DNA of 64,000 nt from Phlegmacium glaucopus (lineage: Eukaryota; Basidiomycota; Agaricomycetes; Agaricales; Cortinariaceae), in the NCBI GenBank assembly GCA_015039465.1, contig MU130497.1:857380-921379 (forward strand), given 5' to 3'. Below the pieces are notes generated by a model. It worked only from the letters and a program-made list of their open reading frames with translations, made no database searches and was not told the DNA's origin. Below are positions 1 to 64,000 of the stretch, in pieces (position 1 is the first letter of the stretch; every line of letters starts with the position of its first letter). The translations under genes were made by a program, and so were the position numbers.

Positions 1-1
1 T

Positions 2-2916
2 AATGTTAACGTTAGGTCATTCATAAAGAAACATATGATGTAAGTGACAAGAAGGAGGACTGAGAAGAAAATCATCATGGAAATTAGCCAAAGGACTACA
101 TGTAGATCTATCAGGATGTATGTTAACGGGTACACTTTTTTGACCTCTGGCATTTAGATTAGGATGTACGAAGTTACTGACGGGAACTGAGAACAAGTGA
201 CAGTATCGTTTTCGTTCAGCTTAACCTTTAACAGCAGCAGCTTCACCTTAGCGGTTTAGGAGACGTCTACCACTGTTACATTAGGCACCCTATTTGTGAT
301 GAAAAGGTCGTTTAGCAAGTAGAGGTGAGTACTAAGATGTAAAATCGTGAGAAGGAGACTAAAGGTCGTGGGAATTGGAACAGGGTAACGTTTCAGGAAA
401 GCTTCGTAGGTTTAAAGCTTCGTCGTATTGACCTGTAGGTTGAAAGTCAAATTCTACACGTTCACCTTCACTTGAACTCTGGTTACTTAAGTCTATGAGA
501 CCGCTTATACCGACGTTGAGTAAGTAGGGAAGTAGGCTGTTGAGGTGTCTCAGACGTGAGTTATCGTGTACAAGAAGAGGTCCCTTTGCTAAGTTATAGA
601 GAAGTAAGTTTAGGACTTGTGATAGTAAAAACGTTCGTTCTTACGTAGACAGGTTCTTCATGACCAGACTAAAGAGTGGTAGGAGTTAAGGTCCTATTTG
701 AAGAAGGTGGTTCCTCAATTAGCTTATCAGTCCCGTCTACTACGGGACACCTTAGAGTTAGCACAGTCTGAGTAGGTCAGGTCATGGAGGTGGTTGTAAA
801 TCGTCGGTTAAACGTTTGAGGACGTAGAGACCTCTAACAAGTTCTGCGTATAAGAGAACTTCCATTACTTAAAGTTGTAAGACGGTTTCACCCGAAGCAG
901 ACTATCTACGACGGTGTTGGACGACAGATGACGGTACTCCCTAATGACCTTCACAAACAGATTTCAGTGGTGGTTTGTTTTGTCACTAAGGTGGTTTACC
1001 TCGTAGCTATGGTTCTTGTAGGGCTTCACAAGATAGGTGTCGTAGTTAGCGTACGAACACAACGTAACCGTGAAGTAGGGTCTATTATTAACTACAAACG
1101 ACCTATTGAACCTTGTATACACTTAAGGCGGGTTATGACGTCTTACTCCACAGCAACTAAACTTATCCTTAATACTTTGACCTCACTCGTCAAGACGGTG
1201 GAAGTTCTTCTTCACTACGATACGGACTACTACGTTGTGTTTCTCGATAGAAAAGAACTCGTGTGTGTCGTCGTCGTTAACATAATGTCTGTTTACAAAA
1301 AGGTGTTGGTGGACGTGACACGTTTTTCTTGTAAAACGATAATAACAACACTTATCAGAGGTAGTGACGTAATATATGACGGGAGACAGACAGCAACTTG
1401 TCTCGTCATAACCGACACTAGGACCGTCAGTAGAGAAGTTACAATATTAGTTCGACGAGTAATTCTTCAGACAAAGGTGGGTGACGTGGGGTTAACGGTC
1501 ATTGAACACCGTATAGACGTTTTAGAGACTCGACGAAAGGGGTTCAGACTTCTTATACTAGTTAGTCTACTTCCGGTATCAGTATGTGAAGTAGGAGTCA
1601 TTTAACTGCTAAGAGTATAGGTATCTATACACACTCAGAGCGGTTCTCTAGTTATGTTTATAGTACAAATTTCAGTAAGGTCTCTTGAGGACCACTTCAT
1701 CCCAACGTCACCTTCTCTTACCATCGTTTCTCGTAGGATTCCCATATTGGACAGACGTAGAGAGGACGGAGAACATTTGTGTCAGAGGTGAGGACTAGTA
1801 AGAGGTCGTTTGGTTCTCGTAACGTACGGAGAAACTTTCACTGTATAACCTATGGTAACTGACACGCATTTACTCGTTTTCTTCACCGTGGACCTTGGTG
1901 TCATTCTTCCCAAGATTCTATTTTGGCGAGGGGACTTCTACCACTTCGTTTTATGTCGGCTGGTTAACGTATAGGAGAGAGAGATCCGAAGGTGAAGAAA
2001 CAGAAACAGAGTATATGGGTTCAGACTCCTTTCAAGACTATTCATCACAAAGACCGCAGTCCTAACCTAAGTAACTAAAATTTGGTTCGTCATTCTCCTC
2101 ACAGGGACCAAAGTGGGGAGAGGTGTTGGAGTAGTCGTAACAGTAGACCTGGTTTCATGTGGTTAACGACTAGAAGGTTTACTTGTCCTTCAGCCATTTG
2201 TCACCCAAAAAGTCGTACGTACTGTTTAAGTTTCTATACTATCGTCGAAAGTTGACTAGGTTACATCGCACGTAGGTTCATGAGGAACTGAAGTAGTGCT
2301 AAGACCAGTAGTGCTTTGAGGTCCCAACACGCCAGCACCGGAAACATCTACATGAACACTTACATGGACTGTCGAAGTTGTCATCGTGTCTAAAGTTGTA
2401 ACTATACTGTTAATACAGACCGTTAGTTAATTATTTAAAGTTTTTTTTAGTTCTCTTATTATGAATGAACCGTCTTTTTATTCCTAACATACCTTACTGT
2501 AGAGACAACAGTATACACACTGGTAAAAAGTGTTAGTGTGCAGGTAATAGTCCGGACCGTATGAAACCTATTGGTAAAAGTGGGCAATATCATACTAGTG
2601 ATTTGAGGAATCCCATTACGAACGACGTAAACGGTCGTTGGGACGTTCCACGTAATCCAAATAGTAGAGGTGTCCCAGGTACTTCGTACGTCCACCACTG
2701 TCAGAGTACATCTTCTCCTACCTCGAGTCCTAGACCTTAGACTCGTCTCTGTTATCTCAACTGAACCCGACGTAGTACTTAAAACAGTAGACCTACTTCC
2801 TTTTCCTCCTCTACGTACACCCCTTCCGGTGCAAAGACCTTAAGTTATCACATTTGGTAACGTTCTTGAAAAGGTTTACGAGGTAGTAGATACAAGAAGT
2901 TGTGATAAGATTTGTT
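2..2916. other. Mirror-image (reversed, not complemented) Helitron Rep/Pif1-helicase coding sequence
   Basis: Neither strand encodes a recognisable product, but the printed letters read from 2916 down to 2 without complementing give a spliced frame. Mirror exon 1 is 2916-2468 (449 nt), a 50-nt intron with GTAAGT and CAG borders is 2467-2418, and mirror exon 2 is 2417-2 (2416 nt). Together they make 955 codons with no internal stop, ending in TAA at 4-2. In order, the frame shows a Rep HUH motif (GLPHMHLLL, near 2826-2800), the two-tyrosine motif YIHKYIYKG (2365-2339), Walker A AGGCGKT (1315-1295), Walker B WDEVP (1081-1067), GGDFRQTLP, a KSQGQS motif near 190-170 and YVGLSRCTSG near 121-92. 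This order is that of a Helitron rolling-circle transposase (HUH nickase plus Pif1 helicase). The Rep N-terminus is missing: an in-frame TAG at 2919-2917 either ends a mirrored intron or marks the junction. As printed, the DNA could not express this protein. Confidence 0.95.
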
Positions 2917-2993
2917 GATTCTATTTTTCAATAAGAGTGTTCACTGTTAGGATATAAGACTGAGTCCACTGTTGTGATGCAGCCAGGGGTCCA

Positions 2994-3070
2994 GGGGGCG
3001 GAGCCCCCGGCAAGCCCTGAATCCGTGCTGGAGGTCGGCAAAGCGGAGCGGCGCCGTGCCGAAGGCACGG
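2994..3070. repeat. GC-rich segment with two perfect hairpins beside the mirror segment
   Basis: A sharp GC-rich block sits in AT-rich surroundings. GGGGGC at 2994-2999 pairs with GCCCCC at 3003-3008 across a 3-nt loop, and CCGTGCC at 3054-3060 pairs with GGCACGG at 3064-3070 across GAA. Such stem-loops are common at transposon ends or as dispersed repeats. I see no CTRR end that would make it a Helitron 3' terminus. It lies within 80 bp of where the mirrored reading stops, so it may belong to the sequence on the far side of the junction. Confidence 0.5.
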
Positions 3071-3130
3071 GTTCATGGCTTGTCTTTTGAAACAGGCAAT
3101 ACATGTCATGTGTTTTCCTTTGATAAACAT

Positions 3131-5527
3131 TTCGTGAGAAAAAACCCTTTGGAATGATCTAAAAATAAGTTTTTCTCAGGAAAACACCACCTGACGCCAA
3201 GAGAACAAAACAGGATAGAGTAGCTGCTGAACTATTCTTTGCTCCTTACCTATGGAACCCTCTTTTACGAGGAACCCCGAGAAATTTTGCTATTCAGCAA
3301 GGTGACTTCCCTGTTTGGCGACCTGTATTCAAATTTCAATATCAATTTCAAAGCAGTCAGTCATCACATGTATTTAATTGAGTCTTGATTCTTGCCAGAC
3401 GTTCGCCTACTCAACAAGACCTCATCTGACCACTGACAACTTGATTTCCTCTTGGAGATTACTATTCTCAGTCTCAGGCCCAATAGCTGTTGGATGTGGG
3501 AGCAGGTCGGACCTGACCGGCATTCAAAAATCGCAGAAATGGTTAGTTTCTTGAATCTTGAAACGCACTTAGATTGGTTGGCTCCGAGCTTTCGCTCTTT
3601 CCGACACGAATGGTCCCCGGTTCTAGTGACAAGTGACCAGCGATGGTGCGTGTACGGCCCCAATTCATAACCAAGGGTCCCTTGTTGGAACTTCTCATTC
3701 TTCAGGTAGACATAGCCGCTCTCGAACGCTTTGCACTCAGCACTGGTACCCTCTTTCCATGACCATGTGACATGGATTTCTGGGTCCCATTTTCATTCCC
3801 CAAAACGGATGGTCATGAGAAATCTGTGGTGTTGTAATCTTAGCAATCCGACTCTTAAAACGTTGCATCAAACGATTTCAAATTTTATCAAACGTGAACC
3901 CGAGAAGTTAACGTGACCTGTATCTAAACCTGGGCTAAGAGGTTCGTTTCAGTTTTCACTGAGTCTAAGGTATGTAACATGACTGCTATGATCATTGTCA
4001 TTTTCTTTCTGATGGTGAGCCGCCGGAGTCTACTGGCCTTCCGACGTCATGGCTAGCCACTCCGCACAAGAACAGATGGATCAATTAGTTAGACTCCACT
4101 CATGGCAAGATCAGACAAACTCTTTCATGATACGTCCCTTTCTCATCCCAATCATCTCTCTTCAATCAAATCGATTCCCTTCCATTTTAATGATTGAATT
4201 GGTCGGACTTCAACATGTAAAGGCATGCGGTACCTACCTTGCACTTCGTCAGGAGGACCTTGCCTACGTTCTAAGCCCGAGTCAAAACGTCAAGCCAGTG
4301 TACGGTATTATTAGGAACCACATATGGGAAAAGACAATGAACCTCCGAATCCGATTGATTGCCTTCGAGAGAGCAATTTCCGTTCTCCGTCGTTTAACCA
4401 TGTTACCGATCCTTCAAATCCCCTCGGATGGCGAGGTATCAAAAGGAGATGAGTGGAAGTCTACATACACTCACCATCTGACCTCATGCATCAAATCTGA
4501 TAAACCCTATTGCCGACGCCTACTCTCTTGATTTATTTGCTCGTCTGCTATGCGATTTATTGTTTACTGTCAATGGAATTTGGGGTACCCCCCTCTTTTC
4601 TAACCACGGAGAATTAGTTTGTTATCACATTCCTTCGATCATGATCATGAGATACAAATTGATTCTACATCTTTCCTTCTCTATCCAAATTCTCTAAAAC
4701 TAGTTTAGTACTCAGAATAGACCGGTTGTTGTATGCGCTGATCCCTTAACACGCTGAGTACACGACGCATTTTTATTATTCTTGCTATCGAGAAGATGAA
4801 TCTCCTCTGTACTGCCGTTAATTTGGAGCGTGTTTCATCGATGATCGGTTTTTTTCCGCCTATGGGCTGCATCTGCGGCAATGGATCCATGTAGGGTTCT
4901 TATGACTTATTTAAAGCATGCAGGAAATTTTCGGAAGACTTTTCTTATCATTGACTGCTCTGAATGCAAGTGCATGAGGTTTGGCGTAATTTGCAGTATA
5001 TATAGGTGTTGGGATAAACTTTTACGATAACCTGCACTCCATTAGATTTCCTTGCAAACAACTTGAAGAACCTTTATTGCACATGCAGACATACTCCCAA
5101 TTCTTGTCATCCCCGGATGGTCAATACTTTTATTGTCAGTCCGGGGCACATTAAACTGGGCAATTCCATCAGTGATGTTAACGACATTTCCTGTCAAACC
5201 ATAAAGAATTTCGCGACTCCCGTCGCCAGCTTGTAGACCTGAGCCCAGATTTCTCGAAGTTCAACGCACTTAGTGCTGTGTCCCAATCATTTTCTGGATT
5301 AATTCTGGTCACGGCAATGAAACCCAATCACACACTGGAGTAACTGACACTGCTAGTCTGAGCATATTGGGTCAGTTGACATGAAGTTCCAGGATCCAAA
5401 GAGTAGACAGCCGCCAGGTTCCGGGATAACTCCAGCCCAGTTCAGATGCCGATTGAAGAAGCTCGTAGCCCATATAAAGGTAAGTTCATATTCTAGATAA
5501 GATGATAAGATTAGTGTGGTCACGCGG
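3131..5527. other. Region without a supportable gene
   Basis: Open frames here are short and show no recognised motif. A + frame near 3652-3770 (residues VDIAALERFALSTGTLFP follow a possible CAG acceptor at about 3702-3704) and a + frame from 4049 to 4531 (160 codons) have some coding character, but I could not join exons or name a family. They may be remnants of decayed genes. No tRNA or repeat array was recognised. Confidence 0.4.
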
Positions 5528-7547
5528 TCATGACCAGCCGCCAGAATTTCTATTACGTAAGGGTAAAGGAAGCCACTTCTTCGTCGGTTTCCGGGTTTGG
5601 CTGCTCGAAGAGAGGCCAACTTTTCGCAACTTTGCAAGCCTATTACACATAAGTCGACGAGCAATGTTTCAGGAGGAATCGGGGGCAGCCGTACCTGCGG
5701 AGACCGGCCCAGGCAACGGTAACGGCTAGAGTAGTTGAGAGGCCTGTCATGGCGTAGAACGCATACGGATGTACCTCTAGATTGCTGAGGAGCTGGATCA
5801 CAAGGTGGATCAGCTAGAAATAGGAGAATGACGCATATCACCGACGTTCATCCCAAATAGCCCAGCCACAAGAGCACCGGAGCCAACACCAAGAGTGGCA
5901 ATAGAAACCTGTAAACATGACAGATAAATGACATTGAATAGTGAACTGGACATCGTCAACACGCACCTGCAGATCTAGGGCAAGAAGGGCATTCCGATTT
6001 GAATCCAATATTAACTCCACAATTTCCTGCGTTGATTGAACGTTGGTCTAGATATGACTGTTAGATTGCCCTCGTGATGGTTTATAGTAGGATTTACCTC
6101 AATATTTTCTGATTCATTGACGATTTCTTCAAACTGTTTAGAAAAAGATTCCAATAGCACTTCCAGCTCTTCATGGTCATGGGTCGCACGATCAATCCCA
6201 TTCTTCTTATCGCTGAGGTACATGGCGTCCATGTCCTCATCTTGTTGGAATCATTAGATGAGGGAGGAATGAAGAAAGGAAATAATATCATGTTCACCTT
6301 GGCTGAGAACTTCGTCTATAGCTTCTTCAACCTAGATTCAAAATCCGCGTGAGATTCGTCTTGCTACGGGATGATAAGGAAATTTACCAGTGACGCTCTA
6401 TTTTTGAAACTGGCTAGCCGTCTAGAGTAATGGAGTAGTCTTTTGAAGCGATCATGGTCGATGTTATCCTCCATCTCCGCGAGGAGGCCACCGACCAGAT
6501 TTCGGATGAAGACCATCTCCGCTTCTAAAGCACTCAGAACCGAGAGCAGTATTGATTCGAGCGCGCTGGAACCGGAGATAAGTTCAATAGATCGATAAAC
6601 TCAATGAAGAGCCCTGACCGAAATTCATATGGCGACCCAGAGCTTTTTGACTTGAGATTATGCTGATAAGTGGGATCAATGATGACGCTTTGACTGTGTA
6701 ATACGGCGACTGACTTCCAGATGATACAAGAAGACCGAATGAAGTCTAGAATCAGCTGAACCATACGTGTCAAACAGAATGACAGCATCCGATTTTACAA
6801 GGGCACGAATGTGAAGAATATTGACCTGACGGAGGATTTAAATAACTATATATAATTTGAATGAGGTTTCTGATACACACAAGAATAGCTTCCTTTCGCA
6901 CAAGAATAGTGGGAACGAGATTCGGAACCCTTGAATCGATTTTCCGGAGGTCACGGGCCTGTCATCGATTGCCGCCAATTTTTTGGTCAATGGAACTTCC
7001 TGGAAGTGAGGGCTTCATACTCACATTCAACTGATGCTCAGCACTAAGATCAGACTTCTTGAATTGTCCGGAAATCGTTGTAACGTTGCCTATGAGTCAT
7101 TTCTATCGAACATGCTCCATCCATCTATTAAGTTTCGTACCTTCAGCATCCAAGATAGTACCTGGAGTGATTTTTAGAAGACAGACAAACACGATTTAGG
7201 TAACTTCGCTTACACCGAAGCATAAGGTCAGTGGGTTGTCGACCTTTCATGACCTTATTCAGAATCGCAACTCGCGCTACATCCTCTTCATTGTCAGGGA
7301 CTTCGTTGAACTCGGTAGGCCGAGGTTGCGACTTGAATGACCATGATATTTGTCGACTGTTTCTTGGGTGTGGGGTCATGGTTCGATAGAGCTTGTGTGG
7401 GGTATGCATATAAGCACCGTTTGGATAGTCCGACCGAGCACTCCCTGTAAATTGGCGACTAAATCGATATGAACCGTTCGGGGAGGTCCTGAAAGCATAT
7501 TTTCGCTTTACATGAGATGTATAGCTTTTCCAGAAGCCTCTATGCAT
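5528..7547 (-). CDS. MRS2: MRS2-type mitochondrial magnesium channel (CorA superfamily)
   Basis: The spliced protein is a CorA/Mrs2-family Mg2+ channel of the inner mitochondrial membrane. The chosen ATG (7547-7545) opens a basic, Ser/Arg-rich N-terminus fitting a mitochondrial presequence. It continues through the family's LRCTILDAEG and SGQFKKSDL region, a long helical central part (ALESILLSVLSALEAEMV, then DRFKRLLHYSRRL), the stalk helix NRNALLALDLQ, membrane segment 1 with the signature GMN (IATLGVGSGALVAGLFGMN), the loop SNLEVHPYAFYA, membrane segment 2 (TGLSTTLAVTVAWAGLRR) and a basic tail ending at 5528. About twelve exons join in phase; the first seven are 7547-7214, 7161-7141, 7089-7025, 6958-6881, 6825-6715, 6662-6619 and 6565-6388. 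The intron after GMN begins GTCGGT, an unusual donor. No frameshift was seen, so the gene appears functional. Confidence 0.9.
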
Positions 7548-8179
7548 GCGCAAACAGGCCGAGGAAACCCAGTCTTGCTTTATTCCCAGATTCACCGTTC
7601 GACGTCGAGAGGTTCAAATTTGCAAATGAACTCTGATGAAAAATAAAAGTAAACATTTATGTGACAACGTGACAGATAATGTGATTGTCCCATTTGAGTG
7701 TGTGACCCCGCTTAACCCTGCTTAACCCCAGACCTCAAGGATTCCCCACATCAGATTTGGGAACTCACCGCCCGTGGACAGGAACACGCCCTGATTACTG
7801 GTTTTATGACGGAGAAGATTGAAAGATCGTTAACTCAATCTTACGGGTTATGTTATCGTTTTAATGGACTCTCCACAGCTGATGCTTTCACCTTCCGGGC
7901 TTCTCATGTCCTCCAAGAAGCGACGAAAACGTTTCCACAATGTGCTCTAGCTTTCGCGTGATCGGACATATCCGTGTTCGGCAAAAGGTGTAACTCGGGG
8001 GAACTTGGAAGATCAGGCATCTGCTGATTATTTGCGGGCTGGCTTATTACATATTCAGATCATCCATCTCCCTTCGACTGCTACTTCAACTTCGGTGACT
8101 CCGTGTTCTCATAATATGAATTGTGCTTGACAACCTTCCTTCTCTTCGCTCCCCTTCACCACTCTGTATATTTTGTACT
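7548..8179. other. Intergenic region between the divergent MRS2 and 8180 genes
   Basis: Upstream region shared by two divergent genes. A short stop-free + stretch near 7780-7960 has coding-like codon use but no start, no join to the next gene and no recognised motif. It may be an eroded exon. Nothing else is supportable. Confidence 0.4.
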
Positions 8180-8984
8180 ATGCACGAAACGCGCAGACTT
8201 GTGGAAGCAGCTGCTGCACTCTCTCTGCTTCTCCGGAATCATGGAATTCCTCATGCATTCTATGGAAATGTCGTATCGGCAGTACTCGCCAATACTCCTT
8301 GGAGCGACGCAAGTATATTCCCTATCAGCCCAAGCCAGCATGAATTCTCAACTTTGACTTGCCATCCTTCAGGAGATTCTCTGTATCGTCGAAGGCGGCC
8401 AAAACCAAGCTCACCCCTTTCGTAGAACTCGAGATGCGGTCACCGGAAATGAAGACTTCACCGTGACTCATTCCCCGTGGACAAATCGGTGGGTGTCATT
8501 TTAATCGTTTGCTTTTCCTCAGCGCTCACCCCGGTCAGATTGCATGTCACATATCGTCGTCTGATTCCGGCTATCGAAGTAAATGCAGTACCTTTTGATA
8601 CTCATCCGACTATCCACATGATCAAAATCCTTTCAGATTGAGATTTTACCCGCTGGCGAAACAGGGCCGCGACATCTGGACACCTCAACAGTGATGAAAA
8701 TACAGAATGTACCATTCTTAACTATATCAGAGTTCGTCCGAGCTAAACTAAAGACCTGGGTGATGTACGCTCTCTTCGTGTTCCACGTGTTACTCTTTTC
8801 TGACTAAAGGTCTAATAGTCGTGGTTCGGAACGTGACGCACAGGACATAATTTACATGCTTGGCCGCTACTGGAACCGCATCGACATAAATCGAATTACC
8901 GAACTGGACATGAACCTTTTTGTGGCACGCAACATAACTGCAGCACCCGCTTGGGCAGCGTTGAAGAGGAAATATGGGATGTGA
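8180..8984 (+). CDS. Small conserved-looking protein of unknown function (192 aa, five exons)
   Basis: Exons 8180-8308, 8373-8488, 8539-8578, 8637-8764 and 8819-8984 total 579 nt, giving 192 residues with no stop. The first intron has a GC donor (GCAAGT) and a CAG acceptor; the others are GT-AG. The protein begins MHETRRLVEAAAALSLLL, then NHGIPHAFYGNVVSAVL, CIVEGGQ, a basic HVTYRRLIPAIE strand, GETGPRHLDTSTVMKIQNVP, and a helical end with SERDAQDIIYMLGRYW and AAPAWAALKRKYGM. The HGIPHAFYG start followed by strand-rich and helical parts loosely recalls minimal nucleotidyltransferase-like basidiomycete proteins, but I cannot name the family. The clean splice arithmetic argues it is real and intact. 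It is divergent from MRS2. No signal peptide or membrane segment is visible. Confidence 0.75.
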
Positions 8985-11933
8985 TTCAAAAAACTTGGTC
9001 TAGGCTATGGAAACAACGGTGTTTATGTTATCAAATGGTTCTTTTAGGGATCAGATTAGAGAAATCGCAAAAGATTCTCTCACAAATGTTTATCAATATT
9101 CTTTGCTCAAATATTACGCGTGCATTAAGTTCGGCCGACAGAGTGACATCGTGCCTAGGGCCTTAAGGCCTCAATCACTACTCCATTGGGAAGTACCACT
9201 AGAAATTTCAACCACTGCTCATCTCGTTAAGTATGATGTCAAACTCCACCACTATCTCGAAGCATAAACATGGCAAAGCCTGCGCAGAATCGCAGGAAAT
9301 TCTCGACGAGATAGAACAGTATCACGCGGCATTTCGGGCTCACGCTCTTTGATAACGTCCTGATTTCCGCCGGAGCATTTCAGTACCAACTACACGGCGA
9401 GTCCCTGCATGCGCAGCGGTATATTGAACGGTTAAACCAAAGCTAGCCCAACGAAACCGAAGTTCGTCCCTAAATCCAATTGGGCTTCTCGGAATGACAC
9501 TTAGATGTCTTTTCGAAGTTAGTACTGGAATTCTACTGCTCGATCAGCAGCTCGCAGTATAGACTGGTATTTCATATCCTCTAAAATGATCAATCCCATG
9601 TACATATCTCTTCAATCCACGCCGACAGCGGAGCCGGTAACCCCCGGATTAACGGTAGATACTAGATACATATCTGAGATTGAACAGGAGAGATAAGTGA
9701 AATAGTGGCGAGCGCACGCATGAAAGAGTGAAGTCGTGTTGGAAACAGATTTTTTCTTCTAGGCGTCCCTGGTGTAGGTTATATTGATGTTTTATAATTA
9801 CTAATGTCTGATTACTACTCCAGTCTGGAAATGGTGTCATGGAATTCGAATGTACCGTGGGACTGAATATTCCAACATTAGCGTTGAATTCCCATCGTCA
9901 ACTTGAAGGAGCAGGGACATACGATGACTTCTGATTCGCACTGAAACATAGGCTTTGGGTGGCATAAAGTTGACGGAAAAGTATACTCCCCTATCGAAAC
10001 CAAGTTACAAAGTTTAGCATTCAAGTTCTCCCCACCTTGAAAATTGGCATGCCCATGTCGGATTTGGTAAAAATGAAACTTCCTTGATTAATGGATCAAT
10101 CGTTTACCATTGGGGTTATTTGGGGTAAGAAATGGAGTTTGATGGCGTAGCATCGCTCAGCACAAGAAGATAAGAATTTTCTAATTAAAGCCCTAACGTT
10201 ATAACGTTTATCTATAACATTGCTTTCATCAGAAAGTTGAGATTGAGAACACCTTGAGGCAAAGTTCTAGTACCACCCTGACGCAATAAATCTGCGGTGA
10301 TATTCAGAACACATAACATAAATTATAAATGCTTTGACATCGTGGTTATCAAACTTTTGTCATAACACAAGGGCGACAGTGGCACCAATTGGTGCGATAC
10401 GACGCACGGGGGATGCTGGGAAAGTGATTTTCCGAGGCATTCCGGGGCTGAAAGATACAATTAAAATTTCATAAACTGTACTGTTGGGGTTGCCCCTATA
10501 TGTATCAGTGCAAAGAGGTTAGAAGGCTCTGAATCATACCGCTGAGCACGCACGTTCAATTCCAATTTTGATCGTGTGTTGGGTTAATTTCTTTGGGCCG
10601 TGACAAATGATTAGATCCGGGAACTGAAGGCCAATAATATTATTTTTTCTCGCCTTAGACTACACGAATCCCAATACGAACTTCGAAGTTTAACCGCCGG
10701 CGTGAAGCCTGAGAATATGAGAAACTCGAAGTGGCGGCAAATGGGATAGTATAATTTCGTCAAAGTTGACAGGAGAATCTTCAATCAATCACAAAATATT
10801 TGCTTCCGCAAAGACGAAACCCACAGATCGTCAAAGACAGAAGAATCGGAATGAACATTCGTAATCGGAACCGGACCGATTTGATTTATTTATATTTACT
10901 TGCCTCGTTAGAGGCTAGCAAAAACACCCACATCCCGGGAGTATGGCATTGCGCTGCGACACCCTCACTACCTACATGAGGCAACATCAAGTTATCTAGC
11001 ACTCGTAGTACTAGTAGTAGCGAGTGATTCTAGTGCGATGATGATCAATATTTGAATTCGATTCAATCTAAATCAGGTGCATCGATATCATAAGTATGGA
11101 ACCCCGGCCACGCATACCACACGCCTCAACGCGCCCCATCCGCGGTTTTCCTCTATACGCATAGACGTCAGGATAAGTTGTGGCCAATCTATTACGGTTT
11201 CCAAGGCTAGGAACCCAGATTCAATCGAAGACACGGAACAGCTAAGTCCAAACCATTTTTACATAATCCATGGTTGAATGCTATCTACAGAAATACATGC
11301 TTCGGCGAATCCGTATGTATCACGGAGTAAGGTCAACTATAGATATTGTAGCAAATTTTCATTCAGCTCACAAAATGTGTCAGAATATTTGTTTTTTTGG
11401 TGAAGAATCGACCGAGATATACTCAATTTCGTGAAAATCATCGAAATTGGTCATATCCTTGCCATTTATCCAGCGTTTCCGACGTTCTCGGGGGCGTAAA
11501 CCCCTGCGGGTTACTGGCGTAAGTTATGTCCGTTTCTCTACAGTGGGTCGGTAATAACTCATGCCGTCCTGGTTCCTAAGGGGGCAAAGAAAAAAATAGC
11601 TACAGACAGACCTGAGCGCCAAATGAACTCAATAATGAGATTTCTTCTACGTTTAAACGCAAAACTGAGGTCTGTGCCTCTGGAGGAAAGCGGCGGGGAT
11701 GACGCGCGTTGAGGCGCGATGTGTGCGCATGTCACGTGCCATGCCGTTCACCCCGTGACTGATCGGACTTCGTCACTGTGACTAAGTCCATTCATGAATG
11801 TAGGTTGCGCGACCAGCGCAAATTTGTTTACATATGTTGCGCGTGTGAGTGTATATATGCTGCTGAACTCGATATTTATTTCGCTGGCCTGTGCTCAACT
11901 TGTGTGTGTGCTGCGAAATCAGCTCTTTTGCCT
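8985..11933. other. Gene-poor, AT-rich region
   Basis: No gene is supportable. The + frame 9007-9267 (86 codons) and a stop-bounded + fragment near 9348-9447 ending ERLNQS have some protein character but no family match, and may be gene remnants. From about 9.5 to 11.9 kb all six frames are broken by stops. A GTAGTACTAGTAGTAG tract lies near 11005-11020, and GC-rich patches at 11490-11520 and 11690-11760 carry no recognised motif. Confidence 0.4.
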
Positions 11934-13996
11934 TCAAGATGTCAAGAATTGAGGTTTATGTATATGTAAACCGTCAAAGGGATGTAGTAGCAATGCGATA
12001 GTCCTGTCAACCACCGCAAGAAAAGCATCATGCGTCAAATTTGCTGGATCGACGGGGGCCTGGGCAGCATGGACGAGGATCTGGAGATCAAAGAAAAGTT
12101 CATAAAGGGGACTGCTCATGAAGTTTGTGACTATGCGGTCCACTTTGGGATCCGTTGGAAACGTAAGGACACGAGACCCACTCTGCCTTTCAATGTCGTC
12201 TGGAGTTGCTTGGCGGAAGGCTTGGCGGAATATTGTGCGAAAAGCCTTGCACTGGGCGTGGACGTCAGCTGGTGCAGATTTGTTGATTGCCCGAAGCTGG
12301 ACGTTACGCATAACACAAAAAGAGAGTACTTCGACGTCGTGGGTTGGTTGGTGCATGACACGCTGAGTGCCTTGTGGGCTCAAGATTTTCCGGGTCATGA
12401 ACTGGACCATTCCCTGAGAAATGCATTCAGTTTGAAGAAAAGAAGTGATCCGAGTTAACTCACCACCATACCTGTACCCCGATTCAAACGTAGTATGTTG
12501 GCTGGTGATAACTGGGCATCTTCGAAGGGTTAAGCCTTGGATACAAGCAAACCCGAGATCAGTTATGAATCCATAGAGTCCATCATCGTCCTGTGTCTCG
12601 GTAAGTAGAATGTTACCAGCGCTGATATCGCGGTGAAGAATTCCCCTATCACAATCGCGGTCCGAAGTATAGTCCCACAATGGGCGACCAACAGTACGAA
12701 GAATTAACCGATGAAGAACTGGTGTCGGTTGGCCGATTATCGAATGTCGCCCCTCAAATTTTGCACAGTAATTGGAAATTCAGCAAGCCCAGGAAACCTG
12801 ACGTCGCCACCACATTCGAATTCTGCCAGCCCTTGAGGATTCGGCTTTTCAATCGACAAGTAAATATCGGACTCGGATGTCCTAGCACTGCTGAGCCAAG
12901 CTGTCTTCAGGATCATCACATTTCCGCGCAGGCATGGCAGCTTGTTATCGCCTATAATGTACTCTTTGACGCGCCAAACGTTGGTCGCACGACCCAAATA
13001 ATAAAGGGAGGTCCAGATAGGAGAACCGATAGTACACCGAAACCACGGCGGAAGGGTATTTAGTCTGGCCAGTGAGCTCCTCGGTTTCCTCTTCAGTCAA
13101 AATGCGAACTGTTGGGTCAAAACCTAGGTCCCTTATGGATAATTCACAGGCAAGGCTGCGAGCAACGCGAACGAAGACGTCGGTGGCCTCAGACATATCG
13201 TAGATGGGGGGAGAATGTGACTCCATCACAATCAAAGATCCCGACGCAAAATTCCATTCCGAAGATCAGGATTCCGACACAGAACAGCATAAACGGGCGA
13301 GCGGACATGAACAGCAGGGCGTAGTCGGAACATTGGGTCACAATGGGAGGTATCGTGCCTGCAGTCGCAGGTTTAGGCCCTTGCTTATTAGATGGCTTTA
13401 CTTCGCCAAAGCCATCACGATCGCGCCAGTTCCTCGAAGTGGATGCGCCTACTCCTCCTGCAGCAAGTGTAATGTCAGGGCTGACGCTGGGGAAACCAAA
13501 TGTGTGGGGTTCATCAGCTTTGAGCATGCCGTTTGTTTTTGTGAACTATGAGGTCCGACAGTAAGACCAGATGTTGTTACATAATTAAACAGGCGGACCT
13601 GTAAAGGGGAATAGTCAGACTGAAAGAATGGGGGAAAGTCGTGGAGAATGTCGCATACTAAAGATCATACATACTTTTCTCTTCTACACTTCCATGGTTT
13701 CCGCTTTTCTCCTCCCTGTCATTGTCGCTTCTCTTGTTACCGACCTCCTCGACCAACGCGTCGGGCGACTTCCTCGAGGCTTGTTCCGCCAATTCCTTTA
13801 GGAGGGAGACATCGCTTGCATACAAGAACTTCAAGGTGGATGCGCACGTTGCGACGAGATCGTCATCGACTTCATCGACGCGCAGACGCCTAAACACCGA
13901 GGGATCATCGTACACTATTTTACTGGCCAGATTGATGTCCTCACGACAGGACCCGACATTGGATTCTACGAGATGATTCTGGACATTGAAGCGCAT
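11934..13996 (-). pseudogene. FunK1-type protein kinase, probably disrupted
   Basis: The C-terminal part reads as a FunK1 kinase, a eukaryotic-kinase subfamily expanded in mushrooms: TVGRPLWDYTS, the catalytic loop HRDISAGNILL, the DFG-equivalent DLGFA, then a mostly helical tail. Upstream exons carry the FunK1 N-terminal parts: a Ser/Glu-rich segment (from about 13996), SDYALLFMSARP, YDMSEATDVFVRVARSLA and LGRATNVWRVKEYI. Two breaks appear. At 13206-13211 a run of six G (C on the coding strand) puts FSP and IYDMS in different frames. Near 13035, VVSV and TIGSPIWTS are in different frames. A 50-nt intron near 12740-12790 can bridge a third apparent shift. Start uncertain: the frame is open above the ATG at 13996. 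Pseudogene is favoured, but homopolymer sequencing error could explain the first break. Confidence 0.7.
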
Positions 13997-14299
13997 AAGA
14001 CGAGGGGAATCCAAAAGACTGTCACAGTTTGTGACCAGTCGATTTCTTCACGCCGACCCGGCCCCGATTCATCATTTATATTCCGGTCAAATAGCCCTAC
14101 GGGCAGTGCCTTGACACAGTCTTTTACTTACAGGTAGTAGCGTTCACAAAGTGCCAGGTCTGAAAATTTTGATTCGCGATCAACATTTCCGCAAACAGCT
14201 ATAATACACCAGGTTGCAATGGAAAATATAATATCTTTGTTATCCTGCGATGTGCTTAGAAGAAACCAGAGCAATCGAATCAATTTTGACATCGTCAGA

Positions 14300-15752
14300 T
14301 CATTTTCTATAGAAGGGCTTGTTGGCAACTACTGAAGAGACCATTTCTTCACACAAACCAATATACTTTCCTGGATCACAGAGTGATTCTAGCTCTTCTC
14401 TGCTTATCCCACACTGCTTGACAACCTCATTCTCTAGTAGGCACTCGACGAATTTTTGTGTGGGATCAGTGGCCATCTTCCTGCAAATATCATAAACCAA
14501 GTCATGCGCCACCTGTCGTCCTACTTTTTTCCCAAGGGCCATCATAACTGCCTCGGATGCGATGGCGCCATTGGTAATATCGAGGTTCCTCCTCATAATT
14601 TCGGGATGTACCTCCAATCCCTCTAGCAGCAGCTGAGTGTGTATCAATGTTGCATGCGTCAGAGTAGAAATTTGCGGTAACACTATCCATTCGATTTCCC
14701 ATGGTCCTGTGCTTCGTTCGTGATCCTCCACCATGGCATCGAACAACGCTGCACTTAATTGTTTGATGGTACTAGCCATCGCCGTAATATAGACACTTGA
14801 AATCGGGTTACGTTTCTGTGGCATAGTGCTGCTTGACCCTCGGTGGGGAGCATACGGTTCTGAAACCTCACCAACTTCTGTCTGCATGAGGAGTTTGACA
14901 TCTAGCGCGAACTTTGCGCATGTTCCTGTCACCAACGCAAAGAAGGCTCCGATTTCCGCAATGCAATCACGTTCCGTGTGCCATGCTATTTCTGGTACAC
15001 TTAACCCAAGCTCCTTCGCCAACGCTTCTTGGATTTTAAATGCCAAACCATATGGTAAATCAGTATCTGCAAGTGTGGCAAGCGTGCCAGCCGCCCCTCC
15101 AAACTCCAGGACAAGCAGGCGGGGGAGAATCTCCGCAAGTCGCACTTGGTGCCTGCGAAAGGTGGCTAGAAGCCTTGCCATTTTAAAGCCAAATGTGATG
15201 GGAACAGCCTGCTGTAAATTCGAGCGTCCTGGCATTGGCGTGGTCGCATGTTCCACAGCTAGATCATGTAAAGCCTTCGTTATCCCTTCTAACGCTTTGG
15301 ATACTAGTTGGCAGGTATCGCGTAACTGCAAGATCGTAGCTGTGTCTGTAACGTCCTTTGAAAAATGAGTATCACATATCTACCACTAGGCCTTCAGCAA
15401 AATAAAATATGCGACACACCTGTGTCGTAGCTCCCCAATGAGTCCACTCTCCAAGTCCTGGTTTGACACTGTTGGCCAGCCGGACTACTTGTTTGACAAG
15501 AGGTAAGACTGGATAACCGATCTTTCGGGTTTCCTCTGCAAGTTCTTCCATATCAATCATTTCAATCTTACACCTCGCACCAATCGCATCTGCTGCTTCT
15601 AGCGGAATCATTCCGAAACGTGCTTGAACGATAGCAAGGCAGGCTTCAAATTGAAGGTAATACTTGGTACGTGTCTCATCGCTCCAGATTTTTGAGGACT
15701 CCGGTGTTGAAAATATGTGTCGAAATATGATTGAATCAGTTACAGTTGCCAT
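14300..15752 (-). CDS. PcaB-like lyase (3-carboxy-cis,cis-muconate cycloisomerase-like, fumarase/aspartase superfamily)
   Basis: Two exons, 15752-15420 and 15355-14300 (1389 nt), give 462 residues, the usual size for this superfamily. They join after GATTQ into DVTDTA, the conserved first active-site region. Further signatures are the central catalytic stretch GSSTMPQKRNP, the helix-rich middle, and DHERSTGPWEIEWIVLP, which is closer to bacterial PcaB-type enzymes than to fumarase or adenylosuccinate lyase. The expected chemistry is anti elimination or cycloisomerisation at a carboxylated substrate, possibly in protocatechuate-type aromatic catabolism, though the exact substrate cannot be read from sequence. 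The start ATG at 15752 gives MATVTDSIIF; no targeting signal is evident, so cytosolic. It is divergent from the MIF-like gene, sharing a 550-bp upstream region. No break seen. Confidence 0.85.
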
Positions 15753-16302
15753 TGGGAAAGATACCCTCACAATCGGCTGTAGAAGAACAGATGAGGTGAA
15801 TTTCTGTTATCGGCCCGGCAACGAGCTTTAAGTTTCGGATTCCGACAGATTGCCGAGCACTCGGCGCTATCGCGATTGTAATGCCATTGCTAGCTAGTAC
15901 TACTAGTTGAAATTTCCTGTGTGATAGCAGTGATATTGTCATATAAGAACCTGAGATGTCCACATCAGTATGTCTCATTCAAAAATGATTGGGGTGTTGA
16001 ACCCTGGGAGTTTGAGGCAAATTTGGTGGTAAATGAATGCAAAGATTGTTTTCCAGGTCATTTTGAAACATGCCCATCCATCGTCGCGATTAAAGTCTCT
16101 CTTCTGCTATTTCTCCAGTACTACTGATCAGCACCAGCATTCAGGGGAAGACTTCGGCGTACGTAGGAGCCTCATAGTATCCGACCATATCGCAACCGAG
16201 CGGACCGATCTGCGACCATAGGTCTCAGCTGAAATTTTAATTTCCCAAGCCACAGTATTTGAAGCTTATCTCCAAACCACTACCTTGCATATTTTGACCA
16301 CC
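15753..16302. other. Intergenic region between divergent lyase and MIF-like genes
   Basis: About 550 bp holding both upstream regions. Short frames on both strands lack motifs or sensible splicing. No promoter element is firm enough to name. Confidence 0.4.
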
Positions 16303-16904
16303 ATGCCCTTTCTCAATCTCATTACCAATGTCAAGGTAAATTAGACGGCGGCGCTCCTTGATCGTACTAGCACAGTAACTTGAAATTCACTATAGATTGC
16401 CGACGCCAAGGCGTTCGCTCTGGAATTTTCCAAAGTGCGCAACTGTGGTGGACTTGAAAGGTCCAATGGATAATTGAACGTAATTTCTGTTATAGTTCGC
16501 TGCTGAGACTCTTGGCAAACCAGAGGCATACATGAGTGTCTTGATCACCTACAACGAAACGCTCTTTTGGCGGCACCTTTGATCCCGCAATCAATCTGCG
16601 AATTGTAAGTCATTAGAATGCAACAGAGTTACTCATAATCTGTTTGGGTTATATAGGACAGCCTCGACAACATTAATCGAGAAGTGAATGAGAAATATAG
16701 CAAAGCGTTCTTCGATTTCTTCCAGAAGAAATTGGATGTACCAACCAATCGTGGATATGTCGCTTTTGTTGATCCTGGTCGAGCAAATTTAGGGTACGCT
16801 ATGTTCTCTGTGGGAGGGTCGGCCAACTAGATGCTCACTTGAAACTAATTTTATCAATTAGATATGAAGGCACCACTTTTGCCACAATTTTCGGAAAAGA
16901 CTGA
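16303..16904 (+). pseudogene. MIF-like tautomerase-superfamily gene with a one-base frameshift
   Basis: Five exons (16303-16335, 16396-16434, 16496-16604, 16657-16793, 16862-16904) encode a macrophage-migration-inhibitory-factor-like protein: MPFLNLITNVK with the N-terminal Pro2 that acts as catalytic base in this superfamily, then KAFALEFSK, AAETLGKPEAYMSV, the acidic helix EVNEKYSKAFFDFF, GYVAFVDPGRANLG and a TTFATIFG C-terminus. The exons sum to 361 nt, one more than a multiple of three. The extra base is in TTTT at 16565-16568: as printed the frame stops soon after ETLFW, whereas one T fewer gives the family's FGGTFDP and an uninterrupted 119-residue protein, the normal MIF length. Everything else, splice sites included, is intact, so this is either a very young pseudogene or a homopolymer error. 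Confidence 0.85.
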
Positions 16905-17412
16905 ACGAGAGAAAAGGGTGCTCCAACGAGAAAAAGTGGGGTTGTGTGACCCACTGATTTGAAAGAAACGGACAAACGTATCGAATTGTGGCATCTACTG
17001 AAATGATGAAACCCTATGTTTTATATTTGATTCTACTTACATCTTTATGAATTCAAATCTGAAAGTGTCTACTAGTCTCAAGTTCTATTCGTCAACATAA
17101 CTTACTCTCAATATGAGCCACGTCGACCGGGTTGTTGTGAAGAAGAGAACATGCACGTGACGTCTTGACTATAAAACAAATAAAAAATCCAATTTATGAA
17201 TAGATTTGCTCATCGTTCACTTGCAGTTGATGGATATAACCTACCGCGACTCTGGCCTCCTTGTCTTCCACCTCTATTGCAACAATAAAATGATCAGAAA
17301 AGAACTCCTCATCACCTCCTTCATCTCGACGCTGAGTGGTGTATATTCAGGCACTGCCATAACTACACAAGATTGGAAATATGAACATAACCACAACATA
17401 ACGATCTGTTGA
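16905..17412. other. Intergenic region before duplicated module copy 1
   Basis: About 500 bp of AT-rich sequence. One + frame (17206-17412) has no recognised motif and ends at the left edge of the duplicated module. No supportable feature. Confidence 0.4.
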
Positions 17413-20248
17413 TCTAATCTAATCTAGCGTCCCAGCCATGCTGTGTCGTGCTGTGTTCTGGGCTCCAAACAGATACCCTTCACTTTACCACTTCGAGAAT
17501 CCAGCAGCTCCTCCTTGCCCGTTTCATTGAACGACCGATCCTCTGCGAACCCGCCTCTATTGATTCTTGAATGCAGCGTTTACTGGAATACGTTTCTTCG
17601 AGGGCATTTGAGCCTTCAATTGCGAGCTGGAAAGTATGTTTCGAGACTACGTACGATGATTACTTCTCGTTTCCTGAAACCCAATGCCTAGATCCTACTT
17701 GCCGCAGTAGCAATATGCCCTTGCCTTCTCACGTTAAAGTTCATGTTCATTTCTATCGCAAGGGCACTCACAACAAACAAGGAGATCACACCGATAGCAG
17801 AGCAAGCTGCAACGACTGCGGGCCAGGTTCCCAAATTGGTTGAAAGATCAGAGGAATCGTCTCAAATTCTCGAGAATATAGCACAACTCGACCAGTACGA
17901 GCTTTCATTTCAAGGCATACCTTCCGACGTAGTGCTGATTTACGGTTTTCTCACCAGACGGTTAACAGCGATTCACGAGACTTTTAAGGTATTCAAACGA
18001 TTCGATTATATATGCTTGTTCTGACTGATCGTTGCACAGCAGGCTGTTTCACGAGACGGCCTATCCGGGCACAGATTCACGCCTGAAAACGAGCAGGAGA
18101 GCAGTTCTCATTCCGTAAGCTTCACAAGCCCTGACTCTCTTAAATTTTGACTTGAATTAATTCAGACTTCCCAGCAGTTGAATGCCCACACTGATCTTCT
18201 GCCTCAAACCCATTCCAGGTTTTAACAATTCCTTGACATTTTCAATGGCATACTGATGGTTCTTAGTACATCGTATTTCCATAACGCCCGCGATGTTGTG
18301 TGCGCTGGGGCGACATTTAACAGTATCTCGGGCGATTATATAATGGCGGATGCAAACAATGAAAGTGAGCAATATACTTTTTTTAACTTGGGCAGCTTGT
18401 TCAAACGTACCTCCGACATAGATGGTCGAACCATGCAGGGCATCGTTAAAGGCCGGTGTGCAGTATGTTCTAGCCTCAAATTTCTTCTCTTTACTGACTA
18501 TATCATAGCTTGACGACAAAGATTTGTCTCTCGAGAGACTAATTTACAAGGCTCCTGGATACCGATTACACTCTGCTCGGATCAAAAGATCTGGCGAGAG
18601 GGTGGTAATGAAGGTCTATCAAGGTAGTCATGCTAAGAAGGTAAGCTCTAGGTTGATACAACCAAATGTTGTCTTACCTCTTCATCGAAGCGCTGTCTGG
18701 CAGCCGCCATATTCATGATCAAACAGCAAGTGATGTATGACAGCAGCATTCTTATTTGACCTCCATAAATTAAACTAACAAATCACCCGTCAGGCATTCA
18801 AACGTTCTTCATTTGATAGCAGTCCCGCCCCGCAAATCCGAGTCAAATTTTCTTATCTTCGATGGCGGTTTGTATCTCTGCATACTCAAAGTTATTAATT
18901 TTAATTGTAATTTGGAATAGAATATGAAGGCACTGTTGATCTTATGCTCGGTCATGCTCTCAACAAGAAGAATCTTGAACAAAGTCTGATCTTGGGAATG
19001 CGAACGGTGCGTACGAGGATCGCTTGCAGCGGCGTTACGATTGTGCTCAATTTATTCAAGGTTGTCGGTCTCTCCGTAGGATACGTATCCTTATGTATCT
19101 CTGCATGAATTTAACCAATTTTTAGGCAGGTTTAGACTATCTACATGATCTGAATTATCCTTTTGCATCTGTGGGATTAGACGTAAGTGAAAAGTGACGC
19201 CATTCCTCCTTGACTGTCACCGAACCACCCTTCTAGCATTTTGTTCTCTTGAACTGTAGGGGAAAAATAACCATCAGCTTTGACCCAGATGAACTGCCAG
19301 TCGACCAGTTTACAGAGTCAGACCAACAATTTGACTCGCCCAATCGCACGCACTGGGCAATGCAAGTTTTCCATGGACTGTGTCAAAAGGCGAGGTTTCC
19401 TATAATTCCAAGTGGAGTAAACTGAGCCCTTTTATTTTCATCAGACATTCGAAGATGCGTGCAAGGAGCACTATGCTAGCAAGTCTTTTCTCTTTTGGAA
19501 TCGGTAGGCCTGACTAATCCCACTGAGTATTTAGATCAGATCCAACGCAACTTTGATGATGACTTAAATGATGATTCCCGCGAGAATATGTTAGAGGAAC
19601 CAGGCAATGATACTGGGCAGCTTCGTGAAAGCTCCCTTCTGTCGATCCAGTCTGATTTAGCTCCACCAATGGCGACAGCTCCCTCTTCGAGGTCGCCCCA
19701 AAGGACACTCCCAAACGGACACCGTCAGGAATTAGTTTGGAATCCACTGACAGCAGAGACCCACACTCTTTATGATATCTCGTCCCAGTTTCAATACTTT
19801 CTCAACTCTTATACCTTATCTTCGTTGAATCATCGTCGCGGTCGCTATACAGCCAGAACGTCACATCGGTGTCCTGGATACACTCGCATTGAGATCACTT
19901 TGACCACAGATATCGCGCGCAGTACTATTTTCTCCCATTCCAGTCCCAACCCGCACGAGAGATGTCCTGTCTGCAAGGAAATCGTTAAAGATGCAGAAAT
20001 CTTCAACTGTATATGTAGCGGTACTGGTGAGTAGGAAATCTACCAGCGCCTTATCGAGCACTATTTAAGTACCACCACAGATGATGAATCTAAAGCTACT
20101 ATTCGGTGTTCCACATGCTCTGAGTGGCATCATAGGACCTGCGTAAATTCTTTCGACGTTGGGCATCACAAATTTGTATGTGAGCGCTGCAATCCTGAGA
20201 ACGGCAAAGAAGGCAATCTCCAGGATATCGACCATGCCATATCTTACA
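17413..20248 (+). pseudogene. Duplicated module copy 1: truncated pseudokinase-PHD gene
   Basis: This copy closely matches 31920-34807 over its whole length apart from scattered mismatches and small indels. In order it carries a hydrophobic helix near 17700-17760, a helical stretch with LVERSEESSQIL and IPSDVVLIYGFLT, a short motif like CAGATFNSISGDY near 18301-18345, a kinase-like N-lobe (APGYRLHSARI, VVMKVYQGSHAKK), a degenerate C-lobe (AGLDYLHDLNYPFASVGLD, FVLLNCRGK, ISFDPDEL) without HRD or DFG, and a PHD-type zinc finger (CPVCKE ... CSTCSEWHH ... CERC). The N-terminal frame is broken by TAG at 17689-17691 where copy 2 has CAG. Homology to copy 2 stops at 20248, just inside the first TPR unit, so the TPR array and CHAT domain are gone. 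The kinase-like part lacks catalytic residues, so it is likely a pseudokinase. Probably non-functional. Confidence 0.75.
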
Positions 20249-20293
20249 TTCGGCCATACATCCGAGAAAGTAATGACCTCACTTTAATCTTGC

Positions 20294-20899
20294 TTGGCTT
20301 CCCTTGTTGATGAGGTTGGTCTAGTCTCACCGGATCTCATTCACCCGCAGACGCCAGCCCATGTATATTTATCATGGCCATTGGTCAAGTACAACCTGCG
20401 GAGGTCCCAGGGACAGCCGTTGATTACGTTCGATGCTGGATTTAACCCTCGACTCGAAAAATATGCCGTGAGGGCCCTCAGACCAGGAGATTATGTATCT
20501 TCTCCACTCACCCGGCAAGTGTCCGTAATGCATCTCTCTGAGACCGCCTTTGTCAATTGGATTATCATCACATGCGAGAAGCTGCCACTCTGGCCCATCG
20601 AACTCAAGCAAACAACCAACCTCCGGGTGATCGACATTTTTAGGGCAATCTATGATACTTACGCCCAACCCTTGACCCAAGAGGAGTTGATATACTTTGG
20701 GAGAAGTACCATCGAACGCTGTGCAGGTGCTTTCAAGCAAAGGTGTGAAGATGGTCCAGAATTGGCCTGCCTGGCAGAGACGAAAGGAATGCTCCGTATT
20801 GATCTGCTAAGGGGTAGGCGGATTTTCGAAGGACTTTACCCGGATAGAGGCAATATAGGCCATTACAAGCTGGTTTTCGATGAACCACCACGACGTTAA
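20294..20899 (+). CDS. DUF6699-family protein, 5'-truncated
   Basis: A 201-codon frame with DUF6699 character, a domain common in Agaricomycete proteins of unknown role: LSWPLVKYNLRRS, PLITFDAGF, a WPIEL strand, then VIDIFRAIYDTYAQPLTQEEL and a basic Arg-containing tail, ending at TAA (20897-20899). The frame has no ATG at its 5' end; a stop lies just upstream, and the first in-frame Met is about 80 residues in, so either an upstream exon was lost or the start is hidden. Its 5' end lies 45 bp from where duplicated copy 1 breaks off, so the rearrangement that truncated copy 1 may have removed this gene's start as well. No signal peptide or membrane segment. Function unknown. Confidence 0.65.
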   Translation: MASLVDEVGLVSPDLIHPQTPAHVYLSWPLVKYNLRRSQGQPLITFDAGFNPRLEKYAVRALRPGDYVSSPLTRQVSVMHLSETAFVNWIIITCEKLPLWPIELKQTTNLRVIDIFRAIYDTYAQPLTQEELIYFGRSTIERCAGAFKQRCEDGPELACLAETKGMLRIDLLRGRRIFEGLYPDRGNIGHYKLVFDEPPRR

Positions 20900-21665
20900 T
20901 TTTTCCTTCGATTTTTTCTTTTTCTTTTGACGCCGCTTGACGACTTGTTACGACGCTTTTTCTATGGTCGTCTAATTTACCTATTCTCGTGAGTTCTCCC
21001 CAATCTTTTTTGTAAGTCAGCACTAAACATTTCTACTCACCCTTAGGGACTTATTTGTATACTCCAGTCACGCCTATCATCCTATCATCTGTATTATCTT
21101 TCAATCCTTCGTCAGTGTCTGTATGCATGCCATGTTCACCTTTTTTTGTCATCACCACTCAACTATCCATTTGTTCATTTGTATACCTCTCATCCCTCTC
21201 CTTTCCTTCTTGTTCTTTCCAGTCGTTACACCTGTCGTCCCAAGTTCGCATTGTTTGCTTTGAACCGGTTTTCATATGTTGTTTAAGCCCAACACCCCTT
21301 ATGTTTAACTAGGGGTTGACTGCGTTGACATGACACCTTGCTGACTTTGTAAGCATCTTGGAATGTTATGATACCAGCACATTTAGCTATTGAAGACAGA
21401 GTAAGTAAAATGTATATAAGAGTTGACTTTGACTCATTGTAAAGCAGCATGATAATCTAATTCCATCGAAAGGATTTATTCTGAATCAGTAGCCATTTGA
21501 TGCAGGAGGTAGGATTGAAGGTATTTACCATTTGTTTTGCTTTTTCTTCTTTTTTGCCAGACCTTCGACGAGTGGGGATTCTCCCTTGGTTGCTGTAGCA
21601 TCATCATCTTCATCCACTGCCCTCTTTTTTCCATCCACCTTTGACAACACACTTGTGGGTGAGGG
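20900..21665. other. Intergenic region up to hAT MITE 1
   Basis: The 3' side of the DUF6699 gene runs into T/C-rich sequence with short open frames lacking motifs. A Ser/Thr-rich frame near 21055-21312 looks like composition bias. The 8-bp target duplication of the following MITE is at 21658-21665. Confidence 0.4.
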
Positions 21666-22411
21666 TAGGGATGCCGAAGTTCAGTTTGGTTTGGTTCAGG
21701 ACCTATTTTCTCAGAACCAGAACCAGAACCACTTAGGAAAACCAGAACCAGAACTGAACCAACAGAACCAGTTAAAAATAGACTTTTGTTACTAGGATAT
21801 CACCAATTAGACAAGAAATTCTCATTTTAAATTTTATTTTCTAAAATTATATCTTATTTCTTAGAAATAAATATATCTTGAAATTTGAGGCCAGAAGTTT
21901 GTAGTATTGGTGTTATAGCTATGACATCACTAAAGTAGACATGAAAAGAAAAAATACTACTAAATCATTTTGCCAACTAGTGACAACTTTGAATTGGATT
22001 CTTGCAATAGGAGTATATTAATATTAATAAAACCTGGAGTTATAAAGTAAATGAGACATATTATTGATTATGTACTATGCCAGACCAATAAATGATGCTT
22101 CTGATTGGAAATATATTGTGTTGGTGACTTGAGTAAATATTTTCATTACAGATACAGGTACATTGTGCCATTTAACCCGTAAAATAATGAAATAAGTAAA
22201 TATATTACTTAAATGTTTGCCTTGGGATATAGTGGTTCAGAATGGTTTGAACCGGTTCAGAACCGGTTCTCAGATTTCTGGCCAATCAAGAACCAGAACC
22301 AGAACCAGATGGCTGAGGCCAAACCAGAACCAGAACTGAACCAGAAACTTGGTTTGGTCTGGTTGGTTCTGGTTCTCTGGACTGGTTCAGAACTGAACTT
22401 TGGCATCCCTA
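21666..22411. mobile_element. hAT-type MITE 1 with 8-bp target-site duplication
   Basis: The 746-bp element is bounded by inverted termini TAGGGATGCCGAAGTTCAG (left) and the near-complement ACTGAACTTTGGCATCCCTA (right), and flanked by the perfect 8-bp direct repeat GGTGAGGG at 21658-21665 and 22412-22419. An 8-bp duplication and short inverted termini are hallmarks of the hAT superfamily. The subterminal regions carry many copies of GGTTCAGAACC- and CCAGAACCAGAA-type words in opposite orientations. The interior is AT-rich and has no transposase, so it is non-autonomous. The clean duplication points to insertion rather than rearrangement. Confidence 0.9.
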
Positions 22412-22824
22412 GGTGAGGGCCATTGCTCCATGTGGCATATACAAGTCCCTTCAAATGAAATTATACTGGTATTTTTATAGTGTCTTTGTGAGCGTTGGGT
22501 TTCTTAAAGATGCTAGGGATTGACAGACAAACAGTGAGTAAATTATTTTCACATGGCAGACAAGACCATCACCATCAACACGTGCAATCATGGAAGTTAC
22601 TGGCAAGTCTTGTGTTACCTTTGAAAGCCGCATCCACTGATAAGAATGAGCCCCTAAAGGGGACTCGTAACTGAGTGTGACATTGTTATCTAGGGTATAA
22701 GATTTAATAGGTTATGGGCCTTCCGAAATTGGATACCCACCAATTTTTTAAAAAAAAACAACACTCTTGTTCTACACAATTTTATCAATCCTACTTCCAA
22801 AAAAATTTCCCCCTTTGTGCTGCT
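22412..22824. other. Sequence between MITE 1 and the Copia gag fragment; possible Copia LTR end
   Basis: A segment ending in GGTTATGGGCC near 22708-22718 resembles a primer-binding site next to a Copia LTR, consistent with the gag-like frame that follows. No matching LTR partner was found in the window, so this is tentative. Confidence 0.3.
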
Positions 22825-23155
22825 ATGGCACCTACCCCTGATATTGCAGTATCTTCTACTATCAACCTCACTAATGCCACAAAGCCTGTCATTCATATCT
22901 GAAATATCTCCACTCATTTCTCTGGAGAGAACCTGGATCACATGAAGGCAAACTGGAAGAAATGGAGCACAAATATGCATCTCAGCCTTAATGTTTCTGC
23001 CCTGGGCCACCATATCGACCCACTTCATAGCAGACCTCCTGACACACTGACACACCCCACCTCATATGGCAATTGGCTCACCAATGACCTGGCTGTACAG
23101 GCTTTTATTGAGATGCATTGTTCTGATATTGAGTGGGAATTCAAGGACTTTACAC
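22825..23155 (+). mobile_element. Copia-type retrotransposon gag fragment
   Basis: The frame starts with ATG at 22825 (MAPTPDIAVSSTINLTN), has one stop near 22900, then reads LDHMKANWKKWSTNM and SYGNWLTNDLAVQAFI. The pattern of a short N-terminus, a W-containing 'NWKKWS' helix and 'NDLAVQAFI' matches the gag of Ty1/Copia elements. It is cut off near 23155 by the inverted-repeat element; no protease, integrase or reverse transcriptase follows. Degenerate fragment. Confidence 0.6.
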
Positions 23156-23159
23156 TCCC

Positions 23160-23900
23160 CCACATTGTCCAGCCGGACTTCTGCTGGACTGACCGGAGTC
23201 TGGTGGACTCCAGAAAAGTCTGGTGAGAGTCCGGTGAGAGTCTGGTGAGAGGTCCAGTGAGAGTCCGGTGAGAGTCTGGTCAGAGTCTGGCAGACTTCCA
23301 CTGGACTTCCACTGGACTTTTACTAGAATTTTACCAGACTTTTGTGATTTTCAAGGAAGTTATAGAGGATGTACATAGTTCAACACACTCCCCAAAGGAG
23401 AAGTGAGCAGATGATTGACACATCACCCAAAAGTGTCACAGATTAACATGCCTCTATCCTCTCCTAACTAAGAATGTGCTACTGCACAGAGAGAAAAAAT
23501 CCCCATCCCTAACTATTAACCCTAAGCCTTAAGCCTAACCTCTAAATATAAATCTAACCCTAAATCTAACCTAAATATACACATGTAGATATAATAATCA
23601 GCTAACAATAATATGATCTATAACTTGAAAATCACAAAAGTCTGGTAAAATTCCATTAAAAGTCTGGTGGAAGTCCAGTGGAAGTCCACCAGACTGTGAC
23701 CAGACATACAGTCCAGGCATTTTTCTACTTCCACTGGACTCTGACTGGACTCTGACCAGACTCTGACTGGACTCTGACTGGACTCTGACCAGAACTCATG
23801 ACTGGACTTTTACCGGAATTTTACTGGAGTCCGCCGGACTGCCCAAAGTCCAGCAGAGTCCAGCCAGACAACATGGTTCTACTAGACAAAGGTCACAAGT
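23160..23900. mobile_element. Foldback-like element with long CTGG/AGTCC-rich inverted repeats
   Basis: The left arm (about 23170-23360) is built from short tandem words such as AGTCTGGTGAGAGTCCGG and ends in GACTTTTGTGATTTTCAAG. The right arm (about 23622-23890) starts with the inverse, CTTGAAAATCACAAAAGTC, and repeats the complementary words (GACTGGACTCTGACC). Between them is roughly 260 bp with AACCCTAA-like words near 23518-23570. Long arms made of sub-repeats around a short non-coding middle fit a foldback/MITE-type DNA element. It interrupts a Copia gag fragment on its left. Target duplication not resolved. Confidence 0.7.
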
Positions 23901-24099
23901 AGACACATACCTGCTGATGAACCTGGACTCTAGAGTTTTCCACCTGCCGGCATGTCCAGAAATGCAAGTATCATGACAGAGGGAGATGACTCATCATCAT
24001 AAGTCAGAAGTGTCTGGGACATAGATTTTTCCCTAGAAGTAGAGGATGTCATTGGTCTGAGTCCATTCAGCTGATCAGACCGATCGTGTGTGAGTGGTT

Positions 24100-27000
24100 T
24101 TCAGTTCTTTGACTACTTTGGCAATGGCTTCCTCTTTTTCTCTCTCTAGTACCCTTTCAAATATCTTTCATGATGTCTTGTTCCTCTCCAACAACTTCCA
24201 GTCCTTCCAATGCCCAAATTACAAAGAAGCTGGGGGTTAGGAGGGTGGTATTGGAATTGTCATCAGTCCTGGTTCCATGGTCAGCTTGGATAGACAAGGT
24301 GTCTGGCTTTCCCATGCTTTTGCCTGGTCGGTGGTGCATGAGGAAATTGAATCTGGCCAAGAATAGTGACCAACGAGCTTGCCTTCAATTGAGCTTTTTG
24401 GCTGTCATGAAGTATTCCAGATTCTTATGATCGGTCCGAATCTTGCATTTGTGTTTGGCTCCTTTGATAAAGTGCCTCCACTCTTCCATGGCCCAAATGA
24501 TTGCCAACATTTCCTTGTCATGAATTTCATAGTTTTGTTCTACTGAAGACAGGGATTTGGACAGGAAAGCGACTGGGTGCCATTTCTCATTGACCAAAGA
24601 TTGTTGGGAAAGTACAGCACCAGTAGCAAAGTCGGAGCTGTTGTAATGGGATACTCATTGTATCCGCTTCTACGGTTAGCTTAGTATGTGTATACCTTCA
24701 CCTTCTCTACGATAGTATCACTACCGCTTTCCCTTCATCCTTCACCTTGTGTACATCCCTTCATTGTTGTAGTAGTTGTCCCTCCACCAATGATGTCCCT
24801 GACTGCGGTCACATGTCAACATCTATATTTGTTATCTTGACACACCATATGCCTTCTATTTGCACTAGCCATATTTAGATGTAGTTATTCACATGCTTGT
24901 AGTATATAGGTGTAAGGTGTTAAGTTTAGAACAAAGGGGAAACGTCGGAGTAAAACCGGATTGGACGGAGTCTGATCGGAACGGAACCACGGAACGGGAA
25001 AGGACTATAGCCTCAGCATGTGTGCTGTGCTACCCTAAACCTTCGTGTCCTAATTTTGGAGTAAGAACGGAACGGAGTTGAACCGGAAGTTGCGGGAACT
25101 TAGAGGATGACTAGGAGGAGGAAACTAGGTTGATATTCAAACTGAGGGAAAACATACAAGTTCGAGTACTTTAAATATAAAAGGAATTGCAACCGAAATA
25201 TAGAATATAAATATAAGTGCTGCGTTCTGCTCCCGGAAAAGGTCCTGCATTCTTGGGTGAATAATCCATGGCTGGTGTGCTGACTGATAGTGGGAAAGTG
25301 ATGACAAAGGAATAGTTGTTATGACGAAGGTGTGGTAAGGGTTTTGGGATATCGTCGGAAGAGTCGGAATGATACAGAGAAGTCTCGGAGTTGGACGTAG
25401 GAGGAGTAGAGTCGGAGACAAGGGAAAGTACTGGAATGGAGTACGGACTACCGGAAACAACTCCGACGGAGTCGGACCAGAGTAACGTGTGACGGAATGT
25501 AACATAAGGTGCTTATCTTTGATAAGCACCTTAGTATTCAATTTGACTCCTGGGTTAAACTTCCTCTAACAGCTGTCAGCTTCAATTTGGAATGGTTTGG
25601 AGTTGTCAGGAGATGCCAGGATTGGAGCTGATGTGATTAGACCTTTGAGCGAGCCAAAAGCCGACTGTTCTTCAGAAGTCCATTTCAACTTGACATCATT
25701 CTTTGTGAGGTCAAAAAGAGGACGAGCATGATGTGAGAAATCTTCAATGAACCAACAGTAGATGTTGGTGAAGCCAAGGAAGGACTGTACTTCCTTCTTG
25801 TTGGTTGGGGCTGGCCAATCAGCTACTCCTGCAACTTTGACTGGGTCCATTTTGACTTGGTTGTGAGAAATGATGACACCAAGATACTCCACTTTTGTTT
25901 TTTCAAACTCACACTTGTCCGGTTTCAAGAAGAGCTTGTGCTTGTGCAGAAGTATGACCCTTCGGGTCACCAGCCGATGCTCCTCCAGTGTCTCAGTGAA
26001 TATCAAGATATCATCGAGATAGACCACCACAACTCCTTCCATTATGAGTTCCTGAAAGATGTCATTCATCATGGTTTGGAATGTGGCTGGGCTGTTAGTG
26101 AGACCAAAAAACATTACTAGGGGTTTGAAGAGCCCTTGGTTAGTTTGGAAAGCTGCTTTCCACTCATCTCCTTCTTTCATTCTGACATTGTTAAAACCCC
26201 ACTGAACGTCAAGCTTAGTAAAATACTTGGTGCCCCAGAGTTGGGTGATCAATTCAGAAATGAGAGGGAGCAGGTACTTGTTTTTGACCATGATAGAATT
26301 GAGTGCCCGATAATGATGAACAAGTTGGAGACTGCCATCTTTCTTCTTGATGAAGAAGACTGGGGAAGCCATTGGAGATTTGGAAGGCCGAATGCGTCCA
26401 GATTCCAAATTCTCCTGAAGAAACAGATCAAGCTCTTTCTGTTGGGATGGTGCTAATGGGTACACCTTGCAGCCTGAGGCCTTTTCACCTGGAACAAGTT
26501 TGATTGCATGGTCCCAAGGTTTGGAGTCTGGCAAGACATCAAATGACTTTTTGGAAAATACAGCATTGAACTCCCAAAGATAGTTGGGAACCCCTTCCCT
26601 GGAATCGGCCGTATTTGGGCCCAATCGGGCAGGTTGACTGTTTCGTTGAAAGGCTTCTGTGAGGTGTTGGGAAATAGTGGAGGTAGCTTGGATGCTGACT
26701 GGTGGTGGGAGTAGTCCAGTCGCAAAGATATGATCTCCATCCTCAAATTCTGAGTCACTTGTTTCCTCTTCCTCGTCCAAGTCTTCCACCAGAGTTGGAG
26801 TTGGACTGGCCAAACATGTTTGGATTTGGCGGATTTCAGCTTTTTGGCTCTTTCATTCCTCTCTGATTTTGTCTCGGCATCCCAAGCAACAATGAGGGGG
26901 GCATCAGGACATTTTGATCTCTCTGGTTACCCAGTCAATTTCAGGGTTGTGCATTTGCAACCAAGAATGTCCAAGAATCATGTTCTGCTTGCCTAGACCA

Positions 27001-28020
27001 GTGACAGCGAACAGAGTTCTTTCCAAATGACCTTTGTACCTCAATATCAGATCAGCAACTTCTGTAATTGAACTGTTTTTGTTAGGAGTGCCATCAACAT
27101 TGAACACAGGAATTGGGGTGGACAGTGTTTGGGTGGTGAGCTAATTGGTTTTTACATAGTCCTGATTGATAAACTTTCCATCAGCCCCTGAATCAACTAA
27201 GGCATTAATTGACTTGGTTTCTCCAGTATTGGTAGTCTGTATGCCGACTTTCAGTTTAAGGAATTTGGAACCTCCTTCCACCGATGCGATAACAAATTTG
27301 CATGGGAGGCGTCTTTCCCATCGGGGTTGGTGTGTTCAGGTCACTTCTGATTGGATGTGTAGGTTTTGCATGATGGGGGTTTCACCAGTCTCATCTATTT
27401 TGGGTATACTGTCTACAGGTAAGACAGAGAAACAGTTGTTTGTTGGCAACAAGGGCGTGCAATTCACTTGTCGCAGTTTGTGAAAATTCTCCCATTCAGG
27501 AATCTCGTCTGGGACCTCTTCAGTAGGTACCAGTGCAAGTCGGTGCTCCAGGATGGATTGTAGTTCATCCATGGTGAGCGCCTGAATGTCAAAGCGGTCT
27601 GGACATTCTTTGTTGGTTGACCAGGGTGTAGTTGAGGCCAAAATTTGGTAAGATGACTGAAAGGCTTCATTGGCAGCCTGGTTTTGGTCTACAGTTCATG
27701 CTATGTTATACCACTCTTCCGGGTCAGTGTCAGATGGCCTGCCAGAAGCCATAATTGCAACAGGATTTTGGATTTGGGTGTTGAGGCCCCTTCAAAACTT
27801 GACCACAATCATTTTCAGGTTGGTATAGCCAGAATCAGCAATAAGGTCTTTGAATTCATCAAGATAGTCGTCCAGAGACCGGCCTTTCTGAAACTACCCA
27901 GTAGACTCAAGTCGGTTGATAGCAACTGAATCTGCATGGGCCAGGCAGAACTCCTTTTTGAATTCTTCTTGGAAATGCCTCCAATTGAGAAACTGGTGAT
28001 GTACTTGTGGTGAGTTCAGA
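24100..28020 (-). mobile_element. Decayed Ty3/gypsy retrotransposon (gag, protease, RT, RNase H)
   Basis: Reading from 28020 downward there are gag-like helices (NWRHFQEEFKKEF, DDYLDEFKDLI), then a retropepsin with the active-site triplet in ALVDSGADGKF near 27180, a reverse transcriptase on 26813-25566 (SPVFFIKKKDGSLQLV, the catalytic VVYLDDILIF, LGFTNIYCWF), and RNase H (FATGAVL, DKEMLAIIWAMEEWRHF, RTDHKNLEYF) continuing to about 24157. RNase H is split at 24642-25571 by a solo LTR, and no integrase remains. Gag has in-frame TGA where CGA is expected (KF-stop-RGLN; A-stop-TVD), typical of CpG deamination. The order PR-RT-RH places it in Ty3/gypsy (Metaviridae). It is a dead copy, truncated at the 24.1-kb end. 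Confidence 0.9.
24642..25571. mobile_element. Solo LTR (930 bp) nested in the gypsy RNase H, with 5-bp target duplication
   Basis: The insertion begins TGTAATGGG and ends CTCTAACA, the TG...CA termini of an LTR, and is flanked by GCTGT at 24637-24641 and 25572-25576. Removing it and one repeat restores the RNase H frame: the codons for DS join directly to SDFATGAV on the minus strand. It has no internal coding region, so it is a solo LTR left by LTR-LTR recombination. A related, more diverged stretch (TTAAGTTTAAACAAAGGGG) occurs near 28505-28640. Confidence 0.9.
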
Positions 28021-29114
28021 CCACAAGTAGATACATAGTTTGTGGGGTTAATGTAGATTTCCTCGATAGAATTCAGGACTCAGGAGTAGCTCACGGTATT
28101 GAAATATGCAAGGAGAGTAAGCCGCAAAGATAGCAAAGTCCGTGAACGGTAGCAAAGCACGTGAAGTGGTTTAAAAAGTGAGACTATTGACTTGGAATGA
28201 TGCTTCACAGTTGATGGGATCAAAACTCTGGCCGTCTCTTCTTCGCCTCCCCTTCTACTTGCTACGGATACTTAATACAAGAGTTGTAAACTAACCAGGT
28301 GTGGATATGCAAAACAGTAATGTAAAGATTGAGCTAATGCAAAATCACATTGACCCAGTAGTTTGGTAATGAAGGAATAGGAGACAAAGTAAAAATAAAG
28401 ATGATGAGTAAGGAGGTCAGTTGAATGACCTCCTGTTTTAGAGGATATGATAAAAATATATATATGGAAAAATGAAAGAAAGTAAGTGCAAAACAACACA
28501 GACTGTTAAGTTTAAACAAAGGGGTAACATTGGAGTAACTCCAGAACAGACGGAACAGAACCGGAACAAGTAACGGAAAGGACTTTGGCCCACATATATA
28601 AGCTACATTGTTATGTGTAACACAGTGCACCGAAGACATACAACATAGTGACACAATGGGGCCCGCTGGACACCAGCGGGATCACTGTATATAGAGTACA
28701 TACAATGTATCCAGTAACAGCAGGCCAGCGGGCCCGCTGTAGGAAATGGAGGGGGGGTAGTAACCGGCCGCAGCCCAAGGCTGGGATGGAAGCCGCGGGT
28801 CATATGTGGACACCAATGTGCCTCTATGGCAATATGTATGTGCATTTACTGGGGTCAACTGGGATGGGCTACTTTGATATCATGACTGTAGTTAGGCCAT
28901 GCACAATCGACCAGCCTCAACCCACGGCCATGGAAAGTACACCTGTGTAAGACAGTTGCTCGGAGACTAAAGACCAGGAGTGTACAATGGATGAGAGTCA
29001 TACACCTCCTGCCTTTAGTAAAAAGGGATGTCTCAGGGTATAGTGAAGATACCGCGGCCGGCATCAAATCTGCATATGGCGAGGGAGGCATAAAAGGCAC
29101 GAAGGGAAATGAGG
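28021..29114. other. Transposon-derived intergenic sequence with an LTR-like fragment
   Basis: No gene. The stretch around 28505-28640 resembles bases about 24915-25050 of the solo LTR, with differences at several CG positions. Bases 28650-28850 contain GC-rich words (GGCCCGCTGG, CCAGCGGG) that can pair as short inverted repeats. Element ends were not resolved. Confidence 0.5.
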
Positions 29115-29848
29115 TCAAAGATCAGAAGGAGCCAGTTGATATTCGTGGACCACCATATAGAGAGGATCTTCCGCCTCCTTCACCAGCTTGTCCTGGACTA
29201 TTTGAACAGCGAATGAGGTCAAGGCCGCACGCACTGGCTTGATATTTGTGTAAGGAGGCTTAGTCGAGAACATCTCAGTTGATTCCCGATGAAGTCGGCC
29301 ATAGGGATGCTTCATCCAGTTTGATATAATCGCGGCAGGTGGGTATTTGCCATCCCCGTTAAAGAAATGCTGCATTACGGCAGCCATTTGTTCACACGAA
29401 GCCTGCTGTGTAGAGTTGGAGGATTCACCAGCCCTCGGAAATGCTGTTCCCACATTCTCCCTATACCCAGTGAAGTCTAGTGACGTGTGGAATAGAAGTT
29501 TGCTGTATGTCCAATCATCAAGAATGCATAGAACATCTGAAGCTTTTGAAAGACCGTGAACTCGGGCACATTAACATTCTTTTTCTTCGGCTGTGGTGTA
29601 TCCGGGTTTTCTTTGTATTTCCTCTTTTGGGAGGGCTGACTGGGCATTCTGGAAATAGGTGTCAAGGACAGAGACGCTGGGTAGGCAGGAAATGAGTTTC
29701 CTGCAGCAGGGAAGTTAGAGCTAGCAGCCCAGAGGGGAATAGGTGTCAGAGGAATGTTGCCAGAATGATTATACAGTGTTTCAGGTGGCTCGCACGAAAA
29801 AAACTGAGCCATATTGGCCAAAAATGCTAGATTCTGGATGTATCGCAA
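29115..29848 (-). pseudogene. Unknown gene of a divergent pair, frameshifted
   Basis: Reading down from 29848, the first open part has a Pro/Ser-rich stretch (IPLTPIPLWAASSN), a basic patch (SQKRKYKENPDTPQPKKKN) fitting a nuclear signal, and VFQKLQMFYAFLMIGHTANF. A stop follows STRH; the frame continues one base over as SLDFTGYRENVGTAFPRAG, then QMAAVMQHFFNG and IKPVRAALTSFAVQIVQDKL to a TGA at 29115. Both halves look coding, so a one-base indel near 29465-29470 is likely. The start is uncertain. It faces away from the 30030 gene across about 180 bp, so the two may be one mobile or accessory unit. Family not recognised. Confidence 0.5.
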
Positions 29849-30029
29849 GGCTTAGACAACCTATAAACAACACGTCGCATCAAACTAATGGGATCACATG
29901 ATGAAAAAGTATGGATCATGAGAATAAAGAGCGTGGAAAATTTTTACGCCAGTATCAAGGGCGCAGACTCCATGTGAAGTGATCGAGTTGTCATCATGTA
30001 ACATCGGAGTCTGCCTAGACTAGAAAACA

Positions 30030-31119
30030 ATGGTAAACAGGAATTCCAAGTCCAAAGCACAGAAAAAAAAGGCACCGGCACCAGCACCAGCAACTCGTCG
30101 GGTTGTACCACAGCCCACTAATGTTGACATCACACTTCAATGGACTCACCTTCCTGAGTGGGCAAACGCCTTCATTCCATCCCTTACTCAGGCTCTTTAT
30201 ACCTCCCATCAGCCTTTCTCGGATTTCAAACGAGACTCAGATGGCTTTTTAACGACCATTCAGCATGTATTTGACGAGTCTTTCCCCCACATCCAATACT
30301 CCTTTGAATCAAGTGATGCACTGGTGGGTGAGGTAAGCAATATTTACCTACGAAAATTTAAAACACATGTTGATATAAAATCCCAAATCCAGGCCTGCAA
30401 ATGTCTCAACACGCGTCAATCCAAAATCGCTTCTGATGTTCTTGAGCAAGTCAAACATCTTTTCAATCAGAAAAACTTTGTCGACAAACCTGAAAACATC
30501 AAGGACTATGCAGAGTGGGCTTTGAAGAGCGATGGCCCCACCTACTATCTAGGGCCAACACCTCGTGACTGTACAGCTCGCCGGGGAGACCCAGAATATA
30601 TTGTATGCCATTCAATATGTTTTCTCCTTGATACCCCAATGCTTAGATCAACCACCCAATGTTTAGAAACCCACCAGCACTTTTCAATCCACATTCATAA
30701 TCAATGTCGCACAGAAATATCTGTGTTATGCAGAAAAGTCTGTCCTCTCGCCTAAGATTAATCCCAGCAACAACCCTCCAGTTGGACTCTGGGGCATGTT
30801 GCTCCTTTCGGTACAATTTTTTTTCTTCAAACTATAATCATGCTAATAACTTATTGTTTTTCAGGCGGAGCGAGCTTTTACTGCCTATCTTGCAACTGGT
30901 TCTTTTGTTGCGCCACCCGATTTCACTCATGATCGCTATTGGAGGGAATGAGGTATATATGTCCGCCAGATTGCGAAGCTTGGCCGAGGTACCTCGTCCG
31001 AAATTCTTCATGCTGCACATGGCGAAGACGATTGCAATACCAAAGTTGTGGAGAGTTCGACGATTTCGGCCTTCCGCGAGAATCTCTATATCCCAAGCAG
31101 CCCTGAAAAGCCGTACTAA
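30030..31119 (+). CDS. Unknown gene of a divergent pair (multi-exon, possibly disrupted)
   Basis: The ATG at 30030 opens a Lys/Ala/Pro-rich leader (SKAQKKKAPAPAPA), then a globular start (DITLQWTHLPEWANAFIPS, SHQPFSDFKRDSDGF, VFDESFPHIQYSF). After a GTAAGC...CAG segment near 30333-30391 that could be an intron, it reads IKDYAEWALKSDGPTYYLG and PTPRDC. A further exon near 30864-30950 reads AERAFTAYLATGSFVAPPDF and DRYWRE, and the last ends SSPEKPY at 31119. I could not fix every splice join. The lone Lys-rich N-terminus and lack of membrane segments suggest a nuclear or cytosolic protein. Similar pieces occur in Agaricomycete unknown proteins near transposons, but no family can be named. A hAT MITE lies 25 bp past the stop. 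Confidence 0.5.
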
Positions 31120-31143
31120 GTTGTTCCTCTAGTGCTGCTAGAT

Positions 31144-31628
31144 TAGTGATGTTACGGCTCGGCTCGGCCTGAGTACCGCGGCTTAGGCTCGGCTTTTGAC
31201 GGCTCGGGCTTGAGGAAATATGAAGCCCAAGCCTTGAGCCATACCCTACAACGGCTTAGGCTCGGCCTTGGCTCAGGCCGCGGCTTGTTGATGGATTAGG
31301 TAATCTATTTCCCATGCGCTATTTCATGCCTATCAAGATGACTTGCTTCAGTTCTTGGACACCGCAATTTAATTAGTATTAATGTCGAGTACACACACTA
31401 TTGTGAGAACATATATAATTTCTTTGTAATTTATTTTTTTGTTATGAAAACAAGAATTCTAGTGGTAATTAATTATCAGAGAAAGCCGCGGCCTGAGCTG
31501 CGGCTCACGGCTTCAAAAAAGACAAGCCCAAGCCGTGGGCCGTCCAGGCCGTCACCCAAGGCTTTCCACGGCCTGGGCTACCGCGGCTCGGCTCGGCTCG
31601 GCTTCAGGCCGAGCCTTTAACATCACTA
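31144..31628. mobile_element. hAT-type MITE 2 with 8-bp target-site duplication
   Basis: The 485-bp element starts TAGTGATGTTACGGCTCGG and ends AGCCTTTAACATCACTA, inverted termini sharing TAGTGATGTTA. It is flanked by a perfect 8-bp repeat, TGCTAGAT, at 31136-31143 and 31629-31636. Both arms are rich in GGCTCGGCTCGG-type words and the middle is AT-rich with no coding frame, so it is a non-autonomous hAT element. Its termini differ from MITE 1, so a second family is present. It sits just after the stop of the 30030 gene, probably in that gene's 3' untranslated region. Confidence 0.9.
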
Positions 31629-31919
31629 TGCTAGATACATGTTCGACATTCCCTTTTTCACCCTTTTTCGTGCCCGATTGTTGTTATTTCTGTTCTACCC
31701 TATCATTTTTGCACTTCTATAATGTCCTCATGTCATATTTTTGAAGTTTCTAGTGGTTTCCATGAATTTTAGAGGTTTCCGGAGATGCCTTTCTGATGAG
31801 GTTTCCAGAAAAAACAACATAAGTTTCTGGGTATTGTAGTTTACATGGTTTCCAGACGTTTTCAGACGTTTCTGAGGTTGAGAAACCTCTGGAAACTAAA
31901 ATGTCATCTTCCTGATGGC

Positions 31920-34807
31920 CTAATCTAATCTTATCTAGGGTCCCAGCTGTGTCATGCTGTTCCAAACAGAAACCCTTCACTTCGAATCCAGCAGCTCCTC
32001 CTTGCCCGTTTCATTGAACGACCGATCCTCTGCGAAACCGCCTCTGTTGATTCTTGAATGTAACGTTTACTGGAATACGTTTCTTCGAGGGCAATTGAGC
32101 CTTCATTGTTCAATTGCGAGCTGGAAAGTATGTTTCGAGACTACGATGATTACTTCTCGTTTCCTGAAACGCAATGCCCAGGTCCTGCTTGCTGCGGCAG
32201 CGATATGTCCTTGCCTTCTCACGTTAAAGCTCATATTCATTTCTATCGCAAGGGCACTCACAACAAACAAGGAGATCACACCGATAGCAAAGCAAACCGC
32301 AAAGATTGCCGGCCAGATTCCCAAATTGGTTGAAAGATCGGAGGTGTATCAACAACTCGACCAGTACGAGCTTTCATTTCAAGGCATATTTTCCGACGTA
32401 GTGCTGATCTACGGTTTTCTCACCATTAACAGCGATTCACGAGACCTTTAAGGTATTCAAACGATTCGATTATATATGCTTGTTCTGACTGATCGTTGCA
32501 CAGCAGGCTGTTCCACGAGTCGGCCTATCCGGGCACAGATTCACGCTTGAAAATAAGCAGGAGAGCAGTTCTCATTCCGTAAGTTTTACAAGCCCTGATT
32601 CTCTTAAGTTTTGACTTGAATTAATTCAGACTTCCCAGCAGCTGAATGCCCACACTGATCTTCTGCCTCAAACCCATTCCAGGTTTTAACAAACAATTCC
32701 TTGGCATTTTCAATGGCATGCTGATGGTTCATAGTACATCGTATTTCCATTATGCCCGCGATGTCGTCTGCGCTGGGACAACATTTAACAACATCTCGGG
32801 CGATTATATAGTGACAGATACAAACAATGAAAGTGAGCAATATCCTTTTTTTAACTCGGGCAGCTTGTTCAAACGTACCTCCGACATAGATGGTCGAACC
32901 ATGCAGGGCATCGGCATCGTTGAAGGCCGGTGTGCAGTATGTTCTAGCCCCAATTTTCTTCTCTTTACTGACTATATCATAGCTTGACGACAAAGATTTG
33001 TCTCTCGAAAGAATAATTTACAAGGCTCCTGGATACCAATTACACTCTGCTCGGATCAAAAGTTCTGGCGAGACGGTGGTAATGAAGGTCTATCAAGGTA
33101 GTCATGCTAAGAAGGTAAGCTCTAGGTTGATACAACCAAATGTTGCCTTACATTTTCATGGAATCGCTGTCTGGCAGCCGCCATATTCATGATCAAACAG
33201 CGAGTGATGTATGACAGCAGCATTCTTATTTGACCTCCATAAATTAAACTGACAAATCACCCGTCAGGCATTCAAACGTTCTTCATTTGATAGCAGTCCC
33301 GCCCCGCAAATCCGAGTCATCTTTTCTTATCTTCGATGGCGGTTTGTATCTCTGCATACTCAAAGTTATTAATTTTAATTGTAATTTGGAATAGAATATG
33401 AAGGCACTGTTGATCTTATGCTCGGTCATGCTCTCAACAAGAAGAATCTTGAACAAAGTCTGATCTTGGGAATGCGAACGGTGCGTACGAGGATCGCTTG
33501 CAGTGGCGTTACGACTGTGCTCAATTTATTCAAGGTTGTCGGTCTCTCCGTAGGATACGTATCCTTATGTATCTCGTGCATGAGTTTAACCAATTTTTAG
33601 GCAGGTTTAGACTATCTACATGATCTGAATTATCCTTTTGCATCTGTGGGATTAGACGTAAGTGAAAAGTGACGCCATTCCTCCTTGACTGGCACTGAAC
33701 AACCCTTCTAGCATTTTGTCCTCTTGAACTGTAGGGGGAAAATAATCATCAGCTTCGACCCAGACGAACTGCCAGTGGACCAGTTGTCAGAATCAGACAA
33801 ACAATTTGACTCGTCCAATCGCACGCACTGGGCAATGCAAATTTTCCATGGACTGTGTCAAAAGGCGAGGTTTCCTATAATGCTAAGTGGAGTAAACTGA
33901 GCCCTTTTATTTTTATCAGACATTCGACGATGCGTGCAAGGAGCACTATGCTAGCAAGTCTTTTCTTCTTTGGAATCGGTAGGCCTGACTAATCTCATCA
34001 AGTATTTAGATCAGATCCAACGCAATTTTGACGATGACTTAAATGATGATTCCTGCGAGAATACGTTAGAGGGACCAGGCAATGATACTGGGCAGCTTCG
34101 TGAAAGCTCAGAATTTGACACGCGTCGGAGCAGCAGCCCCCTTCCGTCGGTCCAGCCTGATTTAGCTCCACCAATCGCACCAGCTCCCTCTTCGCCGGCG
34201 TCGACAAAGCCATCCCCGGTAAGATTGGCAGAGAATTCAGAGAGGTCGCCCCGAAGGACGCTCCCAAACGGACGCCGTCAGGAATTAGTTTGGAATCCAC
34301 TGATAGCAGAGACCCGCACTCTTTATGATATCTCGTCCCAGTTTCAATACTTTCTCAACTCTCATACCTTATCTTCGTTGAATCGTCGTCGCGGTCGCTA
34401 TACGGCCAGAACGTCACATCGGTGTCCTGGATACAATCGCATTGAGATCACTTTGACCACGGATATCACGCGCAGTGCTATTGTCTTCCACTCCAGTCCC
34501 AACCCGCACGAGAGATGTCCTGTCTGCAAGGAAATCGTTAAAGATGCAGAAATCTTCAACTGTATATGTGGCGGTACCGGTGAGTAGGAAATCTCACCTA
34601 CCAGCGCCTTATCGAGCACTATTTAAGTACCCACCACAGATGATGAATCTAAAGCTACTATTCGGTGTTCCACATGCTCTGAGTGGCATCATAGGACCTG
34701 CGTAAATTCTTTCGACGTTGGGCATCACAAATTTGTATGTGAGCGCTGCAATCCTGAGAACGGCAAAGAAGGCAATCTCCAGGATATCGACCATGCCATA
34801 TCTTACA
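31920..34807 (+). repeat. Duplicated module copy 2 (2.9 kb), paralogous to 17413-20248
   Basis: Direct-orientation copy of the pseudokinase-PHD module. Differences include small indels (27- and 42-bp-scale extra coding segments near 34109-34240 in this copy, a 5-nt loss near 32427) and many point changes, so the duplication is recent but not brand-new. The left edge is near CTAATCTAATCT in both copies; the right edge of homology is inside the first TPR unit. No inverted or LTR ends were seen at the edges, so the mechanism is unknown. Confidence 0.9.
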
Positions 34808-37346
34808 ACCTGAACACTGTCAAATCCACTCCTTCTGGCCACGCTGACCTTCCAGCCCTGTTTGCCAACCTTGGAACTTCATACTCACGACGCTTTCAAC
34901 ACACTGGTGACCTCCAGGATATTGAGCACGCCATATCCCACCACCAGAACGCTGTTCAATCCACTCCTTCTGGCTACGCTGCCCTTCCAGCTCTGTTTGC
35001 CAACCTTGGAACTTCATACTCACAACGCTTTCAACACACTGGTGACCTCCAGGATATTGAGCACGCCATATCCCACCACCAGAACGCTGTTCAATCCACT
35101 CCTTCTGGCCACGCTGACCTTCCAGCTCTGTTTGCCAACCTTGGAACTTCATACTCACAACGCTTTCAACACACGGGTGACCTCCAGGATATTGAGCACG
35201 CCATATCCCACCACCAGAACGCTGTTCAATCCACTCCTTCTGGCCACGCTGGCCTTCCAGCTCTGTTTGCCAACCTTGGAACTTCATACTCACAACGCTT
35301 TCAACGCACGGGTGACCTCCAGGATATTGATCACGCCATATCCCACCACCAGAACGCTGTTCAATCCACTCCTTCTGGCCACGCTGACCTTCCGAGGAGG
35401 TTCAACAACCTTGGAACTTCGTACTTACGTCGCTTTGAACGCACCGGTGATCTCCAGGATATTGACCATGCCATATCCCACCACCAGAACGCTGTCCAAT
35501 CCACTCCATCTGGCCATGCTGACCTTCCAACTTTGTTCAAAAATCTTGGCCACTCTTACCAGTGCCGCTTCCGATCCACCCATTATTTCCTTGATGTCCA
35601 AAACAGTGTTGCTTCACATCGTCGGGCTGCTGAGGCAAATGGCGCCCCATCCATTCGTCTGCAGTCTGCCATGCTCGCGGCCGTGCTATCCCTCAGCTTA
35701 TAGTGACTCTCACTGCTTAATTGATTTTGCGAATGCTATTAGTCTGCTCTCAGAGGTTGCTGGGTTGGAACAAACAATCCATCGCCGTCATGCTAACCTC
35801 CATAACTATTCCGATCTTGTGCGATCTGCTGTGGCTACCGCCCTTCATTTCAATAAACCTGATCTCGCACTCGAATGGCTTGAGCAAGGCCGCTGCTTGG
35901 TGTGGAATCAGCTCAACCAACTCCGTGCACCAATTGACAATCTCCGCATGGAGAACCCATCCTTGGCCAATCGCTTCATACACGTTGCAAGTGCTTTAGA
36001 GTCCTACGGAACTCGTTCAGCATTATCTATTCCTACTTCACATGCTACACTTGCAGAAGACATTCGCCTTCAGGATGCCACTCGAGGTCATACCCTCCAC
36101 GCTACAGAGTATAGGCAACTTCTTAAAGAGATTCGGGATCTTCCGGATTTCCATGACTTTCTTCAGCCGCCTAAGCCCAGCGACTTCCTGTCCTCATTGC
36201 CTTCTGATGGTCCAGTCATCGTCTTCAATATTCACAACACCCGATGTGATGCCTTAGCCCTTATAGCTGGGATTGATGAACCTCTGCATATCCCTCTAGA
36301 GAACTTCAGCCTCGAGCAAGCAGAGCAACTGCAGAAGACCCTTCAATTTGGCCTACGGGAGGTGGAAGATCATCGTATTCTGCGTGGCCGCCTTGATCCA
36401 TCATTCATGTTGCTTGTTCTAAATGAACTTTGGTATAAAGTTGTCCAACCAATCCTCAAAGCACTAGGATACTCTGTAAGGTGTTGCCTATTGTCAACTT
36501 ATTTATACTGATCCTTTGCAGTTCCCTCCAAATCTTTCAGATCGCCACCGTATATGGTGGTGCCCAACCGGCCCACTCGCATTTCTTCCACTCCACGCAG
36601 CTGGGGTATATGGCTCAGCATACCAGCGAGGATCATGCATTTCCGATTATGTGGTTTCTTCATATATACCAACTGTCCGGTCCCTTAACGATAAATTCAT
36701 TGCATCATCCACCTCTTCTAAATGTACCAGCCTCGTCCTTATCAGCCAACCGAACACGCCGGGTCTTCTCTCAATACTCTCGAGCCGAACAGAGACGCAT
36801 GCCCTCAAAGCGTTGATGAAAGGAACCGGCGTCGACGCGCTGCTGTTGGAGGACTCCAAGGCGACTAGAGAGAAGGTGAAGGCGGAGATGAAGTCCCATA
36901 GCTGGGCTCACTTTGCATGCCATGGAGTGCAAGATGCCCACCAGCCTCTTGAGAGCGGCCTCTGTCTCCACGATGGCCACTTGGAGCTGCTCGAGATCAT
37001 GAAGGAGCAAATCCCAAATCTGGACTTGGCTTTCCTTTCGGCATGCCAGACAAGCAAAGGAGACCTCAAATTATCGGAGGAAGTCCTCCATCCCATTGCT
37101 GGTATGCTTGCTGCAGGTTACCGCGGTGTGGTTGGTACGATGTGGAGTATTTGCGATGTGCATAGACCAGCGTTTGCGACAGAGTTCTATCAATATTTGC
37201 TTAGGGAGAATTCGGGATTGGATGGATTGGATAGTACTCAGGCAGCCTATGCGTTGGATTACGCTACGAGGAAGGTTCGAGAGAGCCTTGGAGAGAGTGA
37301 CAGTGCACTCTTGACATGGGTTCCATATGTGCACTTCGGCTACTAA
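31954..37346 (+). CDS. Pseudokinase-PHD-TPR-CHAT protease (complete-length copy, with probable frameshifts)
   Basis: Domains in order: an N-terminal part with a hydrophobic helix (AAAAICPCLLTLKLIF), a GTTFNNISGDY-like motif (near 32776), a kinase-like domain (VVMKVYQGSHAKK; AGLDYLHDLNYPF) lacking HRD and DFG, a PHD-type finger (CPVCKE ... CSTCSEWHH ... FVCERC, about 34519-34756), six TPR units in 135-bp register (34776-35580), a helical linker (ISLLSEVAGLEQTI, ALEWLEQGRCLVWNQL) and a C-terminal CHAT domain. CHAT has the catalytic His in HFACHG (codon 36921-36923) and Cys in FLSACQT (37044-37046), with exons joining at 36475/36522. CHAT proteases are separase/caspase-like and often serve as effectors in immune or cell-death pathways. 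Two frame breaks: a 5-nt loss near 32427 relative to copy 1, and a shift near 35640-35712 between TPR and linker. It may therefore be a pseudogene, an error, or two adjacent genes. The start is uncertain. Confidence 0.75.
34773..35582 (+). repeat. Tandem array of six 135-bp TPR-coding units
   Basis: The word CTCCAGGATAT recurs at 34776 (start TCTCC), 34911, 35046, 35181, 35316 and 35451, exactly 135 bp apart, each unit encoding 45 residues such as LQDIEHAISHHQNAVQSTP and NLGTSYSQRF. Units 2-4 are nearly identical, pointing to recent unit amplification or gene conversion; units 1, 5 and 6 are more diverged. The 45-residue TPR variant is common in fungal TPR-CHAT and TPR-NLR proteins, where the array acts as a sensor or binding surface. 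Confidence 0.95.
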
Positions 37347-37880
37347 TATCTTTCCTTGTTTCGTCATTGTTATAATTACAGTCTTATATTCTCGCTACTC
37401 ATTTGTACAGTATCCTACCAAATTCATATCCCATGTTCTTCTGACTGGCAGCGTGAGGCTCATCATTTATCAATGAGAACCCGGCGGATGCTATGGGCTA
37501 TTACTGGTAGGACAACGCCGTCAGGCGCGGATCTTCTACCTGCCCCTGGGCCCACATCTGGCCTGTATGATCTCATATAGAGTTGCTCATTTTAGCCATG
37601 AGTCAATTCGTTTGGCCAGAAATAAAGGGAAATGTCAAGCGCCAACCTGCAACTGATGGATATTGCCTACTACCGGGATGACCTCTTCACTTAACAGAGA
37701 ATGAATGCTGCATGTTTTTGAGGAAAATGAAAATCATTCAAAAACCCTAAAAAAGTACAAAAGTCACAACGAATTGTGAATGAGCGGAAGAATAGTAATA
37801 GCAGTCGATAAACAGAAGCGAGATTTTCAGAAAGAGGGGAGAAATTAGAGAAAGATACTAGAACAAAAAGTGTTTTTTTT
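37347..37880. other. Intergenic region between convergent CHAT and calcineurin genes
   Basis: About 530 bp shared by two 3' ends. Short frames only; nothing supportable. Confidence 0.5.
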
Positions 37881-40485
37881 TCAACGTCCTGAAGGGCGAC
37901 TAGAACTTGGGCTAGCATTGTTCTTGCCAACAGAAGAACCTGCCAACCTGTTTGTGAGGCCATCCATATCTTCATCCTCATCAATCCGCCCGCCTCCCTT
38001 TCCGTCCAAAACACCCTGGATAAGTGACATTGTGCTCTCCAGACTTCTCCTCCTATTACTAGGACTTGTCATTGTCGTTCCCAAACTTGCTTGCCTTGAG
38101 TGCCCTCTCTTGGCTCCAGGAGTGGTAATTGGGCTGATGGAAGCTTGCGAGTTGAAAGGGGAGGGGGTTATCCCGGGAATATTAACCCGCGCTGGAGGCG
38201 GTACTTTGGCGGCTATCGCTCTTTCCAGACTTTCTGCAACGCCATTCGCGGACACCGGTGCAGGTGGAGCAGCACTCTCTGCAGGGGTGCTAGGTTGTGA
38301 AGAAGACCCTAAGATTGCCTTGCCTTCTTCTGAATCGGCATCGAATAGGTCAGGAGGAAGACGCTCATTCTCAATGTCTGACTTGCGACTATGAAATTTT
38401 TGGTCAGTCAGTTGATGGATATATTGGCCTTCTTAAAATGACGCACGCATCATCAAATCCTTTGATTGCCTCTCTGATTCCCTCTGTACCAGACGCAAGA
38501 GTACCGTACGGAAGCTTAGAGGATCCAAGGACACTCTTGAGTTCTGAAACCTTCTCGGACTCTTCTCTAGATATCGAGACAAAACATAGGTCAGAATATG
38601 AAGGAGGAAGTGTCCCTTAACATACCGAAGCACAGCGAAAACCCTTGCCATCCTACCAACCGCCATAATTTTATTCTTGATGATCTTCCTGCGCTCGGCA
38701 GTTTCAGCAGAAGCAGTTGTGGGAGACATGATGGCGAGGTCCTCGTCATGTTCTTCTAGTTCTTCCTTGGTACACGTGTTTAGAACCGCTACCAACATAT
38801 CCGTGACTAACAGAAAACATCAGCAAGTTGACATGGAAGGCATAGAGGGGGACGTACTCTTCTCTCCCACGAATGGCAGACTCCAAGTGAAAACGTCCAT
38901 AAAGTTTGGTAACCAGTAAGGGTGTGGGGTGCAGTTAAACTGTCTGATGTTCATCACGTTGCTTTCGTACTTGAGAACAGCGGCTTTGTTGTTGTATACG
39001 TCAAGATAGTTAGGTGCCGAGAAAATCGTCATGACGGAGGGAAACCCTGTCGTTTTGGTCTTTCGATACATTCGGTAGCTGGATCGTGCGATGAGATGCT
39101 TTTAACTTGTCTATAGGGAACTGAAAATCCGCCAGACGAACCCTGCATCTTGAGCCTCATGGGCTCTGATAATTGAAAGGAGATTGTTGCGCTCCAAAAA
39201 CTGGCAAGCAGCTTGATATCTATGTCCTCCAATAATTCAGTTCCTGGAGGATTAACGTTGACCAGAGGTTGCTCACGTGAAGAAATATGAGCATCCACGG
39301 ACATGGTTATGCACGAAACTATCTGTGATTTTTTCTGTTCCAAAGTCTTCGACTGGATCTGCCCACAGGATATCGCACATTAAACCATGGGTGGGAGGTT
39401 CACGGAAACGGTCAATCTGGAATTTAGGCGATTTCAACGAGCGATTTGTGCGATCACGGAATAAGCCTTACATTGCGGAGATCATCCAGAGTGTTGAGTT
39501 CAGGTGAAAGCCCACCATGGATACAAAGGAATTGTTTGTTCATGATGGCGGCTAGTGGGAGGGCGCAGAAAGACTCCATGCATGCGTCGTAGACACGTTC
39601 AGAGTATTTATGCTTGCCTTGACAAAAGAGTCGCGTCAGGCACAGAAATAATGGTGTAGGAAGAGTCTTACATTCCAGTTTAAAAGTGAAATAATCGGTT
39701 AGGTGACGGCATTCATGGTTACCGCGCAGGAGGAAAAGGGAACCTGGATACCAGATCTTGAGGGACCACAAATACAGCACACACTGACGTTCCTGTTTGA
39801 GTACTCATCCTAAAGGGGGAGATGAAAGTAAAAGCCGACCTCAATGCTGAAATATCCTCTATCAACATAATCACCCAAGAAAAGGTATCGAGTTTCTGCT
39901 GGACTCCCTCCAACTTCGAAGAGTTTCATCAAGTCATACTAACAAAGCTGTCGGTAAGGTGTCCAAATTGATGAACCTGAAGAAAACGTACATATTGTCC
40001 ATGGATATCTCCACAAACTATTCATCGGAAGGAAGTAAGTAACGAGAGCTGGATGTCCTGGATGATAAGATAATTAACGCACCAGTGATTGGGGCGTCTA
40101 CTTGCAATACATTCCCCTCCTTCCTCAAAAGATCGGTCGCGTTCTCCAATATCCACAGGGCCTGGTCCTCAGTCACACGACCCTCCCGATAGAAGTGATT
40201 TTTGAGAAACGCGATATCCGGTTTTGAACGATCTTGCCCTTGTTTGTTAAAGAACTGCTCCGGGGTGGGTTTGAACATCGCTGGGGCTTGTACCTGATAA
40301 ACTCATAGTTTAGCCATGCAGATTAGCATCAGATCAAATTTTAAAAAAGCACCCACATCCTTAACAACTCGCTCTTGGGTGCTAATTACGTTGCCATCCT
40401 CAAGAACATGTTGAGTGAAGTCGATGGCTGGAATAGGATCTTTGACCTGGATCTTTTCTATCGCACGCTCGATCTGGGTGCTCAT
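37881..40485 (-). CDS. CNA1: Calcineurin A, Ca2+/calmodulin-dependent protein phosphatase 2B catalytic subunit
   Basis: A multi-exon gene for the catalytic subunit of calcineurin, which dephosphorylates Ser/Thr targets (for example Crz1) in Ca2+ signalling. The start ATG 40485 gives [12 protein letters not shown]. The metallophosphatase core is complete: [42 protein letters not shown] and [11 protein letters not shown] with Fe/Zn ligands in place. The calcineurin-B binding helix ([15 protein letters not shown]), a calmodulin-binding stretch ([19 protein letters not shown]) and the autoinhibitory region ([11 protein letters not shown]) follow in order. The Ser/Pro-rich tail ends SSSRPSGR at 37881. 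All exons read cleanly; one of the best-supported genes in the window. It is tail-to-tail with the CHAT gene. Confidence 0.96.
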
Positions 40486-40788
40486 GATGTCTGCGTGGTG
40501 GTGGTGATGAAGAAGGACTTCGGAAGGGATTCAGGGCAGAGCGTGGTGGTAGGACCAGTGTGACAGCTTACAATTGCAATTGCACAAGGAGATCAATTAT
40601 TTTAGATCCACACGTGCAATCAGCTTTTCTTCGATATTTGAGTGGTAAGGAAGGAACCAGGAAAAGCCGTGAAAGTTTCAAAGGTTCAAGCTTTTCAACG
40701 TTCAGTCCAATTCATCAGATGCCACTACTGACATAGCCGGGCAGCGCCTTGCGGCACACGTGTGCAACCCCACATACATAAAAATCTG
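40486..40788. other. Intergenic region between calcineurin A and UNC-50 genes
   Basis: About 300 bp, the presumed calcineurin promoter plus the UNC-50 3' end (both genes on the minus strand). No distinct motif recognised. Confidence 0.4.
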
Positions 40789-41906
40789 TCAACGGAAGTA
40801 GACATGTAGGACATGTTGAGCTACATTAAATCCTAATAACGAAATGATGTAGGCAATAAAGAGTGGCAGTAGAGGTGACAACAGGAACTCCGTACGGACG
40901 AGAAATGGTAATGCTGTAAACAGGGATGGGTTTGTCAAAAGTCCAACGAGAAAACGTCAATAAAGACTTGCCATTTAATCCGAGATAGATGCCATATGTG
41001 TATTGTGCAAAGCTTCACCAGGGTGTTAATGATTATCGAGTCATAGGAATAATGAACGCTTACGCGGCAAGATAGAGGGTGTTCCCTATCCAAAGACACA
41101 CCCAATTATCCTTGAGGATAATTGGCAGCAAGAATAGCTGTGCTAGGTAAAGCGTGAGATATAAAGGAAAGAAAGCGTTCGTGTGAACATCAAATGCATA
41201 AGCCCATTCGACTTTCGAATCGGCAGGGGTTGAGTGTGAAGGCGGTGATAACAGGAGGCGGTTGGCGGCGAACCTGTGATATACAACGGTAAGTTCATAG
41301 ACACAAAAAATCCAGCGAGCGCCCACCATAACAGGGTGGCAATGACAACCCCAGAGACAAGGAAATCACGGAAAATCATGAAGAGCGCAGTATTCAGTAT
41401 CTCTTGAACATTGTACGAATAAACGACGCCCCAAGCAATAGCAGAAACTAAAAACACAAAAGAGTTCGATACACAAGAAGATTGAAAGATATGGATCATA
41501 CCGCATAGACAGGCTCCAATAAGAACAAGGATGGCTGGGTCATCTCGTGCCCATGTGTTTTTCGTTTCTTGGGAAGACATATAAGTAGGAAGACAAAGCG
41601 TCGTCACGTTTTGGCATACGTTTGTGAAAGTACACATTTCTGTACCTGGATGGATACCAATAAACCATCGTTAAGACTTGGTCAAGTGATAACGGCTTAC
41701 ACCCTTCGGGGAGCAAGACATAGATAAGTCAATTGCCATGCAGCGAGCTCAAAATCCTAACAAAAAAATCAATCACCTCAGTCAAATCTACACTCTACAC
41801 ATATGCGCACCATTTGTTGTAGTCGATGAAACCGTCGGAATATGACGGGACCCCGACTCGATGTGTGGCTACCTTCGGCAGAATAGGACGCGTTAGTCGG
41901 AAACAT
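40789..41906 (-). CDS. UNC-50 family Golgi/ER membrane protein (GMH1 homologue)
   Basis: A spliced UNC-50 homologue, a multi-pass Golgi/ER protein involved in vesicle traffic and receptor assembly. From ATG 41906: MFPTNASYS, the basic RRFHRLQQM, then FELAAWQLTYLCLAPRR, NVYFHKQTKNTWARDDPAI, AIAWGVVYSYN, LFMIFRDFLVSGVVIATLLW, VEWAYAFDVHTNAFFPLY, LFLLPIILKDNWVCLWIGN, FAQYTYGIYLGLN and AYIISLLGFNVAQHVL, ending YFR-stop at 40789. Five or more hydrophobic helices match the family. One late intron uses a GC donor (GCAAGT after GLN), the rest GT. Exons join in phase throughout, so the gene looks intact. It is divergent from the WW-domain gene, sharing about 220 bp of upstream sequence. Confidence 0.9.
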
Positions 41907-42124
41907 TATAGGCGCATTCGTTGAAGTTGAATGTTAATATGAGGCCCGCCTATAAAACGAGGCAGGCAGTGGGTTGTCGTGGTCTGGCCATGAGGATTTG
42001 CAGTGTCAAGCAGGGCGGGATCGGAGCTTCAAAAACTTCGTTCGGAGATATAAAGTGACTTTGTTCTAGAAAACGGAGAGTCACCACTCTTCTTCACTTT
42101 CCTTGTAAACCTTCACTATCATTC

Positions 42125-45100
42125 ATGGAGGACGACAACGAAATCCTCGACTGGGGTAACGAAGACGATGAACACAATGAAACCCTCAGGAGGCCTCCTT
42201 TCGACAGTGATCAACGGGACACAGGTGAATTTGATGCAGAGGATTCCATTTCTCTTGGCGACGAGGACGAAGACAATCAAAAATACCTTTCTTATCGAAG
42301 TGAAGGTGTTAATGGTCACTCATCTAACCCCAGAGACATCACGGAGTCTCAGTACAAGGCCCCAACCTCACAAAAAACCTTGAATGCTACCGGCGCTAAA
42401 CAGGAATCACAGCATCTCTCTAGCGAAACTACACATGAAAGACCCTCCACGCCGCACAAGTTTAGTTCTGCAGAGGATTCCCCACGCAGAAAACAGGACT
42501 CAAGAGATCGAGCCTCCCCTCAGCGGTCCCAGCCTAATCCTGGCAGGCTCACTCACGCTCTCCCGCCAAAACCTGTGACATCAAAGGTTCCTCCTTACTT
42601 GCCTCCTTCTCATCCCTCTATTGTGGAAGCTACTAGCATGATCATATCACCTCGAGCAGGTGGTCGAGAAACCAAGAAAAATAATGGCGTCTCATCAGGA
42701 ACATCTATCCCATCCACAGCCGACGAGCTTCCACACAATTGGGAGTGTCGCGAAGCCCGAAACGGCGGTGGAAAGTATTACTATAACAAAGAAACTCACC
42801 AGTCTACTTGGGAGAAACCCGTGAGCAGCATCCCTTCAGCCTCTACTCATACGGAGTCTCGCAGTCGCCGCCGCCGTAGCTTGTCTACGGGTCGTAGACA
42901 TAGAACGCCACCTGATTCTAACGCACATCAATCGCAGACCACACGTCCAAGTCGTAATTCTGCTCATATGCCACCTGAGCGTGAAATGGGTGACGTGACG
43001 AAGACTGCACCGCCTGACCCCAATGGACTTTCATATGAAGATCGCCATTATAGGCCTGGTGGTGAACCATCTTCCGCAGCCGCTGAAGCCAGAGCAACGG
43101 AACGACTTTCTGAAGTCGTTCATAGCCAAGTTTCTTCCCAGTCTCGATATGACAGAATGCCACCGGCTTCGCCTCCACCTGCTCGAAGACGAGCTAGGTC
43201 TTCTTCTCATGAACCTCGAACATCATATTTGCATGAAAAAGAAAGGGACTACCAGTCTTCACGTGGAAACTCACACTCCGCTCGTGGACAGAATGCTTAT
43301 ACTAACAACGATCCACAGAGGGACTTTGCGACTCTGCAACCTGATCCTCGCTGGGTTCGAACTCCTCACCCTCTAGATTTTCCTAGGAGTGACCGTGACT
43401 CTTCTCGGCGACGTGGGCGCCGTCAGGACGACGACGAGCCCATGGTTGACGAGCATCCTGATAGTAGGAATAGGTCATCCTTGAGGCGAAGAGAAAGCAG
43501 CCATGAACCCAATAGGGACCGAGATCCTCATCCATCTGAGTTGCGTGAAGATCCAAATCAAAATCCAGTCTTTTTATCAGCACCCAGTACGTTATCAGCC
43601 TCCTCGCATCATCCTCCCCTCCCCTCGTACCTCCATGCGCCAGCGATCCGTGCATCATCGTATTCCAGACTTGTCATGATGAGCCTAGTTCGGGCTACCT
43701 CCTACATGTTGTGTAATAATTTGTCTTCTCTGTCATGTTGCTTGTCGCGTCTATCTTCGCTCCTCCCTATCGAGTCAAAGCCCTTATCATGGATGCACCC
43801 TTTACTTTCTTTTCTGCCTTTTCTTCCCCTTCTAATCCTTTAACCGTCATGTCCTCCCTTCTCACCAAAAATTTCATCCCTTTTCCGGATCTTACAGGAC
43901 GTGGCTCAACACCACCACTTTCACGTGACCGCGATCAGTACTACGAGCCTATGGACCGCGAATATAGAGCACCTCCTGAAGAAGATCCAAGGTCAACTGC
44001 GCCTTCCTCAAGCCGAAAGGACAGGTCTTCGCGTCACGCAGGACCCGGTCCTACAATCAACATAGTTCCTGCAGGTCCAGAAGTTCCATTTAACAGACCG
44101 CGAGACCGTGACCTTCCTTCGTCAACTTTCGCTCATCCTTCTCGTCGAGTCGGTGAGCGAGAGTATGATCGCAACCGTCGTGACCAGCAGATCCCAGAAC
44201 GAAATGAACTGCCAAAGCGTCCTGTTGAATACCCGCCGCCAACTAACCAGGTACCGGAACAGTCGAAACGGCATTATGATCGTGAACCAGCTAGATCTCA
44301 TCCTTCCGACTTCGACCGTTCGTCCCCAGACCATGTAGGGCAATCTTCACGTACGTGTTTACCCACAACCGTCTGGACCTGCATACCGACTTCTGTTTCT
44401 TTATCCTCTCTGCCCCTTTGATATATTCTATGCCATCACTTGGCAATTAATTTCATTTTCCCTTATGTCTTTTGCATAGATCGGAAACGGGCTCCTCTAC
44501 CGCCTCAAGCAACGACCTTCTTGACTTCTTCGACTGCTCATACACGTGATGCACCCTCGCACTCCTCCTCGGCTCCAGTGGCACCTAGAAGTTTCGCCGA
44601 CGGCAGTGTTCCTCTTGGCCCTCGTAGCATGATCCATGTCAATGAAGAACCACAGTCTCGAAGCGGACCTACTGGTGGCAGTGAGTACGATAGAGATCGG
44701 AGCAGAAATCCCTCAAGGCAACTTGATCGTGTTTCAAATAATTATCCTCCTCCGCCAATTAACATTGCAATGGATGTCGATGATGAGGGTCCATCATCGA
44801 CCAGGCGCCCACCATCACCTGCATCCCACAGGACATTGAAGAATGGGCCAAAACAATATCAGGAAGACGACGTGGAATCACCCGGTGGACCTAGGTGGCC
44901 TTCGAATCGTTCAACAACAGGTGGTCCTTCAAGACAGACAGCATCTCCCGTTCCGTCTGTTTTATCAGGTCCTGAAAACGGCAGACCTACAGGACGGACA
45001 TCTTCAACATTGGCTCCGCCACCGCCTGGCGACAGCTACGGCGAAACGAGAGATTTCGAAAGAAGCCGACGAGAAGAACCATCTAGAAGGAAGGAGGAAC

Positions 45101-46675
45101 GAATAGATAGATATCCAGAGGTAATTGTTCTTCGTATCCAAATAGGCTGGTTATTCATGAATTTGAGTAGACAAGGTCCAACTCTCGAGGCCGACCCGCT
45201 GAATATAAGAGGCCCCCAGCACAGCCTGTTTCTGGCACAAATAACATTCCGATCGGAAATAGGAAGTCTCTTCCACCGAGCCTGCCTCCATTGCCCGCAT
45301 CGTCTCTTCCACTGGTGACTGGATATAATCCAGATGCAAGACCCCCACCGTCGACACTGATCGAACCAGCCAAAGCTAAAGAGCTGCTTCCGCCTGGAAA
45401 GGAGTCTTATGAACGAGTGCGTATTTTTGTTAAAACTGACAACGCTACTAGCAATACTGAAATGTTTTTTAGCCCGCCAATCTGGAAATTGCTGATACTC
45501 CTCAAGTCAAGCCAGCAAACGACGCTTCAATTCAGAATAATTCACGCGTAAGTCGTCGATAAGTAATGTATGATAGATTTGTTGTTGAATCTTTTTTGTG
45601 CAGTATTCTGAAAGTTCCGAGCGACAACCTGCATTGCTGCCAACAGGCACAGCACCCGGTAAATCACGTCAACGAGTATGTGTTATTGTATTACGGCTCT
45701 TTCGCGTACTTATACGGAAAACAGAAGTCTCGGTTTGACAAGGCTGTGGCTCAATTAGAGCCTAGGAGCAATACACGGGAGCCTTCCCCGATTTCGGACA
45801 AGGGTACGAGAGCTAGTCAGAGCGAGGCAAGTGACAGACGAGCCCCAACACCGCCCCCTTCAGCTCGAGAACCTTCCATGGTTACTTCAATGGAAAATTT
45901 GTCATCAAGGCTGTCCGACCTTGGACAGCAGTCGAATGCTCGTTCAGATTCTTCAAGCATGGTCCCTGTCCATTCTCATACCCGCCCTCCCGTGACAGAA
46001 CAAGGACCTGATCAACCTCTTCTGAACCGATTCTCCCAAGATGTTATTCCGCATGAACCTTCATTGCCTGAGAAACCGCCTCAACATGATCATGCCCCAC
46101 CACCATCTCCTCCAGCATCTTCGAGGTCTGGCCATCGTTCGGGGAACCGTTGGGTCAATGATGCGCGAGGAAATCCTCAGAACCGAACTCTTGATCAGCC
46201 GCAGGAGTATGTTCGTTTGCCTCCGACTCCTGATCTTCCTACCTCATTGTCTCATCGATTGAGCGATGACAAGCCTCGTCATCGTCAACATCCTTCTGGT
46301 GGACCAGTGTCGGGTCGAGATGACAAATCACGAGGAGAGGAGCTCAGTTTCCATAACGCACATGCAGAGCTTGTGAGAGAACCAGAGGATGGGATGACCT
46401 TCCAGGATAGATTGGAGAAGCCTCAAGCGCAACGACGGGGTGCATCCTTGTTAGATCGTTTGTCGGCCGGTAACCCTCGGCCGGGCGATTCTGGGGGCCA
46501 ACAGTCGTTGCGAGACAGGATCATTCCTTCGAAGCGGGATCGTGAGGATATGATGACGGATGAAGGCATGCGTGACGTTCCGTTTGATGGTGAAGATGGT
46601 ACTGAATCTAAGCGGGCAAGGCGAAAAAATGGGAGAGCCAGGACTCGTGGTGGAAGGAGAGGTGGCCCGTCTTGA
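42125..46675 (+). CDS. WW-domain protein with long Arg/Ser/Pro-rich disordered regions
   Basis: A long gene beginning MEDDNEILDWGNEDD at 42125. One WW domain lies near 42733-42825 (LPHNWECREARNGGGKYYY ... STWEKP) with both Trp residues and the Tyr triad expected for binding Pro-rich ligands. The rest is low-complexity Arg/Ser/Pro/Asp-rich, continuing through several exons (about 43900-44352, 44459-45120, 45171-45411, 45474-45549, 45604-45680 and 45731 on) to GRARTRGGRRGGPS at 46675. Late introns are clean GT-AG; the one around 43600-43898 has an uncertain donor. The RS/RGG-like composition plus a WW domain suggests a nuclear protein linked to transcription or splicing, but no named orthologue is recognised. 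Confidence 0.8.
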
Positions 46676-46935
46676 TCATCATTAGGATTCAGTATCATGG
46701 AAAAATATTGTAAAGAAAGGTCTATTCTTGTAATGATTCACTTGGCCAGGTTTTTCTGTTTTGTGACTGTAATATTTCTATTTTCTATTTGTGATATAAT
46801 GGAACGAATTTCCCCACTTCTTTCACTTCTTCCGAGTTATGCCCAGTCCTGCCTTGATGGACATCCAAGGGGTCTGTTCTCCTGTTGGCGGGACCACCAG
46901 TTGTCGGGTACGTGAGTAATTCGCACATCTGTAGT

Positions 46936-47409
46936 TTACACGTCAGCGTAGTCTCCTTGAATCCACCACCATAACTTACGAATTGGTTGAAGCAAGGAGT
47001 GGGAATAGATTGAAGACGGCGGTTTCTCAGCAGTAATCGAAGAATTAGAAGAGTTGTCCAGTTGATTTAACACCCCAGAGTCACTCAAGATCGTAACAGA
47101 AGCCTCGGCCAGCACATAATTCGCTTGAGATGTAGGTGATAAGGCGATATGACCCAAGTCACTACTAGTACCAATGCCAGCCAGAGAGAAACAAGACATA
47201 TTTCCTTTGTACGCGTCCGAGGACTGGGCGATATTCTTTCGTGAGGGTCTTTTAGAGCGAGTCGAGTAGATATCCAAGTTCCCAGAGATGTCGTTTATAT
47301 CTAGAACGCTAAAGCTAGATGTGATGTGATTTTTATGATCTGGTTCCACTGGCCCTTGGAGACTGAAGACGCTTTCAAAACTTTGTTGCGGTGGTAAAGG
47401 CGGAGACAT
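46936..47409 (-). CDS. Small single-exon protein of unknown function (157 aa)
   Basis: An ATG at 47409 opens a 157-residue frame with MSPPLPPQQSFESVFSLQG, a Ser/Asp-rich middle, a basic patch (SKRPSRKN) and a C-terminus IRKLWWWIQGDYADV ending TAA at 46936. The compact aromatic C-terminus and Ser-rich middle look like real protein rather than noise. It is head-to-head with the SREBP gene, sharing about 570 bp. No domain recognised, no signal peptide or membrane helix. Ortholog search would settle whether it is conserved. Confidence 0.6.
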   Translation of the reverse strand: MSPPLPPQQSFESVFSLQGPVEPDHKNHITSSFSVLDINDISGNLDIYSTRSKRPSRKNIAQSSDAYKGNMSCFSLAGIGTSSDLGHIALSPTSQANYVLAEASVTILSDSGVLNQLDNSSNSSITAEKPPSSIYSHSLLQPIRKLWWWIQGDYADV

Positions 47410-47885
47410 CTTTAAAATGAATGGGCCCTAGACAAAGGCGGTTTATGAAATATTGTGTTTGAGGGTTCTGAGTACACCCAGTGGTTGTGGTTCAGGCTTA
47501 AGAGGACCACGATCACAATCAATAACAAACCCTTCTTTTGACGTTGCCATCTACCGGCAGAGGACTGGCAGTAACTCTTGCTTCTGCACTCAACCACGCT
47601 TAGCCCCAGTGAGAACCGGATCTTATTTACTGTGATACCTTCTGAGAGGACCATGCCTGGTTACCGAGATCACTGAAACCAGCCATTAGATGGACTTATG
47701 TTTGCGATAAGATAACCTCTCCCAGTGCATGCTGGTTCGTATTGTTCCAAAAAATTTGGTGAGGAAAAGCGGACCCTGCCATGTGAGTTCACGAGCCTCT
47801 AGAGAGCAAAAGGCTTGAATACAGATAACGATCATATCTGCTACAAGTACAGAGGCAGAATCCCGTGACACAGGATCATTTAAGG

Positions 47886-47891
47886 CACGTG
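47886..47891. promoter_or_regulatory. CACGTG E-box upstream of the SREBP gene
   Basis: A palindromic CACGTG lies about 90 bp before the SREBP start codon, within GGCACGTGATCA. bHLH factors of the Tyr-containing SREBP class bind E-boxes as well as SRE sites, so self-regulation is possible. One 6-bp match is weak evidence. Confidence 0.3.
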
Positions 47892-47977
47892 ATCATAATT
47901 AGTGGGCTGATTCTGCGTCGTTCGAGGCATGAAAAATAAAATACGACTCTATTCATAACCACCACCATCCGTTGGAA

Positions 47978-50900
47978 ATGTCGGCAGACCTTGGTCTTGA
48001 TCCATCAGATCCTCTAAATTTACTGCTACACAATACTTCTCAGAGGCCAGAGTCATCAATGGACGACGAATCTACCCAAGATTGGTCAAAGTTTAGTACT
48101 TTGTGGGCAGACCATACCGACCAATCTATTACCATGAAGCCCTACTCTGATATTATGGACTTTTCTGACCTAGGTTCGTTGGCCATGGATATGGATTTTG
48201 ATCCATCCATGACAATAGAACCTAGCGCACTTCACTACGATTACATGAAGCTCGCCCAGGGCATGAATTATACTCATGACGATCAATTCAGCCCTTTGAA
48301 TACCGAACTACTCTCTACTCAATTCCCCTTTACTTTCCAGTCGGCTCTAGCTGCTGGTAACATGTCTTCCGCATCTGCATCGCCTGTCTCTTACAAGGAA
48401 CGAAGACGGAGCATCACTTCTTCGTCGTCTTCCTCTGGCGCATCTTTGTCACCGGTTCCAGAGTCTATTCCTAGTCCTCAGCCTGGCTGTGCGAGCGAAT
48501 CTGTCCAACCAAAGGCAGAATCCTCGCAAGCCAACGCTAATGCGAACGATCCGGCGGCAGAATTAGCTCAACGAGTACGCCAGTCAGCTGGTGTTATGTT
48601 GGCTGTCCCAATGGGCTCTCAATTTCAAGGATATCAAGTATATCAACAAATGGATCTCCCAAGTATTGTCAATTTCATTTATTGGTATCCAGAAGACTTA
48701 TTATTTCATCACAGCCAATACCCCACAGTCGAAACTTCCTATTCCCAGACTACCGCGCCATAATCCTGCTTCGGCACCTAAATCATCAAGTTCGTCCTCG
48801 GCAGCATCCACCCCTCCTCCCTCAACCCCACCGGCTTCCCTCAAATTATCGGTTAAACCGAATCTCACCCCCGCAGATGTCTCTCCCTCGTTAACTCCTA
48901 CAAGCGCCGTACCTGCTACTGCCATCCCACGCCCAAAAACGAGCCATACCACGATCGAAAGGCGGTACCGTACCAATCTCAACGCCCGTATTCAGAGCCT
49001 ACGTATGGCTGTACCAGCCCTGCGCGTCCTTGAAGATAAGGAAGGCGGAAACGGGAAGAAAATCAAGAAGAATGTTAAAGGAGGCGTGGTCGTCAAAGGT
49101 TCTGGGATTGGTGTCATCGAAAGTGAGGACGGTAGCGTTATAGACGTGATCGATGAGCGCGGATTTGTCGATGGCGTGAAGGTTGCTCGGAAATGCAGTA
49201 AAGCCAATGTCCTCGGAAAGGCTGTGGAGTACATCCGTGTTTTGAAGAAACGGGAACATCGGTTAAAGGCTGAACAGGCTGGATTGAAAACACTCATTGG
49301 TGGTCTCGTTGGTGGTGCTGCTTTGGTCAAAGAATGGGAAAGGGAATGGAGGACCAAATTTGGAGGAGAAGAGCAAGATGAAGTTGAAGGCGAAGATGAG
49401 GAAGGCGATGACGAGGATAGTGAGGACGAGGAAGGCGAAGAAGGTGAAGAGGAATCGGGGAAGAAGAGGAAGCGCCCCAAGATCTCACCTGCACCGAAGA
49501 AGTTTTCTCTTGATAAAGGAACGAAGAAACCTGTTCCTTCCGCTGTAGTTCTCGGGAATGATCAAGTTCCTGAGAAGAGGAAGAGAGGAAGACCTAGGAA
49601 GGTTCTACCCACGACTGTAACGGTTGCGCCGAGAGCCACAGCATCGCCAGAGCAGGGGAATACATCGACCATGCAAGACGAGACGATGCATCCTCCCACT
49701 GCCTTCTCCACCGAGTCGCAATGGGTACAGCAGCAGCAATCCCAGCCACAACAATTCCACTTAGCTGTCTTCGCTCTTTTTTCTTTCTTCAACTCCCCTC
49801 TGACATCTTCCTCGGTTGGACATGACCACCACTCGCATACGGGAACCGTACTAAACGCTCTCCATCCCCCGTTAGCCTATGCCCCTGATATCATATCACA
49901 ATTTGCTGCTCCGCCTTCTAGTAATATGACACCTGCGTGGTCATTGCAGGATTATGTCCAAATGTTCCATCTATTTGTATCAGTGATGGTACTTGCCAGC
50001 TTTGTTGGAAGTTGGTTCGGCATTAGCTTTGGATCTGGGCGTAAGAGAATGGTTTCTGTACATGGATCTCTGCGGAGTGGCGATAAAGCCCTTCGCCGCC
50101 AAGGCGCCATAGATTGGGTCAAGATGGGCGAACAGAGTGTTGTTGAAGGTGGGTTTTTCTTATTTACTTTCCAATGCTACTTATTAATATACGAATTATA
50201 GGGAAAATGCCATCGTTATCTCTCTATGAACGCGTACAAATCTACCGTTCCGTTTCTAGGAAAAGTGTGACCTCAGTCGGCGATTTGGCCACTCTAGCTC
50301 TTGTCGCCAGGGCTACTACCGGAGTACTTTCTAGACTTGGGCGAATGAAGGCTCGTTCCACTTGGGCTGCTGCAAGGGATCTAGCGAGCGGAACCCATCC
50401 CAAACCACCTACCTTGAGGATCTATGAAAAGCTTGTTTTCGAGACTTTGAGCGTCGATGAAGCCTTCAATCGATTGGCTCTGGCCTCGGCTTCAGGTACT
50501 TTGACGAAAGATGAAGACGGAAGGATCTATACCCCACTTGAGGTTCTTGGTTGTTTGATCGTGAAAGAAAGGGTGAAGAAACATGTTGGGAAGTTATTCG
50601 TTCAGGTTGTAGCCCACGCTGGAAAGAGAACTATGGTGAATGACGAAGAAGAAAGAGAGGAGGAGGAAGCACGACGGATGACAGTCGACGCCGCGCGAGA
50701 ACTCGGCGGATCTGTCGAAATGCTCGGCAAAGGCTTCGAACAAGTGTGGAAGACGGCATCTGTTGAGGATGACGATCTCTCATATCTTGTCGATTCGGAA
50801 TCAATGGAGTCGGTTGTGGATGACGAGATTAAAGCTTTGTTCACTGCCTTGGTGCTCTATCGTCGATTCTTCGTTTGCCTTGCGCATCCAGAATGCCTTC

Positions 50901-51154
50901 TTTCGTCTACGCTGCGGAGTCTTCCGTCTAGTCCGACTCCGAAGATGAGTGCTAAACGTGCTCGGATGTTGCTTGAGCTTAGGCAGGCCCTTGGAAACAA
51001 GGTGTTTGAGGACACCGATGTGGAGGTCGAACAGGAGGAGCCTGAGGATATGGATTCATTGGAGGATGCTAGGGATCAGGTGGTGGATATGATTGTGGAT
51101 GCGGAGAGGAGAGAGAGAGGTGTTTCGTCAGACTCTTCTTCATCGAACTTTTAG
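47978..51154 (+). CDS. SRE1: SREBP-type bHLH transcription factor with membrane segments
   Basis: Three exons, 47978-48662, 48715-50148 and 50202-51154, sum to 3072 nt for 1023 residues. An acidic, Ser-rich activation-type N-terminus leads to a bHLH domain at about residue 305: TTIERRYRTNLNARIQ carries the Tyr in ERRYR that marks sterol regulatory element-binding proteins, an unusually long loop follows, then KCSKANVLGKAVEYIRVL. An acidic stretch and basic patches precede two hydrophobic segments (FHLAVFALFSFF near residue 578; FHLFVSVMVLASFVGSWFG near 645), and a long helical C-terminus follows, the fungal SREBP arrangement (ER-anchored precursor released by proteolysis). Expected role: sterol and hypoxia response. 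Exons join in phase with no stop. Divergent from the small 46936 gene. Confidence 0.9.
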
Positions 51155-51348
51155 TTTCTCGTCGAGCTTTCATTTAAATTACGACTCTATCCTTTGATTT
51201 ATTCGCTATTCTTCCTACCTTGTAGCAAATGTACAGATTTACTCGCTGTAGTGACCAAGGAACTTAATAATTTGTATTCCCAGTAGGCCCCCGAAGACCT
51301 GGTAATTACTCACAGTCTACAAAAATACCAACCAGTAACTGAGCCCCA

Positions 51349-54300
51349 ATGTCAGTGTGCATGTGGTGGAGTCGGCGGCAAGCCCAAGTTTGGCTTCGAA
51401 TTCCTCAAAAGGTGTCCTGGTGTCCACCTTTATCTTTCCAACGACGACAACTCTCAACTATGGGTGCGATTGGGCAACATAAAGTTCATACCACTGACCG
51501 CCTGGCACGTCTAAGGGCTTTGTTGAAGAAGGAGGACGTGAATGTGCAGGCATTCGTAGTTCCAAGCGAGGATCAGCGTACGTGCATCCGTTTATTTTAT
51601 CCTAATTTCCGTTGAGGACTATTGTCCCCCTTAGACTCTAGCGAATATCTGGCGTCGTGTGATCAACGAAGAGCTTTCATTTCTGGTTTCAACGGCTCAG
51701 CAGGTATGTTTGGAATCTACCTATTGAAAAGCTGGCCACTGCAACTCACTGGATTGTCCAGGTTGCGCGATCATCACTTTGGACAGCGCTTTCTTATTCA
51801 CCGATGGTCGATATTTTCTCCAAGCGGAGCAGCAGCTGGATGAGTGAGCAGTTTCCAATGATATGATACTTTGAGGCCTCTGAAGATGGTCTGCAATAGG
51901 AATTGGACTTTGATGAAACAGGGCCTTACTGGTATTTCTTTCTCCTTGAAGTCAAATTTTCTGGCAAGATGTTGACTGTAGAGCTTATATAGATGTGCCG
52001 ACTTGGCAGGAGTTCCTGTACAAGGTAAATATTAACCTTTGAAAGTGTCTTGAAGCAATGATTTACGATGTCAAATGAAGAACTTGGATCCTCATACGAA
52101 GATCGGCATCGATCCTACACTTATCTCTGCTTGTACGTGGTTTGAAGAAATGAAAGAGCGAATCTTTTCCAATATCTGTTTGACGGTGCTTTCTAGCTGA
52201 TGCTGAAACTCTGAGCAAGGAGCTCAAATCCAAAGACTCTGAGCTCGTTTCGCTGTCCGAAAATCCTGTGGACGCCATTTGGGAGGACCGACCCGCACGT
52301 CCTGCATCTTTGGTTTTTCATCTCGACGAGAAATATGCTGGTAAATAGTCATTTTTTCTTTTGTTTCGCTTTTGTTTTTCTGGCTCTGATCACGAAATCA
52401 AGGACGATCGCATGTGGATAAAATTGTGCAAGTGCGAGAAGAACTAGAAAAGAAGAAGGCCAAGGCTATTGTCGTGACGATGCTTGATGAGGTGGCATGG
52501 TTGTTCAATTTGCGAGGATCAGATATCGATTTCAATCCAGGTGAGTTAGGTAGGTTCTAAGTAACATATATCTGCTGATTCCTCCTAGTTTTCTTTGCGT
52601 ACGCTGTGATAACGACAAACACGGTTGCGCTGTTCATTAGGCAGGAACAATTGAACGAAGCTGCAAGACAGTATTTAGGAGATCACGTCGAAATCAGGCC
52701 CTACGAGTCGTTCTTCGACTACCTCGAAGGACTTGCTGGGACTTTGGATCTTGGTACTGACTCTGTTCGTCTCTCCTTCTCCCATAAGATACAACAAGGT
52801 GGACTGAGATGAATGCAGAAAATCCTACTTGGAGATAAAGCAAGCTTGGCCGTCGCCGATGCTTTAGGCGAAAAAACCTACACCATCGTACGATCGCCTG
52901 TCACAGACCTCAAGGCCATCAAGAACTCGACAGAACTCGAAGGGTTCAGACAAAGCCACATTCGTGATGGAGTTGCTCTGGCTCGATACTTTTCCTGGCT
53001 AGAAGAGCAACTCAATGCAGGGGTTGAACTGAATGAAAGTCAGGGATCTGATCAGCTGGCGAAGTTTAGATCGTGCGTTGATCCCCTTTTTGCCCTTTTT
53101 TTTCCCCCCCGGCATTGACTGTTTTCGTATTCCAGTGAGCTTGATTTGTTCCAAGGTTTATCGTTCACGACCATCTCATCCACTGGACCAAATGGCGGTA
53201 GATTCTTTCATCGCTCGTACATTGGCCTCCATAATGAATCCGTCATTTATCTAGCCATTATTCACTATTCTCCTGACCCAAATGACTGCGATATCATCAA
53301 GAAGGACCAGGTACGGAGCAGTTTCCGGCTAATATACATTACTGACTCCGATCTACCAAGATTTATCTCTGTGATTCTGGCGGTTAGTGAGCTCAATTGA
53401 ATCTATGATTGCTTGTTGATTTGAATAATCATGGGTCAAGGTCAATTCTTGGATGGAACGACTGATGTCACGAGAACATGGGTGAGGCAGTTTATCTTTG
53501 TTGTTGTGGACGTGCGCTAAATGTTGGCTATAGCACTTTGGTACCCCGACGCAGGAAGAAAAACGGGCGTTTACTCGTGTATTACAGGGTCATATCTCTA
53601 TCGACTCTGCAATCTTCCCTACTGGAACAACTGGTTATATTATGTGCGTCTTTTGATCGTATACTAAGACCTTTTTTTTATTATCCTTCCTTAGCGATTC
53701 TTTCGCGCGTCGAGCTTTGTGGCAAGATGGACTAGGTAAGCTAATTTTCTCCCCTTTGCATAAAAGAAGACTAACCTATTGTTTTTCCACCAGATTATAG
53801 GTACTGGTCTTCTTTTTTTCTCTTTCTACCTCCAGATAATGAACGAGATACAAGGCACGGAACTGGGCATGGTGTAGGACATTACCTAAATGTTCATGAA
53901 GGCCCTCATGGCATCGGTACACGGATAGGCATGTGGACACTACTATTCGTTTCGCAGGTCGTGCTTTGATTAGCTTACCTGAAGCTGACAGCGTTGAATG
54001 CCTCCCCGCTGAAAGCAGGCATGACCATTTCCAACGAACCAGGTTATTACGCCGATGGCCGGTTTGGTATTCGTATTGAAAGCATCGTACTTGTCCGTGA
54101 AACCAAGACACCGAATAATTTCGGGGATAAGGGTTATCTCGGCTTTGAACGTGTCACTATGCAAGTTCATCTACCTGCTTCCCCCCATCTAAGCAAGCTT
54201 CATCTCTGACGATACGTAATTTCTAGGTGTCCGATTCAGACGAAGCTTGTTGATGTGACTCTACTATCTGAGGCGGAGAAGATCTGGTTGAATGAATATC

Positions 54301-54389
54301 ATGCCGAGACCTGGGAGAAGGTGTCGCCATTGTTGGCCAATGACCTTAAAGCACTAGAGTGGTTGAAGCGCGAATGTGCTCCTCTGTGA
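51349..54389 (+). CDS. Xaa-Pro aminopeptidase (aminopeptidase P, M24B metallopeptidase)
   Basis: A many-exon gene for an aminopeptidase P, which removes the N-terminal residue before a proline using two metal ions. It has the two N-terminal creatinase-like domains ([55 protein letters not shown]) and the M24 core with metal ligands in order: two Asp in [16 protein letters not shown], His in [16 protein letters not shown], Glu in [15 protein letters not shown] and Glu in GFERVTM, ending ECAPL at 54389. Starting at 51349 adds an Arg-rich leader resembling a mitochondrial presequence; ATG 51460 (MGAIGQHK) would give the cytosolic form. A 7-nt microexon (53794-53800) is needed to join GLD to YRHGTGH in frame. 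Confidence 0.9.
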
Positions 54390-56175
54390 TACTTTCAACT
54401 AGCAGTTCCCTGTGTCGGAATTACTGGTCTATGCTTCAAGTTTCCGAACAGAATATTATCTGCAGTATCTGTGTCAAAGAACTACCTTTGTTTGCCCAAC
54501 TCTTTCTCTGTTCTATGCATATATGATGAATGCAATCGAAGACTCACGTACCTAAGAAACTCGGAACCGAGTGCAAGCAATCTGCATTCGATTGAGCCCT
54601 ATTCTGCCTATTCGCAAGCCATGATCGTATTTACATGATAAATGCTTGCGAGCCGACTCGGAGGTACATAATTCTGGTTTATTCTGGTTTATTACCATCA
54701 AAATCCTCGCTTAGTTCTCCACGACAACGCACAGTCGGAGTTGTTGAGCTTTGTATCAAGGGTAGTCTCATGTCCATCCTGCCCAGCTTCCCCCATGAAT
54801 TGTCCTTTTTCCACATAAAGTTCGGGGCTCGAGCCTCTTGGTACGAGCCTACATAGTGCCTACATGGAGTCCTCTTGCCCTTGCCCGGACAGTTAAAAGA
54901 GATATACCTCCTGTTGACGAAACCATCAAATTCTGATGATGACAACGGGTGCAAGAGATTCACCAGGACCCCGGATTATACCCTTAGTCGGCCATTCTAT
55001 CCAGACAAACTTTGGTAAAAATTTGGCATCAGACGTAGCTAGGATCGGGTCAGACAAGAATGCACCATTCAGAACCATCCATATGGGAACATCTCCTAAC
55101 AGGACAAGATCAAGCAGTTCTTCAGCTGCAGATTGGCCTGTAATAATGAGGTTGGGGGGTTCGAAACTTGTTGTGTTCAATTCATTTTAGTCCACCGTGT
55201 ACCACTTTCGACCATTCCTACCATTCTCGATACGTAACGCACGCGCGCCTGATGAACGAACTACGATGTGCCAAGGTTGTTGTCCTGTTGTCTGGGAAAC
55301 AAAATTAAATGTTTGGGGTGCATCCCCGCGATTCTTGGGCTCCGAGGTAGATTGTTTCTTGCAATCTGGACAAATTTGAGAGCCTGGTGGCTAATTCTAA
55401 ACCGGACAAAATCGCTAAACTCAATCCAGACATTTCTTTGGAATAGGGTATAATCCGAGCATTTAGAAGGAGACTAGCACGTTGAGACTGAGCAGACTGT
55501 TTGGTACCTTGCTGCAGAATTTGGCAGAAGCCACCAAATTTAGTGAATTTCAGTGATCATGAAATTGATAATTTACTTATGCGGCATCAGTTTATGTAGA
55601 TCTTTCGCTTCAATTTCAATGATTGTCTGTTCAGCCTGCCATTGTCCAGGCAGATAAGCAACAAGTCGGCTTTGAACCAGCAGATGTAGCCTTACGAGCA
55701 GATCAGATTACATAATCACGCCGGTGCTCAGACTCTGACCTCTTATAAGAGCAGATAAGAGCCTACAGCCTACAGCCTACAGCACCCTGCAGTGCACCCA
55801 GGTTATTAACCTCTGTTAACCTCTGTTAACTCGTCAGCGGACAATCATAATATGTGGACGGGCTGATGCGGGGATTCTTTTTGGGCATACGAATCCCCGA
55901 TATTATTAGCAGGTTTGCCACAGTCGCGTACTGCTGACAGCCATGTGGAAAGGATGTGCTGAGCAGCAGCCATATGAGGACCCCGAAAAACCCTCCTTCA
56001 TCAGTGATCAGTATGTACTCCCTAAAGTTACAGACTCTTTTTCGTCAACAGAATCTACCATCTGATGTCAACAATCGAACCCGCGATGCCCCTGAGCTCA
56101 AGTCGAAATCTCCAGGCTTCCAGCTACCATTTCCCTACTGCCCTGAACTCTACCATCTTATTCTGATTACTTGTG
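54390..56175. other. Intergenic region before the helicase gene
   Basis: About 1.8 kb. Minus-strand frames at 55180-54926 (MNTTSFEPPNLIITG) and 54963-54679 (residues GSYQEARAPNFMWKK) are open over 84 and 94 codons and could be two parts of a small decayed gene, but they do not join cleanly. TACAGCC and TTAACCTCTG short direct repeats occur at 55765-55830. Nothing firmer. Confidence 0.4.
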
Positions 56176-59100
56176 ATGTCTGCGAAACCAGCTTACTGCA
56201 TCCCCTTTGTTACGACGGGCTGCGTCTTTGGACGTAATTGCTCTTTGCGGCATGATATCTACAAGTGCGAATGTGGCACTATCCTGCGCAAAATTGACCA
56301 GGAACTCCACTGTCGAGGCAAAAAACATCAGTTGCTGCTCTTGACTTCCGCTGGTCATGACGATAAAGTCCAGGATCGCCGTGAACCTCGTATCAATGGT
56401 CGGAACAAAACTCAAAGCAACCCCACTCAAGAAGGTCCAAGAAAGCGTAAAATCAATAACGGAGTCCGACATGTACAATTAAACGAAACGGTGATTATTC
56501 AATTTATAATCCTTGTTTTGCAATAATCCCTCACCTTCATGGCAGCATGATAACTGGACCCATGGTCACTCGGAACGCCCGCTCACGGTCTGCAAAATTT
56601 GTCATAGAAAGATCTGTCATTCAGACTACGACGCTCATGTAGAAGAACATATGAGACGCCAACATTTTGCAACCATTCGTACTACTCTGGAAGACGCTAA
56701 AAAGGACAAGGAAGGAGTCAAGGTAACTGGAAGGTCCGGAATTGATTTCGGTGTCTTGGATGTGTCCCATTCCGTTGAAGTCGCCGTCTCAATTACCAGC
56801 ACTGAATCAGCTGTTTACCTCCAACGGTGCCAAATGCGTTCATCGAGTACAGGCAGTGAACATGAAGTCAAGTAAGTTAATTTTTCTAAAAGTTCCTGTT
56901 AAACACCATGTTAAGTTTTGCTAGATTCTCAGCTCGTTTGAGAGGAAAATCACGGGTGGTTCATCAAGACTCCTCTAGAGTTTTATCTATTATATTTTAT
57001 CCATCTTATGCCGGTGTACACGAAGATACCCTGGAGCTCGCATTTTATGATCCAATTCGACAGCGCTCATTTGTCATCACTCGCTCGGTCATAGCGACTG
57101 TCGGATCGAAGGACGATTATGACCAGCTTAAAGTCAAGGTCCCCTACACTCGGAAGAAGATATCTCAATTCACTGGAACAATTATCCCCAGCTTGCGGTC
57201 TCCAGCCCGCATAAAGACTGTTTGGGCCGAGAAAATTTCAACGTTCTCCCCTCCTCAATCTTTGATTGAGGCAACCTATGGTCCACACGTAAATCCAACA
57301 TTAGCATCACAGAATGTAAAGAAATGGATGCCTGGTACGCTCAATGCACAATCGTACCCCTGGTGGTTCCAGGTGCTATTATTCCTCGAAGAACATATGA
57401 AGTCAGTGTTGTCGTACGGGTCGCTGAATTTTTTATTAATTTTGATTTAGGTTGAATTTGTGTGCATACTCGCTTTCGGGTGTTGAACTAGAGAAAACAC
57501 ACCTTCATTACAAGTACGTCGTTGACACGATGCTCTGATATCCTCTTCTAATTTTACATTAGTCTTTTAGTTGAGGGTCTAGCGGAGAATCGTCCCTCCG
57601 TCCTCGTTGGGGACATCATTCTGGTCAGCCATTCGGACTCACTAGAGACTTTCGACGCGCGGAACTGGTACGAAGGACGTGTGATTGAAGTACATCAGAA
57701 ACACGTTAGTCTACGTTTCAGGGATGGTTTCGACCCCTATAAAGGTACCAAATTCGACGTGCAATTTACTCTAAACCGACTTCCATTCCGTCGCATGCAC
57801 CATGTTCTTGTGAATAATAATAAACCTGCACGTCTCTTATTCCCAGAACCATCCCATATCGAAGGAGCCACACGTCCGACTCGGGAAATGATGGACAGCA
57901 TCATTCCTTACTATCGACCTTTAGCACATGATAAAGAACAGTTGGAGACTGTTGCGGCCATCATCAACCAAAAACCTGGCAGCGTACCTTTTGTTGTGTT
58001 TGGACCGTAGGTTAATCAATAGGGTTCTTGCTGTCCTCATCATTAACATACATCCTTCAGACCTGGAACAGGAAAGACTATAACATTGGTGGAAGCCATG
58101 CAACAAATTCTGGATCGCGATCCAAACGCTCGCATCTTGGCTTGCGCTCCCAATAACGCTGCCGCCGACTTGATCGCGCAAAAGTTGGTGCATCGCGGTG
58201 CATCCAAAGTTTTCCGATTAAATGCTGTCAGTCGTCGGCTCGACGACCTGCCCCATTGTCTCCTTGATATCTCACTCGTGGATGACAATCAAGTGTTCGA
58301 TGTTCCCAAATTGGCACAATTGATGTCATATCGGGTTGTTGTTGCGACCTGCTTAAGTGCAGGGATCCCTGCCAACCTTGGAGTGAAGAGGGGATATTAT
58401 AGCCATATTTTTATTGACGAAGCTGGGCAGGCTAAAGAACCCGAGATTATGGTGCCTATTAAAGGCATTGCGGATGAGAACACGAATGTTATCATCGCTG
58501 GCGATAATCAGCAACTAGGGCCTGTTGTCCATTCGTATTTGGCGAAGTCTTTAGGACTACAAACCAGTTACCTTGACCGCATGATGTCCCGCAGCATTTA
58601 CGACCTAAACACGAATCGAGGAATAACGCACGTTCTTCAATCAATAAATCAGTGTTCAAGCTGACCTCTTCTACTTTCTTTTTCTTCCCCATCAGGATCG
58701 TCAAACTTGTGAAGAACTTCAGATCTCATCGCGATATTCTACAATTTTCCAATGATACTTTTTACGAATCGGAACTACAGCCATGCGCAGATCGTATTTT
58801 GGTACACTCATTAGATGCATACGAAGGGTTGCCTACGAAAGGATTCCCTCTCATCTTTCACGGCGTCGTCGGTCGTGACGAACAAGAAGCCAGCTCGCCT
58901 TCCTTTTTCAATATTGACGAGGCTACCCTAGTCAAGAATTATTGCTTAGACCTCGTTCACAATAGCAAGAACGCAACTAGTTTGTGTTTCTCATCCCGCT
59001 TTTCATATCGAATACCTTTCCTAATCGCCTTGGGGGGGATCAATAGGAGCTGAACACATTGGTGTTATTACACCCTATCATGCACAAAGATGCAAGATCA

Positions 59101-59752
59101 CGGAACTTTTTTCCAAGAATCATAAATTACGAGATATCAAAGTGGGGAGCGTGGAGGAGTTCCAGGGTCAAGTAAGTTATTCAGACTTTCTTGGAAATGA
59201 TTTATGTATTAGGGTTGTTATTGACTGTTGTTGCCTGAAGGAACGACGTGTTATTATAATTTCAACAGTGCGAAGTAATAGAGATTTTATCACCGCTGAT
59301 ATCAAACGATCTCTTGGTTTCGTTGCCAATAAGAGTCGACTTAACGGTAAAAATTTACCAAAAGTTCTTTCTCAATCAAAGACTTCTACTGAGAATTCCC
59401 CCTTCTTTCAGTCGCTCTTACAAGAGCGCAAGCCCTCTTAATCGTCATCGGAAATCCTGTTGTGCTCTCACTCGATCCCCTATGGAGAAGTTTCCTCAAC
59501 TTTGTTCATACGCGAGGGGGATGGAAGGGCAAGGAAATCGACTGGAACCCCGAAGAAACTATTCTCCATGAAGCCACGGATGGTTACGGTGAAGAAAGGC
59601 GGGCAAGCGAAGAGGGGGATTTGGAGGCAGCTATAGTTAAATTGAAGGCGCTTATAATGGAAATACACGAAGGTGATGGGTTTGGGTACGTTGAAGATGA
59701 ACTTGAAGAGGACGTTGTCTTCGAAAGACCGATCTTACGTGAAGCAGAGTGA
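56176..59752 (+). CDS. SF1 RNA helicase of the UPF1/SDE3/MOV10 type
   Basis: A multi-exon superfamily-1 helicase. The ATG at 56176 opens Cys/His-rich zinc-binding segments ([15 protein letters not shown]; later [10 protein letters not shown]). The helicase core follows: Walker A split by an intron (FVVFGP then PGTGKT near 58062), [16 protein letters not shown] (motif Ia), [10 protein letters not shown] (Walker B), [10 protein letters not shown] (motif III), [31 protein letters not shown] and [12 protein letters not shown] (motifs V and VI), then ALTRAQ, ending REAE at 59752. The motif set and spacing match SDE3/MOV10/Armitage helicases, which act in small-RNA silencing, more than UPF1 itself. 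A role in RNA interference is inferred. Exons read through without breaks. Confidence 0.88.
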
Positions 59753-59958
59753 TAGCTAGTTCGTAAATATATATTTATGCTACATAATAATTGTCGTCGC
59801 AAAAAGGGGTGGAGCTTTCAAATTTCTCTCCAACGCTGACTTGTATTGAAAAAATAGTTATTCAGGGGATCAGTCACATGGGAGAGTAAGTTCAGTGAGT
59901 TTATTTTTTGAGTGTAATTGTTCGCAACCTTACATGTACACAAGACAATACTTTTACA

Positions 59959-62886
59959 TCACCAAAAGGCCATCCCAGTATGACCTTCATAATGAACAAG
60001 CACTTGGGCAACTTCATGCCCTGTCAAAAAGTGGTTTGATTGCAACATCTGACAAGGTAACAGGTCAAGAAGACAGAAGGACTATTTTTCAGTTTGTCCA
60101 ATGACAAAAAAATTCCAGCTCACCAATGACCAATAGCGCAGCGCATCCCATCCAGCTGCTCGATGGATTATCTTCCAATATTCATCCACAAAAGCAATCA
60201 TGCCTTTGAAGTAATTAGCTATAAATTTGTTCCTGTCAATGAACCAACATCAAAACAGAAAAAAAAAAAAGGTCGTCAATCGCCAGTGATGAAAAAAAAA
60301 AACAACAAAAAACGAATAGTACCGGTTCAACATGATCCATCGGGCCCAAAGGGCATGCATGACTTTATACTCCTCTTTCACATCATCGCTTTCGTAGATC
60401 TCCTCTTCGCGGTCTAAGATCTCCCAATCGAGTACTCCAAATTGGTCTAATGGGAGAGTGTTGAGGAGATCAAAGAGGCATGGTCCGCCTGGTCGATAGG
60501 AATGATACACTGTTGGACCTCCGTATTCTGATTTGGCAGGCAAATAGGGAGGTCGTGCAGCAGGGCCTAGTAGATCATTTTCTGGCGGAGGTGTTGGGTA
60601 TCGAGAAGGACGTTCAGACCTTACTGTGGTAGTTGTTCTAGTTGTACTGACGGAAACCCTGGTGGCGGTGGACGATCTCGTCGTGGAGGTTGCTTGAGAA
60701 GTTGACCGGTGACTTAGAGAAACTGATCGAGAAGGATAGTCAGAGTCATCTTGGGTTTTGAATTGATCTAGTTTAGCGATGTTTTTGGTTTCGACATCTG
60801 TCGATGGTGTTCTGTAGGAAGGAGAAGTCGAGGTGGTAGATATTCGTGCAGATGTTGGAGACATCGATACATAGGGAAATGGACTATATGGGTTTCGAGG
60901 TGGAGTCGCTTCGGGGCCTTTGGTAGGGGTGTTTGGAATAGAACGCAGTTGCGTCTTTCTATCAACCGCAGAAGCAGCGGGAGTTTGGCTGGCTGAAAAA
61001 ATAGAATGACTTTGTACTTTATTAAAGGTAAGTTTTGTAGAAATAGTATTGGCGAAAATATACCTGGTATGTTCAACCTCTGTCTTAGGTTGTATTTCTG
61101 GCTCGGGAATGACCAATTGTAAGTTCCAAGATTCTGATTCCTAGACGTTTGTTAATTCAACAATCACTTCAAGTAAGCCCCCAGTTTGGACTACGTACCT
61201 CCGTATCATCTATCTGTTCCCATTCGGAAAATACTTCCGCATGATCCCACCGAAGATGACAATCAAGCATCTCTCTCGTCCTGAATATGCCGTGAAGCTC
61301 ACAGAGCGGGCATAACCATTTTGAAATGTCGGCTTTGTAAGTAAGGCCAGCCAAATAATTATACTGCACACGAATAGACAGTTGCCGGTTATCACTGTAT
61401 ATAGGAACGCTGAGGACCCGACACCTAGATAAGAAACCCTCGCGTACATTGCGAAGCAAGAAAGGAAGTTGATGGGTCTTTTGCATCCGAATAGTAGAGA
61501 GCGTGAGTGATTCTAGAGCTGAGATGAGTTCATCTGGTGGTTTGGTAGATTGAGCAGCTGGGGTATTGACAAGATCGGGATCGATCTGTGGAAGAGGAAT
61601 GGTAATCCTTGGTGGACGATCTAATAACATTATCTCTGGAGGTGTAGGCGCTCTAAGTGGACGAGGAGGTTCATCCATGTCAACCTCGTACTGATCAGGG
61701 TCTAGTTGGTCCTTCTCTGATGAACTAGATGACGTTCCTTTGCTTGTATCGCTGTCACTGTCTTCCTCACTGGAAGATGTGTTTACATAGTTGATTTTGC
61801 GAGCAGCAGATCTCTTTGCTGAGACCTGAGGTCTAGAAATTTTGAAGAAAAAAAAATATTATTATGTTGTCAATGAAAAAAAAGCTGTTCAACAACACAC
61901 CGAACGGTTTTTCGGCTATGAAGTCTTGCCTGAGGTCTGTATCTCGGTTCGTCGTGGTCTGAATCAGAGATATCTGGTTGATCGATGGGATTCATTCTCA
62001 GTTTCTGATTAATATTGGACTTTGGACGGTCTGGGTCTTCAATATCTATAGTATCATCCTTCGATTTTGCAGATGTTTGACGACCAGTGATGCGCTTGGC
62101 AGTGTAGAGTCCAGCTTCGTCACGACGACGTTTTACTCGAAGTTGTTCTTCGTATGTATCATCCAGTTCATGCCATAATGGAGTCAACGGTTGGGAGCTT
62201 TTGGACGTCATTATATCTGCAGGCTTCGCTGATGGGGAGTCATGGGTATGGGTAGGAGGCCTTCGAAAGGTATGAGAAGGTGGAGCATTAGATTGCGATG
62301 ATATTCTTCCTATGGCAATATATTAGATGATAAATCGGAGTAAATTCAACTGAACTAGTCTACCCGTTAAATTTACGGCGCGTGGGGTTTTCGCTGATGA
62401 GGGAAACGAAGATCTGGAATTTTTGGCTCTCTGGTACTAAAATTTTGTTATGAGAACGAACGTCAAATGCTAGATATTGTATGCACTGACTTGGCCAAGC
62501 TCTTGTTGTGAGTGTGCGGGAGGGCTTCTCTGTCGGAACTGTTTAATAGATTTTGAAGCAGTCAAGATTGGAGTTGATTTTGTTGATTTGAATGATAATG
62601 TGGAATATCTAGACTTTGAAGCCGCGTACGTTGGCCCGCTGGGCACCAAACCACTTCTAATGGGTTCACTATATCTAGGCTGAGCTGTTTTCCGTTCACA
62701 AAACCGAAGTGGTCGACGAAACGCAGCATCTGGGGTACCGGTGAGATAGCTAGATCCCTCTCTTGGTCCTGTGGACAATGGTGTATTCGCTGGCCCGCTG
62801 GACACCAACCCACTTCTAGGCCGAGCTGATTTCTGACATGGTCGTCGAAACGCAGTATCTGGGGTGGGATGTGGTGTATCTGACAT
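59959..62886 (-). CDS. SUZ12-like protein with C2H2 finger and VEFS-type C-terminus (putative PRC2 subunit)
   Basis: Hand-splicing from ATG 62886 (MSDTPHPTPDTAFRRP) gives a long Ser/Pro/Arg-rich N-terminus, an acidic Ser-rich linker, and a single C2H2-like zinc finger (WLCPLCELHG ... CHLRWDHAEVF near 61230-61315). After more disordered sequence comes a helical C-terminal block: LDREEEIYESDD, EEYKVMHALWARWIMLN, then past a poly-T-rich intron NKFIANYFKGMIAFVDEYW and HFLTGHEVAQVLVHYEGHTG, ending AFW-stop at 59959. A lone zinc finger followed by a VEFS-like helical box is the layout of SUZ12, the scaffold of Polycomb repressive complex 2, which deposits H3K27 methylation. The match is by pattern only. 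Exons join in phase. It is divergent from the RS-rich gene. Confidence 0.65.
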
Positions 62887-63004
62887 GTAAGTTGATGTCG
62901 TTGAGTTATCTACTACTTAACGGCTTGAATTGATGGCTGCTTATGTCAGCCAAATTGTTCTTTGGAACTACCACTGTGACTCTCAATTTTTGAGGCCGGA
63001 ATTC

Positions 63005-64000
63005 ATGGTCTCGACACCGCGAAAACGGCATGCTTCAAGGTCGCCAGATGAAAGCAGGCTCGTCAAGCGACCGCTCACCTCTGAATCTCCAGAAGAAGGC
63101 GAGCTCGACGACCCAGTGCCACCACCTATAATTCTACCGATTTCATTGCCTCCTAAACCACCACCACCACTGAAGAAGGTTCCTTTTCCTTTCAAAAAGA
63201 AAGTAGAGAATCCTTCTGTAGGAGAAAAGCTGGATGTGCAGGAAACACCGGTCAATGTATTTGAAAGGTTTGAGGAGGATTCTGCCAGAAAGGTTCGTGA
63301 AGAATCAAGACGGCATCGTAATCCCCGTGCACCAATGCCAAAAGCAAATCTCTCTGACCATTGGGAGCCCGGTTATGGTCGGAACGATTCTCTGTTGTCC
63401 AGAATCGAGCCAATAGGAGGTACTAGCCGCTACGACTACCAGAGGGACCGAGATCGTCGCAGGTCGCCCTTGCCACGCCATTCTCCCCGTCGTTCTCGCA
63501 CTCCTGACACCCCTTCATCATTAAATCAACGAGATAGGCATAGACTACCCGACTCGAGAACCCCTGATACAGCTTTTAGCTCTCCAAGACAATCAGCGTT
63601 CCGAGACCGGTCTCGCGAGAGAGGTTACGACAGAGACAGAGACAGAGACTATCGTGGTTACAGAGATGACGATTCTCGAAGATATAGCCACCGAAATTCT
63701 ACCTCAAATGATCCTGACGGGCGGCATTACCGTCCATCACTTAATGATTATCGTAGAGGCGATCGCGAATGGACGCGAAGAGATGTACCTCATCATCAGG
63801 ATAGAAGAAGTTCGAGTAGGTTAGGCGACAGAGCATATGACCATGACCGATACCAAGATTCCTCTTCTCGTCGATCAGGCTCCCATGACCAACGAGCGCC
63901 ATCACCTGGACCCTCCATTCGCTCCGGTCCTATTTCACCCCCACCCTTACCGCCTCCGCCTCCCTCTTTACCGCCTCCCTCCTTATCGAGCTCACTACCT
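63005..64000 (+). CDS. N-terminal part of an RS-rich nuclear protein, cut by the window end
   Basis: From ATG 63005 (MVSTPRKRHASRSPDESR) the frame stays open to the window end, 332 codons without a stop. It has an acidic EEGELDDP patch, Pro-rich stretches (ILPISLPPKPPPP), long Arg/Asp/Ser-rich runs (SRERGYDRDRDRDY, DRRSSSRLGDR) and a poly-Pro tail at 63930-63980. Such RS/RD-rich N-termini are typical of splicing-associated proteins and of CTD kinases of the CDK12/Ctk1 type, whose kinase domain would lie beyond the window; which it is cannot be decided here. The 118-bp gap to the divergent SUZ12-like gene suggests a shared promoter. Confidence 0.75.
   Translation, partial: MVSTPRKRHASRSPDESRLVKRPLTSESPEEGELDDPVPPPIILPISLPPKPPPPLKKVPFPFKKKVENPSVGEKLDVQETPVNVFERFEEDSARKVREESRRHRNPRAPMPKANLSDHWEPGYGRNDSLLSRIEPIGGTSRYDYQRDRDRRRSPLPRHSPRRSRTPDTPSSLNQRDRHRLPDSRTPDTAFSSPRQSAFRDRSRERGYDRDRDRDYRGYRDDDSRRYSHRNSTSNDPDGRHYRPSLNDYRRGDREWTRRDVPHHQDRRSSSRLGDRAYDHDRYQDSSSRRSGSHDQRAPSPGPSIRSGPISPPPLPPPPPSLPPPSLSSSLP

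Follow-up and report, generated by a model that had tools for sequence, protein, structure and literature searches.

The window, meaning the whole stretch of 64,000 nucleotides analyzed here (C171:857380-921379), opens with a piece of a Helitron transposon that is printed backwards. Positions 1-2903 are a plain string reversal, without complementing, of a Helitron segment. The oddity is real in the letters, an ordinary Helitron lies beneath it, and a systematic assembly or sequence-handling artefact is considered the cause with a probability of roughly 96%; a software step is probably responsible. It is not a biological feature, and biologically it is nothing new.

The reversed Helitron segment

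Among the four readings of the 64-kb window, the longest open frame (808 codons) lies in the string reversal. Splicing out a 50-nt intron at 2418-2467 (GTAAGT...TTGCCAG when read from 2467 to 2418) extends it to 954 open codons, with 949 inside the 2,903-base block. Read from 2903 to 1, the block covers a + strand Helitron Rep/Pif1 gene from its HUH region down to its stop codon, a TAA at positions 2-4 (read from 4 to 2). The initial annotation had described the single 50-nt intron correctly, and its exon lengths of 449 and 2416 agree with the mapped intron and frame positions. It had drawn the segment from 2916 to 2 with 955 codons; the reversal stands, whereas the end at 2916 lies 13 bases beyond the true end at 2903. 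As 2904-3083 is plainly printed Helitron 3′ sequence, the codons it counted in 2916-2904 are chance read-through.

The reversed protein is matched by the Pfam profiles PIF1 (E=1.2e-73), Pif1_2B (9e-19) and Helitron_like_N (1.5e-9), the last over just its final 30 positions out of 191. The block does not contain the protein's N-terminal part, nor the rest of the Helitron_like_N domain. A Pif1-type helicase and the end of a Rep domain are found in one reversed frame, as in a Helitron. The HUH motif that had been claimed alongside the helicase can be read by eye as GLPHMHLLLFL, which we take to be that of Helitron Rep. A candidate two-tyrosine site, RYIHKYIYKG, was recognized by eye and may hold the two catalytic tyrosines of the Rep protein. 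Homologous proteins numbered 1,801 among the 7,987 scored, the best with 89% identity over 84% of the query. An equally good match on the unmodified strands had been named as what would refute the observation; among five ORFs taken as controls from the remaining readings (two forward, two reverse-complement and one complement), none gave a Pfam match above the cut-off, and two had one match each below it (E 0.05-0.06). NCBIfam returned recD only, below its cut-off, and a scan of the window for Rfam families and tRNA found none.

Comparison with the genome (60.5 Mb, 259 contigs) locates the source of this sequence. The block reversed from 2903 to 1 aligns to positions 5018-7920 of locus L024 (contig C14) with 98.3% identity over 2,903 bp and 0 gaps, while the printed, un-reversed string finds no match in L024. 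Pieces of the reversed block match seven more loci (L025-L027, L029-L032) at 96.6-97.8%; the normally oriented copies of this Helitron elsewhere in the genome are thus 96.6-98.3% identical to the restored block. The earlier identification of the reversed reading as a Helitron Rep/Pif1 gene is thus borne out by both the Pfam profiles and the genomic copy.

The junction between reversed and normally printed sequence lies at 2903/2904. Beyond it, 2904-3083 is the 3′ part of the Helitron in normal orientation (+ strand), with 99.4% identity to L026 and L027 and 91.5% to L024; the Helitron copies have a common end near window position 3083. Helitrons in general have a TC 5′ end, a CTRR 3′ end with a hairpin, and insert between A and T. 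Once the block is restored, the sequence around the junction is identical to L024 at 7920/7921 over 30 bases of the block and over the first 19 bases of the plainly printed part. Window position 1 is the first base past a run of 1,251 Ns (C171:856129-857379), and the block fills the whole space from this run to the normal sequence. The run is preceded on its left by the Helitron's own 5′ part, plainly printed on the + strand, and the missing stretch left of the block takes up 1,276 printed positions against the 1,375 expected from L024. The order of plain 5′ part, gap, block and plain 3′ part indicates a + strand Helitron in its place, which is backwards only from the N run to 2903.

Recurrence across the assembly

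Searched as printed, mirrored 1-2903 matches the genome 11 times, at 10 places on 7 contigs, the window included. Block boundaries were mapped against L024 printed both plainly and reversed. Six of the ten blocks touch an N run with 0 bp between; five of these lie to the right of the run (the window, L051, L053, L054 and L057) and one to the left (L055). At a seventh place (L028/L059), k-mer scores are negative from the end of the mirrored Helitron up to an N run. The remaining three (L052/L029, L056 and L058) show no N in the stretch examined.

Reversing the block in place yields a collinear Helitron at all eight places that could be evaluated (the window and L051-L057), with an offset of 0-5 bp: 0-1 bp in seven and approximately 5 bp in L056. 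L058 and L059 show no plainly printed anchor in the stretch examined and so fall outside these eight. The blocks of L052 and L057 match the reference only in part, and their lengths were derived from both edges. Leftward of the L056 block, another 500 bp or so also score negative by k-mers, which is read as a second reversed piece. The mirrored blocks end at differing points inside the Helitron. In L058 and L041, the Helitron or LTR piece has another mirrored repeat next to it. At L029 4727-7544 (C206), two reversed Helitron pieces adjoin each other between normal flanks, with no N run; of this stretch, 6617-7544 (approximately 0.9 kb) has no match in the reference Helitron; it seems as if a gap had been closed there by two reversed pieces. 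Unmirrored gap edges also occur, at both edges in L024 and L026 and at the left edges in L010, L027, L030 and L032, in a sample that is not random, being composed of loci with gaps drawn by repeats or beside the window.

Mirroring is no property of Helitrons. An unrelated LTR, whose solo copy at window 24918-25504 is itself plainly oriented, is also mirrored elsewhere, with 59 mirrored against 1,147 plain first-look candidates (40 of each scored). An N run is found within the locus of approximately 3.5 kb in six of eight mirrored LTR loci versus none of eight plain ones (the window's own included). Among LTRs with both ends found, matching 5-bp flanks are present in three of six mirrored (L034, L035 and L040) versus five of seven plain; the mirrored blocks take neighboring DNA along with them. 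Identities of the listed matches are 76-98% for mirrored and 73-100% for plain LTRs, two ranges that are not comparable, the latter coming from the best 40 of 1,147 candidates. Separately, the stretch from L009 9047 to L010 3429 (C171:846426-850808) holds two mirrored LTR pieces that lie 24 bp apart, with no N separating them. They overlap by approximately 140 bp within the LTR, an arrangement that would fit a gap closed from two pieces, each reversed on its own.

The reversed piece of one host gene had no matches in the genome. A reversed gypsy pol piece had one weak match (68%, 338 bp) versus 41 in plain form, where 40 of the 102 candidates were scored. The mirrored share hence differs strongly between the Helitron, the LTR and gypsy pol. 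The single gypsy pol match is at G000:C132:292129-292466 and is possibly a mirrored relative.

Direction of composition and of substitutions

A 6-mer direction test was trained outside the segment, with the comparison blocks lying within the training set. All six 500-bp blocks of window 1-3000 scored from -63 to -117, while the 120 remaining blocks had a mean of +56.6 (SD 25.1, minimum -27.8). The test also flagged window 24896-25507 as mirrored. This call was rejected as a false positive, as the region holds a genuine solo LTR of 587 bp in normal orientation (24918-25504), with TGTTA...TAACA ends and a 5-bp TAAGG duplication on both sides. A negative score alone is therefore no proof of a mirrored block.

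Two further features of the window were noted. Beside the solo LTR is an ORF on the minus strand (25566-26813) that is presumably gypsy pol-like. Elsewhere, the ORF at 34862-36511 starts with several near-identical repeats of approximately 41 residues (such as LPTLELHTHNAFNTLVTSRILSTPYPTTRTLFNPLLLATL) and lies directly upstream of the ORF at 36516-37346, which we assume to be CHAT-like. By its lyase gene the host is a mushroom, the closest named relatives of this gene coming from Crassisporium funariophilum (80%) and Flammula alnicola (78%), both members of the Agaricales.

The substitutions record the direction in which the sequence evolved. Eight mirrored blocks, un-reversed and compared with L024 over 11,011 aligned bp, show 137 transitions, with 60 of CpG type and 29 of GpC type. 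Four normal copies compared with L024 over 8,774 bp show 141 transitions, with 51 of CpG type and 31 of GpC type; the reference stretch contains 97 CG and 278 GC. The mirrored blocks carry the mutation pattern of normally oriented DNA, and no excess of substitutions in the printed orientation was found in the eight. All that this pattern speaks against is a prolonged existence as mirror DNA, since changes acquired before mirroring would look identical. Changes private to the window copy number 9, too few to inform, and include no CpG- or GpC-type transitions. The 50 differences from L024 are spread uninformatively over first (19), second (12) and third (18) codon positions and the intron (1).

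Origin of the reversed blocks

The preferred reading is that a gap-filling or contig-placing step would have inserted window 1-2903 of a + strand Helitron as a string reversal. Reversing a string in place gives the same letters as a contig that was due for reverse-complementing and was complemented without being reversed. The same fault struck many other pieces of the assembly, those found having all come to light through repeats and often lying beside N runs. These runs are presumably assembly gaps, and N can also stand for other omitted stretches. Either slip would account for blocks that come piece by piece, lie at gap edges and have exact ends, and would be compatible with normal gap edges elsewhere; at the three Helitron places without N, the gaps are assumed to have been closed. 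Six of ten blocks abutting N runs and eight of eight evaluable places becoming collinear on reversal are what such an artefact predicts. An error of sequence handling or assembly, which the initial annotation had favored as the simplest reading, is in this way supported by recurrence, by N-run edges and by collinearity in place. Two points are not explained in detail by it, namely the three of ten places without N and the unequal mirrored share, and neither of them favors mirror-image DNA.

A variant of the artefact is that contig ends were extended and the added bases emitted in the order of their addition, as opposed to complementing without reversal. Speaking for this variant are the blocks that adjoin N runs, whether to the right of the run (window, L051, L053, L054 and L057) or to its left (L055), and the two reversed blocks in L029 that seem to meet without N. 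However, a rightward extension should need no reversal, and yet L055 is reversed. The two operations give identical strings, between which the letters alone cannot decide, and the variant is held to be a tentative possibility.

The remaining explanations are far less probable. A segment planted in the window, or reversed by those supplying the DNA, is suggested by the fact that a plain reversal makes an obvious test item and that the block begins at window base 1. However, the fault is also in the genome copy, where locus L011 is identical to the window throughout the 6,000 bases that were compared, and it recurs at nine other Helitron sites and at dozens of LTR sites, both at N edges and in N-free stretches, with ends internal to the element. 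The single planted segment that had been offered earlier is thus hard to reconcile with ten Helitron places on seven contigs, dozens of LTR places and six of ten blocks abutting N, and planting in any form is very unlikely. Mirror-image DNA that is physically present, the product of some unknown mechanism of copying strands in the wrong direction, would fit the many occurrences and the restored window block being a good copy of a real element. It is more improbable still: the blocks are in-place replacements, collinear after reversal, with 6/10 at N runs. Their substitutions are not in excess in the direction as printed, and the restored ORF shows 949 undisrupted codons; a very recent origin is still compatible with both. 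To our knowledge, no polymerase makes mirror-image DNA. Mirrored repeat blocks that are real, recent and break the assembly at their edges would themselves explain the N runs, and this form of the idea is judged just as improbable. A chance open frame or low-complexity resemblance has a negligible probability; no support for it was found, and it is ruled out by the gapless 98.3% match over 2,903 bp together with the PIF1 hit of 1.2e-73.

The probable artefact matters to some extent for the quality of the data. The reversed blocks are invisible to ordinary searches, as these try only the string and its reverse complement. They conceal genuine transposon sequence, bias element counts and could give rise to false genes. 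The k-mer direction test is reference-free and could be used on other assemblies, though it flagged one genuine LTR.

Among the papers listed by searches of PMC literature, titles and abstract openings gave no description of errors that reverse without complementing or complement only. Compared with Helitrons, rolling-circle transposons, of the Agaricomycete type (Rep/Pif1 helicase), the element agrees, once its string is reversed, in PIF1, Pif1 2B and the last part of Helitron_like_N. It differs in its printed direction only, and the restored form resembles an ordinary member. The usual orientation errors in records and scaffolds resemble the present case in that a piece is inserted by the wrong string operation beside a gap. 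Such errors yield the reverse complement, whereas here the pieces are reversed without being complemented, and the fault recurs on many contigs.
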